DNA from: Gloeobacter violaceus PCC 7421
GTDB taxonomy: Bacteria; Cyanobacteriota; Cyanobacteriia; Gloeobacterales; Gloeobacteraceae
Assembly (NCBI RefSeq): GCF_000011385.1
Contig: NC_005125.1
Coordinates: 682,001-746,000, forward strand
Direction: 5' to 3'
DNA: 64,000 bases
The notes under the pieces are model-generated. The model saw nothing but the letters and a program-made list of their open reading frames with translations, was not told the origin of the DNA and ran no database searches. Positions 1 through 64,000 of this stretch are shown here, piece by piece; position 1 is the stretch's first letter; the number at the start of each line of letters is the position of its first letter. Made by a program: the position numbers and the translations under genes.

Positions 1-2191
1 GGTGCGCCAGGATGCGTAGCTCAATTTGTGAGTAGTCGGCCGCCACCAGCAGCCACCCCGGCTCCGGGACAAACGCCCGGCGGATGCGCCGCGAAAAGGA
101 CGTGCGCACCGGAATATTCTGCAAGTTGGGGTTGGAACTGGAGAGGCGACCGGTGGTAGTCACCGTCTGGTTGAAGTCGGTGTGCACCCGGTCGGTGCGC
201 GGGTCGACCAGCAAAGGCAGGGCGTCGACGTAGGTAGATTTGAGCTTGGCGAGGGTGCGATAGCTCAAAATTGCTTCGACGATGGGGTGGTCGTCGCGCA
301 GCTTCTCGAGCACCGCCGCGTCGGTGGAGTAGCCCAGCGAGGTCTTGCGGCTTTTTTTGGCACTGAGGCCAAGTTTGTTAAAGAGCAAGTCGCTCAGTTG
401 TTTGGGAGAACCGAGGTTGAATTTGCTGCCCGCCAGGGTGTAAGCCTCCTGCTCAAGCGACTCCAGGTCGCGGTCAAGTTCTTGGGCCAACTCGCCCAGG
501 TAGGCTTTGTCGATGCGGATGCCCCGCTCCTCCATGCGCGCGAGCACCGGCTCCAGGGGCACCTCGATCTCCTTGAAGATGCCCGCCAGGCGCGGGTCTT
601 CGTCGAGCTTCGCCTGCAGCACCGGCACCAGCCGCAGGGTGACGGCGGCGTCCTCGCCGCAGTAGCGGCTCACCGCCGCGATCTCCACCGCGTCGATGGT
701 CTGGCCCTTGGGCACGAGCGCCTCGTAGGAGCCCATGGTGATTTGCAAGTGATTCTGGGCGAGGGTCATAAGATTGTGCTTGCCCTCCGGGTCGAGGACG
801 TAGCTGGCGAGCATCGGATCGAAGGCGATGCCCGCAAGGGCGACCCCGTAGTTGCGCAGCACCAGCCAGTCGTACTTGGCGTTCTGCAGCACCTTGGGCC
901 GCTCGCGGTCCTGCCAGTAAGGCGTCAGCGCCGCCACGACCGCGTCGGTCTCGAGGTTGGAGCCTTGCTGGTGGGCTAGGGGCAAATAGTAAGCCACTCC
1001 CGGCTCCCAGGCGCAACCGATCCCCACCAATCGGGCGTGGCGCGGATCGAGGTTGTTGGTCTCGGTATCCCAGGCCACCAGCCCATCCTGGGCAAGTAGC
1101 GCGTCGAGAAAAGCCTGAAAGTCTTCGGCAGTCTGCACGACGCGCACCTCCAGATCCATGGGGACGCTCGGGGCAAAGTCGAACCACAGCTCGTCCTCGC
1201 TGGCGGTGCCGATCCCGGCTAGCGGATTATCAGCATCTTCGTTGAGTGCGGTCGGACGCGCTGACGGGGTGCCGCCGAAACTGCGCTGCAACCGCTGCAA
1301 CTGGCGCAAAAACGACCGAAATTCGAGTTTCTCGAGCAGCGGCGCCACGCGCTCGGCGTCGAAACCGACCAGCCGGCAGGCCTCAAAATCGACGACCAGC
1401 GGCACGTTCGTCTCGATGGTGGCCATCCAGTAGGAGTGGCGGGCGTCCTCGACCCCTTCTTTGAGCTTTTTGCCCAGCGCGCCGGGGATCGTGTCCACCG
1501 CTTCGATGAGCTGGGCAAGCGAGCCGTACTCTTCGAGCAACTTGACGGCGCTCTTGGCACCGATGCCGCGTACCCCGGGGATGCGGTCGGAACTGTCGCC
1601 GCACAGGGCCTTGTAATCGACCACCTGCCGGGGGGCGATCCCGAGCTTCTCTTTGACCTGGGCGGGGCCGAATTCTTCGGTGCCGGTGCGCGTATTCTGG
1701 TGCAGTACGCGGATCGAGCCACCCGGAGCGCCCTCGTCGGTGATGAGCTGAAATAAATCTTGATCGCCGCTTAAGATCTTGACGTCATAACCCTGGCCGG
1801 CTCCATGCACCGCCAGAGTCCCGATCAGATCGTCCGCTTCGTAGCCCGGCAACTCGAACTGGGGCAGGTCGAGGGCGGTAAGAATCTCGCGCAAATTCTG
1901 CAGATCGTCGATAAATTCATCCGGGGTCTCGGCGCGGCCGGACTTGTAGGTGGCATCGACTTCGTGGCGAAAAGTCGGCATGCGCGTGTCGAAGGTCACC
2001 GCCACCATCGACGGCCTGTCGCGCTCGATGGCGTCGAGCAACAGTTTCAAAAAACCGAACGAGACACTCGTGGGGGTGCCGCCGGAGGTGCGCAGGCCGG
2101 TCTCGCCGCCGCGCACGTAGGCGAAGTAGGCACGGTAGGCCAAAGAGTGACCGTCCACCAACAGCAACACCGGCGCGCTCGAATCTGGCAT
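1..2191 (-). CDS. polA: DNA polymerase I, 3' end beyond the window
   Basis: Repair and Okazaki-fragment polymerase of the cytoplasm. The ATG at 2191 opens with the 5'-nuclease sequence LLLVDGHSLAYRAYFA, followed by FDTRMPTFRHE and the helix-hairpin-helix GDSSDRIPGVRGIGAKSA. The 3'-5' proofreading domain begins about residue 345 and looks active: Exo I is WDTETNNLDP, Exo II is LQNAKYDWL, and Exo III is YCGEDAAVTLRL with Tyr-x3-Asp kept. The polymerase domain follows and the reading frame leaves the window just after motif A (DYSQIELRILAH), so about 730 residues are visible and roughly 180-200 C-terminal residues are missing. The start is well placed because the nuclease domain begins within ten residues. 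A 71-bp gap separates it from the upstream DUF2993 gene on the same strand. Confidence 0.97.
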   Translation of the reverse strand, partial: MPDSSAPVLLLVDGHSLAYRAYFAYVRGGETGLRTSGGTPTSVSFGFLKLLLDAIERDRPSMVAVTFDTRMPTFRHEVDATYKSGRAETPDEFIDDLQNLREILTALDLPQFELPGYEADDLIGTLAVHGAGQGYDVKILSGDQDLFQLITDEGAPGGSIRVLHQNTRTGTEEFGPAQVKEKLGIAPRQVVDYKALCGDSSDRIPGVRGIGAKSAVKLLEEYGSLAQLIEAVDTIPGALGKKLKEGVEDARHSYWMATIETNVPLVVDFEACRLVGFDAERVAPLLEKLEFRSFLRQLQRLQRSFGGTPSARPTALNEDADNPLAGIGTASEDELWFDFAPSVPMDLEVRVVQTAEDFQAFLDALLAQDGLVAWDTETNNLDPRHARLVGIGCAWEPGVAYYLPLAHQQGSNLETDAVVAALTPYWQDRERPKVLQNAKYDWLVLRNYGVALAGIAFDPMLASYVLDPEGKHNLMTLAQNHLQITMGSYEALVPKGQTIDAVEIAAVSRYCGEDAAVTLRLVPVLQAKLDEDPRLAGIFKEIEVPLEPVLARMEERGIRIDKAYLGELAQELDRDLESLEQEAYTLAGSKFNLGSPKQLSDLLFNKLGLSAKKSRKTSLGYSTDAAVLEKLRDDHPIVEAILSYRTLAKLKSTYVDALPLLVDPRTDRVHTDFNQTVTTTGRLSSSNPNLQNIPVRTSFSRRIRRAFVPEPGWLLVAADYSQIELRILAH

Positions 2192-2262
2192 GGCTTGAGA
2201 ACAAGTGTCGCCAACCAGTCTGGCATATCAGGTGCCAGGTGCCAGGGTGCACTTACTGACAC

Positions 2263-3033
2263 CTACTTACGATGCTGCCCAGGAAAGTGATCGATGTGCG
2301 CCCGGCCCTCGAAGATAAGCTGCTGGTTGCGGATGCGCAGGCGGTGCACGCGCAGGGTCGCCCCATCCAGGTTGAACTTGTCGAGGTCCATGATCCGATT
2401 GAACTGGGCTACGAACAGATGGCCCAACTGACAGGCCTCCTCGCTCTGGCCTTCAAAGTCGGTTTGATCGAGCACGATGCGGCGCTGCTCTTCGGTGGCG
2501 AGGTGGGCCTTGAAGCGCAGCGGCTCGCTGCGCCCCGATTGCTCGAAGACAATTTCGGTCTTGAAATCCATCCAGTTGTCATCCAGCAACTGCACCCGCG
2601 TCTGGCGGATGGCGAGCGTCTCGTCGCCGCCCTCGACCCGCATGCCCCGCATCTTCGAGAGCACCAGCGGCGCCTCAAAGGCGGTGTTGATGTCCTCCTC
2701 GCGCAGTACCACCGAAGCGATGGCCTCGGTGGGCCGTTGCAGGCGCACCCGCCCCCCCAACATCGCGCCCAGGTCGACGGCGATCGCGTCGGTGTCGACG
2801 CGCAGGCTCTCGACGCGAAACTGGTTTTTGATCACCATGCCCCGCCCGCGCAGGTTAAAGCTGTCTATCGCCCCCTGCAGGAGCTTGGACATCGGCTGGC
2901 AATAGATGCCAATTTGCAGATCTTCGACTTTGCTGAGAAGCGCGCGGATCGCTGCCGCCACCACCGAGTTGATCAGCTGCTCGCCGGCGTCGGCGCGGCC
3001 GCCGGCCGCCGGAAACGGAAATGGGAGCATCAT
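2263..3033 (-). CDS. DUF2993 (LmeA-like) lipid-binding family protein
   Basis: A 256-residue protein of the DUF2993 family, common in cyanobacteria and actinobacteria and related to the mannan-elongation factor LmeA, a lipid-binding protein. The match is seen in the N-terminal region (GEQLINSVVAAAIRALLSKV, then VEDLQIGIYCQPMSKLLQG) and in the alternating beta pattern of a long antiparallel sheet (LRGRGMVIKN, FRVESLRVDTDAIAVD, GRVRLQRPTEA). There is no clear signal peptide or membrane helix, unlike many members. Two adjacent ATG codons (3033 and 3030) could be used. It lies divergent from the porin and 71 bp upstream of polA. Its molecular role here is unknown; binding of hydrophobic molecules is inferred from the family. 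Confidence 0.8.
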   Translation of the reverse strand: MMLPFPFPAAGGRADAGEQLINSVVAAAIRALLSKVEDLQIGIYCQPMSKLLQGAIDSFNLRGRGMVIKNQFRVESLRVDTDAIAVDLGAMLGGRVRLQRPTEAIASVVLREEDINTAFEAPLVLSKMRGMRVEGGDETLAIRQTRVQLLDDNWMDFKTEIVFEQSGRSEPLRFKAHLATEEQRRIVLDQTDFEGQSEEACQLGHLFVAQFNRIMDLDKFNLDGATLRVHRLRIRNQQLIFEGRAHIDHFPGQHRK

Positions 3034-3260
3034 AGTTCTCTGTCACAGGGCAAGGGAAGACGGCAGTCCCTCATACGCATCCTATTACAAAACTTTACGG
3101 CGTCAAAACCGCCGTTGCACTCTCCCCCTGCAGATGTAATGATGCCTATGAGCCTTCCACCTGTAAAGCTTTGGGAGATCTTGCGTCGGAATCGGCGTTG
3201 TGTAGTAGCATCGTTGAAGGCTGGAAAGGTGTGTTCTGGCTCTGTGCTTTGTGAGGAGTT

Positions 3261-5021
3261 ATGAAAATGCGTAAGCCAAGCTTGCTTGCTGGAACGATAG
3301 GTCTTCTGACCCTCCTGGGTCTGGCCGGTCCGGCGCTTGCGGAACCTTCCGACACCCAACAGATCGACCAATACCTGCAGCAGGGTATGGGAGATTCGGT
3401 CGCTCAAGTCAACTCGGTCTCCGAACTGACCGACGTTGATCCCAACTCCTGGGCCTTCCAGGCGCTCAAATCCGTCGTCGAGCGCTTCGGTTGCCTCGAG
3501 GGTTATCCCAATAAGACTTTCCTGGGCAACCGCCCAACCTCGCGCTACGAGTTCGCCGCCGGTCTCAACGCCTGCCTTGAGAAGGTCAACGAACTGATTA
3601 CCGCGGCGACTGCCGACAAGGCAACCAAAGAAGATCTGGCCACCCTGCAGCGCCTGCAGGAAGAATTCCGCAATGAACTGGCCGCCCTGCGCGGTCGCGT
3701 CGATGCCCTGGAGGCCAAGACCAAGGACATCGAATCGAAGCTGTTCAACGTCAACTCCAAATTAGACGCCTCGGTGGTCATGGCGGCCACCATCGGCGGC
3801 GGCGACACCAGCAAGTTCTTCTATACGCCGGTACCGGTGGGTGTGGGTCCTTCCTACGGCGACTCGCAGTTTTCCCGCTTCGTCGCCACCGGCGATGCCA
3901 ACGCTCCGGCAACTTCGCTGCCCTCCCGCGCCCTCGGTGAAGCCAACGCCAGCTTTACCGCCCGCACCAGCCTCAACGTCCGCGCCACCTTCACCGGCAC
4001 CGACGAATTGCTCGTGCGCATGCGCGGCGTCGCCGGCCAGGACCTCGGTGCAGTTTTCCAGGGCATCGCCAGCGGCCTGGGCACCCAATTCTATGCCCTC
4101 GGCCCAAACAACAACGCCTACGACGGTTCGACCGTCGGTGGCGGCGTGGACGGTCGCGCCCCGGTCTCCTTCGATAAGATTCGCTACACAACCAATCTGT
4201 TTAGCGATTCGTTCCGGATCTTCGTCGGACCGCGCATCGACATCTTCGAATTTATCGACACCAACTCCTTCGCCAACAACGAAGAAGTGGATTTCTCCAG
4301 CGGCTTCTTCATCAATAACCCGCTGACGACCTTTATCTTCGCCGGTCCCGGCGGTGGCTTCGACTTCCAGTTGGGCGACTTCCTGGCCATCCGCGCCATC
4401 TACATCGCCCCCACCGGCGGTGCGTCCGGTACCCGTGCAACTGGGAGCCTTCCCTTCGGCGGCTCGGGTCTGTTCGGCGGCTCCTACACCGCCGTGGGCG
4501 AACTGGAAATCAACCCGATCAGGACCGCGTCGATCAAGCTGCAGTACGCCCACTTCCTGGAGCAGGGCGCGGTGCTGGGTACGCTTCTTAACGGCTCTGG
4601 CACCTCCGGTGTGACCGACGTCTACGCGGCCAACGTCGAGTGGGCGATCTTCCCCAGCCTCGCCATCTTCGGCCGCTACGGCTACGGCAACAGCCGCATC
4701 AACGGTGCCGCCTCGACCACCTTTACCGAGATCGAATCGAGCACCTGGCAGGCTGGTTTCGCGTTGCCCGGCCTCTTCGGTCCCGGTAACACGTTCGCCG
4801 CGGCTTACGGCCAGCCCATCCGCGTCAACAGCGGCCAGTTTGCTACCGGCCTGTCCTTCGTGCCGACTGCATCCGAGGGCAACGTCGAGGTCTTCTACCG
4901 CTTCCAGGTCAGCGACCGCCTGAGCCTGACGCCGGATGTGCAGTTCTACATCAACCCGGTCAACTCCAACTCCAACGCCGGGATCACGGTAGGCACCATC
5001 CGCGCCACCTTCACGTTCTAG
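3261..5021 (+). CDS. SLH-domain outer membrane porin (iron-uptake/Som type)
   Basis: A major cyanobacterial outer-membrane porin of 586 residues. Residues 1-27 form a signal peptide ending in GPALA. An SLH domain at about residues 54-105 (SELTDVDPNSWAFQALKSVV, then GCLEGYPNKTF, then TSRYEFAAGLNACL) anchors it to pyruvylated peptidoglycan-linked polymer. A coiled coil follows at about 110-160 (LQRLQEEFRNELAALRGRVD), and the rest is a beta-barrel rich in Gly, Phe and Ala ending in a C-terminal Phe (IRATFTF), as outer-membrane barrels do. A strong ribosome site, GAGGAG, precedes the ATG at 3261; an in-frame ATG two codons on is also possible. It is monocistronic and ends in a strong terminator, which fits high expression. 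The family includes Som porins and porins linked to iron uptake; the substrate here cannot be told. Confidence 0.93.
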   Translation: MKMRKPSLLAGTIGLLTLLGLAGPALAEPSDTQQIDQYLQQGMGDSVAQVNSVSELTDVDPNSWAFQALKSVVERFGCLEGYPNKTFLGNRPTSRYEFAAGLNACLEKVNELITAATADKATKEDLATLQRLQEEFRNELAALRGRVDALEAKTKDIESKLFNVNSKLDASVVMAATIGGGDTSKFFYTPVPVGVGPSYGDSQFSRFVATGDANAPATSLPSRALGEANASFTARTSLNVRATFTGTDELLVRMRGVAGQDLGAVFQGIASGLGTQFYALGPNNNAYDGSTVGGGVDGRAPVSFDKIRYTTNLFSDSFRIFVGPRIDIFEFIDTNSFANNEEVDFSSGFFINNPLTTFIFAGPGGGFDFQLGDFLAIRAIYIAPTGGASGTRATGSLPFGGSGLFGGSYTAVGELEINPIRTASIKLQYAHFLEQGAVLGTLLNGSGTSGVTDVYAANVEWAIFPSLAIFGRYGYGNSRINGAASTTFTEIESSTWQAGFALPGLFGPGNTFAAAYGQPIRVNSGQFATGLSFVPTASEGNVEVFYRFQVSDRLSLTPDVQFYINPVNSNSNAGITVGTIRATFTF

Positions 5022-5043
5022 TCGCCGCCAAGGCACAAAAAAA

Positions 5044-5072
5044 CCGCCCGGCGTTGCTGCCGGGCGGTTTTT
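5044..5072 (+). terminator. Intrinsic terminator of the porin gene
   Basis: An 8-bp perfect GC stem (CCGCCCGG paired with CCGGGCGG) around an 8-nt loop is followed by five T and preceded by a run of A. It lies 22 bp after the porin stop codon. Confidence 0.93.
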
Positions 5073-5126
5073 GCTATGCGCCGGTTCCTGCGCCATGGCG
5101 CCGGGGGGCCGGTATCATGAAGGACT

Positions 5127-5453
5127 ATGACAACACAAACACCTCTGCCGCCCGAATCGACCGACTACCCTGCTTCCCGCCGTATCCTCGCCGGGGTGGG
5201 TTGGGGTGTCCTGTGGGGAGGCGGGATCGCCGCGGTGATTTTTCCGCTGGTGGCCGCCAACCTGACCGTGGGCATCTTGCTGGCGCTGATCATTCTGATT
5301 GCCATCGCGATGGGCATCTCGCTGCACTGGAACGCCGCGCGCGAACCCTGTCCCCAGTGCGCCACGGTATTTATCGCCACCCCCAGCGGCGGACGCTGCC
5401 CCAAGTGCGGCGAGCGGGTGCGGGTGGTGGACCGCCGCATGATCAAGATCTGA
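5127..5453 (+). CDS. Small membrane protein with C-terminal zinc ribbon
   Basis: A protein of 108 residues with two predicted membrane segments, at about 21-45 (ILAGVGWGVLWGGGIAAVIF) and 48-67 (VGILLALIILIAIAMGISL). A cytoplasmic-sized tail carries two CxxC knuckles (CPQC and CPKC, 19 residues apart), which should bind one zinc ion. No family is recognised with certainty; similar two-helix plus zinc-ribbon proteins are common and of unknown function. It starts 54 bp after the porin terminator, so it needs its own promoter, and it converges on the sulfatase gene with a 10-bp gap. Confidence 0.75.
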   Translation: MTTQTPLPPESTDYPASRRILAGVGWGVLWGGGIAAVIFPLVAANLTVGILLALIILIAIAMGISLHWNAAREPCPQCATVFIATPSGGRCPKCGERVRVVDRRMIKI

Positions 5454-5463
5454 ACCATTTGGG

Positions 5464-7968
5464 CTACGGGTAGAGGACATCGCGCACCAGCTCTCCTGTA
5501 CCGGTGTCGCGCAACTGGAGCTTTAACACGCCGCTATCCGGGTTGGCGAGCAGCACGGCCAGCTCTGGTCTGCCGTTGCCGTTGGTGTCGGCCAGGACCT
5601 CCAGGTCTCTGGTCAGGAAGTTTTTGTCGAAGGTGATCTGCCGGCTGGTTCCGCTTGCTGCTCCCTTGAGAATCACTTGATTGGACCACCCCTGGCCTGT
5701 CCCGAGCACGGCAATCTCGGGGCCGCCCTCGGTTGCTACCATCGCCATGGCCCGGGCGTACACCAGGCCGGGATAATCGAGGGTGGCAACCGTGGTGCCG
5801 GTCTTGCTGTCTTTGACCGTGACGCTTACAGGCGCGTTGCCCTGGAGGACGGCGATTTCAGGGGCGCCGTTGCCACTGATGTCCGGCAAGCCGACCAGGT
5901 CAGGCACACCCGTCACGCTCTGGAGGGTAACCGAACTCAGGGTTTGCTTGCTGAGCGGATCGAACACTTGATAGTACGGGTCGGCGGGCTGCTGCGAACC
6001 GGCCACTTCCTTGAGCCTTGAAAGCCAGAGCACTACGAATTCGGGTTTGCCGTTGTCGTTGATGTCCGGTATCCAGCCGAAGGTGGCCGGCTCCTGGGCA
6101 GCCAGTCCTCCCGCAGGCGGCGCACCGAGCGAAACGGTGGTCTTGCGGCCCGTTCTGGTGTCGAACAACTCGATGCGCCCCTCCTTGCCGGAGAGCACGG
6201 CAATTTCGGGGTAGCCGTTGCCGCCGAGGTCGGGATAGACATCCAGTTTGCCGACATCGCTCGACGGACGCACTTCGCGGATCAGCTCGCCACTGAGGGA
6301 GTCGCGCACCTCGATGAGCCGACCGCTCTTATCGGCGCTCAGGCTCTGCACCGCCACCTCGTAGGCACCGTTGCCGTTGATGTCCGGCAGGGCAATCGCT
6401 TCGACCTCCGGGAAGAGATCTTCCCGGTAAGTCATTTGGCCCAGCAACCCACCGTCGCGAGCGGATTTGCGGTAGACGCGGTACCGGTTGGGCCAGGCGG
6501 TCATGTCCGTGCGCAAAACGGCCGGGTTGTTCTCGCCCACTTTTTCAAGCAAGTTGTTGCCGAAGGAGGGACTGTGCACCAGCAGGTAGGGTGCCATGCC
6601 CTTGGCGCTGTAGCGCATCTGAGCGAGGGTCGCCTGCAGTTCCGCCACCTGCGCGCCGTAATCCGCCACACCCACGGCATTGTCCAGTTCGTAAGGATCG
6701 TCGATCAGGTTATAGAGTTCCTGCTCCCCCGCCAGGTTTTCCATATATTTCCAGGCGGTTGAGCGCACGCCCGCGTGGGTGGGGGTCAGTTGCCAGCCCT
6801 CGAACAAGAACTGCTCGCGCCAGGAGACTGCCTGTCCTTTGAGAATCGGCAGCAGGCTGCGGCCGTCCACGGTCGCGGGAATCGGGATACCGGCCGCCTC
6901 GGCGATCGTGGCGGTCAGATCCATGTTGAGCACCAGCAACTCCTCCTGCCTGGCCGCGGTGGACACGCCCGGGAAGGAAACGACCATCGGTACGCGCAGG
7001 CTCTCCTCGTAGCTGCAGCCTTTTTCCCACCAGCGGTGCTCTCCCCAGGTCAAACCGTTGTCCGAGGTGAAGATGACCAGGGTGTTCTCCCGCTGCCCGG
7101 TGCTCTCGAGGGCCTGGAGGATCGATTCGACGCCGTCGTCGACCGCCAGCAGCATCTCCAGATAGGCCTGGCGTTCTTTGTCGTAATCGGTCTGGGTCTG
7201 GGGGCTGGCCGGGCGCAGCTTCTGCACCCAGGTGGGCTTGTCTAAGACATCCTGTTCGTTGTAGTTGGGCGGGCGCCAGGGGGGGATATCGGCGTAGCGC
7301 CCGGCGTGCCTTGGTGCGGGGGTGTAGGGAGCATGGGGAGCAAACGGTGCTAGAAACAGGAAAAAAGGTTTGTCGCTTGCTGCCGAATTGGTGATGAAGG
7401 CTACGGCCTTCTGGGTCAGCACGTCGGTGGAGTAGTTGGATTCGCTGCGCCCGTAGTCTTCGATGGTGCCGTTGGCGTTGATCCGGTAATTGTAGTAACC
7501 GGCCAACTGAAAAGTCTGCCACTCGTCCCACCCGGGGGGCGTGTAGAACGCCGAGTAGCTGTAGCCGTTGAAGTATTTACCAAATAGACCGGTACGGTAG
7601 CCGCTCTCCTGCAGCCAGACCGGGAGCGTCGAAGCGTCGTAGAAGGCGAGTGCTCCGCCAAAGGGCGCGTCGTTGCCCAGCACACCGTGGTTGTGCGGGT
7701 AGCGGCCGGTCAGGATCGTGGCGCGCGAGGGACAGCACAGCGATTGGCCTGCGAAGGCGTTGGTGAAGGTGACCCCCTGAGAAGCGAGCTGCGACTGGAG
7801 TTTGGGCATGTACGCGAGGGTGTTCCATGCCTGGTCGTCGGTGACGATGAGCACGACATTGGGCGGCGGGGCAGCGATGGCGGCGGCGGTGCTGAAGAAA
7901 ATCCCAATGGCGGCGGTCGCGGCAGAAGCGAGGGCGGATGGCGCGGCGGTGGGCGGGCTGCTGTTCAT
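5464..7968 (-). CDS. Exported sulfatase fused to C-terminal FG-GAP repeats
   Basis: An 834-residue exported sulfatase. A signal peptide (about residues 1-33) is followed by the alkaline-phosphatase-fold sulfatase domain to about residue 480: metal-binding IVTDDQAWNT, the formylglycine site CCPSRATILTG (first Cys of CPSR is the one oxidised), GKYFNGY, APHAPYTP and TSDNGLTWGEHRW. The closest family is the glucosamine-6-sulfatase-like group. Residues from about 500 to 834 form seven or so FG-GAP/VCBS-type repeats with DxNxNG calcium loops (DINGNGAYEVAV, DLGGNGYPEIAV, DISGNGAPEIAV). The enzyme should remove sulfate from a polysaccharide or similar substrate outside the cytoplasmic membrane, with the repeats acting as a binding propeller. 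It is the last gene of an eight-gene run, 57 bp after the preceding FG-GAP gene. No formylglycine-generating enzyme gene is seen in the window. Confidence 0.93.
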   Translation of the reverse strand: MNSSPPTAAPSALASAATAAIGIFFSTAAAIAAPPPNVVLIVTDDQAWNTLAYMPKLQSQLASQGVTFTNAFAGQSLCCPSRATILTGRYPHNHGVLGNDAPFGGALAFYDASTLPVWLQESGYRTGLFGKYFNGYSYSAFYTPPGWDEWQTFQLAGYYNYRINANGTIEDYGRSESNYSTDVLTQKAVAFITNSAASDKPFFLFLAPFAPHAPYTPAPRHAGRYADIPPWRPPNYNEQDVLDKPTWVQKLRPASPQTQTDYDKERQAYLEMLLAVDDGVESILQALESTGQRENTLVIFTSDNGLTWGEHRWWEKGCSYEESLRVPMVVSFPGVSTAARQEELLVLNMDLTATIAEAAGIPIPATVDGRSLLPILKGQAVSWREQFLFEGWQLTPTHAGVRSTAWKYMENLAGEQELYNLIDDPYELDNAVGVADYGAQVAELQATLAQMRYSAKGMAPYLLVHSPSFGNNLLEKVGENNPAVLRTDMTAWPNRYRVYRKSARDGGLLGQMTYREDLFPEVEAIALPDINGNGAYEVAVQSLSADKSGRLIEVRDSLSGELIREVRPSSDVGKLDVYPDLGGNGYPEIAVLSGKEGRIELFDTRTGRKTTVSLGAPPAGGLAAQEPATFGWIPDINDNGKPEFVVLWLSRLKEVAGSQQPADPYYQVFDPLSKQTLSSVTLQSVTGVPDLVGLPDISGNGAPEIAVLQGNAPVSVTVKDSKTGTTVATLDYPGLVYARAMAMVATEGGPEIAVLGTGQGWSNQVILKGAASGTSRQITFDKNFLTRDLEVLADTNGNGRPELAVLLANPDSGVLKLQLRDTGTGELVRDVLYP

Positions 7969-8025
7969 CGGTGGTCACCTCGTTGCAATGGAAGGGTCAG
8001 ATCAAACGGATTTGTGTTTGCGCAT

Positions 8026-9483
8026 TTAAGATGTCACTCGGAAGCGGCGGGCGCTGGTCGCTGTGCCGGCCGGAGTGGTGACGGCGATCGGACCGCTGGT
8101 CGCTCCCGCAGGCACGATGGCCGTGATCTGTGTGCCTGAGATCACGGTGAATGCGGCGCTCGCACCGCCAAAGGTCACGGCGGTGGTGCCGGTGAAGCCC
8201 GTGCCGGTAATTGTCACCTCGGTGCCGACCGGCCCGCGCCGGGGGGTAATGGAGTCGATTACAGGCAGCACCACCCCGTCGCCGGTGTTGATGAGTACCC
8301 CGACGTTGCTGGCAAAGCCGTTGGCGACCGCCAGGTCGAGATCGCCGTCCCCGTCGAAGTCGCCTGCCTCCACACCGGTGGCACCGTCGCCACCGGTGGC
8401 AAAGGTCAAGGCGGCGGTGAAGCCGCCGCTGCCGTTCCCCGGCAGCACCGAGACGTTGCCGGCATCCCGACGATTGGCGGTGACCAGATCCAAATCGCCG
8501 TTCTCGTCGAGATCGCCGATGGCAAGCGCCACGGGATAATCGCCTACCGCGAAGTTGCGGGTGGCGCCGAAGGTGCCGTTGCCGTTGCCCAACATCACCG
8601 AGACGTTGTCGGCAAACCGGTTGACCGCGGTCAGATCCAGGTCGCCGTCCCCATCGAGATCGCCCATGCCCACCGCGGAGGTACCGCTCGCAGCGGCGTA
8701 ATTGCGGGGTGCTGCGAAGGTACCGTTGCCGTTGTTCAAAAGCACCGAGACGTTGGCGGAGAAAAGGTTGCCCACCACCAGGTCCGGATCGCTGTCCTCG
8801 TCGAGGTCCACGATGACAACCGACGAGGGGCCGGGGGGAAGCACAAGGTTGCGGGGAGCCCCGAACGTGCCGTTGCCGTTATTTGACAGCAGCGAGATGT
8901 TTTCGGAATACCGGTTGGTGCTGACCAGGTCGAGATCGCCGTCGCCGTCGAGATCGCCCGCCGCCACGGCAGCAGGAAAGGTGCCGTTCACCGGATAGTT
9001 CACAGCGGCGGCAAAGGTACCGTCGCCGTTGCCCCGCAACACCGAGAGATTGCCCGAACCGCCGTTGGCGGTGATCGCGTCGAGGTCGCCGTCGCCGTTG
9101 AGATCGGCGAGGGTGGCGGCGCGGGGGCTGCTGCCCACCGGATAGTTTTGCAGGTCGCCGAAGGTGCCGTCGCCGCCGCCCAGCAGTGCCGAGAGCGTGT
9201 TGTTACCGATATTGGCGGTCACAATATCGATTCGGCCGTCTCCATCGAGATCGCCGATAGCCAGACCGCGGGGGGTAGTCCCCACCCCAAAGGTTTGCGC
9301 GGGGGCAAACCCCACCTGCGCCTGAACCGGTGCGGCGCTCAGCGCCACCGTCGCGGCCAATCCGAAGCCGACGAGCCGGACCGCCTGGCTACGCAGGCAA
9401 ACCATTTTGAGAATCGTGGGCAGTACTTTCTGGAAGGGGGTGCAGGCAGCGGAAGAGGCGCCTGCGGGCAGTGAAGCGTTCAT
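8026..9483 (-). CDS. Exported FG-GAP/VCBS repeat protein with C-terminal IPT/TIG domain
   Basis: A 485-residue exported protein. The hydrophobic core of the signal peptide is VRLVGFGLAATVALSAAP, cut after VQAQ. Seven repeats of about 45 residues follow, each with a DLDGDGDLDL-type calcium loop and an NVSVLxGNGxGTF strand, building a seven-bladed propeller. Residues from about 400 form an IPT/TIG immunoglobulin-like domain (DSITPRRGPVGTEVTITGTG). It probably binds a carbohydrate or protein ligand in the periplasm or at the surface; no catalytic motif is seen. It is a tandem duplicate of the gene just upstream, 41 bp away. The signal peptide is preceded by about 35 extra residues; an internal ATG at 9405 would remove most of them. 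Confidence 0.9.
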   Translation of the reverse strand: MNASLPAGASSAACTPFQKVLPTILKMVCLRSQAVRLVGFGLAATVALSAAPVQAQVGFAPAQTFGVGTTPRGLAIGDLDGDGRIDIVTANIGNNTLSALLGGGDGTFGDLQNYPVGSSPRAATLADLNGDGDLDAITANGGSGNLSVLRGNGDGTFAAAVNYPVNGTFPAAVAAGDLDGDGDLDLVSTNRYSENISLLSNNGNGTFGAPRNLVLPPGPSSVVIVDLDEDSDPDLVVGNLFSANVSVLLNNGNGTFAAPRNYAAASGTSAVGMGDLDGDGDLDLTAVNRFADNVSVMLGNGNGTFGATRNFAVGDYPVALAIGDLDENGDLDLVTANRRDAGNVSVLPGNGSGGFTAALTFATGGDGATGVEAGDFDGDGDLDLAVANGFASNVGVLINTGDGVVLPVIDSITPRRGPVGTEVTITGTGFTGTTAVTFGGASAAFTVISGTQITAIVPAGATSGPIAVTTPAGTATSARRFRVTS

Positions 9484-9524
9484 GGGTAAGAACCTTGTGT
9501 GGGGAAATTTCGGTTGGTGGCCGC

Positions 9525-10931
9525 TCAGGAGGTGATCCGGAAGCGGCGGGTGCTGGTGTTGGTGCCGGCCGGAGTGGTGACGGCGATCGGGCCGCTGGCG
9601 GCACCGGCGGGCACGATGGCGGTGATCTGTGTGCCTGAGACCACGGTGAATTCGGCACTCACGCCGCCAAAGGTCACAGCGGTGGCGCCGGTGAAGCCCG
9701 TCCCGGTGATTGTCACCTCGGTGCCGACCGACCCGCTCCGGGGAGCTATCGATTCGATCGAAGGTGCTGCCGTCCCGTCGCCGGTGTTGAGGAGCACCCC
9801 GACGTTGCTGGCGGTGCCGTTGGCGACGGCCACGTCCAGGTCGCCGTCCTCGTCGAGATCGCCCACCCCGATGTAGGTGGCCCCTTCGCCGCCGGCCGGG
9901 AAGATCTGGGTAGCCGAAAAATTCGCGCTCCCATTGTTGATGAGCACCTCGACGTTGCTCGCGGGCCTGCGGTTGGAGGTGATCAGATCCAAATCGCCGT
10001 CCTTGTCGAGATCGCCCATGGCGATGGCCACGGGATAATCGCCCACCACGAAGTTCTGGGCCGGCCCGAAGCTGCCGGTCCCGTCGCCCAGCATCACCGA
10101 GACCTTATCGGCAATGCGGCTGGTCGCAGCCATATCCAGATCGCCGTCCCCGTTGAAATCGCCCACGACAACGCCGGAGGTACCGCCCGCGGCGGCGAAG
10201 TTCCGGGCGGCGGCGAAGGTGCCTTTGCCGTCGTTCAACAGCACCGAGACGCTGGCTGAGAAGATGTTGGCCACCACCAGGTCCGGATCGCCATCCTCGT
10301 CGATGTCCGCGAAGATGACTTCTGCGGGACCGGCAGGCAGAGGAAGACTCCTGGGTATGCCGAAGGTGCCGTTGCCGTTGTTTTTAAATAGCGAGATGTT
10401 TGCGGAGTATCGGTTGGCACTCACCAGATCGAGATCGCCGTCGCCGTCGAGATCGCCCGCTGCGACGCCGGTCGGAAAGCTGCCGTCCACCAGATAATTC
10501 CGGGCGGCACCGAAGGTGCCGTTGCCGTTGCCCGACAGCACCGAGATGTTGTCGGCGAATCGATTGGCCGCGGCCAGATCGAGATCGCCGTCCCCGTCGA
10601 AATCGCCCGTGGCCACCGCGCAGGTACCACCGGCGGCGGCGAAGTTCCGGGCCGCCGCGAAGGTGCCGTCACCGCCGCCCAGCAGTGCCGAGAGCGTGTT
10701 GTTGCCGATATTGGCGGTGACCAGGTCGAGGTCGCCGTCCCCGTTGATGTCACCGATGGCCAGGGCGCGGGGCGTCGTCTCGACGCTGAAAGTTTGCGCA
10801 GGAGCGAATTCCACCTGCGCCTGAACCGGTGCGGCGCTCAGCGCCACCGTCGCGGCCAACCCGAAGCCGACGAGCCGCACCTCCCTGCTGCGCAGGGTCG
10901 GGAGCAGCTTCGAAAAGATCTTGAGAAGCAT
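9525..10931 (-). CDS. Exported FG-GAP/VCBS repeat protein with IPT/TIG domain (tandem paralogue)
   Basis: The paralogue of the next gene downstream, 468 residues from the ATG at 10931. That start is chosen because a GGGA ribosome site precedes it and the signal peptide then begins normally (MLLKIFSKLL, hydrophobic core VGFGLAATVALSAAP). A longer frame reaching 10985 would overlap the upstream hydrolase gene. Seven FG-GAP repeats with DxDGDGDLDL loops fill residues 45-380 and an IPT/TIG domain closes the protein. The DNA encoding the signal peptide and the TIG domain is nearly the same in both copies, while the middle blades differ more, pointing to duplication followed by divergence of the binding surface. 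Confidence 0.9.
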   Translation of the reverse strand: MLLKIFSKLLPTLRSREVRLVGFGLAATVALSAAPVQAQVEFAPAQTFSVETTPRALAIGDINGDGDLDLVTANIGNNTLSALLGGGDGTFAAARNFAAAGGTCAVATGDFDGDGDLDLAAANRFADNISVLSGNGNGTFGAARNYLVDGSFPTGVAAGDLDGDGDLDLVSANRYSANISLFKNNGNGTFGIPRSLPLPAGPAEVIFADIDEDGDPDLVVANIFSASVSVLLNDGKGTFAAARNFAAAGGTSGVVVGDFNGDGDLDMAATSRIADKVSVMLGDGTGSFGPAQNFVVGDYPVAIAMGDLDKDGDLDLITSNRRPASNVEVLINNGSANFSATQIFPAGGEGATYIGVGDLDEDGDLDVAVANGTASNVGVLLNTGDGTAAPSIESIAPRSGSVGTEVTITGTGFTGATAVTFGGVSAEFTVVSGTQITAIVPAGAASGPIAVTTPAGTNTSTRRFRITS

Positions 10932-10969
10932 AGTAAATTCCCGATGAAACGACTGTTGTGAACCGAGCC

Positions 10970-11971
10970 TTAAAAACAGGCCCACTCCCGCGCGTAGGCA
11001 AAGTCGCGTTCGTTGGCGGGAGCAGTGTGGGGTTTATCGGTAGGAGCGGTGAGTTCTACCCAGTGGTGGTTGGGATTCGATTCGCTCGTGGATTTTTGCA
11101 GACCGAGGGTCGCGTAGTTGGCTACGATTCCCGCGTAGTATTGATCACCTTGGTGCACCACCCCCCGAATGTGCTCGACGGGCGTTTGCCAGGATTGCTC
11201 GCCCACCCAGTGGGCGGAGACGGTCTCGACCGAGCCTCTGGGTGGGTCGGCCTGCGTGGTCGAATCGACCGGGGAGGCCAGAAAACACAAACGCTCGACG
11301 GTTTGATCGCGGGCGAGGTACCCGGCGTGTCCTCCGCCCTGGCTGCTGCCCCCGAGGCGCAGCTTGCGCCAGTTGATGGTCTTGCCGCTGATCGCGGCCG
11401 GAAAGGGAAAGTCCGCAGGCAGGTAACGCTTGAGAAAGCGGATCAGCGCGTCGAGGCGGTAGACGATGCTGTTGGCCTGATCGACCTGCACCTCCGCAGC
11501 GACCGGTGTGCCGTAGACAATCTCTTCGCGAACCGGTCCGTAGCAGCTGCTGCGGTTGTTGCAGAGGCTGCCGACCGGATCGGCGTTGGCATGGGCAAGC
11601 GAGATGACCAGATGATTTTGGGCCATCCCCTCCTCCATGCTCTGGCCGGGGGTGAACACCCCCCGGTCGGGATCGAACGGTTTGCCGCCCGAGCCCAACA
11701 GGTACACAAACACCCCTTGCAATTGGTCGGGATGTTCGGGAATGCCGACGACATGGTAGCCGTAGCCTCTGCCGGAACCGTCGTCGATAGCACGGTCGGT
11801 GAGGCTCGGTTGAATGGCGCAGACGACACCGGCGGGCACGTCGAGCCGGCTGTCGGTCCTATCCGGACAGACGGCCGCCGGTTGCGCCTGCGCCGGGGCA
11901 AGCCATAGGACGGTGCCTACCGATAAACTGCTCAAAGTAAACTGAACGCACGGGTGGATACAGCGCTGCAT
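10970..11971 (-). CDS. Exported alpha/beta-hydrolase-like protein (copy B)
   Basis: A 333-residue exported protein with a signal peptide ending at PAQAQ. The motif RLGGSSQGGGHAGYLA at about residue 220 is a nucleophile elbow (G-x-S-Q-G-G) of the alpha/beta-hydrolase fold, and strand-helix alternation around it agrees. It resembles the BPSS1187-type hydrolase-like family known mainly from genome annotation; that family name is from memory and less certain than the fold. The Ser of GSSQG is the likely nucleophile; the His may be one of the C-terminal NHHW or KPHTAPANERD residues. Paired Cys residues (CNNRSSC) suggest a disulfide. Substrate is unknown; an ester or lipid is the usual choice for such folds. 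It pairs with copy A in the same operon. Confidence 0.82.
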   Translation of the reverse strand: MQRCIHPCVQFTLSSLSVGTVLWLAPAQAQPAAVCPDRTDSRLDVPAGVVCAIQPSLTDRAIDDGSGRGYGYHVVGIPEHPDQLQGVFVYLLGSGGKPFDPDRGVFTPGQSMEEGMAQNHLVISLAHANADPVGSLCNNRSSCYGPVREEIVYGTPVAAEVQVDQANSIVYRLDALIRFLKRYLPADFPFPAAISGKTINWRKLRLGGSSQGGGHAGYLARDQTVERLCFLASPVDSTTQADPPRGSVETVSAHWVGEQSWQTPVEHIRGVVHQGDQYYAGIVANYATLGLQKSTSESNPNHHWVELTAPTDKPHTAPANERDFAYAREWACF

Positions 11972-12001
11972 AGATACTCCTCGGTGGATAAAACGAATCA
12001 G

Positions 12002-13177
12002 CTACGGCTGGGTTGGCCCAAGTCCGGTGTCGACGCGGTAGATCGAGGTGGTGCCGGGGACGGAGATGCTCGTGAAGTAGATATACGGTCCTTTGTCGGT
12101 GATAAACACCTCTGGATCGAGGCGCACCCGCACCTCGGGTGCGCTCAGCTGCCGGTAGAGGGGTGTGGCCGGATCGACACCCACAAGCCAGAGGTCGGAA
12201 GGGGTGATGAGCTTCTCCTCGCTGGTGCCGCTCACGGTCGAAGTCGCCATCGAAATGTACGATTTGCCGTTGTGCACAAAGATTTCCGGAGACAGGATGT
12301 ACGGTCCGGCTGATGGGGGCCTTAGCGCGTGGATCTTCTGCCAGAGGCCATCGATCTTGCGGTAAACGTCGATGCGCAGTTCGGCCGCGACGGCAAACAA
12401 CACGTATTCGTTGTTGAACTCCGGTGCCTGCCACATGATGCTGGCGGATTTGGAGACGGGGTCGAAGGTGAGTTGCTCGTACACCTTGGTGTCGATGTTG
12501 TACAGGTGCACCTGCGAGATGCCCTGGGCATCCAGCTTGTTGACCAGCATGGCGCGCAGCCCCGGTACCCAGCGGCCCGGAAAGAGGGTGCCTGTCAGAA
12601 CCTCCTCGCTGGCCGGGTCGTCGAGTTTGCGCCAGTAATTGCGCACCTGGACGATCGACTCACTATCGAAGTGGTAAGCGTAGGAAATGCGCGGTTCGGC
12701 ATCAGCGGCGTCGGAGCTGCCGAAGGGCAAATAGCGGTTGCTGCCGCCGGGCAGGACTTCGCCAATCCAGTCGGTGCCGTCGAAGCGGGCGCGGCCGAGG
12801 GCAAAGCGACCCTCGCTGTCGTATTTGGTATAGACGATCTGGGCTCCAGCGCTCGAAAACGCCCACTCGGGTCCGTTGCGGGTCAGTTTCGGCGGCACCG
12901 CCCCGGTGTCCACCAGTACGCCTTTGCCGTTGCGCGGCGAGAATCGGCCGCTTCTGCGGCTGACCTCGCCTATCCAGACATTGCCCTCGTCGTCGATCCA
13001 GCAGAAGCGGCCCCCTGCCGGATCGAACTCCGGATCGCTGATGCCCACTTGCGGGCCTGCAATCAGCACGTCTTCACCGACCTGGGCCAGGGTGGGCGGC
13101 TGCCAGGACAGGACCGTGCAGCCGAGGACCAGCCAGAACATCGCGTACCCACTAAATCCGGTGAACAGAAAATGCAT
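12002..13177 (-). CDS. Exported TolB-like beta-propeller protein
   Basis: A 391-residue exported protein. The ATG at 13177 is chosen because AGGAG lies upstream and a signal peptide starts at once (MHFLFTGFSGYAMFWLVLG, cut after TLAQ). The body has repeated strand patterns such as VGISDPEFDPAGGRFCWIDD, NVWIGEV and GPEWAFSSAGAQIVYTKYD, typical of TolB/WD40-like PD40 propellers. It lacks catalytic motifs, so a binding or scaffold role is likely. A close paralogue with the same order of motifs stands alone at 29860-31014. It is 30 bp upstream of hydrolase copy B and 63 bp downstream of the SBBP gene in the operon. Confidence 0.85.
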   Translation of the reverse strand: MHFLFTGFSGYAMFWLVLGCTVLSWQPPTLAQVGEDVLIAGPQVGISDPEFDPAGGRFCWIDDEGNVWIGEVSRRSGRFSPRNGKGVLVDTGAVPPKLTRNGPEWAFSSAGAQIVYTKYDSEGRFALGRARFDGTDWIGEVLPGGSNRYLPFGSSDAADAEPRISYAYHFDSESIVQVRNYWRKLDDPASEEVLTGTLFPGRWVPGLRAMLVNKLDAQGISQVHLYNIDTKVYEQLTFDPVSKSASIMWQAPEFNNEYVLFAVAAELRIDVYRKIDGLWQKIHALRPPSAGPYILSPEIFVHNGKSYISMATSTVSGTSEEKLITPSDLWLVGVDPATPLYRQLSAPEVRVRLDPEVFITDKGPYIYFTSISVPGTTSIYRVDTGLGPTQP

Positions 13178-13240
13178 CGTTACTGACTCCTGGAGGGAAA
13201 GAAGCGAACGGGGGCGATCCAAACCGAACGACAAATCCGG

Positions 13241-14770
13241 CTAGCGGGCAAATCCCTGGGAGTTGCCGATTTTGCCGACCACGGCGTCCTCGAAGCCGGC
13301 GCTGGTGAGGGTGGTATCGCCCCATTGGGCGGTGCCCTCGAAAAATCCGCAGTAGATATAGTTGCCCAGGTTGTCGGCGGCCACGGCGTAGGAATAATCG
13401 TTTCCCGAACCGCCCGTGGGCGTGCTGAGCGAGAGCGGGGCACCGCTCGCTCCGTCGAGTAAGCCGATCAAAAAGTCGGTGCCGCCCTGGGAACGCACCC
13501 GCGTCGAACCGAAGGTGAACCGGCCGCTATAGGCCCCGGCGATGATCACATTGCCGCCGATGTCGAAGTCCACTTCGGTACCCTCGTCGTCGCGACGGCC
13601 GCCGAAGCTGCGGACCCACACCAGATCGCCGCCGCCGGTCAGCCGGGCGACAAAGATATCCTCGCCGCCTGCGGAGGTGAGGACGGTGGAGGTGCCCAGG
13701 ACGTTGAAACTGTTTTCAAACTTGCCCCCAAGCACGAGATCGCCGCCGGCCCCGGCCACCCCGCGCACGACATCGTCGCCGGTGCCGCCGATGGAGCGCG
13801 CCCACAGCCAGTCGCCGCCGGGGCCGAGGCGACCGATAAACGCGTCGGCCCCCCCCGCCGCGGTCAGGCTCGTCGAGCCGTGGCGCGTCGTGCCCTCCAA
13901 CTGGCCGCCCACAAAGATATCCCCGGTGCCGTCCCTGGCCAGGCCGAGCGCCCGCGCCTGATTGGTCGCGCCGGGGGTCTGCCCTTCGGTGCGCTGCACC
14001 CACTGGAAGTTGCCGTCGCTGTCGTACTTGACGATAAATCCGTCGAAATCGGCCGTCACCCCCACCGGCGGGGTGCCGTCGAAACTGACCCGGGTCGTCT
14101 GGTCGCCGCCAAAGGTTCCGGAGATGATCACAGCCGTGGCATCGACTACACACTCCGAGCCCAGCACCGGGATGGCCAGGTTCGAGACGACCTGCGCCCC
14201 CGGCGTCACATTGCCGGAGATGTACCGTCCGCTCGCCCTGGCCCAGAGCACCTCGCCGTCCGGGTTGAGTTTGACGGTGAAGGCGTCGGGAGCCAGCCTG
14301 CGGCTGTTGGGGGGCGGCACCAGGTTGGAGGTGAGCGTTGTGCCGCCGAAGCGAACGGTGCCGGTAAATAGGCCGGTGACGTAGACATTGCCCACCGCAT
14401 CCACGCAGTTGGCCAGCGCCTGATCTTGAAGGGTGGAGCCGAAGGACCTGGCCCAAAGCAGCGTGCCCTCCGGGCTATATTTGGCCACGGCGATGTCCTC
14501 TTCACCGGCACTGGTGAGCGTCGTGCTGGCGTTTGAAAATGTGGCGGTGTCGCCAAAGGTGCCGCTCAGATAGATGTTCCCGGCATCATCGGTATCGACC
14601 CCGCGCCAGATCTCGGTGGGGATCCCCCCCTCCCGGTAGGTGGCGCTGCCCATCCGTTGCGCCCAGGTGGTGGGCTGGGCGTGCAGAGGGCCGTAAATGG
14701 CCGCTCCCAGCAGCAAAGTGCCGCCGAGGGAGAGGATCAACGAAAGGCGCAGCATTTTGGGTGTCAGCAT
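13241..14770 (-). CDS. Exported SBBP-repeat beta-propeller protein
   Basis: A 509-residue exported protein starting at the ATG at 14770, behind AGGAAA. The signal peptide (MLTPKMLRLSLILSLGGTLL) ends near HAQ. The body holds at least seven SBBP repeats of about 55 residues: W-x-R-S-x-G-G, then a DD-x-G-N-x-Y-hydrophobic-S-G segment, then TLTSAGxEDxFVAK. Examples are SAGEEDIAVAKYSPEGTLLW and SAGGEDIFVARLTGGGDLVW. These form a propeller and no catalytic motif is visible. The gene lies 28 bp after the smaller sulfatase and is very likely co-transcribed with it. A role in binding the sulfatase substrate is inferred from context only. Confidence 0.87.
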   Translation of the reverse strand: MLTPKMLRLSLILSLGGTLLLGAAIYGPLHAQPTTWAQRMGSATYREGGIPTEIWRGVDTDDAGNIYLSGTFGDTATFSNASTTLTSAGEEDIAVAKYSPEGTLLWARSFGSTLQDQALANCVDAVGNVYVTGLFTGTVRFGGTTLTSNLVPPPNSRRLAPDAFTVKLNPDGEVLWARASGRYISGNVTPGAQVVSNLAIPVLGSECVVDATAVIISGTFGGDQTTRVSFDGTPPVGVTADFDGFIVKYDSDGNFQWVQRTEGQTPGATNQARALGLARDGTGDIFVGGQLEGTTRHGSTSLTAAGGADAFIGRLGPGGDWLWARSIGGTGDDVVRGVAGAGGDLVLGGKFENSFNVLGTSTVLTSAGGEDIFVARLTGGGDLVWVRSFGGRRDDEGTEVDFDIGGNVIIAGAYSGRFTFGSTRVRSQGGTDFLIGLLDGASGAPLSLSTPTGGSGNDYSYAVAADNLGNYIYCGFFEGTAQWGDTTLTSAGFEDAVVGKIGNSQGFAR

Positions 14771-14798
14771 GATCAAATTTCCTGTGTGTCCGTTGAAT

Positions 14799-16346
14799 TT
14801 ATTGGTCTTCGAGTTCTCGGCAGGTGGTGCCGCTGCACAGACGCAGCTCAGAGGCGAGCGCACCGAGGGCGGCGGCTGTGTCGGGTTGGTCAAGGTGCCG
14901 GCTTTCGAGTTGGGCGGGATCGGCGTCTAGCGCGTACAGTTCTCGCTCGCCGTTGTCGAACTGGATAAAGACCGTATTGGGGTACTCGGTGTCGCGGCTG
15001 CCGGTGCGCACACCGGTGCTGTTGCCGGAACCGCGTACGTCGCCGTGTTCCAGCAAAAAGCGCTTGCGCCACCCCGGCAGTTCGGGATTGGCCAACAGCG
15101 GCACCAGCGACCGGCCGTCCACTGTCAACGTCGGGGTAGCCCCCGCCCACGCGGCGATGGTCGGGGCCAGATCGATGTTGACCGCCAGTTGCTCGATAAG
15201 GCGCAGGGCCGTGCTGCCCGGCAACCGCACGACTAGAGGCACCCGGATGGATTCCTCGTAAATCACGTTCTTGCCGGTCAGGCGGTGCTGGCCGAACAGG
15301 TAGCCGTTGTCCGAAGTAAAAACCACGATCGTGTTGCCCAGGACGCCGCGGCGCTCGAGGGCGGCGATCAGCGAGGCCGTCAGATCGTCGACGGCGCGCA
15401 GCGATTCGATCTGGTCGCGGTAGATGTTGCCCAAACAGTCGATACTGCGCTCGCTGAGCAGGGGGGCCGCCTGCACCCAGGTCGGTTTGTCTGTGACGTC
15501 CTGTTCATTGAAGGCCGTCCCCTGGGGCAGCGGTACCTGGCCGGCGCTGCCCTGGTGGCGCGGTGCCGGGCGAATCGAGCGCAGGCTGTTGGGAAACAGA
15601 CGACAGGAAGAAACGCCGGGGGCAACTTCAAAGTGCGGGGCCACGGGGGCCACGGTCAAAAAGAAGGGTGCTGTGGCGGCCGCATCGACAAACGCCACCG
15701 CCCGCTCAGCTAGAACGTCCGTCTGGTACTCCTCCGGCGGTTCGGCCGGATCTTCGCCGTAGTCAATCAGCGTGCCGTTGTCATTGAGCACGTAGTTGTA
15801 CATGGTGCCGGTGATCAGTGCCTGCCAGTCGTCCCAGCCCGGCGGGACATAGGTCGGATCGTCCAGGGGGCTGCGCCGGTTGCGGTCGGACCCGTAGCCG
15901 TTCAGGTACTTGCCGACATACCCGGTCCGGTAGCCTGCCGCGTCCAGCCAGGTGGCGAGCGTCGAGCGATCGTCGAAGGCCGAAATAGACCCGTCCGGCG
16001 GGGTATTGCTCTCGACGCCATGGTTGTGGGTGTACTGCCCGGTCAAAAAAGTCGCCCGCGAAGGACAACACAGCGACTGGGTGGTGAAGGACTGTCTGAA
16101 GCGGGTGCCCTGATTGACGAGCCGACTGGCGATCGTCGGCAAAAATCCCCGGCCCGATGCCTCGTCGAACACCTGCTCAGAGAGATCGTCGGTCATGATC
16201 ACCACGACATTGGGGGGCTGCTGGGCAACGGCCGCCGTCGACATCAGTGCCAGGCCCAACCACAAGCACACGGCAAACCGGGCAAGCCCGGCCCAGGCAA
16301 GCGACCCCGGCTTTGGACGGTGTTGAAAAGTGCAGGTTGTTTTCAT
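14799..16346 (-). CDS. Exported sulfatase
   Basis: A 515-residue exported arylsulfatase-family enzyme. A signal peptide with core LARFAVCLWLGLALMSTAAV precedes the metal site VVVIMTDDLSE and the formylglycine motif CCPSRATFLTGQYTHNHGV; GKYLNGYG and TSDNGYLFGQHRL complete the active site. It is related to the larger sulfatase at 5464-7968 but lacks the FG-GAP tail. Its start codon overlaps the stop of hydrolase copy A (ATGA), so the two are translationally coupled. The likely reaction is removal of sulfate from a carbohydrate or aryl sulfate outside the cytoplasmic membrane. Maturation needs a formylglycine-generating enzyme that must be encoded elsewhere. Confidence 0.93.
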   Translation of the reverse strand: MKTTCTFQHRPKPGSLAWAGLARFAVCLWLGLALMSTAAVAQQPPNVVVIMTDDLSEQVFDEASGRGFLPTIASRLVNQGTRFRQSFTTQSLCCPSRATFLTGQYTHNHGVESNTPPDGSISAFDDRSTLATWLDAAGYRTGYVGKYLNGYGSDRNRRSPLDDPTYVPPGWDDWQALITGTMYNYVLNDNGTLIDYGEDPAEPPEEYQTDVLAERAVAFVDAAATAPFFLTVAPVAPHFEVAPGVSSCRLFPNSLRSIRPAPRHQGSAGQVPLPQGTAFNEQDVTDKPTWVQAAPLLSERSIDCLGNIYRDQIESLRAVDDLTASLIAALERRGVLGNTIVVFTSDNGYLFGQHRLTGKNVIYEESIRVPLVVRLPGSTALRLIEQLAVNIDLAPTIAAWAGATPTLTVDGRSLVPLLANPELPGWRKRFLLEHGDVRGSGNSTGVRTGSRDTEYPNTVFIQFDNGERELYALDADPAQLESRHLDQPDTAAALGALASELRLCSGTTCRELEDQ

Positions 16347-17362
16347 AGCGAATCCTCAGAAGCGAAACAGGCCCAGGCGCGGGCATCGGCCAGATCCCGG
16401 TGGTTGGCGGGGGAGGTGTGGGGCTTGTTGGTCGGTATGTTCACCACCAACCAGTCGTTGTTGGGGGCGAGGGTGCTGGTGGAGCGCCTGAGCCCCAGGG
16501 CGCGGAAGTTGGTGGTGATGCTCTCGTAGCTGCCGTCCTGGCGGTGGACCACCCCTTTGAGCCGCTCGGAGGGGGTCTGCCAACCCTCCTGGGCGATCCA
16601 TTCCACAGCCGAGTAACGGGTCGTGCTCTCGGTGGTCACAGCGACGGTGTCCACCGGCGAAGCCAGAAAGCAGACTCCCCCGGTGGGGTAGTCGTGGGCG
16701 ATGTATCCGGCGTGTCCTCCCCCCTGGCTGCTGCCGCCCAGGCGCATCGCCTGCCAATCGATGGCGGCGCCGCGGATGGCCTGCGGCATGACCACCTCGC
16801 CGGGCATGTTCGCTTTGAGGTAGGCCACAAGGGCCGAGAGGCGGTGCATAATGCTCTGCTCAGGAGAAATTTCCACTGCCGCCGAGATCGGTAAGCCGTA
16901 GATAATTTCCTGCCGGGCCGGACCGTAACACCCACCGTCATTGCCGCACAGCTCGGCGACCGCCACATCGTTGGGATAGGCAAGCTGCAGGACCACAAAG
17001 CCCTGGGCGATCCCCTCCTCGACGATCGAAAGGCTGGGAAGGCTCTGGCTGACCGGGTCGTAGGGCTTGCCGTTGGTGCCCATCAAGTAGAAAAACACGC
17101 CCCGGGCGGCGTCGATGTCATTGGGCAGACCGACGACGTGATAGCCGTAACCCAGGTTGGTTGTACCCCGGTCGGCAATCTCGGGATCGGTGAGGCTGGG
17201 CCGAATGACACAGACCACCCCGGCGGCGGTGTCGTGTTGGGCGTGTGCCCCGCTCGGGCACAGGGCGGTAGCAGCCTGAGCCGACATAGACTGCAGGGAG
17301 CATGCCAGAGCGGCCCCGACCAGCGATGCAAAAGTGCGCACGCGGCATGTGCGGATATTCAT
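16343..17362 (-). CDS. Exported alpha/beta-hydrolase-like protein (copy A)
   Basis: First gene of the eight-gene run, 339 residues from the ATG at 17362, which follows AGGAG. The signal peptide is MNIRTCRVRTFASLVGAALA, cut after MSAQA. The nucleophile elbow RLGGSSQGGGHAGYIAHD is the same as in copy B, as are AAGVVCVIRPSLTD, YGYHVVGLPN, CYGPARQEIIYG and the C-terminal NKPHTSPANHRDLADARAWACF. Four cysteines fall at the same places in both copies. The start avoids a longer, unconvincing N-terminal extension. Substrate unknown. The pairing of one such hydrolase with one sulfatase occurs twice in the operon. Confidence 0.83.
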   Translation of the reverse strand: MNIRTCRVRTFASLVGAALACSLQSMSAQAATALCPSGAHAQHDTAAGVVCVIRPSLTDPEIADRGTTNLGYGYHVVGLPNDIDAARGVFFYLMGTNGKPYDPVSQSLPSLSIVEEGIAQGFVVLQLAYPNDVAVAELCGNDGGCYGPARQEIIYGLPISAAVEISPEQSIMHRLSALVAYLKANMPGEVVMPQAIRGAAIDWQAMRLGGSSQGGGHAGYIAHDYPTGGVCFLASPVDTVAVTTESTTRYSAVEWIAQEGWQTPSERLKGVVHRQDGSYESITTNFRALGLRRSTSTLAPNNDWLVVNIPTNKPHTSPANHRDLADARAWACFASEDSL

Positions 17363-18308
17363 AATCGAACTCCTGAGAACCGACGAAAACGGGTCGTAGG
17401 TTGCGGCTGTGACAGAGCAAGCCAAGCGAATCCGCCCGCTTCCCAACCAATGGGGCGGAGTAAAATGCGAACCTAGAGCCCACCCATAACGGCCGTGCGG
17501 GCTTCAGCCGCAATCGACCACAACGTGGGGTGCAGGGCAGGGAAGGCCGAGATTACGCAAACCGTCAGGCCTCAACCCGCGAACATCACAGTCGCTCGAA
17601 AATCAGAACCTATGGCAGCTTGCAGTACCTGGCAATGGCACTGCACGCCTGCCCTAAATTTAGGGCAGGCGGCGCTTTCCAGGGGAAAAACTCTTTGCGT
17701 TCGGTGCAGCCGAACTGCAACGGAACCAAAAACACAGATCTTTGTACATAATGCATCACTCACAAACGTGGAAGGGAATGAACCTGGGGAAACCGCAACC
17801 ATCTGGGCACTTCTCTCACTTATAGGTTGATGCATAACCGGCTATGCAGCTAGCGTCTAATCGCTTAGGAACAAAGACGGATAACCATCAACCTCGGGGC
17901 AGTTCTCTCGGTGGCCCCCCGTGGGCTCTTGAAAGGGAAGCGAACCCATGGTTTTGCGTAGACACTCTAAAATTGGCCTTTGCGCAATAGAAAAAGCCAA
18001 AGGCGTTGCTTGAATTGCGGACTAAGTAACCGGTGATGCGATACTCGCCATTGCACGGGCGACCCCTGGACTTTGGATTTGCGCAAGTACGCACGGCACT
18101 TTCAGGGGTTTTCGAAAGAAAGCAGAAACCAGAATTCCACCAAAGCCTAACCTTGACCTCTCCAACCTATAGTAGACACCCCAAATCAACTATGCAGCTG
18201 TTTAGTAAAGTGATGTTTTGATAATGTCAGCCCACCTGGATAAATGGGCGCAAGCATGGATCTTATTCTGTTATTTCTGAAACAGAATGCAAACCGCTAC
18301 GTGGTCTT
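17363..18308. other. Non-coding stretch between the sulfatase operon and ftsX
   Basis: About 950 bp with no convincing gene on either strand. It is visibly richer in A and T than the flanks. It should hold the promoter of the minus-strand operon starting at 17362 (not located with confidence). It contains a 24-bp perfect palindrome at 17647, a smaller inverted repeat at 18265-18288 (ATTCTGTT, 8-nt spacer, AACAGAAT), and two copies of CTATGCAGCT near 17842 and 18189. I looked for hallmarks of rnpB, tmRNA and the SRP RNA and found none. It could hide a small RNA or the worn remains of an insertion. Confidence 0.5.
17647..17670. promoter_or_regulatory. 24-bp perfect palindrome, operator-like
   Basis: The half-site GCCTGCCCTAAA is followed directly by its exact reverse complement, with no loop. 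No T-run follows on either strand, so a terminator is unlikely. It lies 285 bp upstream of the first gene of the sulfatase operon. A dimeric regulator site is the simplest reading. Confidence 0.45.
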
Positions 18309-19190
18309 TCAACGGATAGCCCGACGCACGGCGATCAGACTGCCGAGCATGCCGAGGGCGACGCCCACACCAAGTAAGATGAGCGGTAGGGTGAAGGCAG
18401 CGGGCTCCGAGGGCTGCCATTGCAAAAACGGCAGCAATTCGAGCTGTTTTTGGGCGACAACACGGCTGGTGGCTTCGATCAACCCCCAGGCGATCAGCGC
18501 CCCGGCAATTCCAAAGGCGAGCCCTTCGAGGATGAACGGCATCGAAATGCGCAGGGGGGTGGCCCCCACCAACTGCATCACTTCGATTTCTTTGCGCCGC
18601 GACTGGACGATGAGCCGGATGGTCGAAGTGATCACCGCCACGGTCGCCACCCCGAGAACGGCGGTGAGGGCCAGTCCCACCCAGCGCATCGCCTGCTGGA
18701 TCTGATCGAGCCTCTGGGCCGCCTCCGAGCCGTAGCTCACCTCCTCCACCCCTTCGATCTGCTGGATCTGGGCGGCCAGGGGCGCCACCGCCTCCGGCTG
18801 GGCGATGCGCACCCGCAGGCTGTCGACCAGCGGGTTGCCCCCCAGGCTTTCGCCCGGATCGCTTCGCACTCCGAGGTCTTTTTTCAGGGCCGCCCAGGCC
18901 TGTTCCTTTGAGACGCTTTTAATTTCGTCGACACCCACCAGCGTGCGCAAATCCGGCTCCACAGCAGCGGCACGCACACCGGGATCCAAGTAAATCGAGA
19001 TTTCCAGGCGGCTGCCCAGATCGGAGACCGCGTCCTGCAACTGCCAGGAAGCCCGCAGTCCCAGCCCCAACAAAAACAGCAGCACAGCCAGGGTGCTCAC
19101 GGCGGACCAGATCATCCAGAGGTTGCGCCGCAGGCCGGTAAACGCCTCGCGCAACAGATAGTCTACCTGGGTTGTGACGCGTTGAATCAT
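18309..19190 (-). CDS. ftsX: Cell division permease-like protein FtsX
   Basis: A 293-residue membrane partner of FtsE. The ATG at 19190 places the start at [20 protein letters not shown], as in other FtsX proteins; a longer frame overlaps ftsE. One N-terminal membrane helix ([19 protein letters not shown]) is followed by the extracellular domain with [10 protein letters not shown] and the characteristic [17 protein letters not shown]. Three C-terminal helices follow, with the conserved [20 protein letters not shown] between them. FtsEX controls peptidoglycan hydrolases at the division site in the cytoplasmic membrane. It lies 13 bp after ftsE. Confidence 0.93.
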
Positions 19191-19203
19191 GGTGTGGGGA
19201 CGT

Positions 19204-19932
19204 TCAGGTGAGCACCGGCAGTTCCCGCAGGATGCCGGCTTCGATACGGACGACGCGCCGGGCAAAGGCCTCGACGAGTTGTTCGTTGTGGCAGGTGACG
19301 ATCACCGTGACGCCCAGATCGTGCAGGCGCTTGAGAATTTGCAGTACCGACCAGGCGTTGTGGGCGTCCAGGTTACCGGTGGGTTCGTCGGCGAGTAACA
19401 GCGGCGGCGTGTGCACCACCGCCCGGGCGATGCTCACCCGTTGCTGCTCGCCGCCGGAGAGCTGGTCTGGAAAGCACTTGGCCTTCGGAGCCAAACCGAC
19501 CATGCGCAAAGTCGGCCCCACCCGCCGCTGGATTTCGGTCCTGCAGGCCCCCTGGGCGTGCAGGACGACGGCGACATTCTCCTCGACGGTCTTGGTGGGA
19601 ATTAGTTGATAGTCCTGGAAGACGACGCCGATGCGGCGGCGCAGGTGGGCAAGCGCCCGGCCGCGCAGGCGGTGGAAGAGATTGCCCTCGATTTCGACCT
19701 GGCCCTCGGTGGGCATCTCCGCCCCGTAGAGCAACTTGAGCAAGGTCGATTTGCCCGCCCCGGACGGGCCGGTGATAAACAAAAAATCGCCTTTGCGGAT
19801 CTGGAGATTGACGCTGTGCAGACCGCGGCAGCCGTTGGGATAGATTTTGCTGACGTTGTGCAAACAGGCGATCGCCTCGCCGGTAAACCCGGTGCTGTCC
19901 GCCTCGCTCGGGGTGGATGGGAGGTCGAACAT
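19204..19932 (-). CDS. ftsE: Cell division ATP-binding protein FtsE
   Basis: A 242-residue ABC ATPase. Walker A is GPSGAGKST, the Q-loop [17 protein letters not shown], the signature [14 protein letters not shown], and Walker [13 protein letters not shown]. The phrase VVFQDYxLIPxxTVxEN and the order ftsE-ftsX identify FtsE rather than a LolD-type protein. The ATG at 19932 shares one base with the stop of wecG (TGATG), so translation is probably coupled. It energises FtsX from the cytoplasmic side. Confidence 0.93.
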
Positions 19933-20657
19933 CAACGGCGCACTCCTCTCAAGATGGCCAAGGCAAATTTGGGCAAGGCCAGCATGCGTTTGGCCCGCCA
20001 GGGTTCGCGGTAAAGGCGGTAGAGCCACTCCAGATAGTTCTCGCGCAGCCAGCGGGGGGCGCGCGCTTTGGTCCCCGACCAGATGTCGAAGCTGCCCCCG
20101 ACACCCACAAAGACCACGTCGGTCAGCCGCCTGCGGGCCTGCTCTATCCAGTATTCCTGTTTAGGCACTCCCAGTCCGGCCAGCACCAGTTGCGGCCGGC
20201 TGCGGGCGATGCCTTCGAGAACCGCCGATGCTTCATCCGGACCAAAAAATCCGTCGCGCGCACCTGCCACCACCAAACCTGGGTACTGCCGCCGCCAGCC
20301 CTCCCCTACCGCCTCGGCCACCCCAGGGGCCGCGCCCAGCAAAAAGATGCGGGTGTGTCGGGGAGCCAATTGCCGGAGGGCCGATTCGACCAGGTCGATG
20401 CCCGCGCAACGGCGCACCCGGCGTCCGACCCGCTGCAAAGCCCAGACCACCCCCGCCCCGTCGGGGACCACCAGATCGGCCCGGCGAATCAGACGGGCCA
20501 GATTCTCCTCGCGCTGGGCGAGCATTGCCATCTCAGCGTTGAGGGTAATCACATGGCCGCCCTGGGCCGCTTCCACCAGTTCGACGAGCGAACGGGTATA
20601 GTCTGCGGACAGATGTACAGGCAGATCCAAAATCGGTGCGGTGGGCAAAGCAGTCAC
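19932..20657 (-). CDS. WecG/TagA/CpsF family glycosyltransferase
   Basis: A 241-residue glycosyltransferase of family GT26. Family motifs seen are HVITLNAEMAMLAQ, ADLVVPDGAGVVWALQ, RIFLLGAAPGVAEA, RDGFFGPDE and the C-terminal GVGGSFDIWSGTKARAPRWL followed by EWLYRLYREPWRAKRM. These proteins add N-acetylmannosamine(uronic acid) or related sugars to lipid-linked intermediates for cell-surface polymers at the inner face of the membrane. It is the first gene of a wecG-ftsE-ftsX unit, which is an unusual pairing; the overlap with ftsE suggests co-translation. Confidence 0.9.
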   Translation of the reverse strand: MTALPTAPILDLPVHLSADYTRSLVELVEAAQGGHVITLNAEMAMLAQREENLARLIRRADLVVPDGAGVVWALQRVGRRVRRCAGIDLVESALRQLAPRHTRIFLLGAAPGVAEAVGEGWRRQYPGLVVAGARDGFFGPDEASAVLEGIARSRPQLVLAGLGVPKQEYWIEQARRRLTDVVFVGVGGSFDIWSGTKARAPRWLRENYLEWLYRLYREPWRAKRMLALPKFALAILRGVRR

Positions 20658-20793
20658 GAAGGGTCCAGACGGCCAGGATCATGACAATCTAACCACTCCG
20701 TCCCCCCGCTTGGCAACCGCAACGGGAGTCTGCCACGGCTTTGCACTTCTCAGGCGACGGGCACACCGCCCAAAAAACGCCTACCGCTCCGTC

Positions 20794-21327
20794 TCAGCCG
20801 CCCCAGCGATCGAGCAGATGCAGAACTTTTTCGACCAGTCGGCCGAAGGCCTCGAGTCGGGGAGGGTATGTGCGGTTGTCGTGCTCTTCGAGCAGTACCG
20901 CCTCCCCCCGGCGAATCCAGAGCACCGCACCGCGGCCGGGGGTCCAGGCGAGCCAATCGCGCACCCGACCCGGCGAACACAGGATCTCGTGCAGAATCAC
21001 CAGGTCGAACTGTTCGCAGCGCTGCAGGGCTTCGAGCCGGTGCAGGCCGTCTGCAATCGAACTTGCCTGCACGCGCCGGTTGCGCCCGGAGCCGGTGAGC
21101 AATTGCCAGGACGCTGTGTGGCTGCCGCCGTCGACCACCGCACAGTTCCAGCCTGCGCGGTTCAGTTCGCTGACCAGCCGCAGCAGGCGCGAGCGGGGGG
21201 AGCGCAACGACCAGCGGCGCAAAAACACGTCGAGCAACAGCTGCGGCGAGCGCTCCGGCAGAACAACCGGGGCGACGGGCGCGGCAACGGGCAACGGGCG
21301 GAGTGCTACCATCGGCTTGCAGGCCAT
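20794..21327 (-). CDS. Hypothetical protein of 177 residues
   Basis: Not recognised. The protein has a basic N-terminal part (SLRSPRSRLLRLVSELNRAG) and then an alternating strand-helix pattern: WNCAVVDGG, FDLVILHEIL, GAVLWIRRGEAVLLEEHDN. This would fit half of a Rossmann-like fold, with FDLVILHEIL resembling the motif-4 strand of class I methyltransferases, but no cofactor glycine motif is clear. It ends with a short helix (RLVEKVLHLLDRWGG). It lies 53 bp downstream of ndhE on the same strand and may be co-transcribed. A second ATG five codons in is an alternative start. Confidence 0.55.
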   Translation of the reverse strand: MACKPMVALRPLPVAAPVAPVVLPERSPQLLLDVFLRRWSLRSPRSRLLRLVSELNRAGWNCAVVDGGSHTASWQLLTGSGRNRRVQASSIADGLHRLEALQRCEQFDLVILHEILCSPGRVRDWLAWTPGRGAVLWIRRGEAVLLEEHDNRTYPPRLEAFGRLVEKVLHLLDRWGG

Positions 21328-21380
21328 GAACGACTGTCCATATCCTACACACGACTGGGACGCTTGTCCAGGTCTTTAGT

Positions 21381-21689
21381 TCACCACTTGAGCAAATTGA
21401 AGTTTTCCATATCGATAGTGTCGCGGTTGCGGTAGATAGCGAGCACGATGGCCAGTCCCACCGCCGCCTCCGCCGCCGCCACGGTGATCACGAAGATGGC
21501 GAACAGTTGGCCGCGGATGTTGTTGGGATCGAGAAAGTTCGAAAAGGCGATGAGGTTGATGTTGACGGCGTTGAGCAACAGCTCGATGGACATCAGCACC
21601 CGCACGGCGTTGCGGGAGGTGACCAGGCCGTAGAAGCCGATGCAGAACAGGGCGGCGCCGACGAGCAAAAAGGCGTTGAGACTGGGCAT
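21381..21689 (-). CDS. ndhE: NAD(P)H-quinone oxidoreductase subunit 4L (NdhE/NuoK)
   Basis: A 102-residue membrane subunit of photosynthetic NDH-1. Three helices are visible, with the conserved acidic residue in [20 protein letters not shown] (Glu of the antiporter-like channel) and a second Glu in [18 protein letters not shown]. The start at 21689 gives [20 protein letters not shown], the normal N-terminus. In this lineage without thylakoids the complex must sit in the cytoplasmic membrane (known for Gloeobacter). It lies 16 bp after ndhG. Confidence 0.95.
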
Positions 21690-21705
21690 GGCGGGCGGTG
21701 TCTCC

Positions 21706-22299
21706 TTAGCGGCGGCCGGTGGGGGTGGTATCGACCTCTTCGCGGGGGCGCTCCGGCAGGGCGAGGGGCTCGGGTTCCCCCTCGACGCGGTCGGGAACGT
21801 ACTCGCGCTGGGCGAGGATGATTGCACCGACCATGGCCAGCAGCAGCAGCACCGAGGCCACTTCAAAGGGCAGCAAAAATTCGCTGAAGAAGCGCTTGCC
21901 GATCTCGACGACGGTGTTCATCGCCACCGGCTCCTGGATCTGCCAGGGAACCTGAAAGATGCAGACGGCCAAAAGCGCGAAAAGCCCCGCGCAGACCAGA
22001 CCGGTCACGGCGTTGCGCGGCGAGAAGGCCGGCCGGTCGGTGGGGATGCGCTTGTTGACAAGCATGATCGCGAACAAGATAAGCACGTTGACCGCGCCGA
22101 CGTAAATCAAAATCTGGGCGGCGGCGACAAAATCGGCGTTGAGCAGCACGTAGAGCCCGGCAGCACCAATAAAGACCAGGCCCAACAAAAAGGCGGAGTG
22201 GACCATGCTGCGCAGGAGCACCACCCCCGCCGCCCCACCGAGCACGATGGCGGTGAGGATGATAAACGAAACCAGTTGGACCCCTTCAGAAAATGTCAC
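21706..22299 (-). CDS. ndhG: NAD(P)H-quinone oxidoreductase subunit 6 (NdhG/NuoJ)
   Basis: A 197-residue NDH-1 subunit with five membrane helices and the family motif [20 protein letters not shown]. The start codon is a GTG that overlaps the ndhI stop codon (GTGA), so the frame opens exactly where ndhI ends. The C-terminal tail ([18 protein letters not shown]) is soluble and rich in Glu and Pro. Confidence 0.94.
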
Positions 22300-22940
22300 T
22301 CGCCCTCCTTCTTGTTGGCGTCGGTACCGCTGCTGTGGTCGGCCGGGCGCAACCGGGCGACGATCTCCTCGGGCAATTCCCCGGCGCGGCGGCTGCCGGG
22401 ATCCTCGAGGTGGCCGTCCATGACTCCCTTGGGCAGATAGGCCAGTTCGCGAATGGGGCGCACCACCGGGTCGTCGGTGACCCGGGTGGGCAGCCGTCCG
22501 AGGGCGACATCGTCGTAGTTGAGTTCGTGGCGGTCGTAGACCGAAAGCTCGTACTCCTCGGTCATCGACAGGCAACTGGTGGGGCAGTACTCGACACAGT
22601 TGCCGCAAAAGATGCAGACGCCAAAATCGATCGAGTAGGAGTTGAGTTCTTTTTTCTTGGTCTCTTTGTTGAACTCGTAATCGACCACGGGCAGGTTGAT
22701 CGGGCAGACGCGCACGCACACTTCGCAAGAAATGCACTTGGGCCGCTCGAAGTGGATGCGCCCGCGAAAGCGCTCCGACGGGATGAGCTTTTCGTATGGG
22801 TACTGGACGGTGACCGGTTTTCGGCGCATGTGGTCGAAGACGACCCCCATGCCCTGACCGATATACTTGGCCGATTCCAGCACATCCCTGGCATAGCCAC
22901 CAACTTTTTCCAGGAACTTTACCATTGCTAATATGCTCAT
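22296..22940 (-). CDS. ndhI: NAD(P)H-quinone oxidoreductase iron-sulfur subunit I (NdhI)
   Basis: A 214-residue peripheral NDH-1 subunit with two [4Fe-4S] sites: [12 protein letters not shown] at about residue 69 and [15 protein letters not shown] at about residue 108. It passes electrons from ferredoxin towards plastoquinone. An in-frame ATG at 22925 ([14 protein letters not shown]) matches the usual family N-terminus better, but neither start has a clear ribosome site. It is the first gene of ndhI-ndhG-ndhE; ndhA, which commonly precedes ndhI in cyanobacteria, is not here. Confidence 0.94.
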
Positions 22941-23058
22941 TCGAGATCACGCTTCATTTTAAGATCATTCGTTTACACAGGCCAGAAGCCCGCGCGCGGG
23001 GGAGCGGCTGACTGCCTCGGGAGCGAGCGCCTAAGATGAAAGCAGGGAGTACAAATCG

Positions 23059-24849
23059 ATGACTTTCGCGGTGCCCAACTTCTTGCTGATCGCAGCCGCC
23101 GTCGCCCCAGCCCTGTTTTTGCTGGCTCTGCTCGCCCTGCTTCCCAAGAGCGTCACGCGCTGGGCGGCGCCGCGCCCGCTGTGGACCGTGGCCATCGCCA
23201 CCCTCACCGGGGTGGGTTCGGCGTTTATCGCCCTGCCGGTCGAGATGCTGCTCACCTCCACCCCCTGGAGGATCACCAACCTTGGGGTGCTCGCGGTGTT
23301 CGCCCTGGTGGCGGCGGGGCTTGCGGAGGAGGGGGCCAAATATCTGGTCGTGCGCTTTTACAGCTGGCGGCTCGCGCCATTTCGCGAGCGCTACGACGGC
23401 CTGCTCTACGGCGGGGCGGTGGGGCTCGGCTTCGGGGCGCTCGAGAATGTGTTCTACGTCAGCGAAGGGGGCCTGGAGACCGCGATGGTGCGCGCCCTCA
23501 CCGCCGTCCCCTTCCACGGCATGCTCGGGCTGGTGATGGGCTATTTTTTGGGCCGGGCCAAGGTGCGGCAACTGGCCGGGGAGCGCTGGGGCGGTCTGCA
23601 CGCGCTGGGGCTTTTTTGGGCGGTGCTGCTCCATGGGCTCTACGACTTTTTTGCCTTTCAGGCAAGCCAGATAGCCCTGGTGCTGCTGAACGGCCTGCTG
23701 GTAGTCATGGCCCTCTGGTGCCTGCGGACAGTGATTTCCACGCGCGCGCTCTCCCCGAGTTGGGGCGGGTGCGAACCGGCTGCCCCCACCCCTTTCGTGC
23801 CGCCCCCGGCCGTGGCGCGCAACCCGATGCTGGCGGGGATCTTGGGTTTGGTTCCGGGCCTGGGTCAGTTCTACAACCGCGAGTGGCAGAAGGGCCTTTT
23901 TTTATTGGCGGCCGGGATCATCAACCTGGTGCTGCTCGCTTCGGTGTGGCTGCTCTTGAACGCTCCCCAGGCCGCGATTGAGGCGCTGTTCGTGCTGGCC
24001 GGTTTGAGTCTCGCCATCAAGCCGGAGCAGTTCATCCAGACGCTCGCGGCGGCGCCGGTGCTGCAGATTTTGCTTGCCCTCAACGCCGTCTTTTGTCTAT
24101 TGAGCGCTTTTGATGCCTACCGCACCGCCCGCTCGGGCCGATTCGACTATCTAAAAGCGCCAGAAAAGCGCATCCGTTTTTTGCAAACATTCAGTGCTTC
24201 CTACGTCGGCCACGTGCTGTTGCTGTTTTTCGCGGTCCTGGTGCCGGTGATCGCCGGGGGCGGCCCCAAGGGCCAGGGGGAGCAGCCGGGGCAAATCGGC
24301 ACGATCGAATTTGACCTGGTGACCACGCCCAAAAAACTCGACGGCTTCAGCGGCAAACCCGAGGGCACCGCCAAGGGCACCGCCAAGAAGAACGCTCCTA
24401 AAGTGGTCGCCCAAAAAAGCGCCCCGGTTCCCGTGCCGGGTCCGCAAGCTCCCAAGGCCCAGGAGGCGCAGGAGGCCAAGGGGCTGCCGCGCTCCTACAA
24501 CGAATATCTCTCCTGGAAGATCCGCCGCTACCACGACCTGTACTTCGACCGGGTGGGCACCGGCCAGTACACGGTGGTGCAGTACGAGATCGACTCGGTG
24601 GGCAACGTCACCAACGTCCAGGTGCTTTACGACCACACCACCGCCCCGGGCGACGTGGCGGAAATGGCCGCTGAGACCGTGCGCCGCCTCGATCCGGCTT
24701 TGCCTTTGCCCAAGGGCATCCGCTCGGTGACGATCACCGAACTATTCTGGGACGGTTCGCCCATCGGCTCGCCCGGCTCCCTTGAGCAGCACCTGAGCGA
24801 ACTGCCCGACGGGCGCGAGGTGATGCCTTACCCGCCTGAGCAGTCCTAG
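23059..24849 (+). CDS. PrsW-type membrane protease domain fused to TM2-like and TonB C-terminal-like domains
   Basis: A 596-residue multi-domain membrane protein. Residues 1-225 show the PrsW glutamic intramembrane protease motifs: EEGAKY (Glu90-Glu91), FGALENVFY (Glu129), PFHGMLG (His153) and LHGLYDFF (His192, Asp196). Residues 255-300 hold NPMLAGILGLVPGLGQFYNR followed by EWQKG, the TM2-like signature found in small membrane proteins. More helices run to about residue 400, then comes a low-complexity Lys/Ala/Pro linker (about 405-475). Residues 478-580 resemble a TonB C-terminal or energy-transducer domain (GTGQYTVVQYEIDSVGNVTN, then LPLPKGIRSVTITELFWDG). PrsW relatives cleave anti-sigma factors in the membrane; the target here is unknown. 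It is divergent from ndhI and stops 3 bp before the nth stop codon. Confidence 0.82.
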   Translation: MTFAVPNFLLIAAAVAPALFLLALLALLPKSVTRWAAPRPLWTVAIATLTGVGSAFIALPVEMLLTSTPWRITNLGVLAVFALVAAGLAEEGAKYLVVRFYSWRLAPFRERYDGLLYGGAVGLGFGALENVFYVSEGGLETAMVRALTAVPFHGMLGLVMGYFLGRAKVRQLAGERWGGLHALGLFWAVLLHGLYDFFAFQASQIALVLLNGLLVVMALWCLRTVISTRALSPSWGGCEPAAPTPFVPPPAVARNPMLAGILGLVPGLGQFYNREWQKGLFLLAAGIINLVLLASVWLLLNAPQAAIEALFVLAGLSLAIKPEQFIQTLAAAPVLQILLALNAVFCLLSAFDAYRTARSGRFDYLKAPEKRIRFLQTFSASYVGHVLLLFFAVLVPVIAGGGPKGQGEQPGQIGTIEFDLVTTPKKLDGFSGKPEGTAKGTAKKNAPKVVAQKSAPVPVPGPQAPKAQEAQEAKGLPRSYNEYLSWKIRRYHDLYFDRVGTGQYTVVQYEIDSVGNVTNVQVLYDHTTAPGDVAEMAAETVRRLDPALPLPKGIRSVTITELFWDGSPIGSPGSLEQHLSELPDGREVMPYPPEQS

Positions 24850-24852
24850 CGA

Positions 24853-25551
24853 TCAAGGCAGAACCGCACCGGCCGCATCGCGCCTCTCCAGTTCTGCCGT
24901 CAGTTCCCGGCCGCCGGGGCAATCTTCGACCAGCGGGCAGGCCGTACAGCGGGGAGCACCCGCCACACAACACTGGCGGCCGTGCTCGACCATCAAGTTG
25001 TTCCAGCTGCGCCAGGCGTCGCGCGGCAGGCAGTCCATCAGATCGCGCTCGATTTTGGCGGCGTCGGTCGAGTCGGTCAGCCCCAACAGTTTTGAGATGC
25101 GCCGCACATGGGTATCGACCGCCACGCCCTCGACGATGCCGTGGCAGTCGGCAAGCACCAGATTGGCGATCTTGCGGGCCACCCCCGGCAGGGCGGTCAG
25201 TTCCGCCATCGTGGCCGGCACTTTGCCTGCGTGGCGTTCGAGCAAAAGCCGGCCGATGGCCGTCAAGTTGCGCGCCTTGGTGGGACCGAGACCGGTGGGG
25301 CGCACCAGGGGCAACAGCGCCTCGTAATCGGCGGCGGCGAAGGCGGCCGGGTCGGGATAGCGGGCGAACAGCGCCGGGGTGATTTTGTTGACCCGCTCGT
25401 CTCTGCACTGGGTGGCAAGCACCGTCGCCACCAGATACTCGAACGGGTTGGTGCTGCTGAGGCCCAGGGTGAGGCCCCGGGGATAGGCCACCTTCAGCTT
25501 TACCAGCAGACGCTCGGCCCGGGCGCGGCGCTCTTGCCGGATTGCACTCAT
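24853..25551 (-). CDS. nth: Endonuclease III
   Basis: A 232-residue bifunctional DNA glycosylase/AP lyase for oxidised pyrimidines. The helix-hairpin-helix LPGVARKIANLVL carries the catalytic Lys, and the catalytic Asp is in GVAVDTHVRRI. The C-terminal Cys-x6-Cys-x2-Cys-x5-Cys [4Fe-4S] cluster is complete (CVAGAPRCTACPLVEDC). The substrate loop reads ATQCRDERVNKI rather than the SAQATD type of E. coli. It ends head-to-head with the PrsW-like gene. Confidence 0.95.
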   Translation of the reverse strand: MSAIRQERRARAERLLVKLKVAYPRGLTLGLSSTNPFEYLVATVLATQCRDERVNKITPALFARYPDPAAFAAADYEALLPLVRPTGLGPTKARNLTAIGRLLLERHAGKVPATMAELTALPGVARKIANLVLADCHGIVEGVAVDTHVRRISKLLGLTDSTDAAKIERDLMDCLPRDAWRSWNNLMVEHGRQCCVAGAPRCTACPLVEDCPGGRELTAELERRDAAGAVLP

Positions 25552-25621
25552 CGGTTGCCGGGTGGAGGGACATTCTCAAAGATGCCACATCCTGGGTGGC
25601 CGGTTTTATCCATAGCGTGCA

Positions 25622-27037
25622 GTGTGCCCAGCTACGATAGGCTCAAGCCCCTTGGACCATCCGGCAGTGAGTGGATCTTTCGCCCGCCCCGACACCCTGG
25701 TCGGCCGCACGGTCGGCCGCTACCGTCTGGTGGAAAAAATCGGGGCGGGCGGCATGGGCTCGGTTTACCGGGCGGTGCACATCGAGATCGAAGATCTGGT
25801 GGTGGCCGTCAAGTTGCTCCTGCCCGGTTTGATTGACGACGAAGCGCTGCGCCGCCGCTTCAAGGACGAAGCGGCCATCTGTGCGCGCCTGAGCGAACGC
25901 AGCTCCCACATTGTTCAGATTCGCGACTACGGTATCCTCGAAGATCTCGACTTGCCGTACTTCACGATGGAATATCTGCAGGGCCGCTCGCTGCAGCACC
26001 TGATGCACAAGGTGGCCGCCCCCGTGCATCAGGGTCTGGCCATCGCCCGCCAGATCTGTCTGGGCCTGCGGGTCGCCCACGACATGAATGTCGTGCACCG
26101 CGACCTCAAGCCGAGCAATATCCACCTGATCCCCGACCTGCAACTGGGTGAGAAGGTCAAACTACTCGATTTTGGGATCGCCCGGTTGGTGCGAGACGCC
26201 CAGCGCGGTCCGCTCACCCAGGGGTATCTGGGCACCCCGCAGTATTCTGCGCCCGAACAGCTGCGGGGACTGGAAGTAGACGCCCGAGCGGACATTTACA
26301 GCCTCGGGATGATCTTGTACGAGCTTTTTTCTGGGGTCTGCCCGTTTGCGGTCGAAGATCAAAATTTCGAAACCTGGTACGTCCTGCACACCGAGGGCGA
26401 GCCGTCGCCGATGGCCGCCGCCAACCCCCGCCGACCGGTGCCCATGGCCATCGAGCAACTGGTGCTCCACTGCCTGGCCAAAAAACCGGCAGATCGCCCG
26501 GCAGGCGTGAGCGAAATCCTCGAACGGCTGGAGCTGGTCATGGGTCATCTGCCCCCTGCCCCGCCCGCCGCGGCCATCCCGCCGCCGCCTACCATCACCC
26601 TGAGTGCAGAGCAAGTGGCGCACCTGGAAAAACAACTGGCCACCCAGGTCGGACCGATTGCGCCGACGCTGGTGCGCCGGGCTCTGGGTTCCTCCCACAC
26701 CCCCGGCGAACTGGTGGAGCAATTGGCGGCCCAACTGCCCGCTACCCAGCGCGAAAAGTTTAGCCGGACGGTACTGGCAAATCTATCCGCGCAAACATCT
26801 GCCGCCCCTTCCCCAGGGGTGCGCGAGGGTAGCGTTCCCCCGGTGCTGCGCCTCGATCCGCGCTTTGTCGAGCGCTGCGGGCACGAACTGAGCCGGTTGG
26901 TGGGACCCATCGCCGCTTTTTTGCTGCAGAGTGCCCTTAAAGAAACACCGCCCACCCCGGCGGTACTGGTGGAGCGGCTTGCCGCCCTGGTGGGCGATCA
27001 GGCCAAGGCCGAACAGCTGCGCCGGAAGCTGCTCTAG
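25622..27037 (+). CDS. Hanks-type Ser/Thr protein kinase with duplicated C-terminal domain
   Basis: A 471-residue soluble kinase. The glycine loop is GAGGMGSVY (residues 41-49), Lys64 lies in VVAVKLL, the catalytic loop is HRDLKPSN (Asp161), DFG is at 183-185, and the APE motif is in YSAPEQLRG. After a Pro-rich linker (311-324) come two related segments of about 57 residues, 331-387 and 415-471, each with a VGPIAxxLxxxAL core followed by a PxxLVExLAAxx helix. This looks like a duplicated helical module. The first start is a GTG at 25622; a GTG at 25667 (MSGSFARPDTLVGRTVGRYR) would give an N-terminus more like the second kinase at 32596. It converges on the haem-sensor gene, 9 bp away. Confidence 0.92.
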   Translation: MCPATIGSSPLDHPAVSGSFARPDTLVGRTVGRYRLVEKIGAGGMGSVYRAVHIEIEDLVVAVKLLLPGLIDDEALRRRFKDEAAICARLSERSSHIVQIRDYGILEDLDLPYFTMEYLQGRSLQHLMHKVAAPVHQGLAIARQICLGLRVAHDMNVVHRDLKPSNIHLIPDLQLGEKVKLLDFGIARLVRDAQRGPLTQGYLGTPQYSAPEQLRGLEVDARADIYSLGMILYELFSGVCPFAVEDQNFETWYVLHTEGEPSPMAAANPRRPVPMAIEQLVLHCLAKKPADRPAGVSEILERLELVMGHLPPAPPAAAIPPPPTITLSAEQVAHLEKQLATQVGPIAPTLVRRALGSSHTPGELVEQLAAQLPATQREKFSRTVLANLSAQTSAAPSPGVREGSVPPVLRLDPRFVERCGHELSRLVGPIAAFLLQSALKETPPTPAVLVERLAALVGDQAKAEQLRRKLL

Positions 27038-27046
27038 GCGCCCGGC

Positions 27047-27949
27047 TCAGCGCGGCTGCTGGTTGAGCAGTTTGAGGGCAATCTCCAGGCTCGACTTCAT
27101 GCGGTTGAAGGCGGAGGCGAGCACACCAATTTCATCGGCGGCATCTTCGGCAAAGTCCGCCTCGGTCTTGCCGGTGCTCACCGCGTCGGCGGTGGCGGCC
27201 ATGCGGCTGATGCGCAAGACGACGGTGCGCTTGAGCAGTTCGTTGACCAGAAACACCAGCACGGCGAAGATGCCCACCAGCACACCCACCACCAGCACCC
27301 ACGAACGCTGGGCGCTTGCATAGACCTCGTCCACCGGTACCGAGATCACCTGGGCGGCAATCACCTGGCCCACCTTCCAGCCGAAGCCGTTGTCGGGGCC
27401 GTAGGTGATGATCAAATTCTTGGGGGCCACTTGCGGGGTGCTGTGGCATTGCAGGCAACTGGGAGAATCGACCTTGAGCGGCCGGGCGATATAGAAAACG
27501 TCGCCGCCCGGTTGGCTGCGAAAGCCGGTCAACTCTTTGATAGTTGGGTCGGCGGCGAAACGGGCCACCAGGGCCGCCTCAAAATCGTCGGCCTTGTCGC
27601 GCAGGTTGGTGGGGTTGGGGGCGGCTTCTTTGTAGACAAAATTGCGGTAGTCGCTGTTTTTGCGCAGACCCTCAAAGACCTCGTTGGCAGCAAAGCCCGA
27701 AGCCGTCTCGGAGATGAACACGGGTGAGGTCGCCGCTTTGTCTTTCAGCAAGGGTTTGATGCGGACGTCGGTGTAGTTGCGCACCGCGTTAATCGTCTGC
27801 AACAGAGCCGCCGCCTTGTCCGCCACTTCATCCTGGGCACGCTGCTCCAGTACCAGCGACAGGACCGTAGCACTCGCCACCAGACCGCCTGCGAAGACGA
27901 CGATCGCCACCAGGCTGAATTTGGTCCTCAGCTTCAGATTTTTCAACAT
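27047..27949 (-). CDS. Tll0287-like (DUF3365) haem-c sensor protein with HAMP domain
   Basis: A 300-residue membrane protein. One N-terminal helix (about 13-33) anchors a periplasmic domain of the DUF3365/Tll0287-like type, which carries a single c-type haem site CLQCH (Cys165, Cys168, His169). A second helix (SWVLVVGVLVGIFAVLVFLV) leads into a HAMP domain (about 239-292). No kinase, cyclase or methyl-accepting domain follows, so the signal must pass to a partner protein. The Ser/Thr kinase (convergent, 9 bp) and the PhnD-like lipoprotein (divergent, 121 bp) are candidate partners by position only. It probably senses redox state or a small gas. Confidence 0.88.
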   Translation of the reverse strand: MLKNLKLRTKFSLVAIVVFAGGLVASATVLSLVLEQRAQDEVADKAAALLQTINAVRNYTDVRIKPLLKDKAATSPVFISETASGFAANEVFEGLRKNSDYRNFVYKEAAPNPTNLRDKADDFEAALVARFAADPTIKELTGFRSQPGGDVFYIARPLKVDSPSCLQCHSTPQVAPKNLIITYGPDNGFGWKVGQVIAAQVISVPVDEVYASAQRSWVLVVGVLVGIFAVLVFLVNELLKRTVVLRISRMAATADAVSTGKTEADFAEDAADEIGVLASAFNRMKSSLEIALKLLNQQPR

Positions 27950-28070
27950 GGCTCGCTCCCATTCCGTGCTCGTCTGTTATTAGGTACGCTCAATAGGGCG
28001 TCGTGGCCCCAAGCGGGGCGACGCAAGCCGCAAAATAATCCTCCCGGGCTGCGCCGCAGGGCGCCTTACC

Positions 28071-29003
28071 ATGGCAATGCTGTACAACAACTCCAAAGCA
28101 AAAAGCCGCGCAGCGACCCAAAGCTCCCCGTCGCGGCGGTGGTGGCTGCTGTGGCTGTTGCCGCTGTGGCTGGTAGCAGGCTGCTCCGAGGCGCCGGTGG
28201 AACGCATGGGCAAACTCACCCTCGGCACCGTCAGCTACGACGAGGGCCAGCAGACCCTCGATCGCTACGCGCGTTTCAAGGACTATCTGGCCCAACAGAC
28301 CCAGAGCGTCGTCGAAGTCGAACCCGCCTACAACGAGCAGCGCGCCCTGGAGCGCATCCGCAGCCGCTCCTGGTCGCTGGTGTTCGCCTCCCCGGGGCTG
28401 ACGGCCCTCGCCATCCAACAGGCCCAGTACGAGCCGCTCTTTCCGCTGCAGGGCGTCAACAACCGCCGCTCGATTTTGGTGGTGCGCAAAGACAGCCCCG
28501 TGCGCGCCATCGCCGATCTGGCCGACCGGCCGGTCGCCCTCGGCCAGGTCGGCTCGATCACCGGGTATTACTTTCCGCTCTACAACCTCTACGGGCTCAC
28601 CCTCTCAGAACTGATGTTCGCCCCCACCCCGAGGATGGTGCTGGAGTGGGTCGCCTCCGGCAAAGCGGCCGCAGGCGCCCTCTCAAAAGAAGAGTTCGAT
28701 CAACAGGCTGCCCAGATTGCCGGGGCAGCCTTTCGCATTCTGGCGGCCGACTCCCACGTAGTACCAACCGGCGCTCTGCTGGTCAGCCCTGCCATCGAGC
28801 GCAACCGCCAGGAACAACTGCGCAAAATCCTCCGCGAAACTCCGGGCATTCTCGCCCAGGAGGCCGGTTTTATCCCGAACGCTCCCCTACCCGACTACGG
28901 CTATCTCTTTTCGGTCGTCGAGCGGGTGCGCTCAATCTTTCCTGATACTCCCAATGCAGCCCAGCTCAAACCTGCCCGGCTTTTTAAACAGCAAAGCCGC
29001 TAG
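28071..29003 (+). CDS. PhnD-like substrate-binding lipoprotein
   Basis: A 310-residue lipoprotein with a type II signal (WWLLWLLPLWLVAGC; Cys at residue 38). The body matches the PhnD/phosphonate-binding family: LTLGTVSYDEGQQTLDRYAR, LVFASPGLTALAIQQ, then ILVVRKDSPVRAIADLADRP and a GSITGYYFPLYNL ligand loop. No ABC permease or ATPase gene is nearby, so a sensing role rather than transport is likely. An in-frame ATG lies two codons downstream. It is divergent from the haem-c/HAMP sensor. Confidence 0.87.
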   Translation: MAMLYNNSKAKSRAATQSSPSRRWWLLWLLPLWLVAGCSEAPVERMGKLTLGTVSYDEGQQTLDRYARFKDYLAQQTQSVVEVEPAYNEQRALERIRSRSWSLVFASPGLTALAIQQAQYEPLFPLQGVNNRRSILVVRKDSPVRAIADLADRPVALGQVGSITGYYFPLYNLYGLTLSELMFAPTPRMVLEWVASGKAAAGALSKEEFDQQAAQIAGAAFRILAADSHVVPTGALLVSPAIERNRQEQLRKILRETPGILAQEAGFIPNAPLPDYGYLFSVVERVRSIFPDTPNAAQLKPARLFKQQSR

Positions 29004-29107
29004 TGCGGAGGTTTCGCTGCGATTTATAAACAACCCGGCCGGGCGCAGGGCCATGATCTAAAATTGCAGAGCAAGACTTGATATATAAGTATACGGAGAA
29101 CATTGCC

Positions 29108-29644
29108 ATGGCAGATGAGCACGCGGTAGTGGGCACCTTTGCGAGCCACGATGACGCGGAAGCCGCCGTGCTGGCCCTTGAGAAGGCCGGTTTCGACATG
29201 CACAAGATCTCGATTATCGGCAAGGACTACCGGACTACCCAGCAGGTGCGCGGCTTTGTGACCTGGCGGGACACCGCCAAAGAAGGGGCGATTTCGGCGG
29301 GTTACTGGGGCGGCTTCTTCGGAGGGCTCTTCGGCATTCTGGTGGGGGCGGGGGTGCTGTTTATTCCCGGCGTCGGCCAGGTGGTCATTGCAGGCCCCAT
29401 CGCCGGGGTACTGGCCGGTTGGCTCGAAGGATTGCTGTTGGGCGCGGCGGGCGGTGCGGCGGCGGGCGGTCTGGTGGGGGCGTTGGTCGGCCTGGGCATC
29501 CCCGAGGGCAAGGCGATCAAATACGACAGCGACATCCAGGCGGGCAAATTTTTGGTGCTGGTCACCGGCGGCGAGGAAGACCGCGCGCGGGCCGAGCAGG
29601 CGCTCGCAGCGGCCGGCCTGGCCACAGCGGAAGCGATAGCCTGA
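29108..29644 (+). CDS. General stress protein 17M-like glycine-zipper protein
   Basis: A 178-residue protein. Residues 1-60 match the GSP17M-like N-terminal domain (AVVGTFASHDDAEAAVLALE, then KISIIGKDY). Two glycine-rich hydrophobic stretches follow (GGFFGGLFGILVGAGVLFIP and GAAGGAAAGGLVGALVGLG), and a C-terminal FLVLVTGGEEDRARAEQAL strand-helix unit. The ATG at 29108 is chosen over an upstream one at 29078 because GGAGA sits just before it. The family is tied to general stress responses; its action at the membrane is not known. Confidence 0.82.
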   Translation: MADEHAVVGTFASHDDAEAAVLALEKAGFDMHKISIIGKDYRTTQQVRGFVTWRDTAKEGAISAGYWGGFFGGLFGILVGAGVLFIPGVGQVVIAGPIAGVLAGWLEGLLLGAAGGAAAGGLVGALVGLGIPEGKAIKYDSDIQAGKFLVLVTGGEEDRARAEQALAAAGLATAEAIA

Positions 29645-29674
29645 TTTTCGCTTTGTCAGGTGTCCTGACAGCTA

Positions 29675-29747
29675 TCGGGATGACAGGATTCGAACCTGCG
29701 ACCTCAGAGTCCCAAACTCCGCGCGCTACCACCTGCGCCACATCCCG
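29675..29747 (-). tRNA. tRNA-Pro (anticodon UGG)
   Basis: A complete cloverleaf of 73 nt including the discriminator A. The acceptor CGGGATG pairs with CATCCCG, the D stem is GCGC/GCGC, and the anticodon stem is CGGAG/CTCTG with loop TTTGGGA (anticodon TGG). The T arm is GCAGG-TTCGAAT-CCTGT. CCA is not encoded. It lies opposite in strand to the stress-protein gene, with a small inverted repeat (TGTCAGG/CCTGACA) at 29654-29670 between them. Confidence 0.97.
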
Positions 29748-29859
29748 GCAGACCAGACCACTATAGCCAGAACGAACGTCGCCCTGGCGACTGCCGCCCC
29801 TTCCCGGTTGTGATAGCAATACTTTATGCTCAAACGATTCTACGTTTTTGGATCCTTCC

Positions 29860-31014
29860 ATGCATAAAAAGCTGTGTGTGTGTGCCTTGACCCTTCTGGC
29901 TCCCCTGAGCTTTGCAGGGGCCTGGCACCTGTCCCTGCCCGCCGCCGCCCAGACCGGGCCGACCGATGTGCTGGTCTCCGGTCCGAGCGCAGTGGTCGAT
30001 CCGGAATTCGACCAACAATTCGCGCGCTTCACCTGGAACGACGACAAGGGCAACGTCTGGATCGGCACGGTCGATCCGGCCACGGGCGATTTTTTGCCGC
30101 CTGCCGGCAACAACACTCTGGTGGACACCGGCGCGGTGCCGGTCGCCGTCTCCGGCAACGGTCCTGAGTGGGTTTACACCGCCGCCGGTCCCCAAATCGT
30201 CTACACCAAGTACGGAACCAACGGCCGCATTGCCGTCGCCCGCGCCCAGGAGAACGGCTCGGGCTGGGCGGGCGGGATCATCGAAAACGGCGAGAACCGC
30301 ACCTTTCCCATCGGCAGCCAGGACCGCCGGGATCCGGCCCCCAGGCTTTCCTATGTCGGACGCAACAGTGCCGGCAAGCAGGTGACCCTCTGGCGCGAAC
30401 TCGACGATGCCGCCTCCGAGGTAGAGGTTCCCAATGCCCTGCCGCCGGGCGGACGCTGGGTACCCGGCAGGCGCGAACTGGTCTTCATCGGCAAAGCCGG
30501 CCGGGGCCGACAGGCGTTTCGCTACGACGTCGATAGCCGACAACTCGAACAGCTCACTGACGACGCCGGCCAAAAATTCAATATCCTCATGTGGCAGGCC
30601 CCGGAGTTCGACGATGAGTACGTGTTTTTTACGCTGACCGACGAGACCTCGATCGGGGTATACCGCAAAATCGAAGGCACCTGGACGAAGATCAACACGC
30701 TCAAGCCGCCCGCGGCGGGCCAGTATCTCTGGTCGCCGGAAGTGTTTGTGCACAACGGCAAGTCCTACATTTTCATGGTGACTTCAACCAGCCGCGATCA
30801 AAATAGCCGCACTGTGCCGACCGATATCTGGATGGCGGGTATCGAGCCGGATGCGCCCTTCTACCGGCAGGTAAGCGATACGACCCTCAAAGTGCGCAAA
30901 GATCCGGAAGTATTCATCACCGCCCAGGGACCGTATATCTATTACCTTGCTTTGCCGGATCCGCAGACGAGTACGATCTACCGGGCGGACACAGGGCTGG
31001 GGGCCGCCCGGTAA
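29860..31014 (+). CDS. Exported TolB-like beta-propeller protein (paralogue of 12002-13177)
   Basis: A 384-residue exported protein with a signal peptide (MHKKLCVCALTLLAPLSFAG) cut near AAAQ. Its motif order is the same as in the operon protein: VSGPSAVVDPEFDQQFARF, NVWIGTVDPATG, LVDTGAVPV, GPEWVYTAAGPQIVYTKYG and the end DPEVFITAQGPYIYY. The ATG at 29860 is used; a TTG four codons upstream is less likely. It stands alone between tRNA-Pro and a small gene on the other strand. No enzyme motif is seen; a binding propeller is inferred. Confidence 0.83.
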   Translation: MHKKLCVCALTLLAPLSFAGAWHLSLPAAAQTGPTDVLVSGPSAVVDPEFDQQFARFTWNDDKGNVWIGTVDPATGDFLPPAGNNTLVDTGAVPVAVSGNGPEWVYTAAGPQIVYTKYGTNGRIAVARAQENGSGWAGGIIENGENRTFPIGSQDRRDPAPRLSYVGRNSAGKQVTLWRELDDAASEVEVPNALPPGGRWVPGRRELVFIGKAGRGRQAFRYDVDSRQLEQLTDDAGQKFNILMWQAPEFDDEYVFFTLTDETSIGVYRKIEGTWTKINTLKPPAAGQYLWSPEVFVHNGKSYIFMVTSTSRDQNSRTVPTDIWMAGIEPDAPFYRQVSDTTLKVRKDPEVFITAQGPYIYYLALPDPQTSTIYRADTGLGAAR

Positions 31015-31021
31015 ATCGCTT

Positions 31022-31273
31022 TTAGCCGGTCTTGCCCACTGCCTCCTGGGGGCGGGCAGTCTCCTTGGCGGCCGAGGGCCGGCCTTTGCGGGCAGCGGCA
31101 GTGCTTAGCCAGTTGATACACTTTTTGGCGTAAAAGCTCGCTTGCTCCGGTGTCGAGACCAGGATCCGCGGTTCATGGTAGGTGCGGCCCTGCGGATCGG
31201 TCAGTTCGGCCAAGGTGCCATCGGCCACCGGGTACACGCGGATGGTCCAGCCTTTGTAGTGGATTGTCGGCAT
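31022..31273 (-). CDS. Small hypothetical protein (83 residues)
   Basis: Not recognised. MPTIHYKGWTIRVYP followed by LAELTDPQGRTYHEP reads as a small beta-rich domain, then a helix with a Cys (QASFYAKKCINWLSTAA) and a basic tail rich in Lys, Arg and Ala. A GAGAG ribosome-site-like sequence precedes the ATG. The codon pattern and a clean hydrophobic rhythm favour a real gene. It converges on the propeller gene with a 7-bp gap. Confidence 0.6.
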   Translation of the reverse strand: MPTIHYKGWTIRVYPVADGTLAELTDPQGRTYHEPRILVSTPEQASFYAKKCINWLSTAAARKGRPSAAKETARPQEAVGKTG

Positions 31274-31403
31274 TTGGGGTAGCTCTCGGAGGTTGCGGAA
31301 GGGGGTAGCCCTGAGCGGCCGTGTCGCACCGTCAGAATTCCTGCACCCCTGGGCAACAGATTAAGAATTAATTGTGAAGATTTGGGGAAGAACCCGCCGC
31401 TGC

Positions 31404-32021
31404 TCAGTGTGCAGCCGGGTCGCCGATTTTGGGTTCGGTGCCCTGGAGCAACCGCTCGATATTGCCGCGGTGGCGCCAGACGATATAGATACCGCCCAAA
31501 AGACCGAACAGGGTAAACGGCAGCGGTGCCCGCCACAGATAAAAGCACAGGGGGGTGGCGGCGGCGGCGACTATGGAAGCGAACGAGACGATGCGGGTCA
31601 CAGCGAAGCAGACGCCCCAGACGGCGGCCACGGTGAGCGCCACCGGCCAGTGCATGCCCAGCAGCAGACCGACGCTCACCGCCACCGACTTGCCCCCCCG
31701 AAAGGCGAGCCACACCGGCCAACTATGGCCGACGATGGCCGCGAGGCCGGCTCCCAGTACGATCCAGGCCCCGGCGTCTTCGCCGCCTGCCAGAGTACGG
31801 GCAAGCCAGACGGCAAAAAGCCCCTTGAAGACGTCGAACAGCAGTACTGCCGCCGCCGGTCCCCGGCCCAGGGTACGCAGCACGTTGGTAGCCCCGGTCG
31901 AACCGGAGCCGAATTCGCGGATGTCGATATTTTTGAGCCGGCGGCCGGCCAGATACCCCGCCGGCAGCGATCCGGCCAGGTAGGAGGCCGCCCAGATGCC
32001 GAGCGCCAGGGGCCAGTTCAT
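31404..32021 (-). CDS. plsY: Glycerol-3-phosphate acyltransferase PlsY
   Basis: A 205-residue membrane enzyme that transfers acyl from acyl-phosphate to glycerol 3-phosphate, the first step of phospholipid synthesis. Family motifs are SLPAGYLAGRRLKNIDIREF, GSGSTGATNVLRTLG, VLLFDVFKGLFAVW, GHSWPVWLAFRGGKSVAVSV and WRHRGNIERLLQGTEPKIG. The ATG at 32021 overlaps the stop codon of the upstream DUF3119 gene (ATGA). Confidence 0.95.
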   Translation of the reverse strand: MNWPLALGIWAASYLAGSLPAGYLAGRRLKNIDIREFGSGSTGATNVLRTLGRGPAAAVLLFDVFKGLFAVWLARTLAGGEDAGAWIVLGAGLAAIVGHSWPVWLAFRGGKSVAVSVGLLLGMHWPVALTVAAVWGVCFAVTRIVSFASIVAAAATPLCFYLWRAPLPFTLFGLLGGIYIVWRHRGNIERLLQGTEPKIGDPAAH

Positions 32022-32461
32022 CGCCGTTGCACCGCAGGCGGCAAGAATTTTTGGAGGCCCGCCACCAGTTGGCGGTGGCTGAAGAGCATCGGGATGAAGT
32101 GGGGGCTGTAGACCTCGCGAAAGTAAAACAAAATCGGCACTCCCGGCCAGAACACCCGCCAGCTGAGCCATTCGTTATACGGGAAGCTCACCACCCGGCG
32201 GCGGTACTGCCAGACTTCAAAGGCTTCCGCCCCAAAGACAATGCGCACGGTGACCGTCTGAAAGCCGAGAAAAAGCCCAAATACGATCAAAGCCACTCCC
32301 ACCCCAAGCACCCAGCCGGTCGCCAGAACGCCCAGGGCGCTCACCGCCAGGCTCAGCCAGGGGCGCGGGGCGACGACGATCTTGCTCGTCTCGGGGGGCG
32401 CGAACGGGTCATTGGAGCGGAGGCGGTCCACGGGCGGTGCGCTGCGCAGGGCCGTCCCCAT
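32018..32461 (-). CDS. DUF3119-family membrane protein
   Basis: A protein of about 147 residues. Two adjacent membrane segments (WLSLAVSALGVLATGWVLGV and ALIVFGLFLGFQTVTVRIVF) are followed by a soluble part with VWQYRRRVVSFPYNEWLSWR and PVLFYFREVYS-like sequence and FIPMLFSHRQLVAGLQKFLP. This matches the cyanobacterial and plastid DUF3119 family, a PH-like domain of unknown function. The start is uncertain: the ATG at 32461 is chosen because a longer frame would run into the divergent kinase gene. Overlap with plsY suggests a link with lipid metabolism. Confidence 0.75.
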   Translation of the reverse strand: MGTALRSAPPVDRLRSNDPFAPPETSKIVVAPRPWLSLAVSALGVLATGWVLGVGVALIVFGLFLGFQTVTVRIVFGAEAFEVWQYRRRVVSFPYNEWLSWRVFWPGVPILFYFREVYSPHFIPMLFSHRQLVAGLQKFLPPAVQRR

Positions 32462-32595
32462 CGTACCGCGCCTGGGGGAAGCCCCCTCGTGCGGTTGGGG
32501 AACTTCCCTAGACGCCTTCCAGTCGGGGGGCAGGACCACCGGCCACCCCACTGAAGCGATGCAAGCGGCCTTGACTTGATGCGAGGGCGGACGCG

Positions 32596-33756
32596 ATGGA
32601 ATCGTTGACCCAACCGATTTCGATAGGTGCACTCATCGACGGGCGTTACCGCCTGACGCGCTATATCGACGGCGGCGGCATGGGCAAAGTTTACGAAGCT
32701 GTCGATACGCGCCTCGGGGATAAGGCCGTTGCCGTCAAGCTCCTGCAGCAGAATCTCAACGTCGATGACCGGCTTTTCGAGCAATTGCGCCGTCGCTTCG
32801 AGCAGGAGGCCCAACTGTGCGCCCTGCTGGGCGGCCAGCACGGCATCATCGCGGTGAGCGACTACGGTCTGGACGGTCCGCAGCCTTATCTGGTGATGGA
32901 GTACCTGGGGGCGGCCCCCAGGGGTCGCAGCCTGAAAGAACTGGTGAGCGCCGAAGGGCCGCTTTCCCCTGAGCGCACCGTCCGCCTGGCGGTGCAAATT
33001 TGCGAGAGTCTTCAGTACGCCCACGGTGTGCGCACCCACCTGGGGGGGCGGCAAATTACCGGGGTGGTGCACCGGGACATCAAACCCAGCAACATTTTTG
33101 TGATCGACCGCGCTCTGGTGGGCGAGACTACCAAGGTACTCGACTTCGGCATCGCCAAGGCGGTGAGCGATGTGACCATCGCCATGGGCACCAATATGGG
33201 TTTTGTCGGTACCTGCGACTATGCTTCTCCCGAGCAGTTGCGCGGTGAAGAACTCGACGCGCGCTCGGACATCTATTCGCTGGGCATCGTGCTCTATCAG
33301 ATGCTCACCGGCCAGTTGCCTCTGCAGCCGAAGACCCACTCTTTCGCGGGCTGGTACCAGGCCCATAACCACGAAAGCCCTGTTCCCCTCCCCAGACTGG
33401 CGGTCGGCCAAGCGATTCCCCCCCGAGTGGCCGCCGTTGTGATGGCTTGCCTCGAAAAAGAGCCCGCCCGCCGCCCCGCCTCGATGCAGGAGTTGAGCCA
33501 GAGGCTGCAGGACGAGCTGCTCAAAGCCGCCCCCGCGCCGGTCGCCCCTGAGCGCGAAGCGCCCCCGCCCGCTTCCGATGAAGCGCTCGGGGCCGCCCTT
33601 GCCGCCGCCTGGCCGGTGCTGCGCGAGCGCATGGAGCGCTGGCGTTCGCAGGCGCTCGATCGACTTGAGAAGCTGCCGGGACGCATCCGGCTGGGTGTGG
33701 GCCTGCTCGCGGCGGCCCTCGCCCTGAAGACGGGCCGCCGAAAGTGCGACGATTGA
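32596..33756 (+). CDS. Hanks-type Ser/Thr protein kinase
   Basis: A 386-residue kinase. The glycine loop is DGGGMGKVY, the Lys is in AVAVKLLQQN, the catalytic loop is HRDIKPSN, and DFG is in VLDFGIAKAV. After the kinase domain (to about residue 305) comes a Pro/Ala linker and a helix-rich tail ending in a hydrophobic stretch (LGVGLLAAALALKTGRR) that might be a weak tail anchor. It differs from the kinase at 25622 in lacking the duplicated C-terminal module. It is divergent from DUF3119-plsY and 22 bp upstream of mogA. Confidence 0.92.
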   Translation: MESLTQPISIGALIDGRYRLTRYIDGGGMGKVYEAVDTRLGDKAVAVKLLQQNLNVDDRLFEQLRRRFEQEAQLCALLGGQHGIIAVSDYGLDGPQPYLVMEYLGAAPRGRSLKELVSAEGPLSPERTVRLAVQICESLQYAHGVRTHLGGRQITGVVHRDIKPSNIFVIDRALVGETTKVLDFGIAKAVSDVTIAMGTNMGFVGTCDYASPEQLRGEELDARSDIYSLGIVLYQMLTGQLPLQPKTHSFAGWYQAHNHESPVPLPRLAVGQAIPPRVAAVVMACLEKEPARRPASMQELSQRLQDELLKAAPAPVAPEREAPPPASDEALGAALAAAWPVLRERMERWRSQALDRLEKLPGRIRLGVGLLAAALALKTGRRKCDD

Positions 33757-33778
33757 CTCGACCGTTCCAAATGCGACC

Positions 33779-34309
33779 ATGAGCGCCATCAAAATCGGCA
33801 TCCTCACCGCCTCCGACCGGGCGAGCGCCGGTGTCTACGAGGATCTCTCCGGCCCGGCCATCGTCGAGACTTTAAATAGCTTTTTGCTGAGTGCCTGGCA
33901 GCCGGTCTACCGGCTGATCGGCGACGAGCGCGCGCTCATCGAAGCGGAACTCATTTGCCTGATCGACGAAGCAGGTTGCTGCCTGGTGGTCACCACCGGC
34001 GGCACCGGCCCGGCGCTCCGCGACGTCACCCCTGAAGCCACCGAGGCGGTCTGCGAAAAGATGCTGCCGGGTTTTGGCGAACTGATGCGCGCCGTCTCGC
34101 TCAAGTACGTGCCCACGGCCATCCTTTCGAGGCAAACCGCCGGCATCCGCGGCGGTGCCCTGATTGTCAACCTGCCCGGCAAGCCCAAGTCGATTCGCGA
34201 GTGCCTGGAGGCGGTTTTTCCGGCGGTGCCCTACTGCATCGATCTGATCGGCGGCCCCTATCTGGAGACCAACCCCGAAATCATCCGCGCTTTCCGTCCC
34301 AGGTCTTAG
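33779..34309 (+). CDS. mogA: Molybdopterin adenylyltransferase (MogA-like)
   Basis: A 176-residue protein of the MoaB/Mog family that adenylates molybdopterin before molybdate insertion. Motifs are IGILTASDRASAGVYEDLSG, CCLVVTTGGTGPALRDVTPE and SRQTAGIRGGALIVNLPGKP. The tail LIGGPYLETNPEIIRAFRP is typical of MogA. It lies 22 bp after the kinase. Confidence 0.92.
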   Translation: MSAIKIGILTASDRASAGVYEDLSGPAIVETLNSFLLSAWQPVYRLIGDERALIEAELICLIDEAGCCLVVTTGGTGPALRDVTPEATEAVCEKMLPGFGELMRAVSLKYVPTAILSRQTAGIRGGALIVNLPGKPKSIRECLEAVFPAVPYCIDLIGGPYLETNPEIIRAFRPRS

Positions 34310-34390
34310 GACAAATGGTACCGGTCGGATCTCTGATGGAGGAAGCGCCCGGCTTGCCGCGGCGCGGCGATTTCCAGCAAAGGAGAAGCG

Positions 34391-34723
34391 ATGAAGATCA
34401 CCCAACCGGAAGCATTGGCCTGCCTGAAGATCATGGTGCGCGTGGCGATGGCGGACGGCTATCTCAAGGAGGACGAACGCCTCGCCATCGGGCTTGCCAG
34501 TCGTTCGATGGGCCTGCGCGACGAGCTGAGCATCGAGACGCTGATGGTCAAAGAGGACAGCTTCGAAGAACTACTCGTCAAGGTGCAAAGCCCCGAGGCC
34601 CGCACTGCTCTACTCAAAGCCGCCGCCTCGATGTCCGCCGTGGACGGCGAGCGCAGCGCCGAGGAGCAGACAATGCTCGATCAAATTGAAGCCGCTTTTC
34701 GGGTGCCGAATCCAGGTGCTTGA
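34391..34723 (+). CDS. TerB-family protein
   Basis: A 110-residue all-helical protein of the TerB-like family. The two acidic metal-binding loops are MADGYLKEDERLAIG and SAVDGERSAEEQTMLDQI, an arrangement known in TerB where acidic loops bind divalent metal. There is no operon with other tellurite-resistance genes, so tellurite resistance should not be inferred. AAGGAGAAGCG precedes the ATG. Confidence 0.85.
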   Translation: MKITQPEALACLKIMVRVAMADGYLKEDERLAIGLASRSMGLRDELSIETLMVKEDSFEELLVKVQSPEARTALLKAAASMSAVDGERSAEEQTMLDQIEAAFRVPNPGA

Positions 34724-34779
34724 AGCGGCAGGCCGAGCCCTGTGCTAGGGTCGGCGGTGCCGGTCCCGGAAGATGGTGC

Positions 34780-35508
34780 ATGTCTCGCGTTTCGATTGTG
34801 ATTCCGGCACTCAACGAAGCGACCAATCTCGGTCGAACTCTGCGGCTGCTAAAAGCGCTCGACCCGCCTGCCCATGAGATTTTGGTGGTCGACGGCGGCA
34901 GCGCCGACGGGACCGCCGCTGTCGCCCGTGCCTTCGGGTTGCGGGTGCTGGAGAGTCCTCGAGGGCGGGCGGTGCAGATGAACCTGGGGGGGGAAGCTGC
35001 CACCGGCGATATCTTGTGTTTTCTACACGCCGATACGTTGGTTCCGGACGACTGTGTGGAAGTAATGATGCGTACCCTGGCCGATCCGGGTACCGCCTGC
35101 GCCGGGTTCGTATCGCTGATGGCGGGGCCTGAGACGACCCGCTGGGGCATTTCGCTGCACAACTACCTCAAAACCTATTACGCGCCGCTGCTGTTTCGGC
35201 CGCGGCTGTTCTTCAAAGGGTTGCGGCTGCTGTTTGGTGATCAGGTCATCTTCTGCCGCCGTTCGCAGTTTCTGGAGTGCGGCGGCTTCGACCCGAAAAT
35301 GGTGATCTTGGAAGAGGCAGATCTGTGCTTGAAAATGGTGCGCTTTGGCCGCATCCGTCAAATAAACCGGGTGGTGCACTCTTCAGATCGGCGTGTGGTC
35401 CGCTGGGGATCGTTCAAGGCTACGGCCGTCTACATGTACATTGGTTTTTTGTGGGGTCTGGGCGCCTCGCCCGCCTATCTGAAGCGCTTTTATGCCGATA
35501 TTCGCTGA
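34780..35508 (+). CDS. Family 2 glycosyltransferase (TIGR04283-like)
   Basis: A 242-residue GT-A fold enzyme. VSIVIPALNEATNLGRTL and ILVVDGGSADGTAAVARAFG bind the nucleotide sugar; ESPRGRAVQMNLGG and CFLHADTLVP (the DxD-equivalent is HAD) are typical of the TIGR04283 group. MVILEEADLCLKMVRFGRI is the acceptor or catalytic region (E-D-x-D-like). The group is often annotated as arsenosugar biosynthesis, but nothing here points to arsenic. The ATG at 34780 is used; a TTG at 34720 overlapping the terB stop is possible. Confidence 0.87.
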   Translation: MSRVSIVIPALNEATNLGRTLRLLKALDPPAHEILVVDGGSADGTAAVARAFGLRVLESPRGRAVQMNLGGEAATGDILCFLHADTLVPDDCVEVMMRTLADPGTACAGFVSLMAGPETTRWGISLHNYLKTYYAPLLFRPRLFFKGLRLLFGDQVIFCRRSQFLECGGFDPKMVILEEADLCLKMVRFGRIRQINRVVHSSDRRVVRWGSFKATAVYMYIGFLWGLGASPAYLKRFYADIR

Positions 35509-35594
35509 GGTAGTCGATGGGTAACGACTGTGGCCAGGCTGCAGATCGCCGCAGGATCGGTGCGGGCGGAGTTTGTCGATCTCGCGGCGCGACC

Positions 35595-36476
35595 TCAGGG
35601 AGGTAGCGGCATGCCCAGCGATTGGGCAAACCGCTGCAGCTTCTCGGGATTGCGGACGCTGTAGATGGTCTGGATACCCGCTTCGGTGATGTCGAAAGTC
35701 ATGGCGCTCTGCAGATTTCCGGCGACAAGAAAGGCGATCCCCGACTGGCCGTTGATCACCGTCGGCATGAGCGTGAAGTGGCCCACCCGCCGCCTGAGGG
35801 CCACGAAGAACCGCGCCACCCGGGCAGCTCCCTGCAGGGGCCGGATCGTGGCTGCCACTTTGCCGCCGCCATCCCCGACCAGGGTAACCTCCGGGGCGAG
35901 TACCGCGAGCAGCCCTTCAAGATCCCCGCCGGAGCAGGCCTGGAGGAACCGGGCCACCAGCTTTTCGCTGTGCGGGCGCGACGATCGAAAGCGCGGCTGC
36001 CGCTCGGCCAGATGCCGTCGGGCACGTCTGAGGATCTGGCGGCAGTTGGCCGGGCTTTTATCCACGATCCGGGCAATCTCAGCGTGGTCGTACTCGAAGA
36101 CCTCGCTGAGCAAGAACACCGCCCGCTCCAGCGGCGAAAGGCTTTCGAGCAGCACCAGAAACGCCATCGACAGCGAATCGGCCAGTTCGCTTTGCTGAAG
36201 CGGATCGGCGGCCGTCTGCGCGAGCGGTTCCGGCAGCCACGGTCCCACATACTGCTCGCGCCGAACGCGGGCGGAGCGCAGGTGGTCGATACTGAGGCGA
36301 GTGACGACGGCGGCCAGGTAAGACTTTTGCGATTGCACCCCTGCTGCGGATGCTTGCTGCCAGCGCAAGAATGTCTCCTGCACCATGTCCTCGGCGTCCG
36401 CGACGGTGCCGAGCATCCGGTAGGCGATTGCGAACAGCATTCCCCGATGCTGCTGGAAAGTCTCCAGATCATCCAT
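35595..36476 (-). CDS. ECF41-type RNA polymerase sigma factor (SigJ-like)
   Basis: A 293-residue extracytoplasmic-function sigma factor with a C-terminal SnoaL-like domain. Region 2 is FAIAYRMLGTVADAEDMVQE and region 4 is LLSEVFEYDHAEIARIVDKS. ECF41 hallmarks are all present: the linker motif YVGPWLPEPL, then DGGGKVAA and NPEKLQRF in the C-terminal domain. In this group the fused tail takes the place of an anti-sigma factor (known from family studies). The ATG at 36476 is chosen because AAAGGA stands at the right distance; an ATG at 36497 would add seven residues. It follows the carboxymuconolactone decarboxylase gene as in other ECF41 loci. Confidence 0.92.
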   Translation of the reverse strand: MDDLETFQQHRGMLFAIAYRMLGTVADAEDMVQETFLRWQQASAAGVQSQKSYLAAVVTRLSIDHLRSARVRREQYVGPWLPEPLAQTAADPLQQSELADSLSMAFLVLLESLSPLERAVFLLSEVFEYDHAEIARIVDKSPANCRQILRRARRHLAERQPRFRSSRPHSEKLVARFLQACSGGDLEGLLAVLAPEVTLVGDGGGKVAATIRPLQGAARVARFFVALRRRVGHFTLMPTVINGQSGIAFLVAGNLQSAMTFDITEAGIQTIYSVRNPEKLQRFAQSLGMPLPP

Positions 36477-36498
36477 GGCTGTCCTTTGTGCGGCCATG

Positions 36499-36999
36499 CT
36501 ACTTCACCGCCTCACCCGCCAGGATGCCCCTTTGTCGCAGTTGGCGAAAGTGTTGCTCCTGGGTGCCCGCAACCAGGCCCGTGGCAACGGCCAGCCGATT
36601 CCAGGCATTGATGGCGATAACGGCCATCAGGAGTTTGCCTGCATCCTCCTGTGAAAAATGCTGGGCCAGTTCCGTGTACACAGCATCGGCGATACGTTCC
36701 TGGGCCATCTGGGTGAGCGCTTCGCCGAAGGCCAACGCGGCGCGTTCGGTTGGGGAGAAAAACGGTGCTTCCCGCCAGGCGGCGAGGGCGTGGAGGCGTT
36801 GCTCCGCCTCTCCGGCTTTTCTAGCCTCGGTCGTGTGCATGTCGAGGCAAAAGGCGCAGCCGTTCAGTTGGGAGGCGCGAATCTTGATCAGATCCAGGAC
36901 CTTCGGGTCGAGGCCGCTGCTTTCGACGTAACTTCCCAGCCCCAGCAGGGCGCGGTAGGCGGCAGGTTCGATGTTCTCAAAGGCAAGGCGGTTGTCCAT
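36499..36999 (-). CDS. Carboxymuconolactone decarboxylase/AhpD-like protein of the ECF41 locus
   Basis: A 166-residue AhpD-fold protein with the redox motif LNGCAFCLDMHTTEARKAG (Cys-x2-Cys-x3-His). Such proteins can act as peroxidase partners or decarboxylases; the ECF41-linked members are thought to be the main target of the sigma factor. The ATG at 36999 follows GGAG. An ECF41-type promoter lies 35-61 bp upstream, so this gene and the sigma gene (22 bp apart) should form an autoregulated unit. Confidence 0.9.
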   Translation of the reverse strand: MDNRLAFENIEPAAYRALLGLGSYVESSGLDPKVLDLIKIRASQLNGCAFCLDMHTTEARKAGEAEQRLHALAAWREAPFFSPTERAALAFGEALTQMAQERIADAVYTELAQHFSQEDAGKLLMAVIAINAWNRLAVATGLVAGTQEQHFRQLRQRGILAGEAVK

Positions 37000-37033
37000 C
37001 TGGAAGCTCCGGTTGTATCGCTTGTATAAACAA

Positions 37034-37060
37034 GACGAAACGGCGGGTCCGGATGTGACA
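37034..37060 (-). promoter_or_regulatory. ECF41-type promoter
   Basis: On the minus strand TGTCACA (37060-37054) is followed after exactly 16 nt by CGTC (37037-37034). This is the promoter reported for ECF41 sigma factors (TGTCACA, 16-17 nt, CGTC). It lies upstream of the carboxymuconolactone decarboxylase-ECF41 gene pair. Confidence 0.85.
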
Positions 37061-37100
37061 GGTGGCCTGGAATCGCTCTGAGCGATACCGATGTGGTCGA

Positions 37101-37715
37101 TCATCGGACAGCGGCGCCACCCAGCAGAAATCGCACGGCCCGCCGGATGTAAGCCTCGTAGGGCTCTGCTGTGGGTTCGAAAATCAATGCGTGGAACATG
37201 ATCCCGCTTACGAAGTCGAAGAACAGATCGTTGTCGGTGGCCGCACGGATCTCATTTCTGGCTTTGGCGCGCTCCAGGATGGCGCCGAAAGCTTCGCGGC
37301 GGGGCATCAAGTACTTTGTCGCGTAGATGCGGGCGAACTGGGGACTGCTCGTCGCCGAACTGATAATCATTGCCATCGTCTGGCGGGCAAGCGGGGTCTG
37401 CACCATCTGAATCGCTTCTGCCAGCAAGCTGTCGATGTCCGTCTGCAGGCTGCCGGTATCCGGGATCGCCACTTCCTGGCGCAACGTCTCGATGGCATCG
37501 GCGACCAGTTCTTCCTTGGAGGCGTACCGCCGGTAGATGGTCGGCTTGCTCACCCCGGCGCGAAGGGCAACGGCTTCGATGCTCATCGCCTGGTAGCCGA
37601 CCTCCGCCAACAGTTCGGCCGCCGCTCCAAGAATAGCCTGGTCGGCCCGCGAACTGCGCGGTCGGCCCGGTGGATTTTTGGTCTGTTCGTTCTCGGCGCT
37701 CACCCCAGAAAGCAT
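37101..37715 (-). CDS. TetR-family transcriptional regulator
   Basis: A 204-residue repressor. The helix-turn-helix is seen in AILGAAAELLAEVGYQAMSI followed by EAVALRAGVSKPTIYRRYAS. The C-terminal ligand domain is variable (FDFVSGIMFHALIFEPTAEP). The ATG at 37715, directly behind GGGGGAAGG, is preferred to a TTG at 37727. It is divergent from a Coq4-family gene, and a 17-bp palindrome lies between them, so it probably controls both genes. Confidence 0.92.
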   Translation of the reverse strand: MLSGVSAENEQTKNPPGRPRSSRADQAILGAAAELLAEVGYQAMSIEAVALRAGVSKPTIYRRYASKEELVADAIETLRQEVAIPDTGSLQTDIDSLLAEAIQMVQTPLARQTMAMIISSATSSPQFARIYATKYLMPRREAFGAILERAKARNEIRAATDNDLFFDFVSGIMFHALIFEPTAEPYEAYIRRAVRFLLGGAAVR

Positions 37716-37761
37716 ACCTTCCCCCAAGCACCGGCGGGCACTTGACCAGCAGATCTCGATT

Positions 37762-37778
37762 TACGATACTGTATCGTA
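37762..37778. promoter_or_regulatory. Palindromic TetR-type operator
   Basis: An inverted repeat of 8-bp arms and one central base, TACGATAC-T-GTATCGTA, in the divergent TetR/Coq4 intergenic region. It sits 30 bp before the Coq4 start codon, where it would overlap a promoter (an AT-rich TATTAT follows). Size and position suit a TetR dimer. Confidence 0.75.
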
Positions 37779-37808
37779 TCTTTATTATTCGAGTGGCAAG
37801 GAGAGCTT

Positions 37809-38339
37809 ATGGACGGCAAGGCCCGCCCGCTTTACCTGGACAAAGGCAGCACCCAGACGCTGCGGGAGGGGCTTAAGGAGTACTACGCCGCCTACCCGAA
37901 TCTTACCGACCCGAGGGAGCTTAATGAGGCGTTCGCCCGGATCATCCTGGCCCACGACGTATCGCATGTGGTGTATGGGTGCGACACGGGCATGTACGAC
38001 GAACTGAAGTTGTTGCCTTTGACCTGGTGGACCAGCGATTATCACTTCAGCGATCATTTGCGCACGCTTCGAGATCCTACAATCGGCCCAGCGGTTGCGA
38101 TCATGTACGGCGATTTGATCAAACAGCACGGGACGCTGTGGTTGTATAGCTCGATATTTGTCGAATTTCCAAAGTTGGTACCCGAACTAACAGCTCTGTG
38201 GTTGAGAAATCGCAGGCGGCAACGTTTTGTGCCGTTTCTACAATTCGAACCGCTGCTGGCTCGCACGCTGCTCGATATTCGCCAGGAATTTGAGCTGCTG
38301 CCGTTCATCGGGCGTACTGCGAGGTGTCGAATTCGTTGA
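37809..38339 (+). CDS. Coq4-family protein
   Basis: A 176-residue helical protein with the complete Coq4 metal motif HDxxHx11E: HDVSHVVYGC at residues 49-58 and Glu65. Coq4 is needed for ubiquinone synthesis in mitochondria and some bacteria, where it binds zinc and a lipid-like quinone intermediate. Cyanobacteria make plastoquinone, not ubiquinone, so this member probably acts on another prenyl or lipid-like molecule. AAGGAG precedes the ATG. Control by the divergent TetR regulator suggests induction by its substrate or a related hydrophobic compound. Confidence 0.8.
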   Translation: MDGKARPLYLDKGSTQTLREGLKEYYAAYPNLTDPRELNEAFARIILAHDVSHVVYGCDTGMYDELKLLPLTWWTSDYHFSDHLRTLRDPTIGPAVAIMYGDLIKQHGTLWLYSSIFVEFPKLVPELTALWLRNRRRQRFVPFLQFEPLLARTLLDIRQEFELLPFIGRTARCRIR

Positions 38340-38450
38340 AGACGATAATGCAGATAGCTGACAGGGTCACCCGGGAAAGGCAGGCAATCATAGTATTGAC
38401 TTGCCGCCGTTGAAGAAATAACCTGTTCTTGAGCGCTTTGTGGGTACGAA

Positions 38451-38996
38451 ATGTCAAGAGTTTCGTTCAGAGTAATCTCGACACCTGCTGCAGTATTGCT
38501 TGTATTTGCAATCTCAGGTCCGGTTTCCTGTCCCATGTTGGCTCAAACAAAGGGTGGCCCAGTAGGCAAAGCCGCCGTTGCCGAATTAATGCGCTCTCGC
38601 CAGTGCGTCTCGTGTAACTTGGCTGGTGCAAATCTAAGCAATATGGATTTGAGCGGCGTGGATCTGAGTTTTGCAAGCCTTCGGGCGGTAAACCTTCGGG
38701 GCAGTGATCTGACAGGTGCATTGTTGAACGGAGCCGACTTACGCGGGGCGAAGATCGAAGGAGCTAACCTTACAGGCGTGGGATGCTTCAACTGTCAACT
38801 CGGTGGTGCGAGCTTGCGTGGGGCGACAATGGCTGGGATGACCCTTTCCAATGCCGATCTTACCGGAGCTGATTTGTCCAATACGGATTTTGCCAGGGCT
38901 GGCGGTCTTGCCAGGAGCACCATAGGGGCCATCCTCCCAGATGGTACTATTTGCCGTCCGCCTGCCACCAGTCCTGGCGTATGCCCTTACCGTTGA
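38451..38996 (+). CDS. Exported pentapeptide-repeat protein
   Basis: A 181-residue protein with a signal peptide (VISTPAAVLLVFAISGPVSC, likely cut near MLAQ). Residues 55-155 are A(D/N)Lxx pentapeptides (LAGANLSNMDLSGVDLSFAS and LTGALLNGADLRGAKIEGAN), forming a right-handed quadrilateral beta-helix. Cys pairs near the start of the helix (CVSCNL) and in its middle (CFNCQL) and near the end suggest disulfides or metal binding. Function unknown; the signal peptide puts it in the periplasm. Confidence 0.88.
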   Translation: MSRVSFRVISTPAAVLLVFAISGPVSCPMLAQTKGGPVGKAAVAELMRSRQCVSCNLAGANLSNMDLSGVDLSFASLRAVNLRGSDLTGALLNGADLRGAKIEGANLTGVGCFNCQLGGASLRGATMAGMTLSNADLTGADLSNTDFARAGGLARSTIGAILPDGTICRPPATSPGVCPYR

Positions 38997-39047
38997 GCCA
39001 ATTTTTATTTCGAATCACGAGACTAGAAGTCTAGACAATAATTAGCA

Positions 39048-39170
39048 GTGGTACAACGACTGCTGAATATCGACGGCTATGCCATTCTCACTCTTGATAA
39101 AGCGACCGAAACCGTCAGGCTCAATCGAGATTTGCTATGGCGCCATTTCGACCTGGATGGCCGCAGGTAG
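39048..39170 (+). CDS. Possible small gene or gene remnant (40 codons)
   Basis: A GTG-started frame gives IDGYAILTLDKATETVRLNR followed by DLLWRHFDLDGRR. The mix of residues and the strand-helix pattern look protein-like, but no ribosome site or family is clear. It may be the end of a larger lost gene, or a real small protein. The 185-bp gap between the pentapeptide gene and the ABC permease otherwise holds only a short inverted repeat (CTAGA/TCTAG). Confidence 0.25.
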   Translation: MVQRLLNIDGYAILTLDKATETVRLNRDLLWRHFDLDGRR

Positions 39171-39181
39171 CAATCACTGCT

Positions 39182-39973
39182 TCACAAATAAATGCGCTGC
39201 CGGATTGCCCACCAAGCCCAGCTTCCGGCGACGGCAATCAGCACGACGAGCCCCACGAGTTGCCAGGGCCAGTAGCTGGGTAACCCGTAGGGCCAGCGCA
39301 GAAAATCGACCACCGGCGCCAAGGGCAAAATTTCGGCAAAGTAGCGGCTCACCCCCGGCAGGTTGGTGCGCGGAAAATACGTCCCGCTCAAGGCAAACAT
39401 CGGGATGATGAACAAAAACGTCGGCAAATTGACCTGGTCGATAATCCGCACCGTACCCGCCGTCACCAGACCGCAGGCGCCGAAGAGCATGCCGCCCAGC
39501 ACCATCACCGGCAGCGAATAGAGCAGCCCCACCGGCGGATAGAGCCCCAGCAGCACGACCACCAGCCCGGTGGCGGATCCCCCGATGACCCCCTTGGTGG
39601 TCGCCCACAGCCAATCGCCCAAAAACACGTCGGTATAGCTCAAGGGTGCCGTGAGCAATGCCTGCCAGGTCTTCTGGAAACTCAGACGAATAAAACTGGC
39701 GTAGGCCCCTTCAAAAAACGACTGGAACAACACCGCCACCGCGATCATCCCCGGACCCAGAAACTGCGCATAGGTGAGCGTGCTGCCCAGGTACTCGAAC
39801 GAACCAATCATGGGACCGAGCCCGGCACCGAAGGCAAACAGATACAGAATCGGCTCGCTCATCGGCGGCAGCAAGTTGGAGAGCCACGTGATCCGATAGA
39901 CATCCGCGTGGCGGCGCCAGACCGAGTAGACTCCCCACGGTGAGACGGCGGCGGCAGTTGCGAGTGCTTTCAC
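39182..39973 (-). CDS. ABC-2 type transporter permease (NodJ-like)
   Basis: A 263-residue protein with six predicted helices (for example EPILYLFAFGAGLGPMIGSF and LPVMVLGGMLFGACGLVTAG). IRLSFQKTWQALLTAPLSYT and MFALSGTYFPRTNLPGVSRY are typical of the NodJ/DrrB branch of ABC-2 exporters. Its start overlaps the stop of the ATPase gene (ATGA). The pair exports an unknown lipid, polysaccharide or drug. Confidence 0.92.
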   Translation of the reverse strand: MKALATAAAVSPWGVYSVWRRHADVYRITWLSNLLPPMSEPILYLFAFGAGLGPMIGSFEYLGSTLTYAQFLGPGMIAVAVLFQSFFEGAYASFIRLSFQKTWQALLTAPLSYTDVFLGDWLWATTKGVIGGSATGLVVVLLGLYPPVGLLYSLPVMVLGGMLFGACGLVTAGTVRIIDQVNLPTFLFIIPMFALSGTYFPRTNLPGVSRYFAEILPLAPVVDFLRWPYGLPSYWPWQLVGLVVLIAVAGSWAWWAIRQRIYL

Positions 39974-40890
39974 AGTCTCCCTCCGGTCAGCTGCAAGAAG
40001 ACATCTTCTAAATTGGCCCGCCTGCGGGTGAGCCGGGCGGGCTTCAGTTCGACAATCGCCTGCCAGAGGGCTTCGCCGTCCGCCGGTAGCGGCACCAGGG
40101 TGCTCCCTCCAAACGGGCGTGTCCAGCTGCCCGAGCGCGCCGCCAGATCCGTCAGCAGCCGGGGATCGACCCCTTCGACCTCGGCCACCTCATGACCCAC
40201 CTCCCGGGCGATCACCGTGCGCGGTTCGCCCTCGCCCACCACCTGGCCTTCTTTCATCAACAGCAACCGATCGCACAGCCTTTCGGCCTCGTCCATGTAA
40301 TGGGTGGTCAGGAGCACACCGCGCCCGGCGGCGCGCAGCCCGGCCACCAGCCGCCAAAAATCCTGCCGGGCGTCGGGGTCGAGGCCCGTGGTCGGTTCGT
40401 CGAGGAAGACCACCTTCGGGTCGTTGATGAGCGCCCGGGCGAGTACCAATCGCCGCTTCATGCCCCCGGAGAGAGCCTCAGTCGAATCTTTGGCGCGCTC
40501 GGTCAGGCCCATCTGTGCGAGCAAAGCCATCGCCCGCTCGCGCGCTTCGCCGGCGCCCAAACGGTAGTAGCGGGCAAAGGTGAGCAGATTGCCCAACACG
40601 TCGAAGTCCGGGTCAAGGTTGTTTTCCTGCATGACCACGCCCATCAGCCGCCGTGCCTCACGGCCCTGGCGGCGCACATCGAAGGGTCCTAACGTCGCCT
40701 GGCCGGCCGTGGGCACTACCAGTCCGTAGAGCATACCCAGGGTGGTGCTTTTACCGGCACCGTTGGGACCCAACAGGCCCAGGATCTCGCCGGGGTGCAG
40801 GGCGAAACTGACGCCGCGCACCACCGCGCGATCGCCGTATTGCTTTTGTAGTTGCTGGGCAACGAGATCCACGCGCGTCGAGCTTTGCAC
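39970..40890 (-). CDS. ABC-2 type transporter ATP-binding protein (NodI-like)
   Basis: A 306-residue ATPase. Walker A is LLGPNGAGKSTTL, the Q-loop GVVMQENNLDPDF, the signature LSGGMKRRLVLARALI, and Walker B VVFLDEPTTGLDPDARQ. NNLDPDFDVLGNLLTFARYY is characteristic of NodI/DrrA proteins. The C-terminal extension ends LTRRRANLEDVFLQLTGGRL. It forms a two-gene exporter with the overlapping permease gene. Confidence 0.94.
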   Translation of the reverse strand: MQSSTRVDLVAQQLQKQYGDRAVVRGVSFALHPGEILGLLGPNGAGKSTTLGMLYGLVVPTAGQATLGPFDVRRQGREARRLMGVVMQENNLDPDFDVLGNLLTFARYYRLGAGEARERAMALLAQMGLTERAKDSTEALSGGMKRRLVLARALINDPKVVFLDEPTTGLDPDARQDFWRLVAGLRAAGRGVLLTTHYMDEAERLCDRLLLMKEGQVVGEGEPRTVIAREVGHEVAEVEGVDPRLLTDLAARSGSWTRPFGGSTLVPLPADGEALWQAIVELKPARLTRRRANLEDVFLQLTGGRL

Positions 40891-40993
40891 GGCGTCTCCA
40901 GGCTAACACCGGCCCGACTCCTCCCCGGGGCGGATTGCGGCGGCTTCGCCCAGCCGGTAGCGTGAGACTGTCGATGCGCATCGGATAAGCAAG

Positions 40994-41335
40994 ATGACAT
41001 TCTCAGAACCGCCCAAACCCGAACAAAAAGAAGTGGCCAATCCTGCCCAGGAAATCCAGTCCCAGGGAGAAGACCTGGGTTACCAGCTGACCCCGGAATC
41101 GCTCAACACCCAGCCTACCCCCGAAGATCTGCTGCAGGCGGCGGCGGCCTACGCCCAGGCAGCCATGGGCTCCGGCTGCGACATTCGCGGCTTTCGCCAG
41201 GTCTCCGACTCGCCCGAGACATGGGAGGCGACCGTATCCAACGCCGGCAAGACCGGTGTGCTGGTGGCCAAGCGCGTCCCCGGCGGCTACGACCTGAAGG
41301 TCAAAAGCGACACCGTCCAGGGCATCTACGACTGA
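40994..41335 (+). CDS. Hypothetical protein of 113 residues
   Basis: Not recognised. The N-terminal 45 residues are hydrophilic and rich in Glu, Gln and Pro. They are followed by EDLLQAAAAYAQAAMGSGCD and a small beta unit (ETWEATVSNAGKTGVLVAKR, then GGYDLKVKSDTVQGIYD). It is soluble and probably cytoplasmic. Codon use matches the neighbours. Divergent from the ABC exporter by about 100 bp. Confidence 0.65.
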   Translation: MTFSEPPKPEQKEVANPAQEIQSQGEDLGYQLTPESLNTQPTPEDLLQAAAAYAQAAMGSGCDIRGFRQVSDSPETWEATVSNAGKTGVLVAKRVPGGYDLKVKSDTVQGIYD

Positions 41336-41395
41336 AATCCCCGCTTGTGGGTGTGCTGGGGCAACAACACGCCCCGGCACAGTGCAACCCTACCG

Positions 41396-41590
41396 TCAGG
41401 TGGCTTCGTTTGCGACCGGCCGATGACGGTCAATCCGGCAGGAAGGCCGCTCGGGCCATCCCTCGAAGTCGCCTGCAATCTCGCCCTTGAAGACCTCGAA
41501 GCCGTACTTGGGGAATTCGTCGCGATCGGGAAAGAAAATCTGCAAGATTGCCTCAGAAACGTACTGGGCCACCAGAGCAAACCACCGCAT
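41396..41590 (-). CDS. Small conserved cyanobacterial protein (64 residues)
   Basis: The N-terminal part MRWFALVAQYVSEAILQIFF, then DRDEFPKYGFEVFKGEI, follows the pattern of a widespread cyanobacterial family (SEAxxRIF-P-x-DDxYPxxGVQPFxG). Function is unknown; the amphipathic start may lie at a membrane. AGGAGG (RC of CCTCCT) lies before the ATG. Confidence 0.7.
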   Translation of the reverse strand: MRWFALVAQYVSEAILQIFFPDRDEFPKYGFEVFKGEIAGDFEGWPERPSCRIDRHRPVANEAT

Positions 41591-41696
41591 AACAAGCCTC
41601 CTGATCGCATGATCTTGGCGCGAGACTCATTAATTAGCATCGCTCGGCCATTTCGCTTCCGCTTTGCGATTAAAATACACAATCAACGCTCGGCCC

Positions 41697-42335
41697 ATGT
41701 TCATCACCTTTGAAGGCGGCGAAGGCTGCGGCAAGACCACGCAACTTACTCTTTTAGGCGACTGGCTCGAAAAGCGGTGCCACCGGGTCGTGCGCACCCG
41801 CGAACCCGGCGGCACCGCCCTGGGCCGCTCGCTGCGCGGTCTGCTCCTCGATGCCCGGAGCGAAATCACCCCCACCGCCGAGTTGCTTCTGTACGCGACC
41901 GATCGGGCCGAGCACCTGGCGCGGGTCGTCCGCCCCGCCCTTGCCTCGGGTGCGGCAGTGCTGTGCGACCGCTTCTCTGATTCGACAGTGGCTTACCAGG
42001 GCTATGGCCGTGGTCTGGATCTGGGGCTCATCGAGCGACTCAACGCCATCGCCACCGGTGGGCTCCTCCCAGATCTGACTTTCTGGCTGAAACTCGATCC
42101 GCAGGCTGGACTGGTGCGGCGCCTCGCAAGCAACGGCAACACCCCCGATCGCATCGAAGCGGAAACGCTCGCCTTCCACCAGCGGGTGCACATGGGCTTC
42201 GCGGCCCTGGCAAATCGTTATCCGGGCCGCATCCGGCCCGTCGACGCCGGTCTGAGCGTCGAGGCGACCGCCGAACAGATCCGCTCTGCCGTAGATGTAT
42301 TCTTGAATGAGAATCAATCTAAACTAGAGAAGTAG
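41697..42335 (+). CDS. tmk: Thymidylate kinase
   Basis: A 212-residue dTMP kinase. MFITFEGGEGCGKTTQLTLL contains the P-loop, CDRFSDSTVAYQGYGRGLD the DR(F/Y) and TYQ-like motifs, and REPGGTALG the dTMP-binding segment. The ATG at 41697 fits the usual start two residues before the first strand; a TTG at 41664 is rejected. It is followed 25 bp later by an FMN reductase gene. Confidence 0.95.
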   Translation: MFITFEGGEGCGKTTQLTLLGDWLEKRCHRVVRTREPGGTALGRSLRGLLLDARSEITPTAELLLYATDRAEHLARVVRPALASGAAVLCDRFSDSTVAYQGYGRGLDLGLIERLNAIATGGLLPDLTFWLKLDPQAGLVRRLASNGNTPDRIEAETLAFHQRVHMGFAALANRYPGRIRPVDAGLSVEATAEQIRSAVDVFLNENQSKLEK

Positions 42336-42360
42336 CCGAATTCGGCGGGAGAGTGTACTG

Positions 42361-42906
42361 ATGGTCAAAGTTGTCGGTCTATGCGGAAGTTTGCGCCCGG
42401 GCTCCCATGCCGAAAAAGCGCTGCTGCTGGCTCTGGCGGCGGCGGCGGGGGCGGGTGCCGAGGTAGAGTATCTCGATTTCAAGCAGTTGAATCTGCCCTT
42501 CTGCCACGGCGGCGACGAGTACCCGGATCACCCGGACGTGGAAGTGCTCAAGCGCAAGGTTAAAGAGGCGGACGCACTGCTGATCGCCACACCCGAGTAC
42601 CACGGCAGCTTCAGCGGCGTGATCAAAAACGCCCTGGATCTGATGAGTTTCGAGGAGCTTTCCGACAAAGTCTTCGGTCTGGTGAGCGTGCTGGGGGGCG
42701 GCCAGAACAACAACGCCCTCAACGATCTGCGCACGGTGGCCCGCTGGGTGCACGCCTGGGTGGTGCCTGAGCAGGTGGCGATCGGCCAAGCCTGGAAGCA
42801 GTTCGACGCCGAGGGCAACCTCACCGATCCCAAGCTCAAAGATCGCCTCGACAAACTCGCCTACGCCCTGGTCAAAGCCGCCCGTATGCTGCGCACGACC
42901 GCCTAA
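42361..42906 (+). CDS. NAD(P)H-dependent FMN reductase family protein
   Basis: A 181-residue flavodoxin-fold reductase. GLCGSLRPGSHAEKALLLAL binds the FMN phosphate and ATPEYHGSFSGVIKNALDLM is the family signature; SVLGGGQNNNALNDLRTVAR completes the flavin pocket. Close relatives reduce FMN, quinones or chromate. Its stop codon overlaps that of the convergent ggt gene by 4 bp. Confidence 0.92.
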   Translation: MVKVVGLCGSLRPGSHAEKALLLALAAAAGAGAEVEYLDFKQLNLPFCHGGDEYPDHPDVEVLKRKVKEADALLIATPEYHGSFSGVIKNALDLMSFEELSDKVFGLVSVLGGGQNNNALNDLRTVARWVHAWVVPEQVAIGQAWKQFDAEGNLTDPKLKDRLDKLAYALVKAARMLRTTA

Positions 42907-44639
42907 AATCCGCTCACCTGGCCGTCCTTGCGCATCTCGGAAGCACCGCGGTACACGCGGTTGACCTGGTCCCACTGGATGACCTGGTAGCCGCCGTAGG
43001 CTCCCGGGGAGGTGGCGGCAAGCCGGTGGCCCCGGCGGGCAAGCTCGGTACGGCTATCCTCCCCCACGCCGCTTTCGAGGTTAAGGGTGCCGCCATCGAC
43101 CATCACCCGCCCGTCCGGGTCGTTGTCGCCAGTGTGGTAGTAGCGCGCCGCGTCCCCGGCCTGCTGCACGTCCATACCAAAGTCGATGATGTTGCATAGA
43201 ATCTGGACGTGGCCCTGCGGCTGCATGTCACCCCCCATCACCCCAAAACTCATAAACGGCTCACCGTCTTTGCTCACAAAGGCCGGGATGATCGTGTGGA
43301 AGGGCCGCTTGCCGGGGGCATAGACGTTCGGGTGGCCGGGGGTGAGGCTAAATTGTGCACCGCGGTCCTGGAGCATAAAGCCGAGGCCGTCCGGAACCAG
43401 GCCGCTGCCCATGCCCACGTAGTTGCTCTGGATGAGCGAGACCATCATGCCGTCTTTGTCGGCGGTGGTGAGGTAGATCGTATCGGCGGCGGGGGGCAGA
43501 CCCGCCGCCTGGCGCGACTGGGCGCGGTCCATGGCGATGAGCCGCCGCCGGTCGCTTGCGTAGGTCTTGTCGAGCAACCCGGCCACCGGCATCTTGCTGA
43601 AGTCCGGGTCGGCGTAGTAGCGCGCCCGGTCGGCGAAGGCGAGTTTTTTGGCTTCCACCTGCGCGTGCAGGTAGTCGGCGCTGTTGTGGCCCATTTTTTT
43701 GAGATCGAAGCCTTCGAGGATGTTAAGCATCTGTAGGGCCGCGATCCCCTGGCCGTTGGGCGGCAGTTCGTAGACGTCATAGCCTCGGTAATTGACCCGC
43801 ACCGGCTCGACCCAGGTGCCGGTGTGCCGCTCGAAGTCGGTCCGGCGCAAATACCCCCCTACCCGCTGCATGTAAGCGTCGATGGTGTCGGCGATCTCGC
43901 CTTTGTAGAATACGTCCCGGCCGCCTTTGCCGATTTTTTCGAGTGTGAGCGCCAGATCCGGGTTGCGGAAGATTTCCCCCTCGGCGGGGGGGTTGCCGGC
44001 TATCAAGTAGGTCTTGCGAAAATTGGCCAGTTCGGGAATCTGGTCTTTGTCGCGCTCGAAGCGGCGGAGGTTGGACTGCCAGTAACCGGCGATCATCTGC
44101 GGCACCGGCACCCCCTCGCGGGCGTAACGGACAGCAGGAGCAAGCAGTTCGGCTATGGGCAATCGGCCGTAGCGGCCGTGCAGCATAAACCAACCGTCCA
44201 CCGCCCCCGGCACCGTGACGGGCAGCGGCCCAAAAATCGGGATCGTCGGGCTCCCCCCAACCGCGCTTTTGAGTCGTTCGTAGTCGAGTCCCAGCGGCGA
44301 GCGGCCACTGGCGTTGAGGCCCGCGAGTTTGCGCGCTCTCGGATCCCAGACGATGGCGAATAGATCCCCACCGATGCCGTTGCCGGTAGGTTCCATCAAT
44401 CCCAGGGCGGCGTTGGCGGCGATGGCGGCGTCGACAGCGCTGCCGCCTTTTTTAAGCACGTCGACGGCGATCTGGGTGGCCAGCGGGTGGCTGGTGGCAG
44501 CCATGCCGTTTTTGGCAATCACCGGGCTGCGCGTCGAAAAATAGGTTCCGCCTCGATCTCCACCGGGCAGGGCTGCCGCCGTAGCGGCACAACTGAGCAC
44601 CAGCAGCGAAGCGAGCAGCAGGGCCGAGTGCAATTTCAT
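42903..44639 (-). CDS. ggt: Gamma-glutamyltransferase
   Basis: A 578-residue exported Ntn-hydrolase that cleaves gamma-glutamyl bonds of glutathione. A signal peptide (LHSALLLASLLVLSCAATAA) is followed by KNGMAATSHPLATQIAVDVL, GGSAVDAAIAANAALGLMEP and NGIGGDLFAIVWD. Self-cleavage should occur before the Thr of ADTIYLTTADKDG, which becomes the catalytic nucleophile of the small subunit, and GSGLVPDGLGFMLQDRGAQF holds the glutamyl-binding residues. It probably acts in the periplasm. Confidence 0.94.
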   Translation of the reverse strand: MKLHSALLLASLLVLSCAATAAALPGGDRGGTYFSTRSPVIAKNGMAATSHPLATQIAVDVLKKGGSAVDAAIAANAALGLMEPTGNGIGGDLFAIVWDPRARKLAGLNASGRSPLGLDYERLKSAVGGSPTIPIFGPLPVTVPGAVDGWFMLHGRYGRLPIAELLAPAVRYAREGVPVPQMIAGYWQSNLRRFERDKDQIPELANFRKTYLIAGNPPAEGEIFRNPDLALTLEKIGKGGRDVFYKGEIADTIDAYMQRVGGYLRRTDFERHTGTWVEPVRVNYRGYDVYELPPNGQGIAALQMLNILEGFDLKKMGHNSADYLHAQVEAKKLAFADRARYYADPDFSKMPVAGLLDKTYASDRRRLIAMDRAQSRQAAGLPPAADTIYLTTADKDGMMVSLIQSNYVGMGSGLVPDGLGFMLQDRGAQFSLTPGHPNVYAPGKRPFHTIIPAFVSKDGEPFMSFGVMGGDMQPQGHVQILCNIIDFGMDVQQAGDAARYYHTGDNDPDGRVMVDGGTLNLESGVGEDSRTELARRGHRLAATSPGAYGGYQVIQWDQVNRVYRGASEMRKDGQVSGF

Positions 44640-44744
44640 CGCCTAATCATCCGAAACGGCAGTTAAAAAAGATATCACCGTCGGTGTGGCGTAACTGCAC
44701 CGGGCGTTACAGACATCGCCCATGCGCCTGCAGCAGTTCAATAA

Positions 44745-45302
44745 CTACGGTTCGCGCGGAGCAGGGGCGTCTTCTTCGAGTTCGATCTGGACTTGGACTT
44801 CACAGAGGCCGTCTTCCGCGTGCAACGGCCGGCCCTCGAAGTATTCGAAGTTGCCGTCGTAGGCGTTGGCAAAGGAAAACATGCCGCCCCCCAGGGACTT
44901 GATCTCGATATCTGCACCCTTTGGAAGACGAATGCCGCCCGGGTTGTACGTGGCCGTTACCCCTTGTCCAAAAGCTTCGCCAGGATCGCCGACCAGCTCC
45001 AGGCCGTGTCGTTGACATACCTTTTATGCTCTCGCACCCAACTCGTAGCATCAAGGGAAGCGTCGGTATCCACCGATAGAACGCCGATAGCGCAGGCAGT
45101 TGGGATTTGATTTTTTGGAGTAGAAACTCTTTGAGCTTCTGGGCGTTGTACAAACCCAGTTCCCTTTTGAAAGAGTTAAAAACCTGCCAGTAGAAAAACG
45201 CGGAGACAGGCTGCCAAGCGGTCTCCAACCTGCCAGCGCCGCGCCTTTGACGCCGCCGCCATCGAGAACCGCGTAAGCTTTTATCTTTGTGGGGCTGGAC
45301 AT
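44745..45302 (-). pseudogene. Broken patatin-like phospholipase gene
   Basis: On the minus strand the ATG at 45302 opens with AYAVLDGGGVKGAALAG, the oxyanion-hole motif of patatin-like phospholipases. The frame then loses similarity. A second frame continues with FKRELGLYNAQKLKEFLLQK, a patatin-type segment. A third frame gives VREHKRYVNDTAWSWSAILA and stops, and the first frame class returns with VTATYNPGGIRLPKGADIEI to a stop at 44745. The Gly-x-Ser-x-Gly nucleophile segment is missing. Deletion plus at least two frameshifts explain this. The last segment could instead be a separate small protein with an unusual start. Confidence 0.55.
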
Positions 45303-45411
45303 GGGCGCTGCAATGTTATCGGCAAACTCTGTAACAGGTATTCAGAATCGTACCGCAGTACGTACCGATTCCCGGTCTGCTTCCCACCAAGATAAAGAAG
45401 CGGGAGAGAGG

Positions 45412-47556
<2,145 letters not shown>

Positions 47557-47627
47557 GGTCAGATCCCCAGCGCGGTAAAGATTACGCTCCAGGCTAACCG
47601 AACGCCCCGCCAGGCGGCAAAACCGCC

Positions 47628-48440
47628 CTACAACCCGGTGGAGGCTTTCTGGAAACGACGATTGATCTCATCCCAGTTGAGCGTGTTCCACCAGGCGCTC
47701 AGATAATCGGCCCGGCGGTTCTGGTACTTGAGATAGTAAGCGTGCTCCCAGACGTCGTTGCCCATGATCGGGTACTTGCCGTCGGCAATGGGCGAATCCT
47801 GATTGGCGGTGCTCACGATCTCAAGCTTGCCGCCGGGATTGCTCACAAGCCACACCCAACCGCTGCCGAAGCGCTTGGTGCCCGCTTCATTGAACTGGGT
47901 TTTGAAGGCGTCGAAGCTGCCGAAGTTGGTGCGGATGGCGGCGGCGATCGGACCGGCGGGCTCGCCGCCCCCTTTGGGCTTCATGATCTCCCAGAACATC
48001 GTGTGGTTGACGTGGCCGCCGCCATTGCCGCGCACGGCGGCACGGGTGTCCTCGGGTACTTGCTTAAGATCGCGCAGGAGTTGTTCGGGCGATTTTTTTT
48101 GGAGATCCGGATACTTCTCGAGCGCTTTGTTGAGATTGTCCACGTAAGCCTGGTGGTGCTTGTCGTGGTGAAGCTTCATGGTTTCTGCGTCGATATAAGG
48201 CTCAAGAGCGCTGTAGTCGTAGGGGAGGGGAGCAAGTTTGTAGGGATAGCCCGACGCCGTTGTCGACGCCTGGGTGGCGGACGGCATCGTGACCGAAGGC
48301 GGTTGCACCGACGGTACAGTGACGGTGGGCGGGGTAATCGTCGGTGTCGGGATGTTGATCTGGGCTTCGGCAGCTGTGGACAACAACGCGGCAGCGGTAA
48401 GGCAAAGGGTGCCGACCAGCGTGGATACGGAGCATTTCAT
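47628..48440 (-). CDS. Exported Mn-type superoxide dismutase
   Basis: A 270-residue superoxide dismutase. The ATG at 48440 gives a signal peptide ([20 protein letters not shown], cut after AEAQ), then a 45-residue linker rich in Pro and Thr, then the SOD domain. Metal ligands are the His of [14 protein letters not shown], the His of [11 protein letters not shown], and the Asp and His of [27 protein letters not shown] and FGSGWVWLV are Mn-type rather than Fe-type signatures. An exported form protects the periplasm or cell envelope. A longer frame upstream of 48440 has no signal peptide and is rejected. Confidence 0.93.
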
Positions 48441-48636
48441 CGAGACGAACTCCTGGCAGAGTGAACCGGTTTTTGCCTCAGGTGAACCGCAAGGGGCACG
48501 CCCGGCTGGAAAATTGCAGGCAGCCTTTAGTAACGGAGAATATCGCGCCTTACCTGTAAGCAAAACACCCAAAACCATCTTGCGCCTCCCCCCGGCGAAT
48601 CGATCGGGCTTTTGGTCTAGTCCTTCGAGAACCGCT

Positions 48637-49512
48637 CTACCATTCGAGGCCGAGTTGCTCGCTTTCGGCAGGGCAGTCGTGGGGAAAGGGGCGCTCTGCC
48701 AGCCCCAATTTGCGCACAAGCAGCGTCGCCGACCCCGGCGAGAAACCTTCGAAATGGTTGTCAAGCAGCACATAGACACGTTTGCCGCCTTCCGCCAGGC
48801 GCCAAACGGCCGCCGCCCACGCATCGAGGGTGTCCGTGCGGTCGAATTGCCGGTGGGTAAAGTGCTCCAGACCGTTGGATTTGGATCCCATCAGCCGTAG
48901 ATAGAGCCAGTCGGTAGGTAGCCTGTCGAGCCAGGCGAGCGCCAGTGGTGTCGGTATCCAGGGGGTATCCCCGAGGGTCAGGGCGATCCGGTGGGCCGCC
49001 AGCAGTTCGACCGTGCGCTCACTGAGCCAGGCAGGATCGCGAAATTCAACGGCAAAAGGCAAATCCGCGGGCAGATGGGGCAAAAAGCGCTCCAGCGCCG
49101 CAAATTCGTCCGTTGCAAATGACGGAGGCAACTGGATGAGAATAGCTGCCAATTGGACTCCCAAGGGGCGGGCGCATTCACAAAAGGCCGAAAGGGTCGC
49201 CCTTCCCCGCGCAAGACGGTACTCGTGGGTAAGGGTGCGGGGCAACTTCAGGGTAAAGCGAAAGGTCTCAGGCACCTGGGTCGCCCAGTTCTTGACCACC
49301 CGAATCTGAGGAACCGCATAAAAGGTCGAATCAACCTCCACCAGATCGAATGTGCGGGCGTAATGCTTCAGTTCGCGGGCGGCGGGCAGCCTGGGCGGGT
49401 AGAACGGGGCACTCAGATCGCCCACCGCTTCCGCAGAAGCCAACCGCCAATCCGGGTAGCGCCAGCCCTGGCAGCCGACGTAAATGAGTGTGTCCTCGGA
49501 CATCGAAGCCAT
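48637..49512 (-). CDS. DUF72 family protein
   Basis: A 291-residue TIM-barrel-like protein of the DUF72 (YecE) family. Motifs are [64 protein letters not shown], and [16 protein letters not shown] in place of the usual YVYFNNH. Function is unknown. An ATG at 49503 is an alternative start. Confidence 0.9.
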
Positions 49513-49596
49513 GCCCCGGTGGAACGTGCACTTGCCTTGCCCCAGATCTTAGCCGTCGGGCTGATAGGATCGCCTGTGGTCCATTCATGTCGGATA

Positions 49597-50466
49597 ATGG
49601 CGACCGTTCTGCGATTTAGTGAACGCCCACTCGTTCGCATTGCACTGTTTTTGGCCGGGCTTTTGGCGCTGTGGCTGCCGGGGGTGTTGGTGTGGCTTTT
49701 TGTGACCGGGTGGCGACCGGGGATGCCCTTCGAGACGCTCAGCACCTCTCAGACCCTTGGGGCAGCCGTGATCTTGTACGCGGCTATTCTGGCGGTGTTG
49801 CGGCTTTTGGCTCACCGCCTTGACGGCCGCTCCCTCGCCCAGTACGGCCTGGCCCGCGATTGGGCCAATCTCCTCCTCGCAGGCATCGGTCTTGTCATCG
49901 GGGTGGTGGGACTCAGTCTACTGGTCGCGGCCGAAGCCGCCCTGGGCTGGGTGAGCTGGCATCCCGAAAAAATCGCCGGGCTAGCTATTCCCCTTGCCGA
50001 GGGGCTCGCAGTCGGCCTGGCGGTCGGCTTTATCGAAGAGCTGCTCTTTCGGGGGTTCTTGCTGCAAACGTTCGCCCAGCGCTATGGGGCCTGGGCGGGA
50101 GCGGTAGCGAGTGCGGCGCTGTTTGCTGCTGCGCACTTCATCAAAGCCCCCGAAATCATCCTCGCCACCTGGCCGCAGTTTCCGGCGCTGTTCGCAGCCG
50201 GGCTGCTGCTCGCATTCGCCCGCCTGCGGAGCGCCGGTCGTCTGGGGCTTGCCGTCGGACTGCACGCCGGCTGGGTGTGGACCTACTACGTCGTGAGCAC
50301 CCAGGGTATGGCCCTGTACGACCGACCCGAAGTGCCCCAGTGGCTCACTGGCCTGGGGGGACATCCCCTGGCCGGAGCCGCCGGGGTGCTGCTTTTGGCC
50401 GCCGTCGCCCTGCTGCTTGCCCGTCTGCCGCTGCCCACCCCAGAAAAATTGCCGAAGCACCGTTGA
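49597..50466 (+). CDS. CPBP family intramembrane metalloprotease
   Basis: A 289-residue membrane protein with about eight helices. Abi/CAAX-type motifs are GFIEELLFRGFLLQTF (Glu-Glu-x3-Arg), ALFAAAHFI (Phe-x3-His) and VGLHAGWVWTYY (His-x3-Trp/Asn type). These are putative membrane proteases of the Rce1 type with unknown substrates. Its stop overlaps the -35 box of the next gene's promoter. Confidence 0.9.
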   Translation: MATVLRFSERPLVRIALFLAGLLALWLPGVLVWLFVTGWRPGMPFETLSTSQTLGAAVILYAAILAVLRLLAHRLDGRSLAQYGLARDWANLLLAGIGLVIGVVGLSLLVAAEAALGWVSWHPEKIAGLAIPLAEGLAVGLAVGFIEELLFRGFLLQTFAQRYGAWAGAVASAALFAAAHFIKAPEIILATWPQFPALFAAGLLLAFARLRSAGRLGLAVGLHAGWVWTYYVVSTQGMALYDRPEVPQWLTGLGGHPLAGAAGVLLLAAVALLLARLPLPTPEKLPKHR

Positions 50467-50518
50467 CATCTCTATCCAGAATGGATAGAGTGTCCACATC
50501 GGATATATCCGATGTGGA
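50463..50518 (+). promoter_or_regulatory. Sigma-70 promoter overlapped by two palindromes (probable PadR operator)
   Basis: A perfect -35 box TTGACA (50463-50468) and a -10 TAGAGT (50486-50491) are 17 bp apart. Between them lies an inverted repeat, CTCTATCC-5 nt-GGATAGAG (50470-50490). Right after the -10 is a 26-bp perfect palindrome with half-site TCCACATCGGATA (50493-50518). Both contain TATCC/GGATA halves, and the same halves recur before padR. The layout is that of a repressed promoter for the small gene at 50613. Confidence 0.8.
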
Positions 50519-50612
50519 TAGTTTCTGGAGTCGGTTCCTGCCCTCGGGCCTTCCCACAGTCCGGCTCGTGGAATCCATCGTTTGCCAATTCACTAAATCT
50601 GGAGGATGTGCC

Positions 50613-50909
50613 ATGCTCTGTGCTTCCCGTTTTGTCGCGCCTGTCTTTTCACCGGCCCGCCGCGTTCGGTTCGCCCTTGGGTGGGGGCTGCAGGTCGTCC
50701 TCGCCCTCGCTATCCTGGCTGCTGCCGCGTTCGGTTTGCAGCAGGCGGCAGGCCAGGCGCGCTTCGACTCCCGCCCGCAACCGGCGACCACAAAAACCTA
50801 TACTCTTCCTGAAGTCGTCGTCACTGCCAAGCGCCGCCGGGGTGCACCCGCGCCGGCCCGAGGCGCCTCCCCGGCTCGCCTCGGAGGCTTCCAAGGAAAT
50901 TCCTTGTAG
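50613..50909 (+). CDS. 98-residue one-helix protein with TonB-box-like tail
   Basis: Not a recognised family. A basic N-terminus (RRVRFALGWG) is followed by one hydrophobic helix (LQVVLALAILAAAAFGLQQA), then KTYTLPEVVVTAKRRR. The phrase PEVVVTAKRR is like the TonB box and following segment of TonB-dependent receptors. The tail is rich in Ala, Arg and Pro. GGAGG precedes the ATG. The short length, with no plug or barrel, excludes a receptor. It is flanked by a palindrome-controlled promoter and the padR gene, so it is probably the main target of that regulator. A membrane signalling peptide or partner of TonB is a guess. Confidence 0.7.
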   Translation: MLCASRFVAPVFSPARRVRFALGWGLQVVLALAILAAAAFGLQQAAGQARFDSRPQPATTKTYTLPEVVVTAKRRRGAPAPARGASPARLGGFQGNSL

Positions 50910-50943
50910 CCGGCCGTCTTCAGCCTGCTCAAGGTTGGAGCGG

Positions 50944-51000
50944 TTGACGGAAAACCGTTCAGCCGATAAATTGTCCATATCAGATATATCCATAACGGAT
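50944..51000 (+). promoter_or_regulatory. Promoter and operator region of padR
   Basis: TTGACG (50944-50949), 17 bp and TAAATT (50967-50972) form a likely promoter. The following sequence has ATATC-A-GATAT and TATCC/GGATA half-sites, related to the palindromes upstream of the small gene at 50613. Autoregulation is the likely meaning. Confidence 0.65.
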
Positions 51001-51015
51001 AAAGTTCCTGCATTC

Positions 51016-51384
51016 ATGAGCATTCCTGCGCCGGACCCGAGATCGTTTTTGCCGCTGACCCCGGCGGCCTTTCATATCCTGCTGGCCCTCGCCGAGGGCG
51101 AGCGCCACGGCTACGGCATCAGCAAAGAAGTCAAAGATCGTACCGACGGCGCAGTGCGGCTGGGGCCGGGGACGCTCTACCGTTCGATCAAGCAACTGTT
51201 GGGCGATGGGTGGATCGAAGAGTCCGACGAGCGGGCTGACCCGGATCTCGACGATCAGCGCCGACGCTACTACCGGCTTTCGCCTCTGGGGCGGCGCATC
51301 GCCGCCGCCGAGGCCGCCCGGCTTGCGGATCTAGTCGACCTGGCCCGCGCCCGCCGGCTGCTCCCTGGTGCGGATCCGGCTTAG
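51016..51384 (+). CDS. PadR-family transcriptional regulator
   Basis: A 122-residue winged-helix regulator. AAFHILLALAEGERHGYGIS and LGPGTLYRSIKQLLGDGWIE are the PadR DNA-binding motifs, and RRRYYRLSPLGRRIAAAEAA is the wing and dimer helix. The dimer helix is short, so it belongs to the small subgroup. It probably represses its own promoter and that of the upstream small membrane protein by binding the TATCC/GGATA palindromes. Confidence 0.92.
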   Translation: MSIPAPDPRSFLPLTPAAFHILLALAEGERHGYGISKEVKDRTDGAVRLGPGTLYRSIKQLLGDGWIEESDERADPDLDDQRRRYYRLSPLGRRIAAAEAARLADLVDLARARRLLPGADPA

Positions 51385-51446
51385 AACCTTCACCAGACTC
51401 AAGGCACACGGGAGGTTCGCAGGCCCGTGGAAAATCTTGACCGACC

Positions 51447-51482
51447 TTCCCGAATTCTTCACCATCACCTTTTACGCTCAAA
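51447..51482 (+). promoter_or_regulatory. Bipartite conserved element, copy A
   Basis: TTCCCGAATTCTTCACC, 9 nt, then TACGCTCAAA. The same two boxes with the same spacing are found at 51741 and 54639. No gene starts directly after this copy; the next 200 bp run to an intrinsic terminator. Confidence 0.65.
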
Positions 51483-51710
51483 AGTGTTCTTCAAAATATT
51501 GATTAACCGGGCGGAGGCCAGTTTGCAGGCGGTATCGATTCCTAGCGTTTCCCTTCCGCGATAAACGACTTCCAGTTTCCAAGACAGCAGCGCCGCCCTC
51601 GCCCTTCCCCCCGACGGTCCCCCTTCATCCAGCCGCTTCGATGTCGGCGGAATTGCTCACCAATCGGCCTGCTGGCACCCGGTTCCCAATGCGCGGAACC
51701 GGGCTTTTTT
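51483..51710 (+). ncRNA. Possible leader RNA or small RNA ending in a terminator
   Basis: About 230 nt between conserved element A and an intrinsic terminator, with no convincing reading frame. If element A is a promoter, the transcript would be a short RNA, or a leader that attenuates the pseudo-phosphorylase gene 110 bp downstream. Evidence is positional only. Confidence 0.35.
51678..51710 (+). terminator. Intrinsic terminator
   Basis: CCCGGTTCC and GGAACCGGG form a 9-bp perfect stem around an 8-nt loop, followed by C and six T. It lies 294 bp after padR and 31 bp before conserved element B. Confidence 0.88.
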
Positions 51711-51740
51711 GGGCGGCTTGGGATGAACCTGCAAAGTTGC

Positions 51741-51776
51741 TTCTCGGGTTTTTCACCTTTGTTGCTTAGCTTCAAT
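51741..51776 (+). promoter_or_regulatory. Bipartite conserved element, copy B
   Basis: TTCTCGGGTTTTTCACC, 9 nt, then TAGCTTCAAT, ending 44 bp before the start codon of the phosphorylase-like gene. Position suggests a promoter or activator site. Confidence 0.7.
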
Positions 51777-51820
51777 ATGAGCCCGGACAGGCACTTTCCC
51801 ATCGCACGAGGCCTCTTCCC

Positions 51821-54346
51821 ATGCAGCCGCCTCCACCCCAAACACCGCCGGATATGCCGCTGGAGGAGCCGAGTGCCGCCCCCGGCGTCGAGGCTTTGCG
51901 CCAGGCCATCGTCGATAACCTCCGCTATGTTCTGGGCAAAGATCCCTCCCAGGCCGGCGCCCAGGATTTTTTGGCCGCCCTCGCCCATACCGTGCGCGAC
52001 CCGCTGCTGCATCGCTGGCGCAATACCCGCCAGGCTTACTTCGATTGCGGAGCGCGGGTGGTGTGTTATCTGGCCTCGCAATACCGCCCGGGACCGCAAC
52101 TGGTGGCCAATTTGGTGAGCGCGGGCCTCTACGCGCGCTCCGTCGAGGCGCTCGCCGGGCTCGGTGTGCGTCTGGAGGATCTGCTGGCGCTGGAGCGCGA
52201 GCCGCAGCTGGGGCGGCGGGAGGGTTCGAGGCAGGCGGCGAGCCTTGCCGAGGCGCTCGCCACCCAGCAGATGCCCGCGATTGGCTACGGCCTGCGCTAT
52301 GAATTCGGCTCAGAGCAAGTGATCCGCGACGGCTGGCCCTTCGAGCGCCCCGTCCCCTGGCGCTTCGCGGATGACCCCTGGGAGATCCCCCGACCCGAGT
52401 ACCGGGTGGAAGTCCCCCTGGGTGGGCGGACCGAGGCCCATCTCGACGGCGAGAACCGCTACCGGGTGCGCTGGCTGCCCGAAGGCGCCGTGATAGGCGA
52501 ACCTTACGACCGGCTGGTGCCCGGCTACCGCACCCACACCGTCAATACCCTGCGTCTCTGGAGCGCCCGGGCCAGCGAGCAGTTCGATGCGCCGGTGGCC
52601 AATCCGGAAGAATACGCCCGCGCCGTCGAAGCGAAACTCGACTGCGAGCTGATCACCCGGGTACCCTACCCGGCGGGAGACGGTCCCCACCACCAGCGGC
52701 TGCGCCTGCAACAGCAGTATCTGCTCGCCTGCTGCTCCGTGCACGACATCGTGCGGCTTTTTACCCAGACGGGCCGCCCGCTCGGCGAGCTGCCCGAGCG
52801 CGCGGCCATCCACATCGACGACTCCCACCCGCCCATCGCCATTGCCGAATGGATGCGGATCCTGGTCGATCGCCACGACCTGGGGTGGGAGGAAGCCTGG
52901 GAGATGACCGGCCGAATGTTCTCGGCCACCGCCCACACCTGGGCGGTGGAGACGCTTGAGTGCTGGCCGGTGGCGCTGGTTGAGCGCTGGCTGCCCCGGC
53001 ACCTGGAGATTTTGCGCGAGATCGACCGCCGATTCCGCCTGCAGTTGCAAGCACTTCTGGTGGACGAAGCGCAAATTGCCCGCCTGTCGCTTTTTGCGGA
53101 CGATCAGGTGCGCCTGGCTCACCTGGCCTGCATTGCCTGTCACACGGTGGTCGGCACCTCCGAGAGCGCTACCGGGCAGCTGGCGCAGACCGTACTTGCC
53201 GATTTTCACCGGCTCTGGCCGCAAAAATTTCAGACCATCGGCGCGGGCGTCTCGACCCGCCGCTGGTTGGTGCTGGCCAATCCGCCCCTCGCCCGGCTGA
53301 TCGGCGAGCGGATCGGCCCCCACTGGCTGACGCACCCGGAGGGACTCGACGCCCTGCGTCGGCACGCCGCCGACCCGGACTTTCAACGGAGCTGGCGGCA
53401 AATCAAGCAGGCCCACAAGCGTTCCCTTGCCGCTCAATTGCTCGCCACGAGCGGTGTCGCCCTCTCTTCGGAGGCCCTTTTCGATATTCGGCTCGAACCG
53501 TTCGAGGGGTGTCGCCGACAGTTGCTCAGCGCGCTGTACATCGTCACCCTTTTCAATCGCCTCCAGAGCGAACCCGGGGCTAATATCGTCCCGCGCGCGT
53601 TCATCTTTTCGGGATGGCCCCGGCCCGGCGATCCGCTCGGCCGCCTGACTGTCAAACTCATCCACGCCGTCGGCGCGGTCGTCAACGCCGATCCGATCGT
53701 GGCCGGGCGGATCCGGGTCGTCTTCGTGCCCGAACCCACCGTCGCCCTGACCCAAAAAATCTTCGCCGCGGCGGATCTGGCCGAGCAGGACGCCCTGCCG
53801 GGCTTTCAGGCCGGCGACACCGGCAGCCTCTGCGCAGCCCTCAACGGCGCCCTGCTGTTGGGCAGCCCCGACGGGATCAATCTCGAGATCGAACGGACCG
53901 TCGGCCGCGAGCGTTTCTTCGAGTTCGGTCTAAGTACCGGCGAGGGTCAGGCGCTCAAACTCACCGAGTACCAGCCGATGGCTTTCTACCACAGCAACCC
54001 GCTCCTGCGGCAGGTAGTCGACCAGATCGCCACCGGCTACTTCAGCCACGGCGACAGCGAACAGTTCAAGCCCATTGTCGCGGCAATGGTAGAGGATGAC
54101 GAAGCGCTGAATCTGGTCGACTACCAGTCCTATGTCGACGGTCAAGGGAGCGTCGATGCCGCCTACCGCGACCTGGCCCTGTGGACGCGACTCTCGATCG
54201 AGAGCGTCAGCCGCCTCGGGGCCGTCTGCTGTGACCGGACGGCGCGGGAGTACTGCAGCCGCATCTGGCGGCTGCAACCGGTCAAAGTCCACCTCGATGC
54301 CTACAGCCAGCAGGTGATCGCCCTCAAGGGGCGCGAACACCTCTAA
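51821..54346 (+). CDS. Glycogen phosphorylase-like protein with lost active site (pseudoenzyme)
   Basis: A full-length 841-residue relative of GlgP, aligned end to end with the normal enzyme at 58651-61221. The fold is preserved (MPAIGYGLRYEFG, DPWEIPRPEY, GYRTHTVNTLRLWSARA), but key residues are gone. The PLP-binding Lys (Lys700 of the normal copy, GTGNMKFAM) is Cys671 (DTGSLCAAL). The glycine loop GNGGLGRLAA is GRREGSRQAA (131-140). The phosphate site KRVHEYKRQ is EPFEGCRRQ, FAGKAAPGY is FSGWPRPGD, and NKTNGVTPRR is QTIGAGVSTRR. INDTHP has become IDDSHP. The frame has no stop or shift, so the loss is not simple decay. It may bind alpha-glucan or a partner protein as a sensor. Next gene 24 bp away. 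Confidence 0.9.
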   Translation: MQPPPPQTPPDMPLEEPSAAPGVEALRQAIVDNLRYVLGKDPSQAGAQDFLAALAHTVRDPLLHRWRNTRQAYFDCGARVVCYLASQYRPGPQLVANLVSAGLYARSVEALAGLGVRLEDLLALEREPQLGRREGSRQAASLAEALATQQMPAIGYGLRYEFGSEQVIRDGWPFERPVPWRFADDPWEIPRPEYRVEVPLGGRTEAHLDGENRYRVRWLPEGAVIGEPYDRLVPGYRTHTVNTLRLWSARASEQFDAPVANPEEYARAVEAKLDCELITRVPYPAGDGPHHQRLRLQQQYLLACCSVHDIVRLFTQTGRPLGELPERAAIHIDDSHPPIAIAEWMRILVDRHDLGWEEAWEMTGRMFSATAHTWAVETLECWPVALVERWLPRHLEILREIDRRFRLQLQALLVDEAQIARLSLFADDQVRLAHLACIACHTVVGTSESATGQLAQTVLADFHRLWPQKFQTIGAGVSTRRWLVLANPPLARLIGERIGPHWLTHPEGLDALRRHAADPDFQRSWRQIKQAHKRSLAAQLLATSGVALSSEALFDIRLEPFEGCRRQLLSALYIVTLFNRLQSEPGANIVPRAFIFSGWPRPGDPLGRLTVKLIHAVGAVVNADPIVAGRIRVVFVPEPTVALTQKIFAAADLAEQDALPGFQAGDTGSLCAALNGALLLGSPDGINLEIERTVGRERFFEFGLSTGEGQALKLTEYQPMAFYHSNPLLRQVVDQIATGYFSHGDSEQFKPIVAAMVEDDEALNLVDYQSYVDGQGSVDAAYRDLALWTRLSIESVSRLGAVCCDRTAREYCSRIWRLQPVKVHLDAYSQQVIALKGREHL

Positions 54347-54370
54347 GTTCTATTTTCAGCGGAGCCTCAG

Positions 54371-54613
54371 ATGACTACCCCAACCCTCCACACCGTCAGG
54401 AAAATTGCCCACGCTGCCGACAGCCGACCGGTCTGCTCGATCGGCTGTCTCCACTGCGGTTCGCCTATCGCCTGGCACCGCGACGGCACCGTCTGGCACG
54501 GCCATTGCGCGCAGTGCACCCGGATCCTGCGCGGCCGACTCGGCGACAGCGGCTGCATCGAGGCGACCTATCTTCCCCAGGATGATTTCTACTTGAGTGT
54601 CCGCGGCTGCTGA
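54371..54613 (+). CDS. Small zinc-ribbon protein (80 residues)
   Basis: Not a known family. Two CxxC knuckles, CLHC and CAQC, 17 residues apart (with WHGHCAQC) should bind zinc; further Cys residues stand at both sides (VCSIGC, SGC, RGC). CGGAG-type ribosome site precedes the ATG. Being 24 bp after the pseudo-phosphorylase gene, it is very likely co-transcribed and may be its partner. Confidence 0.75.
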   Translation: MTTPTLHTVRKIAHAADSRPVCSIGCLHCGSPIAWHRDGTVWHGHCAQCTRILRGRLGDSGCIEATYLPQDDFYLSVRGC

Positions 54614-54638
54614 ATTGAGCGGCTGCTGAATAGAGGGA

Positions 54639-54674
54639 TTCCCGAGTTTTTCACCGGCAAGGTCTAGCCTGAAT
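54639..54674 (+). promoter_or_regulatory. Bipartite conserved element, copy C
   Basis: TTCCCGAGTTTTTCACC, 9 nt, then TAGCCTGAAT, ending 36 bp before the PII-like start codon. Same boxes and spacing as copies A and B. Confidence 0.7.
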
Positions 54675-54710
54675 GCACCTGCAGCCGCTCATCCTGAGGA
54701 ACGCACCGCC

Positions 54711-55079
54711 ATGAACAAAATCGAAGCGATCATCCAACCTTCCAGGCTCGACGCCGTCGAGCAGGCCCTGGCGGCCATCGGTGTGCAGGGCATGACCGTC
54801 AGCCGGGTTGAAGGCTTCGGCCGGCAGCGCGGCCATTCGGTGATCTTTCGGGGATTCGGGAGCGCCGCGCAGTTTCTTGCCAAGCTCAAACTCGAAATCG
54901 TCGTACCTGACGAATTCACCGAGACGGTTGTCGAGCGAATCGTACAGGCGGCACGCACCGGCAGCGTCGGCGACGGCAAAATCTTTGTGCTGCCTGTCAC
55001 CCAGGCGGTGCGGGTGCGCACCGGCGAGTGCGACCTGGAGGCGGTCCGCTTCGAGAGTCCGGCAGTCCTGATTCACTGA
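54711..55079 (+). CDS. PII-family signal protein with altered T-loop
   Basis: A 122-residue PII protein numbered like E. coli GlnB. The core is normal: MNKIEAIIQPSRLDAVEQAL, GMTVSRVEGFGRQRGH and TGSVGDGKIFVLPVTQAVRV (the B-loop signature). In the T-loop, residues 47-53 read RGFGSAA, so Ser49, phosphorylated in cyanobacterial GlnB, is Phe, and Tyr51, uridylylated in proteobacteria, is Ser. ATP and 2-oxoglutarate contacts in the B- and C-loops remain (R101, R103). A metabolite sensor without covalent control is the likely role; it is too divergent in the T-loop to be the main GlnB. It is 7 bp upstream of the universal stress gene. Confidence 0.9.
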   Translation: MNKIEAIIQPSRLDAVEQALAAIGVQGMTVSRVEGFGRQRGHSVIFRGFGSAAQFLAKLKLEIVVPDEFTETVVERIVQAARTGSVGDGKIFVLPVTQAVRVRTGECDLEAVRFESPAVLIH

Positions 55080-55086
55080 GGGCACC

Positions 55087-55641
55087 ATGTTCACAAAAAT
55101 CCTCGTCGCCCTAGATCAGTCTTCCAGCAACGAACTGGTCTTCGAGAAAGCCTTTGCCCTCGCCCGCCTCGGCGGAGGGTCGCTGATGCTGATGCACGTG
55201 CTGTCGGGGGACGAAGACAACAGCCCCGGCCTGGTCGTTCCGGCGATCACCGACTTCCATCCGCTCAGTTTCGACGACGAGACCCTGGCGTTTTATCGCC
55301 GGGAGTGGGAGCGCTACGAGCAGTTGGGGCGGGCGATGCTCCAGATGTTCGCCGAGCGGGCCGCCGCCGTCGGGGTCATTGCCGAATTTAGCCAGAGCGC
55401 CGGCAGCCCCGGCCCGCAGATCTGCCAGTTGGCCCGCGCCTGGAGCGCCGATTTGATCGTTACCGGGCGGCGGGGACGGCGCGGCATCAGCGAGATGCTT
55501 CTAGGCAGCATCAGCAACTACGTTCTGCACCACGCCCCCTGCTCGGTGCTGGTGGTTACCGGTGCGGAGGATGAGGACAAACCCTTGCCTATTGAGGCCG
55601 GTCTGCAGAAGCCTGCCACTCGTCGGGGGCGAGCGCCCTGA
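55087..55641 (+). CDS. Universal stress protein (UspA family)
   Basis: A 184-residue single-domain UspA protein. KILVALDQSSSNELVFEKAF is the first strand-helix unit and GRRGRRGISEMLLGSISNYV is the ATP-binding motif G-x2-G-x9-G-(S/T). The tail after PCSVLVVTGAEDE is low complexity. It follows the PII-like gene by 7 bp. Its last 53 bp overlap the end of the convergent bolA gene. Confidence 0.92.
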   Translation: MFTKILVALDQSSSNELVFEKAFALARLGGGSLMLMHVLSGDEDNSPGLVVPAITDFHPLSFDDETLAFYRREWERYEQLGRAMLQMFAERAAAVGVIAEFSQSAGSPGPQICQLARAWSADLIVTGRRGRRGISEMLLGSISNYVLHHAPCSVLVVTGAEDEDKPLPIEAGLQKPATRRGRAP

Positions 55642-55879
55642 GCGACAGGGCGTGAATTGCGCTTCCCATCTCGGCGGCGAGCGCTTCGTAGACCAGCCGG
55701 TGGCGGCGGATCGCAGGCAAACCGCCGAAGCGCTCCGAGACGATGAGCACGTTGTAGTGCCCACCGCCCCCGGCCGCCCCGGCGTGTCCGGCGTGGCGAT
55801 CGCTCTGATCCTCGATTTCGACCACCGAGGCGTGAAGCCGGCTTTTGAGGATCGCCGCAATTTTTTGGGCGGTGTTCAT
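55589..55879 (-). CDS. BolA family protein
   Basis: A 96-residue BolA protein. ILKSRLHASVVEIEDQSDRH, GGGGHYNVLIVSERFGGLPA and RHRLVYEALAAEMGSAIHAL are family motifs, with the conserved His residues that join a monothiol glutaredoxin to share a [2Fe-2S] cluster. The ATG at 55879 is chosen behind AGGA; a GTG at 55888 would be too close to it. Convergent overlap with the stress gene. Confidence 0.9.
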   Translation of the reverse strand: MNTAQKIAAILKSRLHASVVEIEDQSDRHAGHAGAAGGGGHYNVLIVSERFGGLPAIRRHRLVYEALAAEMGSAIHALSLRALAPDEWQASADRPQ

Positions 55880-56268
55880 GGGTGTCACTGTCCTGCAACT
55901 TTGTGATGTAGCCCCGTCGGATGTGCTGCCAGTGCTCGGGGAAGTGCTGCTCGAATCGTCATGGCCTGCCGGGTTTGCGCAACGGTCCTATGCTAGCTGT
56001 CCGGCACCCGGGGGCAGATCCCCAACTTCGGCCGGGAGGTTAGAATGCAGAAATAATTATTTACTCAAGTGTCTATTCACCTGGATGTAGCAGGATGCCC
56101 GGGGCGTTGTGCCTTCAGCCGTCGCCACTTAAAGGTTTGTCTACAGCAACTATTAAGCGTCCACCGGGCGCCCTTTGTGCGGATGTCGAGTCGGCGATTG
56201 GCTTGCCGGCTTGATCTGTGGCATCCGTGTATGCAAGCAACCTACCGCCAGAGTTGAGGAACCTTCCC
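55880..56268. other. Intergenic region without recognised gene
   Basis: About 390 bp. It should hold the bolA promoter (minus strand) and that of the next plus-strand gene. An AT-rich patch with AATAATTATTTACT lies at about 56051. TTCACC followed after 6 nt by TAGCAGGAT (56076-56096) is a weak look-alike of the bipartite element, with different spacing. Confidence 0.4.
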
Positions 56269-56580
56269 GTGCCAAATCAGCACCGCAGCACCCGCAACGA
56301 CACGCTTCGGGCGACGGGTTTGCCCGTCAAAAATCTCCGCTGGGAGCAGCAGCGTCTCTACGTGATCGACCGCTGCAACAAAGTCCACGTCGCTCAGATG
56401 TTTCCGCACCTGTATCAGGAGTGCCTGCAGGAGGCGGCGATGATGCTCAATCGCCTCGAACTGGAGCGCAAGCGGCTCATTCACCCGGATCGGTGGGGAC
56501 CGGGCCTCAGCAACGAGAACGCCGATTATCCGATTTTGAGCCGGCTGCTGCGGCTTGGCTATACTCTGCAGCGCGCCTGA
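56269..56580 (+). CDS. Hypothetical protein of 103 residues
   Basis: Not recognised. The GTG at 56269 lies 7 nt after GAGGAA and is preferred to a GTG at 56218. The protein is basic and helical (VKNLRWEQQRLYVIDRCNKV, then LYQECLQEAAMMLNRLELER), with a C-terminal LSRLLRLGYTLQRA. Soluble, possibly nucleic-acid or protein binding. Codon use matches the neighbours. Confidence 0.55.
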   Translation: MPNQHRSTRNDTLRATGLPVKNLRWEQQRLYVIDRCNKVHVAQMFPHLYQECLQEAAMMLNRLELERKRLIHPDRWGPGLSNENADYPILSRLLRLGYTLQRA

Positions 56581-56622
56581 CGCCTGATATTTGGCGGTTG
56601 GTTTTGCACGACAGTCTGTGGA

Positions 56623-56700
56623 GCGAGAGGTGGAACCCCCTTCGGGTTCCCCTCTCGCGCTCTCCTCCTCCCCGCGTCGAGGGGCTGCCAGCCCCCCGAC
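56623..56700. repeat. Two adjacent extragenic hairpins
   Basis: Hairpin one: GCGAGAGG-T-GGAACCC, loop of 5, GGGTTCC-CCTCTCGC. Hairpin two: GTCG-A-GGGGCT, loop of 3, AGCCCC-C-CGAC. Neither has a T-run. The compact pair looks like a small dispersed repeat. The rest of 56581-56925 shows no gene. Confidence 0.5.
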
Positions 56701-56925
56701 ACCCCCCGGACTTAGCGGCACGGCCAGGAACGAGAGTTTGTGGGTGGGATGGGTTTATTTTTCCAGTGCGTGCACGACGCGTGTCGACTGCGGCGAAAGG
56801 GCTGGCTGGTCGTTGGGCTGCTCCTGGTTTTGAGATGCTGACGCATCAAGGTGCCGGGTGCCAGAACGGAAGCTGTTGCCCATGAAGGGTGCTGCCGGCC
56901 GGGACACCTAACACCCGATACCTCT

Positions 56926-58482
56926 CTAACTACGCACCAGTGGCCGGGCGGAGCCCGGTCGGCTTCGGATAGGTTGGCCGGTGAGCAGTTGTGCTACGTC
57001 CATGCCGTTGCCGATCACCCCCGGCACGCTCGGGTAGCCGGCGCTGGCTCCGACTAGAAACAAATTCGGCAACTCCGTGCGGTAACCCAGGCGGTGCAGG
57101 CCCACCTGGCTGGGGATGAGCTTGGCGCCGTAGATGTTGCCCTCGGGTTGGCCGAGATAGAACTCGCTGGTGGTGGGCGTGCCGAAAATTTTCATCCGCA
57201 CGTATTTGTCGATGTCGGGGATCAAGTCGCGGGTGCTTTCCATCACCTGCCGGTAGACCTCGCGCTTGCGCGCTTTGTACGCCTCGGGCTTAGTCTCGCG
57301 CAGTTGCTTAAATGGCGCGTAGGCGCAGACGGTGGCAATTTCCAGCACATGGTTGCCCGCCGGGGCCATGCCCGGTTCGTTCGATTTGAGCGTCGGACAG
57401 GATAGGAAGATCCAGGGCCGCTCAAGGTCGTCTGTGAGTTGGCGGCGGTAGGCGCCGTTGAGATCCCCGTCCGGGTAGTACCAGATATTCCAGTTGCCGA
57501 TGCCGTAGCGGCTTGGGTCGAAGGTTTTATCCAGACCCAGATAGACATTGAAGGCACTCGCCGAGTACTCGTAGCCGGTCAGCCGCTGCCGCTCCCGTTC
57601 GCTCAGGGCGGTGGGATCGTCCATCAACCCCACCGTGAGCTTCGGATCGAGATCGCTGATGTAGGCGGCGGCCCGGTAGAGCTTCCCGGCGGCCACTATC
57701 CCGTCCACGCGGTGATCTTTGATGTGGATCTGCTCGACGGGTGTTCGGTAGTGCACCGCCCCGCCGCCCTCGACAATCGCCGATGCGATCGTATCGACGA
57801 AGTGCTTGAAGTGGTGCCGGGGGTAATAGGCGCCTTCGGCGTAGTCGCGTACTAGTGAGGTATGGGTATAAAGGGCTATCTCCGCCGGCGGCAGGGCGTA
57901 ATCGCCGCTCTGGCCCGCCAGGATCGCCTGCAACTTTGGCGAGAGACCCACTTCGTCGTAAAGATCCTGCAGCGTCCAGTGGCGCCTGGCGAATAAATTC
58001 CAGTATTTGGGCAACTTTAACCAGTCGGACCATTTTTGATCGAACCAGTTGACTTCGCGCAGCAGTGCGCGCATCTCCTCGTGCAACCCGCTGATCGCAT
58101 CGCAGTAGCGACGGATGGCGACGGTCTCCTCGGGGAAAGTCGCGATGAGCCGCTCGCGCAATCGCTCCCAACCGAGGGGAATGGCAAAGTCGGCCTCCGG
58201 TGTCACCACCCGGTCGATGCACTCGGGATCGAGGGAATTAAATTCGATTTGCCGGTCGATGTGGCGCAGAAACTGACCGATGGTCTGCTCCGGGGCGCAC
58301 TGGGAGACATAGTGCACATCGGCACAAAAGCGGTAGTCTCCGTAGTCAAACGTATGACAACAGCCGCCGGGCAGATAGTGTTGTTCGAGGACGGCGACGC
58401 GGTGTCCCTGGCGGGTAAGGCAGGCTGCCGCCGAGAGTCCTCCCAGTCCCGCTCCGAGTACGACAAAATCAAAATTCTCCAT
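56926..58482 (-). CDS. FAD-dependent CrtISO/RetSat-like oxidoreductase
   Basis: A 518-residue flavoprotein of the phytoene dehydrogenase-like family. The dinucleotide fold is VLGAGLGGLSAAACLTRQGH followed by AVLEQHYLPGGCCHTF; the C-terminal FAD motif is LPNLFLVGASAGYPSVPGVI. It is nearer to carotenoid isomerase and retinol saturase than to CrtI (YRFCADVHYVSQCAPEQ, PPAEIALYTHTSLVRDYAEG). Substrate unknown; a carotenoid or other polyene lipid at the membrane is likely. The ATG at 58482 follows GGAGG; an ATG at 58494 overlaps that site. Confidence 0.87.
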   Translation of the reverse strand: MENFDFVVLGAGLGGLSAAACLTRQGHRVAVLEQHYLPGGCCHTFDYGDYRFCADVHYVSQCAPEQTIGQFLRHIDRQIEFNSLDPECIDRVVTPEADFAIPLGWERLRERLIATFPEETVAIRRYCDAISGLHEEMRALLREVNWFDQKWSDWLKLPKYWNLFARRHWTLQDLYDEVGLSPKLQAILAGQSGDYALPPAEIALYTHTSLVRDYAEGAYYPRHHFKHFVDTIASAIVEGGGAVHYRTPVEQIHIKDHRVDGIVAAGKLYRAAAYISDLDPKLTVGLMDDPTALSERERQRLTGYEYSASAFNVYLGLDKTFDPSRYGIGNWNIWYYPDGDLNGAYRRQLTDDLERPWIFLSCPTLKSNEPGMAPAGNHVLEIATVCAYAPFKQLRETKPEAYKARKREVYRQVMESTRDLIPDIDKYVRMKIFGTPTTSEFYLGQPEGNIYGAKLIPSQVGLHRLGYRTELPNLFLVGASAGYPSVPGVIGNGMDVAQLLTGQPIRSRPGSARPLVRS

Positions 58483-58650
58483 CACTACCTCCATAACCTG
58501 AGGCAGAGATTATACGCACAGTCCGTTCCTATCCCCGGCACCACTGGCGGGCGATTCGGATTCAAGGACGAGTTTATTTCGATGCGGTATAGACAGTGCT
58601 GTTTTCTGTCTCGAATCCGGGTCGTCCGGTGCGATCAATTCTAGCGCGGA

Positions 58651-61221
58651 CTATCCGTTTAGTTCGACAGCAACCGGTCCGGTTTTCCAAATGTCGCGGC
58701 AGTACTCGCCCATGCTGCGGTCGGAGGAAAAATAGCCCATGCGCACGGCATTGAGGATCGACATGGTCGTCCAGCGCTCGGAGTCGGCGAAGGCAGCGTC
58801 TACCTGTTGCTGGCAGTCGAGGTAGACCTGGTAGTCGGCAAACAGCAAGTATTCGTCGCGGGCCATCAGGGCATCGACCAGGGGCCTGAACAGATCCGGC
58901 CGGCCGGGGGAAAAATGCCCCGAGGCCACCAGATCGATGACGCTCCGCAGTTCGGTGTTGGTCTGGTAGTAATCGTTTGGGTGGTAGCCGCGTGCCTTGA
59001 GCGCGTAGACCTGCTGGGCGGTGAGCCCGAACAAGAAAAAGTTCTCAGGCCCGACTTGCTCGCGAATCTCGATATTGGCGCCATCCAGGGTGCCGATGGT
59101 GAGCGCCCCGCCCATGGCGAATTTCATGTTGCCGGTGCCGCTTGCCTCCTTGCCCGCGGTCGAAATTTGCTCGGACAGATCGGCGGCCGGATAGATTCGC
59201 TGGGCGAGCGAGACGTTGAAGTTGGCGAGAAATACGACTTTGAGCCGCCCGCCCACGTCCGGGTCGGCGTTGATGATGGCGGCGACAGAATGAATGCATT
59301 TGATGATGAGCTTGGCCATCGTGTAGCCCGGCGCCGCCTTGCCCGCAAAGATGAACGTGCGCGGCTGCAGGGCCATAGCCGGATTTTGCTTGAGGCGGTG
59401 GTAGAGAGTGATGACATACAGGAGCATCAACAACTGGCGCTTGTACTCGTGGACGCGCTTGACCTGGATGTCGAAGAGCGAATCGGGGGCGACCTCGATG
59501 CCGTTGAAATGGAGGATGTATTCGGCCAGATCGTGTTTGTTGTCGGCTTTGATTTGTTTCCAGGAGGCGCGAAAATCGGCGTCGTGCAGGTGGTCTTCGA
59601 GTTTGCGCAGTAAGGCGAGATCGCGGATCCACTCCTGGCCGAGCCGCTCGGTGTAGAGCAGCGCCAGCTTCGGATTGGACAGCAGCACGAAGCGCCGGGG
59701 GGTGACGCCGTTGGTCTTGTTGGAAAATTTTTCGGGGGTGAGGGCGTAGAAATCGGCCAGCACATCCTGCTCCAACAGTTCGGTGTGCAGTTTGGCGACA
59801 CCGTTGATGGCGTGGCTGCCCACGCAGGCAAGATTGGCCATGCGCACGTACTTTTCGGAGCCTTCTTGAATCAGCGACAGGCGGGCGATGCGGGCCTCGT
59901 CGTTGCCGAAGCGCGAGCGCGCCAGGTGCAAGAAGCGTTCGTTGATCTCGTAGATGATTTCTAGATGCCGGGGCAACAGCCGCCCGAACAGCGACACCGG
60001 CCAGCGTTCGAGCGCTTCACTGAGCAGCGTGTGGTTGGTGTAGGCAAAGACTTTCTGGGTGATCTGCCAGGCTCTGTCCCACTCGATCAAGTACTCGTCG
60101 ACCAATAGCCGCATCAACTCGGCGATGCCGATGGCCGGGTGGGTGTCGTTGATCTGGATGGTCACCTTGTCTGTAAAGCTGTCGAGGTCCACATGGTGAT
60201 CCCAGTAGCGCCGCAGGATGTCCTGCAGCGAACAGCTGACAAAAAAATATTGCTGCTCCAGGCGCAATTCCTTGCCCTGGTAGGTGTTGTCGTTTGGGTA
60301 GAGCACTTTGGTGATGTTTTCTGAGTACGTCTTGCCCGCCACCGCCCGGGCAAAATCCCCCGAGTTGAACACCTGGAAATCAAAATCCTCGGTGGCTCGG
60401 GCGCTCCAGAGGCGCAGGGTGTTGACGGTGTTGGTGCGGTAGCCCGGAACCGGGGTGTCGTAGGGGGTACCCAGGACCGAGCGCTCGTGCACCCAACTGA
60501 CCCGGTAGCGCCCCTGGGGATCGGTGTAGGCTTCGGTGTGGCCGCCGAACTTGACCTCCACCAGGTACTCGGGCCGGGGGATTTCCCAGGGGTTGCCGTA
60601 GCGCAGCCAGCGGTCGGGCTGCTCGAACTGCCAGCCGCCCTGGATAGTCTGGGCGAAGATGCCGAATTCGTAGCGGATGCCGTAGCCGATGGCGGGTACA
60701 CCGAGGGTGGCAAGCGAATCCATAAAGCAGGCGGCCAGACGCCCGAGTCCGCCGTTGCCCAATCCCGGTTCGTTCTCCTGCTCCATCAGGTCGACAAGCT
60801 CGAAGCCGAGTTCGCGCAAAAACGTGCGCGCCGGTTCGTAGAGACCGACGTTGACCAAGGCGTTACCGAGTTGGCGACCCGGCAGATATTCCGCTGAGAA
60901 GTAGCACACCGAGCGCACGTCCTGCTTGAGATACGTCTCCTGGGTGTGGATCCACCGCTGCAACAGCCGGTCGCGCACTGTCCAGGAGAGGGCCATGTAG
61001 AGGTCGTAGGGCGTGGCGTTCTGCAGATCCTTGGCCTGGATGTAGTACAGATTGTCCAGAAAGGCGCGCTTGAGTGTCTCGGTGTCCATGCCGGTGCGGT
61101 CGTCCTCGACCTGCACGCGCACCTGGGGGGTGCGCAGGACGTGCTTTTTGAGGTCGGTGGGCAAGGCGGCGTGCTTTTCGGGGCGTTTTTTCCAGGTCGC
61201 CTGGTACTCGCTGAGGGTCAT
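58651..61221 (-). CDS. glgP: Glycogen phosphorylase
   Basis: An 856-residue PLP enzyme releasing glucose 1-phosphate from glycogen. All active-site motifs are intact: GNGGLGRLAACFMDSLATLG, INDTHPAIGIAELMRLLVDE, YTNHTLL, NKTNGVTPRRF, VKRVHEYKRQ, FAGKAAPGY and EASGTGNMKFAMGGA with PLP Lys700. The ATG at 61221 (MTLSEYQATWKKRPEKH) follows AGAGG. It is the functional counterpart of the altered paralogue at 51821-54346. Confidence 0.97.
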   Translation of the reverse strand: MTLSEYQATWKKRPEKHAALPTDLKKHVLRTPQVRVQVEDDRTGMDTETLKRAFLDNLYYIQAKDLQNATPYDLYMALSWTVRDRLLQRWIHTQETYLKQDVRSVCYFSAEYLPGRQLGNALVNVGLYEPARTFLRELGFELVDLMEQENEPGLGNGGLGRLAACFMDSLATLGVPAIGYGIRYEFGIFAQTIQGGWQFEQPDRWLRYGNPWEIPRPEYLVEVKFGGHTEAYTDPQGRYRVSWVHERSVLGTPYDTPVPGYRTNTVNTLRLWSARATEDFDFQVFNSGDFARAVAGKTYSENITKVLYPNDNTYQGKELRLEQQYFFVSCSLQDILRRYWDHHVDLDSFTDKVTIQINDTHPAIGIAELMRLLVDEYLIEWDRAWQITQKVFAYTNHTLLSEALERWPVSLFGRLLPRHLEIIYEINERFLHLARSRFGNDEARIARLSLIQEGSEKYVRMANLACVGSHAINGVAKLHTELLEQDVLADFYALTPEKFSNKTNGVTPRRFVLLSNPKLALLYTERLGQEWIRDLALLRKLEDHLHDADFRASWKQIKADNKHDLAEYILHFNGIEVAPDSLFDIQVKRVHEYKRQLLMLLYVITLYHRLKQNPAMALQPRTFIFAGKAAPGYTMAKLIIKCIHSVAAIINADPDVGGRLKVVFLANFNVSLAQRIYPAADLSEQISTAGKEASGTGNMKFAMGGALTIGTLDGANIEIREQVGPENFFLFGLTAQQVYALKARGYHPNDYYQTNTELRSVIDLVASGHFSPGRPDLFRPLVDALMARDEYLLFADYQVYLDCQQQVDAAFADSERWTTMSILNAVRMGYFSSDRSMGEYCRDIWKTGPVAVELNG

Positions 61222-61404
61222 TTTCTGGGCCTCTTTGCCGAACGGGTCGCAACGCGGCGCAACCTGCTTCGAGTGTAGGGCAACAGCCGAGGGGCAGTGC
61301 GCCTGTGGTCCCAGCACCAAGGTTCAGGCAAGAGGAGCTTGAAGAGAGTGCTCAGAAAAGCTATGGTCTGCTCAAATCCAGCTGTTCTCGTTCTGGAAAA
61401 ATCA

Positions 61405-62052
61405 ATGACGGCTATCGTGGCGCCCGTCGCGGGCGAACAGCGCATCTTGTTGCACAAGGTCAGTTGGCAGCTATTCGAGGCGCTGCTTGAAGAACTGGGT
61501 GACAACCGCTCTATACGCCTGACCTATGCCCGAGGGACGCTGGAAATCATGTCGCCGCTGATGGCTCACGAAAACAGCAAGCGCCTCCTCGAAAAATTCA
61601 TCGACATCCTCGTGGAAGAGTTGGAGCTGAATGTCAAAAGTTCCGGTTCGATGACCTGCAAGCGCGACGACCTGGAGCAGGGAGCCGAGCCGGATAGCGG
61701 CTTCTACATCGCCAACGAGTCCCGGGTGCGCAGCAAATCGAGAATCGAACTTCCCCTCGATCCGCCGCCGGATCTGGTCGTTGAAGTCGAGTATTCCCGC
61801 TCAGCCGTCGATAAATTAAAACTCTACGCGGCGATGGAAGTCCCCGAATTTTGGCGCTACGACGGTGAAAGCCTGCGCATCTTCCGGTTGGAAGCGGGCG
61901 AATATGCCCTTGTCGAGAACAGCCCTACTTTTGCACCGGTACTCACCTCCGAGATCCCACGCTTTTTGGCATTGAGCCCCCAAAGCGGCGAAACCGCAGC
62001 GGTCCGCTCCTTCCGTGACTGGGTTCGGCAAATGAAAATGCGCAGGATTTAA
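61405..62052 (+). CDS. Uma2 family protein (DUF820)
   Basis: A 215-residue protein of the Uma2 endonuclease-like family, expanded in cyanobacteria. Motifs are [28 protein letters not shown] (Pro-Asp of the PD-(D/E)xK-like core), [20 protein letters not shown] and [10 protein letters not shown]. The nuclease fold is known; the biological role is not. The ATG at 61405 is chosen; an ATG at 61363 is an alternative. Confidence 0.9.
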
Positions 62053-62368
62053 GCGACGGTCAAAATTTCCACACCCGTTTCGGTAACCAGCACTGTGTGC
62101 TCCCACTGGGCAGAGAGCTTGCGGTCTTTGGTCAATACCGTCCAGCCGTCGGGGGCTACTTCAGCGTCCAGCGCTCCGCCTCGTTGTTAATGGCAAGAGT
62201 GTGGATACCGGGGTGCACCATCGGCTCCAGATGTGCGAGCAACTGGGCTGCAAGCTGTCCCGCCCGGCGCATCTTCTCGATCTCGCGCCCGGAAAGCAGC
62301 ACGATCCCCCGATGGGCATCGGGACGCAACCAGGGCGCGCCGGATAGACGAGAGCCTAGACCGTTCAC
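62049..62368 (-). pseudogene. Methionine aminopeptidase remnant lacking its catalytic core
   Basis: On the minus strand the N-terminal part of type I methionine aminopeptidase (VLLSGREIEKMRRAGQLAAQ to INNEAERWT) is joined to the C-terminal part ([20 protein letters not shown] to VEILTVA). The two parts are in different frames. About 170 residues with all metal ligands are missing, so the product is inactive. The region just before the junction still reads EVAPDGWT in the C-terminal frame. The stop overlaps that of the Uma2 gene. Confidence 0.85.
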
Positions 62369-62393
62369 AATAGTACCTCCTGTGTCACTGCTA

Positions 62394-62421
62394 TGCTATG
62401 CTGTGCCAGCACAGCATAGCA
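62394..62421. promoter_or_regulatory. 28-bp near-perfect palindrome upstream of a ribbon-helix-helix gene
   Basis: Arms of 13 bp (TGCTATGCTGTGC and its exact complement) around CA. It lies 26 bp before the RHH start codon and 25 bp beyond the start of the divergent map remnant. No T-run. An autoregulatory operator for the RHH protein is likely. Confidence 0.65.
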
Positions 62422-62447
62422 CGCCGTAGGCCGCGCCGATCCGTACA

Positions 62448-62723
62448 ATGTGTGCAAAGGCAAGCAAGTCACGATCGGACGGCGGTATGGGCGGCAAGAC
62501 GGATCTCGACCGGGTGGTGGCCTACGTCCCCACCGAGCTGAAAAAAGAACTGGAGCAGTGGGCGGAAGCGGAGGAGCGCTCGGTTTCCTGGCTGGTCGCC
62601 AAGCTCATCGACCGGGCCCTGCAGCAGCGCCGGGAGCGCGGCACGCTACCCGGCGAGGACGGATTTGTACTGGCTTTTACAAAAACTGGCCCCGGTAAAA
62701 CGGCCATCGAGCAGACCGGATAA
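62448..62723 (+). CDS. Ribbon-helix-helix (CopG-like) protein
   Basis: A 91-residue protein. DRVVAYVPTELKKELEQWAE followed by AEERSVSWLVAKLIDRALQQ has the strand-helix-helix pattern of Arc/MetJ/CopG regulators. The ATG at 62487 is a possible shorter start. No toxin gene is seen next to it, so an antitoxin role is not supported. The palindrome just upstream fits self-control. Confidence 0.8.
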   Translation: MCAKASKSRSDGGMGGKTDLDRVVAYVPTELKKELEQWAEAEERSVSWLVAKLIDRALQQRRERGTLPGEDGFVLAFTKTGPGKTAIEQTG

Positions 62724-62744
62724 AGCCGCATACAGATTCTGGGG

Positions 62745-63632
62745 TTGAGCCGGGTGATTCAGCGGGTTGCCACAGCCACGGGACACACCGATGCGTGCGG
62801 CGGTCCTGCGCGCAAACGGTGCCGCCAGTTTCACCTGAAAGCTGCGATAGTCGCCTTTCAAGCCGTCTTGGGGCTTTTGGCGCCAAGTCCGTCCCAAGCG
62901 CAGCCGGAGCCGCCGATTCTGGCTGTGCCTGTGTCGACCTCGCCTGAAACCTTGCCCACCCAGTCCGAAGTCGAATTGCCCCCGGTGGATTTGTTGCCCG
63001 CTCCCGAACCGCTGTCCCAACCCGAACCGCAACTGGAAACTCCGCCGCTTTTACTCCCACCCGAGCCTCAGCCCCCGCCCACCCCCAAGCGCGCCCAACC
63101 GGACAAAACGGCCCCCAGCATCGCCTATCCGCCGTACGAAGAAGCAGCTCGTCGCGATTTGCGTTTGGTGGCAAGCCACAGTACTATTCGCGGACGCAAA
63201 GAATATCTGAGCAACGAAGCCGCGTGGGCGTTCACCCGGATGCGGGCTGCCGCCGCTAAAGCGGGTGTGAGGCTCATTTTGATCTCCGGTTTTCGCGACC
63301 GCACCAGGCAAGCGAGGATTTTCGCCAAACAGATAGCCAGAAAGGGATCCCTAGCCGCCGCGCTCAAATTGGTTGCCCCTCCCGGCTTCAGCGAGCACCA
63401 CACGGGCTACGCCATGGATCTGGGCGATGCGCTCTATCCGAAAACGCATCTGGAGACCACTTTTGAAAACACCCCCGCCTTTCGCTGGCTCAGCCGCAAC
63501 GCCGCCCGCTTCGGGTTCGAACTTTCTTACCCGCCAGGCAACGCCGTGGGTGTCGGCTACGAACCCTGGCACTGGCGGTGGGTTGGATCTAAAAAGGGAA
63601 AGATACTTTTCTCTGCAGCCAAGGGTGAATAG
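62745..63632 (+). CDS. D-alanyl-D-alanine carboxypeptidase, VanY type (M15B)
   Basis: A 295-residue exported zinc peptidase acting on peptidoglycan stem peptides. The N-terminal region has a hydrophobic stretch (KAAIVAFQAVLGLLAPSPSQ) and a long Pro-rich linker (about 65-125). The catalytic domain shows LILISGFRDRTRQ, FSEHHTGYAMDLGD (His and Asp zinc ligands) and VGYEPWHWRW (Glu and His). The start is uncertain: TTG at 62745, with GTG at 62754 as an option; neither has a strong ribosome site. Confidence 0.88.
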   Translation: MSRVIQRVATATGHTDACGGPARKRCRQFHLKAAIVAFQAVLGLLAPSPSQAQPEPPILAVPVSTSPETLPTQSEVELPPVDLLPAPEPLSQPEPQLETPPLLLPPEPQPPPTPKRAQPDKTAPSIAYPPYEEAARRDLRLVASHSTIRGRKEYLSNEAAWAFTRMRAAAAKAGVRLILISGFRDRTRQARIFAKQIARKGSLAAALKLVAPPGFSEHHTGYAMDLGDALYPKTHLETTFENTPAFRWLSRNAARFGFELSYPPGNAVGVGYEPWHWRWVGSKKGKILFSAAKGE

Positions 63633-63635
63633 GCT

Positions 63636-64000
63636 TTAGCTTGAAGGCGGGTCCAACTGGCGAAGCGATTCAAAAAGGACCACAGCCACGGCGTTGGAGA
63701 GATTCAAACTGCGTACCGCCGGTTCGGCGAGGGGAATGGTCACCACCGGATGGCGTTCGTCTGACAGTAGACCCTCGGGCAGGCCGCGGCTCTCGGAGCC
63801 AAAGACCAGCCAGTCGCCGGGCTGAAAAGCAAAGTCCCACAGGCACACTCCCCGGCGGGCACTGGTGAGCACGAAGCGCTGCGCGGATTGCTGTTCCAGC
63901 AACGCGCCCAGATCCGGATGGTAATGCAAATCGACGTGTTCCCAGTAGTCGAGCCCGGCACGCTTGAGGTATTTGTCGCTCAGTTGAAAGCCCAAAGTCC
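63636..64000 (-). CDS. trmL: tRNA (cytidine(34)-2'-O)-methyltransferase, N-terminal end beyond the window
   Basis: The last 121 or so residues of a SPOUT methyltransferase. LGFQLSDKYLKRAGLDYWEH, GDWLVFGSESRGLPEGLL and VVTIPLAEPAVRSLNLSNAV (the trefoil-knot SAM site) identify TrmL, which methylates the wobble base of tRNA-Leu. The frame is open to the window edge and the missing part should be about 35 residues. It converges on the VanY-type gene with a 3-bp gap. Confidence 0.93.
   Translation of the reverse strand, partial: TLGFQLSDKYLKRAGLDYWEHVDLHYHPDLGALLEQQSAQRFVLTSARRGVCLWDFAFQPGDWLVFGSESRGLPEGLLSDERHPVVTIPLAEPAVRSLNLSNAVAVVLFESLRQLDPPSS

Follow-up and report, generated by a model that had tools for sequence, protein, structure and literature searches.

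What do eight consecutive genes for apparently exported sulfatases, hydrolases and propeller-like proteins do in Gloeobacter violaceus PCC 7421, a thylakoid-less, early-branching cyanobacterium? A first-pass annotation of this locus had proposed a surface system for sulfated compounds that would be unusual in a cyanobacterium. We analyzed the locus in a window of 64,000 nucleotides (positions 682001-746000 of the complete 4,659,019-base genome), to which the coordinates in Table 1 refer.

Layout and conservation of the gene run

From the list of open reading frames (ORFs) and the choice of start codons, positions 5464-17362 are tiled by eight minus-strand ORFs, the likeliest starts of which are the higher coordinates in Table 1, with the transcription order H2, S2, SBBP, TolB-like, H1, FG2, FG1 and S1. 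The spacing claimed earlier (gaps of 28-63 bp or an ATGA overlap) is borne out by these starts: proceeding from H2 to S1, the intergenic gaps are -4 (ATGA), 28, 63, 30, 38, 41 and 57 bp, and an AGGAG (SD) motif precedes the H2 ATG at 17362. A family scan of the eight genes confirms that the run encodes no transporter, regulator or formylglycine-generating enzyme (FGE). The annotation also assigned signal peptides to all eight proteins; this agrees with a simple Sec-signal heuristic (not SignalP or another trained predictor), which, though set generously toward the comparison ORFs, flags a Sec-like start in 8/8 of the operon proteins and in 16/45 of the other ORFs of the window. The N-termini of S1 and the TolB-like protein are devoid of basic residues.

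The gaps and the conserved gene order support the prediction that the eight genes form one operon. It is very improbable that they are independent genes, adjacent by chance and each with its own promoter: the 63 bp gap is roomy enough for a promoter and the promoter scan covers cyanobacterial promoters poorly, but there are seven short junctions, one of them the ATGA overlap, the order is kept in three genomes, and internal sites show no excess over shuffled sequence, either promoter-like (1 versus 2.1 expected), the objection that the first-pass annotation had itself named, or terminator-like (11 versus 11.5 expected). The operon promoter would be expected in the region upstream of H2, in which the scan found no consensus promoter.

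The search for the same gene order elsewhere, suggested in that annotation, recovered it in two relatives, namely G003, which we take to be G. morelensis, and G001, recorded as Aphanocapsa lilacina HA4352-LM1. The run of G003 has one FG-GAP gene instead of two; that of G001 likewise has one FG-GAP gene fewer, and its S1 is reduced to a fragment. The downstream flanking genes are shared with both genomes and the upstream ones with G003. Protein identity to G003 is 88-98% for six of the seven genes (98% for SBBP) and 81% for FG1. The Ka/Ks ratios of same-named genes against G003 are 0.09-0.26 (e.g., 0.14 for S1 and 0.16 for S2), and most genes of the run are under purifying selection; FG2, which has no counterpart in G003, gives 0.40 when compared with the single FG gene there.

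Table 1. Features of the gene run and its surroundings, in window coordinates
Feature	Coordinates	Strand	Basis
S1: predicted exported S1-type sulfatase, CCPSRATILTG, with C-terminal FG-GAP-like region, 834 aa; last gene of the run	5464..7968	-	PF00884 3.1e-57; FG-GAP_3 1.2e-5
FG1: predicted exported FG-GAP propeller with C-terminal TIG	8026..9483	-	PF13517 2e-63
FG2: predicted exported FG-GAP propeller with C-terminal TIG	9525..10931	-	PF13517 5.7e-62, eight stretches; TIG 2.3e-11
H1: second BPSS1187-family hydrolase-like protein, 333 aa	10970..11971	-	NF047580 141 bits
TolB-like predicted exported protein, 391 aa, uncharacterised family	12002..13177	-	best PDB profile 7mx5 TolB, E 0.07
SBBP-type beta-propeller protein, 509 aa	13241..14770	-	PF06739 2.1e-5 (weak)
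S2: predicted exported S1-type sulfatase, 515 aa, CCPSRATFLTG	14799..16346	-	PF00884 1.3e-51
H2: predicted exported BPSS1187-family alpha/beta-hydrolase-like protein, 339 aa; first gene of the run	16343..17362	-	NF047580 178 bits
Region of ~950 bp upstream of H2, no convincing gene	17363..18308	-	sequence and ORF list
Unlinked TolB-like paralogue, 49% identical	29848..31014	+	window search

Domains and ancestry of the encoded proteins

The two sulfatases of the annotation are both real members of the S1-type family by family match and active-site residues, and S1 and S2 (here names of the two proteins) are predicted to be intact Cys-type enzymes. Each displays the PF00884 fold and a CxPSR modification motif, and the residues D, D, C, R, K, H, D, N and K, which have metal-binding or catalytic roles in sulfatases, are all kept in an alignment of S1, S2 and the unlinked S3, and in one of S1 with the GlcNAc-6-sulfatase 5g2v, the best PDB match of both proteins (1e-54 for S1 and 3.7e-36 for S2). 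These three, the only sulfatases of the genome, are full length with complete active sites. The supposed rarity of the locus in cyanobacteria does not extend to PF00884 proteins in general, which are found in 19/30 relatives, but holds for the S2-type subfamily (2/292 cyanobacterial genomes at E<=1e-40), the hydrolase family (3/386) and the TolB-like family (2/386), each count including the present genome. Other sulfatases of G001 belong to an island that also encodes a TonB-receptor-like protein and has apparent sulfonate-uptake genes.

H1 and H2, the two hydrolase-like proteins of the annotation, both exceed the curated cut-off of NF047580 (the BPSS1187 family; 125 bits). They are predicted to be serine-hydrolase-like, as they display the alpha/beta-hydrolase pattern of GxSxG, Asp and His: S212, D238 and H315, along with six cysteines, are invariant in an alignment of eight sequences (A1), the nucleophile elbow GGxSQGGG is kept in the eight aligned relatives, with Glu replacing Gln in one, and S212 is likewise invariant in an alignment of 27 sequences (A3). 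The putative fold of the family is based on this motif conservation and on a search of the PDB with the 27-sequence profile, in which the best matches are cutinase/PETase-type hydrolases, weak and local (E 0.005). Searches of plasmids found no relatives of H2 there.

The first-pass annotation further counted four propeller proteins, three of which (FG1, FG2 and SBBP) are recognized by Pfam. FG1 and FG2 each have eight FG-GAP_3 stretches and a TIG domain, with several calcium-site-like DxDxDG motifs across the pair (seven matches in FG2). The SBBP protein matches a LipL53-like SBBP family at 1e-22, which is below the family cut-off. The fourth protein (12002-13177) is assigned to no family of Pfam or NCBIfam and has no TolB match in Pfam; we call it TolB-like after the sub-threshold match to 7mx5, and a propeller fold is weakly indicated. 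One of its paralogues resembles GH43, also sub-threshold (E 0.002), and an array of five relatives is found elsewhere in the same genome. A fifth propeller-type stretch of the run is the C-terminal FG-GAP-like region of S1.

The repetition of these proteins had been taken as a sign of duplicated modules, which the trees do not support for either enzyme pair. S2 pairs with an unlinked sulfatase at 3.63 Mb (100/100), and S1 is placed outside a clade that has Fischerella and Rubrobacter plasmid sulfatases among its members (90/93), so that an origin by local block duplication is not supported. Similarly, H1 and H2 do not pair, H1 being closer to a paralogue at 1.31 Mb (53% identical) than to H2 (about 48%), so that local duplication is not supported for them. 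The only exception is the adjacent pair FG1 and FG2 (70% identical), which is probably a tandem duplication.

Formylglycine maturation of the sulfatases

Cys-type S1 sulfatases require formylglycine generated by FGE or anSME (PMC10154612). A PF03781 search of the genome points to two places. The gene at 1.75 Mb was rejected as an FGE and is read as EgtB, because it adjoins an EgtD-like gene and lacks the FGE Cys pair. The second locus is the remnant of an FGE gene and shares 70-71% identity with the intact G001 enzyme, but it has one in-frame stop and has lost everything beyond residue 212 of 393, the FLCAPGYCRRYR catalytic cysteine pair included; it runs into an apparent truncated glyoxalase-like gene beside katG. 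With the G001 FGE as the query, no other FGE was recovered from the genome at E<=1e-20, and neither this nor the PF03781 search found an intact one anywhere in it. No anSME rises above the curated cut-off of 349 (best 53 bits). Both G001 and G003 have kept an intact FGE.

In the absence of an intact FGE and an anSME, either the sulfatases stay unmatured here or an unrecognized route takes over their maturation. As only the truncated remnant is left, the sulfatase arm is probably unmatured in this strain; S1 and S2 may be inactive, and the purifying selection on the run may predate the loss of FGE. We also consider, tentatively, that the sulfatases are being lost altogether, as inactive passengers after FGE decay, with the hydrolases and propellers constituting the working part. 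Such loss would fit a genome with an FGE remnant and no anSME, and the fragmentary S1 of G001, but it sits less well with three full-length sulfatases that have complete active-site residues and with the absence of a rate increase in S2 on this branch (8 changes versus 10, no excess).

A distinctly unlikely alternative is that an unrecognized formylglycine-generating system matures these enzymes, as the intact Cys-type motifs in a genome without FGE or anSME could imply. Among ten genomes (the present one included) whose sulfatase loci, as far as read, show the Cys-type motif, an intact FGE match is found in 7/10 and absent in three: this genome, the draft G005 and G007, which is a single contig. 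The Cys-type sulfatase of G007 makes such a route possible, but the seven other relatives pair their Cys-type sulfatases with FGE, which makes the usual route the rule; moreover, no candidate enzyme was identified, and the residual sulfatase activity of Mycobacterium tuberculosis without FGE has been ascribed to other sulfatase types (PMC3141025).

Proposed function and comparison with known systems

The hydrolase and TolB-like genes are also found together in other lineages. In G002, presumably G. kilaueensis, five TolB-like genes and an SBBP-type gene surround a single TIG-fused hydrolase, the 19 kb examined contain no sulfatase match, and Candidatus Cyanaurora vandensis LV9 (G008) has two hydrolases carrying 9-11 TIG domains. 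Outside cyanobacteria, the linkage is seen in 2/26 hydrolase loci: a Burkholderiales MAG (L100), with the two genes convergent and 20 bp apart, and a Saprospiraceae MAG (L109), with the genes on the same strand and 6 bp apart, where the TolB-like match is weak (2.5e-9). Within the stretches read, no sulfatase match lies close to either pair. The recurrence of the pair without sulfatases in G002, L100 and, weakly, L109 suggests that it is an older core unit. Thus, the sulfated-compound theme of the first-pass annotation agrees with an exported run containing two real S1-type sulfatases, but is weaker as a theme for the whole operon, given this sulfatase-free recurrence and the S1 fragment of G001.

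We propose that the run is a single exported operon for "envelope grooming". Its proteins would leave the cell or remain in the periplasm or sheath, where S1 and S2 would remove sulfate esters from the sugars of the cell's own sulfated exopolysaccharide or, alternatively, from environmental glycans; 6-O-sulfated GlcNAc or L-galactose is the substrate of their nearest relatives. The BPSS1187-family hydrolases would cleave carboxyl esters, acyl or other, of this glycan material, and the propeller and TIG proteins might attach to the glycan or keep the enzymes in place there. The hydrolase and TolB-like pair would be the older core and the sulfatases an addition of the Gloeobacter lineage, probably unmatured in this strain. 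To this proposal as a whole we give about an even chance. The substrate could plausibly be a sulfated envelope glycan that the cell makes itself, since the genome encodes sulfotransferases (five PF13469 and five PF00685 matches at E<=0.001, with some overlap and a few weak ones). Counting against envelope grooming, the eight genes include no glycoside hydrolase, lyase or sugar transporter. The titles and abstracts found in a literature search on Gloeobacter sulfatases contain nothing on this locus.

The operon could instead act on sulfated organics of foreign origin, removing their sulfate and acyl groups so that sulfate or sugars can be taken up. The predicted export of the sulfatases would suit such scavenging, as would the G001 island, but the run itself has no transporter or regulator, its flanks encode DNA polymerase I, an OprB porin (opposite strand) and FtsX/ABC proteins, and the hydrolase/TolB-like core occurs sulfatase-free; we regard scavenging as unlikely. 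The sulfotransferases, together with the proposal that exported cyanobacterial sulfatases modify their own envelopes (PMC9723792), lead us to favor envelope-glycan grooming over it. A more far-reaching reading, which we consider improbable, is that the BPSS1187-type hydrolase and the TolB-like protein constitute an undescribed cross-phylum exported system, and that Gloeobacter extended it with sulfatases whose maturation needs neither FGE nor anSME.

If envelope grooming is correct, the operon would offer a genetic handle on sulfated-envelope modification in a thylakoid-less, early-branching cyanobacterium. The uncharacterised BPSS1187 hydrolases gain a recurring partner in the TolB-like protein, and intact Cys-type sulfatases without a recognizable maturase make FGE-independent maturation directly testable.

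With the polysaccharide utilization loci of Bacteroidota, the run shares exported S1-type sulfatases and accessory binding proteins, but it lacks SusC/SusD, glycosidase, lyase and regulator; it was rejected as such a locus, since neither the run nor the scanned flanks encode SusC/SusD together with enzymes of glycan degradation. S1 and S2 have in common with S1_11 (BT4656, PDB 5g2v) the PF00884 domain with an SGSH_C-like C-terminus and the DD...CxPSR...K...H...DN...K pattern. The kinship is distant, though the nearest by PDB match, and S1 and S2 are at most candidate members of S1_11, a subfamily with a recognition triad of His plus Asp/Arg (PMC10154612). The FG-GAP-like region is an addition in S1, and no FGE was found in the Gloeobacter genome. 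By their titles and abstracts, the papers retrieved under the name BPSS1187 deal mostly with detecting B. pseudomallei, for which the gene serves as a PCR target. H1 and H2 score above the cut-off of this family but differ in occurring as a pair within a single operon alongside sulfatases, and relatives include forms fused to TIG domains. A plasmid cluster of Hymenobacter canadensis (L133) has, side by side, two clear TolB-like proteins and a weak third, an SBBP-like protein and two alpha/beta-hydrolase-like proteins; it differs in that these hydrolases do not match H1 or H2, its proteins have T9SS sorting tails and there is no sulfatase. Finally, a sulfatase run on a plasmid of Rubrobacter tropicus (L134) includes a relative of S2 within overlapping genes, but its partners there are a sulfatase-like protein and an arylsulfotransferase.

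Relatives of the operon proteins at other loci

Neighbouring the TolB-like array of G. violaceus (G000) are genes for a glycosyltransferase and a PAF-acetylhydrolase-like protein, with uvrA directly after it. The run on the Rubrobacter plasmid comprises a sulfatase-like protein, a relative of the exported sulfatase S2 and an arylsulfotransferase. In Aphanocapsa lilacina HA4352-LM1 (G001), S1 is found only as a fragment, of which about 103 residues align with the window S1 at 98% identity.

Features located outside the window
Feature	Source	Coordinates	Detail
TolB-like paralogues, adjacent	G000	L122 (G000:C1 about 4444850-4451180)	n=5; both strands
Overlapping gene run	Rubrobacter tropicus plasmid	L134:3929-9050	
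Truncated FGE remnant	G000	G000:C1:2948284-2948748 (= L084:16284-16748)	one in-frame stop
Cys-type sulfatase	G007	G007:C1:3904301-3905278 (L038)	motif CSPSR
S1 remainder	G001	L026:8774-9247	
BPSS1187-type hydrolase, TIG-fused	Candidatus Cyanaurora vandensis	L028:4517-8197	11 TIG domains
BPSS1187-type hydrolase, TIG-fused	Candidatus Cyanaurora vandensis	L028:8516-11863	9 TIG domains

Sulfatase maturation genes and the katG neighbourhood

The single-contig genome of the relative G007, which encodes a Cys-type sulfatase, yielded no match to the formylglycine-generating enzyme (FGE) and nothing over the cut-off for the anaerobic sulfatase maturase (anSME). The FGE remnant of G. violaceus reads into an apparently truncated glyoxalase-like gene that adjoins katG, whereas the katG-adjoining stretch of A. 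lilacina (L083) instead carries genes that resemble those for sulfonate uptake, together with ones for a sulfatase and a TonB-receptor-like protein.

Follow-up and report, generated by a model that had tools for sequence, protein, structure and literature searches.

Glycogen phosphorylase (GlgP) is among the best-studied enzymes, and the window analysed here (a 64,000-nt stretch, positions 682001-746000, of the Gloeobacter violaceus PCC 7421 genome) encodes a full-length member of its family with a cysteine at the position of the pyridoxal phosphate (PLP) lysine. This raises the question of whether the gene, hereafter pseudo-GlgP, is a decaying duplicate or is kept for something other than catalysis, as proposed in an earlier note made from the letters and their translations. 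The features of the locus are collected in Table 1.

Table 1. Features at the pseudo-GlgP locus, with positions in the window.
Feature	Position	Strand	Details
Conserved leader of the pseudo-GlgP gene	51429..51820	+	~87–88% identity where alignable in three species; gene order further upstream differs
Distal copy of the box	51447..51463	+	2 mismatches (1 in both relatives)
Terminator-like hairpin	51678..51712	+	9-bp stem then T6; start codon ~110 nt further on; stem kept in three species, loop not
Shared box, exact	51741..51757	+	64–80 nt upstream of the pseudo-GlgP start
Pseudo-GlgP	51821..54346	+	841 a.a.; Cys671 at the PLP lysine position; frame, PF00343, residue alignment, dN/dS
Former glycine loop	52202..52231	+	codons 128–137, now PQLGRREGSR; translation, alignment
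Former phosphate-binding loop (KRxHEYK)	53495..53515	+	codons 559–565, now EPFEGCR; translation, alignment
Former PLP loop (EASGTGNMK)	53807..53833	+	codons 663–671, now QAGDTGSLC; translation, alignment
Small protein, CxxC...CxxC	54371..54613	+	80 a.a.; 24 bp downstream of pseudo-GlgP; placed likewise in three species
Shared box, exact	54639..54655	+	56–72 nt upstream of the PII paralogue start
PII paralogue	54711..55079	+	122 a.a.; PF00543, E 2.4e-31; effector-binding residues kept, T-loop tip replaced
Universal stress protein (Usp)	55087..55641	+	8 bp after PII; gap ~190 bp and 1655 bp in relatives
Near working GlgP	58651..61320	-	all catalytic residues, EASGTGNMK intact; convergent to pseudo-GlgP; TTG start, in-frame ATG 33 codons on

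A full-length phosphorylase with an altered catalytic centre

The frame of pseudo-GlgP is unbroken over its 841 codons, as the earlier note had stated, and residues 112–817 of the product match the whole of the phosphorylase profile (PF00343; E 3.4e-237, 789.7 bits), giving full-length homology to family GT35. The 4,659,019-base single-contig genome contains three GT35 phosphorylases: pseudo-GlgP, the near GlgP 4.3 kb away on the opposite strand, and a second working GlgP at G000:C1:1068246, with pseudo-GlgP sharing 46% and 45% identity with the two active proteins. Its best sequence match was a Crocosphaera phosphorylase (PDB 9wvu, 700 bits). The same structure was the top Foldseek match (TM 0.69, rmsd 14.8) to an AlphaFold2 model of pseudo-GlgP, a match that confirms the family and nothing more, the model (alignment of 5 rows only, pLDDT 63.8, pTM 0.50) being too weak for its pocket or interface to be read. 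It is sequence homology alone that argues for a phosphorylase fold.

We aligned pseudo-GlgP with rabbit muscle glycogen phosphorylase (GP) and with 30 other GlgP rows. The rabbit PLP lysine (K680) is Lys in all of these 30 rows and Cys671 in pseudo-GlgP, with Cys also in both of its orthologues. The glycine loop carries R, E, and S in place of G134, G135, and G137, the phosphate ligands K568, R569, and K574 are replaced by E, P, and R, and the PLP loop has Q, G, and D for E672, S674, and G675; all six phosphate-site positions (G134, G135, K568, R569, K574, G675) are thus changed (R, E, E, P, R, D). Also altered are H571 (E), Y573 (C), and N484 (A), with the NKTNG segment gone. At every changed position the canonical residue is found in all 30 other rows, bearing out the losses read from the translation in the earlier note, and the family alignment proposed there revealed the same replacements in the two orthologues wherever sequence was present. 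Over 210 canonical-invariant columns, pseudo-GlgP has lost 25 of 35 in the active site, a column list which we take from general knowledge of rabbit phosphorylase, versus 60 of 175 elsewhere (Fisher p = 6e-5). Because the PLP and phosphate sites are nearly all changed, catalysis via the known GT35 mechanism would not be expected of pseudo-GlgP.

Of the positions that we take to contact the acceptor glucan, five of seven are kept (Y280, R292, D339, H341, E382; changed E88Q, Y613D), against one of eight that we take to serve PLP and phosphate, a grouping by known residue role, drawn up after the alignment was seen. This difference suggests that pseudo-GlgP may retain a glucan groove without the chemistry. 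The best-conserved block lies in the N-terminal domain (residues 149–260; 62% to the near GlgP), and the tower-helix/gate region of the dimer interface is poorly conserved (33–37%; 37% to the near GlgP).

Orthologues, selection, and gene history

Orthologues with the same losses are present in genome G003 (92%) and in an Aphanocapsa lilacina MAG (90%), placing the gene in three of the nine genomes searched of the order, all within the genus; it was absent from the fourth genome of the genus (G002) in that search. Among the full-length matches listed from 386 genomes of the phylum, this gene aside, identity was ~36–46%, the level of canonical GlgPs. The window and G003 copies differ in length by one extra codon. 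The MAG copy lacks residues 513–610, 98 codons of the C-terminal domain, in frame (L033:9474-9515); the junction contains no N and no clear repeat, and the gap may be genuine or stem from faulty assembly.

The dN/dS comparison put forward in the earlier note gave values indicative of purifying selection (Nei–Gojobori): 0.233 for the window versus G003, 0.276 for the window versus the MAG, and 0.301 for G003 versus the MAG. The synonymous excess is significant against neutrality (Fisher p 7e-20 and 2e-14), and the differences fall at codon positions 1, 2, and 3 in the ratio 43/27/99, i.e., 99 of 169 at the third. An antisense ORF within the gene (52310-53755, 481 a.a.) was rejected as a selected product, given that substitutions track the sense codon phase. 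The active GlgPs returned lower dN/dS values (0.155 for the near GlgP and 0.089–0.108 for the distant one), and the second active GlgP is two to three times more strongly constrained than pseudo-GlgP. Given purifying selection (dN/dS 0.23–0.30) together with the same losses in its orthologues, pseudo-GlgP is, as far as these comparisons can indicate, a maintained pseudoenzyme and not debris, held more loosely than the active enzymes. The earlier claim of a pseudoenzyme kept by selection therefore stands. As to the accompanying concern that orthologues might prove decayed or absent in close strains, the G003 copy has neither frameshift nor stop, the gene is missing from G002, and the MAG copy is shortened.

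In the gene tree, the dead Gloeobacter clade received 100/100 support. Its placement was not rejected either with the near Gloeobacter GlgP (3.8 lnL units better, AU p 0.625) or with the far GlgP (p 0.18), and the clade uniting all dead GlgPs (described below) had an SH-aLRT of 95 but joins long branches. Given these long branches and unrejected placements, the dead GlgPs may have a single origin or several.

Leader, shared box, and neighbouring genes

When 3.8 kb upstream of pseudo-GlgP was compared by blastn, the leader block alone matched in the two relatives (L036 and L033). Within the leader we noted a 17-bp box, TYCYCGRGTTTTTCACC, whose 16-base core is found without mismatch only twice in the 4.66 Mb genome, once upstream of pseudo-GlgP and once upstream of the PII paralogue. 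Both copies are found in all three species, along with a third, diverged copy further upstream. Three box matches were observed in the window versus 0.05 in shuffles, an optimistic figure for a motif first spotted by eye; the genome-wide uniqueness and conservation of the box support it separately from this statistic. We take the box as a putative promoter or operator common to the pseudo-GlgP and PII paralogue genes. No Rfam family scored above its gathering score in the leader, where the terminator-like hairpin is a possible attenuator.

Three genomes preserve the order of pseudo-GlgP, CxxC protein, and PII paralogue, the genes upstream being different. The earlier note had described the neighbours as a zinc-ribbon protein and a PII-like protein, with a real GlgP 4.3 kb away. 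The last of these is correct, its catalytic residues being intact, and the PII-like protein is indeed a PF00543 member; the first, the 80-a.a. protein, has two CxxC pairs and no Pfam match. The PII paralogue is 97% identical in two pseudo-GlgP genomes and at most 61% identical to any PII in four other genomes searched. Compared to the canonical PII of the genome, it keeps GFGRQ, the lysine of FLxKLK, GDGK, and RxRTGE, which we take from general PII knowledge to form the effector site for ATP, ADP, and 2-oxoglutarate; with its Pfam match and these residues, it can be classed as a PII signal protein. The T-loop, presumably the contact to partner proteins, reads IFRGFGSAA versus RYRGSEYTV in canonical PII and does not qualify as a canonical T-loop.

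The downstream Usp gene was dropped as a linked gene, given that its distance to PII ranges from 8 to 1655 bp. PII and Usp, 8 bp apart in the window, are separated in G003 by a gene for a 552-a.a. AAA_33/APH-like protein (L037:1665-3323).

Dead phosphorylases in other cyanobacteria and a possible role

Pseudo-GlgP had been regarded as an isolated single case, which it is not. By counting GlgP matches against the EASGTxNMK codon pattern, we found dead phosphorylases in two further groups, genus g77 (family f33) and family f26. All ten g77 species searched (L108-L117) contain an 834–855-a.a. dead paralogue beside one canonical GlgP, with the changes N133Y, G135N, R138Q, H377P, K568E, H571Q, E672K, and T676I/L, a lost glycine loop, a retained Lys680, and a dN/dS of 0.11–0.21. 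Directly upstream of a g77 dead GlgP lies a gene for a transaldolase with C-terminal EF-hands (L073:4270-5496).

Family f26 carries a divergent GlgP domain in 13 of 36 genomes, spanning 7 genera. In the 12 sequences of the fusion type, K680 is Ile in 10 and otherwise Ala or Met, with H341D and T378S also noted, and the seven tested by Pfam (L092, L094, L096, L097, L099, L100, L102) are N-terminal PBP_like_2 (PF12849) fusions, some with TPR. For example, L100:4654-9627 comprises PBP_like_2, one membrane helix, a linker or TPR and, at the C-terminus, a phosphorylase domain lacking the PLP lysine. In most of the fusions there is a segment resembling a signal peptide, and the PBP and phosphorylase parts are separated by a hydrophobic helix with basic residues after it. 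This layout predicts a sensor in the periplasm joined to a dead phosphorylase in the cytoplasm, apparently a receptor architecture not described before. A plasmid search for the fusion type returned matches below 60% identity only, the annotated ones being named phosphorylase. The G449 fusion has a canonical GlgP 5.4 kb away and sits amid phosphoketolase, 2-hydroxyacid dehydrogenase, phosphoglucose isomerase (PGI), and histidine phosphatase genes. Between a fusion gene and the PGI and active GlgP genes sits L100:10197-13079, encoding a 960-a.a. protein that starts with PBP_like_2 and whose long C-terminal part matches no Pfam family. A 131-a.a. ORF, likewise without Pfam match, directly follows three fusions (L092:8156-8551, L097:2276-2671, L101:1753-2148). 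Four further f26 loci (L076, L091, L093, L103) hold a more degenerate phosphorylase-like class, some with an N-terminal membrane anchor. Identity and bit-score outliers in G451, G453, and G441 were rejected as further dead copies, their residues being canonical, and the ORF in G421 was incomplete.

All three main dead groups lose phosphate/PLP residues and keep most glucan-acceptor residues, with Y280, R292, D339, and E382 kept in each (one representative each for f33 and f26). We raise as a tentative idea, on the doubtful side, that cyanobacteria have repeatedly made GlgP into a non-catalytic glucan-sensing module, soluble and tied to a dedicated PII paralogue via a private promoter in Gloeobacter, and in the other family as a transmembrane receptor that joins a PstS-like periplasmic domain to a dead phosphorylase in the cytoplasm and could signal external phosphate or sugar to the store of glycogen.

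Our best explanation for pseudo-GlgP, held with middling confidence, is a non-catalytic glucan-binding paralogue with a regulatory or scaffolding role in glycogen mobilisation, acting with the PII paralogue. Pseudo-GlgP would bind chains of alpha-glucan, either by itself or in a mixed dimer with the near active GlgP, and when bound would tune or position glycogen breakdown. The presumably co-expressed PII paralogue would couple it to the energy or carbon/nitrogen state, possibly by binding pseudo-GlgP or the CxxC protein encoded between them; different partners from those of canonical PII may be expected, since the T-loop tip is replaced and SEY lost. The mixed dimer is uncertain because of the poorly kept tower-helix/gate region. 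Against a regulatory role stand the weaker constraint relative to the active enzymes and the absence from G002, and against the PII link its restriction to one genus and a motif chosen by eye; an essential full fold is hard to reconcile with the MAG copy lacking 98 codons. The first part of the earlier proposal, selection on a dead protein, is seen as purifying selection, and the second, a part in glycogen control without catalysis, becomes likelier in view of the genome-unique box common with the PII paralogue and of the recurrence of dead phosphorylases.

The raised dN/dS, the G002 absence, and the MAG deletion would suit a slowly decaying duplicate, under relaxed selection since catalysis was lost and without present function. 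However, given a synonymous distance of 0.167, ~4x the observed amino-acid changes would be predicted under neutral drift (p 7e-20), 841 codons have passed between two species without frameshift or stop, the leader and box are conserved, and the stem branch (~3.2 changes per column) versus the tips (0.02–0.04) describes fast change followed by stability, making decay improbable. Somewhat less probable again is a neofunctionalised enzyme or binding protein for a new ligand, unconnected with GlgP, with Cys671, Cys564, His336, and His372 as potential members of a redox or metal site: two former active-site positions are now Cys (K680C, Y573C), two active-site His are kept, and a small CxxC protein is encoded adjacent. 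Yet Cys564 falls within the stretch deleted from the MAG copy, the AlphaFold model is weak at the pocket and lends no spatial support, and we know of no GT-B chemistry that uses a Cys/His redox or metal site.

Equally slim in our estimation is a dominant-negative subunit, whose mixed dimers with GlgP would lower its activity without glucan or PII playing a part. Cyanobacterial GlgPs function as homodimers (PMC12892837), the N-terminal strands 149–260 are the best conserved, and an active GlgP gene is close by, but the divergent tower helix counts against such pairing, and a dimerisation role shared by the dead GlgPs is unlikely given that the f26 fusions lack several of the columns between 252 and 266.

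In the open-access literature, hence as a weak negative, we found no description of GlgP pseudoenzymes or of Gloeobacter GlgP, and no natural GT35 pseudoenzyme; in a 2026 paper on carbon metabolism in the Gloeobacteraceae, glycogen phosphorylase is mentioned a single time, in the legend to a figure. Annotation by family only labels dead GlgPs as active phosphorylases, which misleads metabolic models. Binding of glycogen or GlgP by the dead GlgPs, if it occurs, would amount to a new layer of cyanobacterial carbon-storage control, comparable to that of BAM4 and BAM9 in plants, and would offer a tractable way of testing how stored sugar is sensed by cells; the transmembrane PBP/pseudophosphorylase fusions would represent a new type of receptor.

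Among known systems, the GT35 enzymes (GlgP, rabbit GP, Crocosphaera PDB 9wvu) share whole-length homology with pseudo-GlgP, which differs from them in lacking the PLP lysine, the glycine loop, and the ligands of phosphate. The PII paralogue resembles canonical cyanobacterial PII (GlnB) in family and effector residues, and departs from it in its replaced T-loop tip and in being seen at such identity only with pseudo-GlgP. GlgP1 and GlgP2 of Synechocystis are paralogues with divided roles in one cyanobacterium (PMC12892837), both catalytically active, unlike the dead third paralogue in Gloeobacter. The plant proteins BAM4 and BAM9 are inactive, yet affect starch breakdown (PMC12892837). As full-length inactive paralogues of a glucan-degrading enzyme they parallel pseudo-GlgP in kind, although they belong to an unrelated fold and family of hydrolases and act in the plastid.
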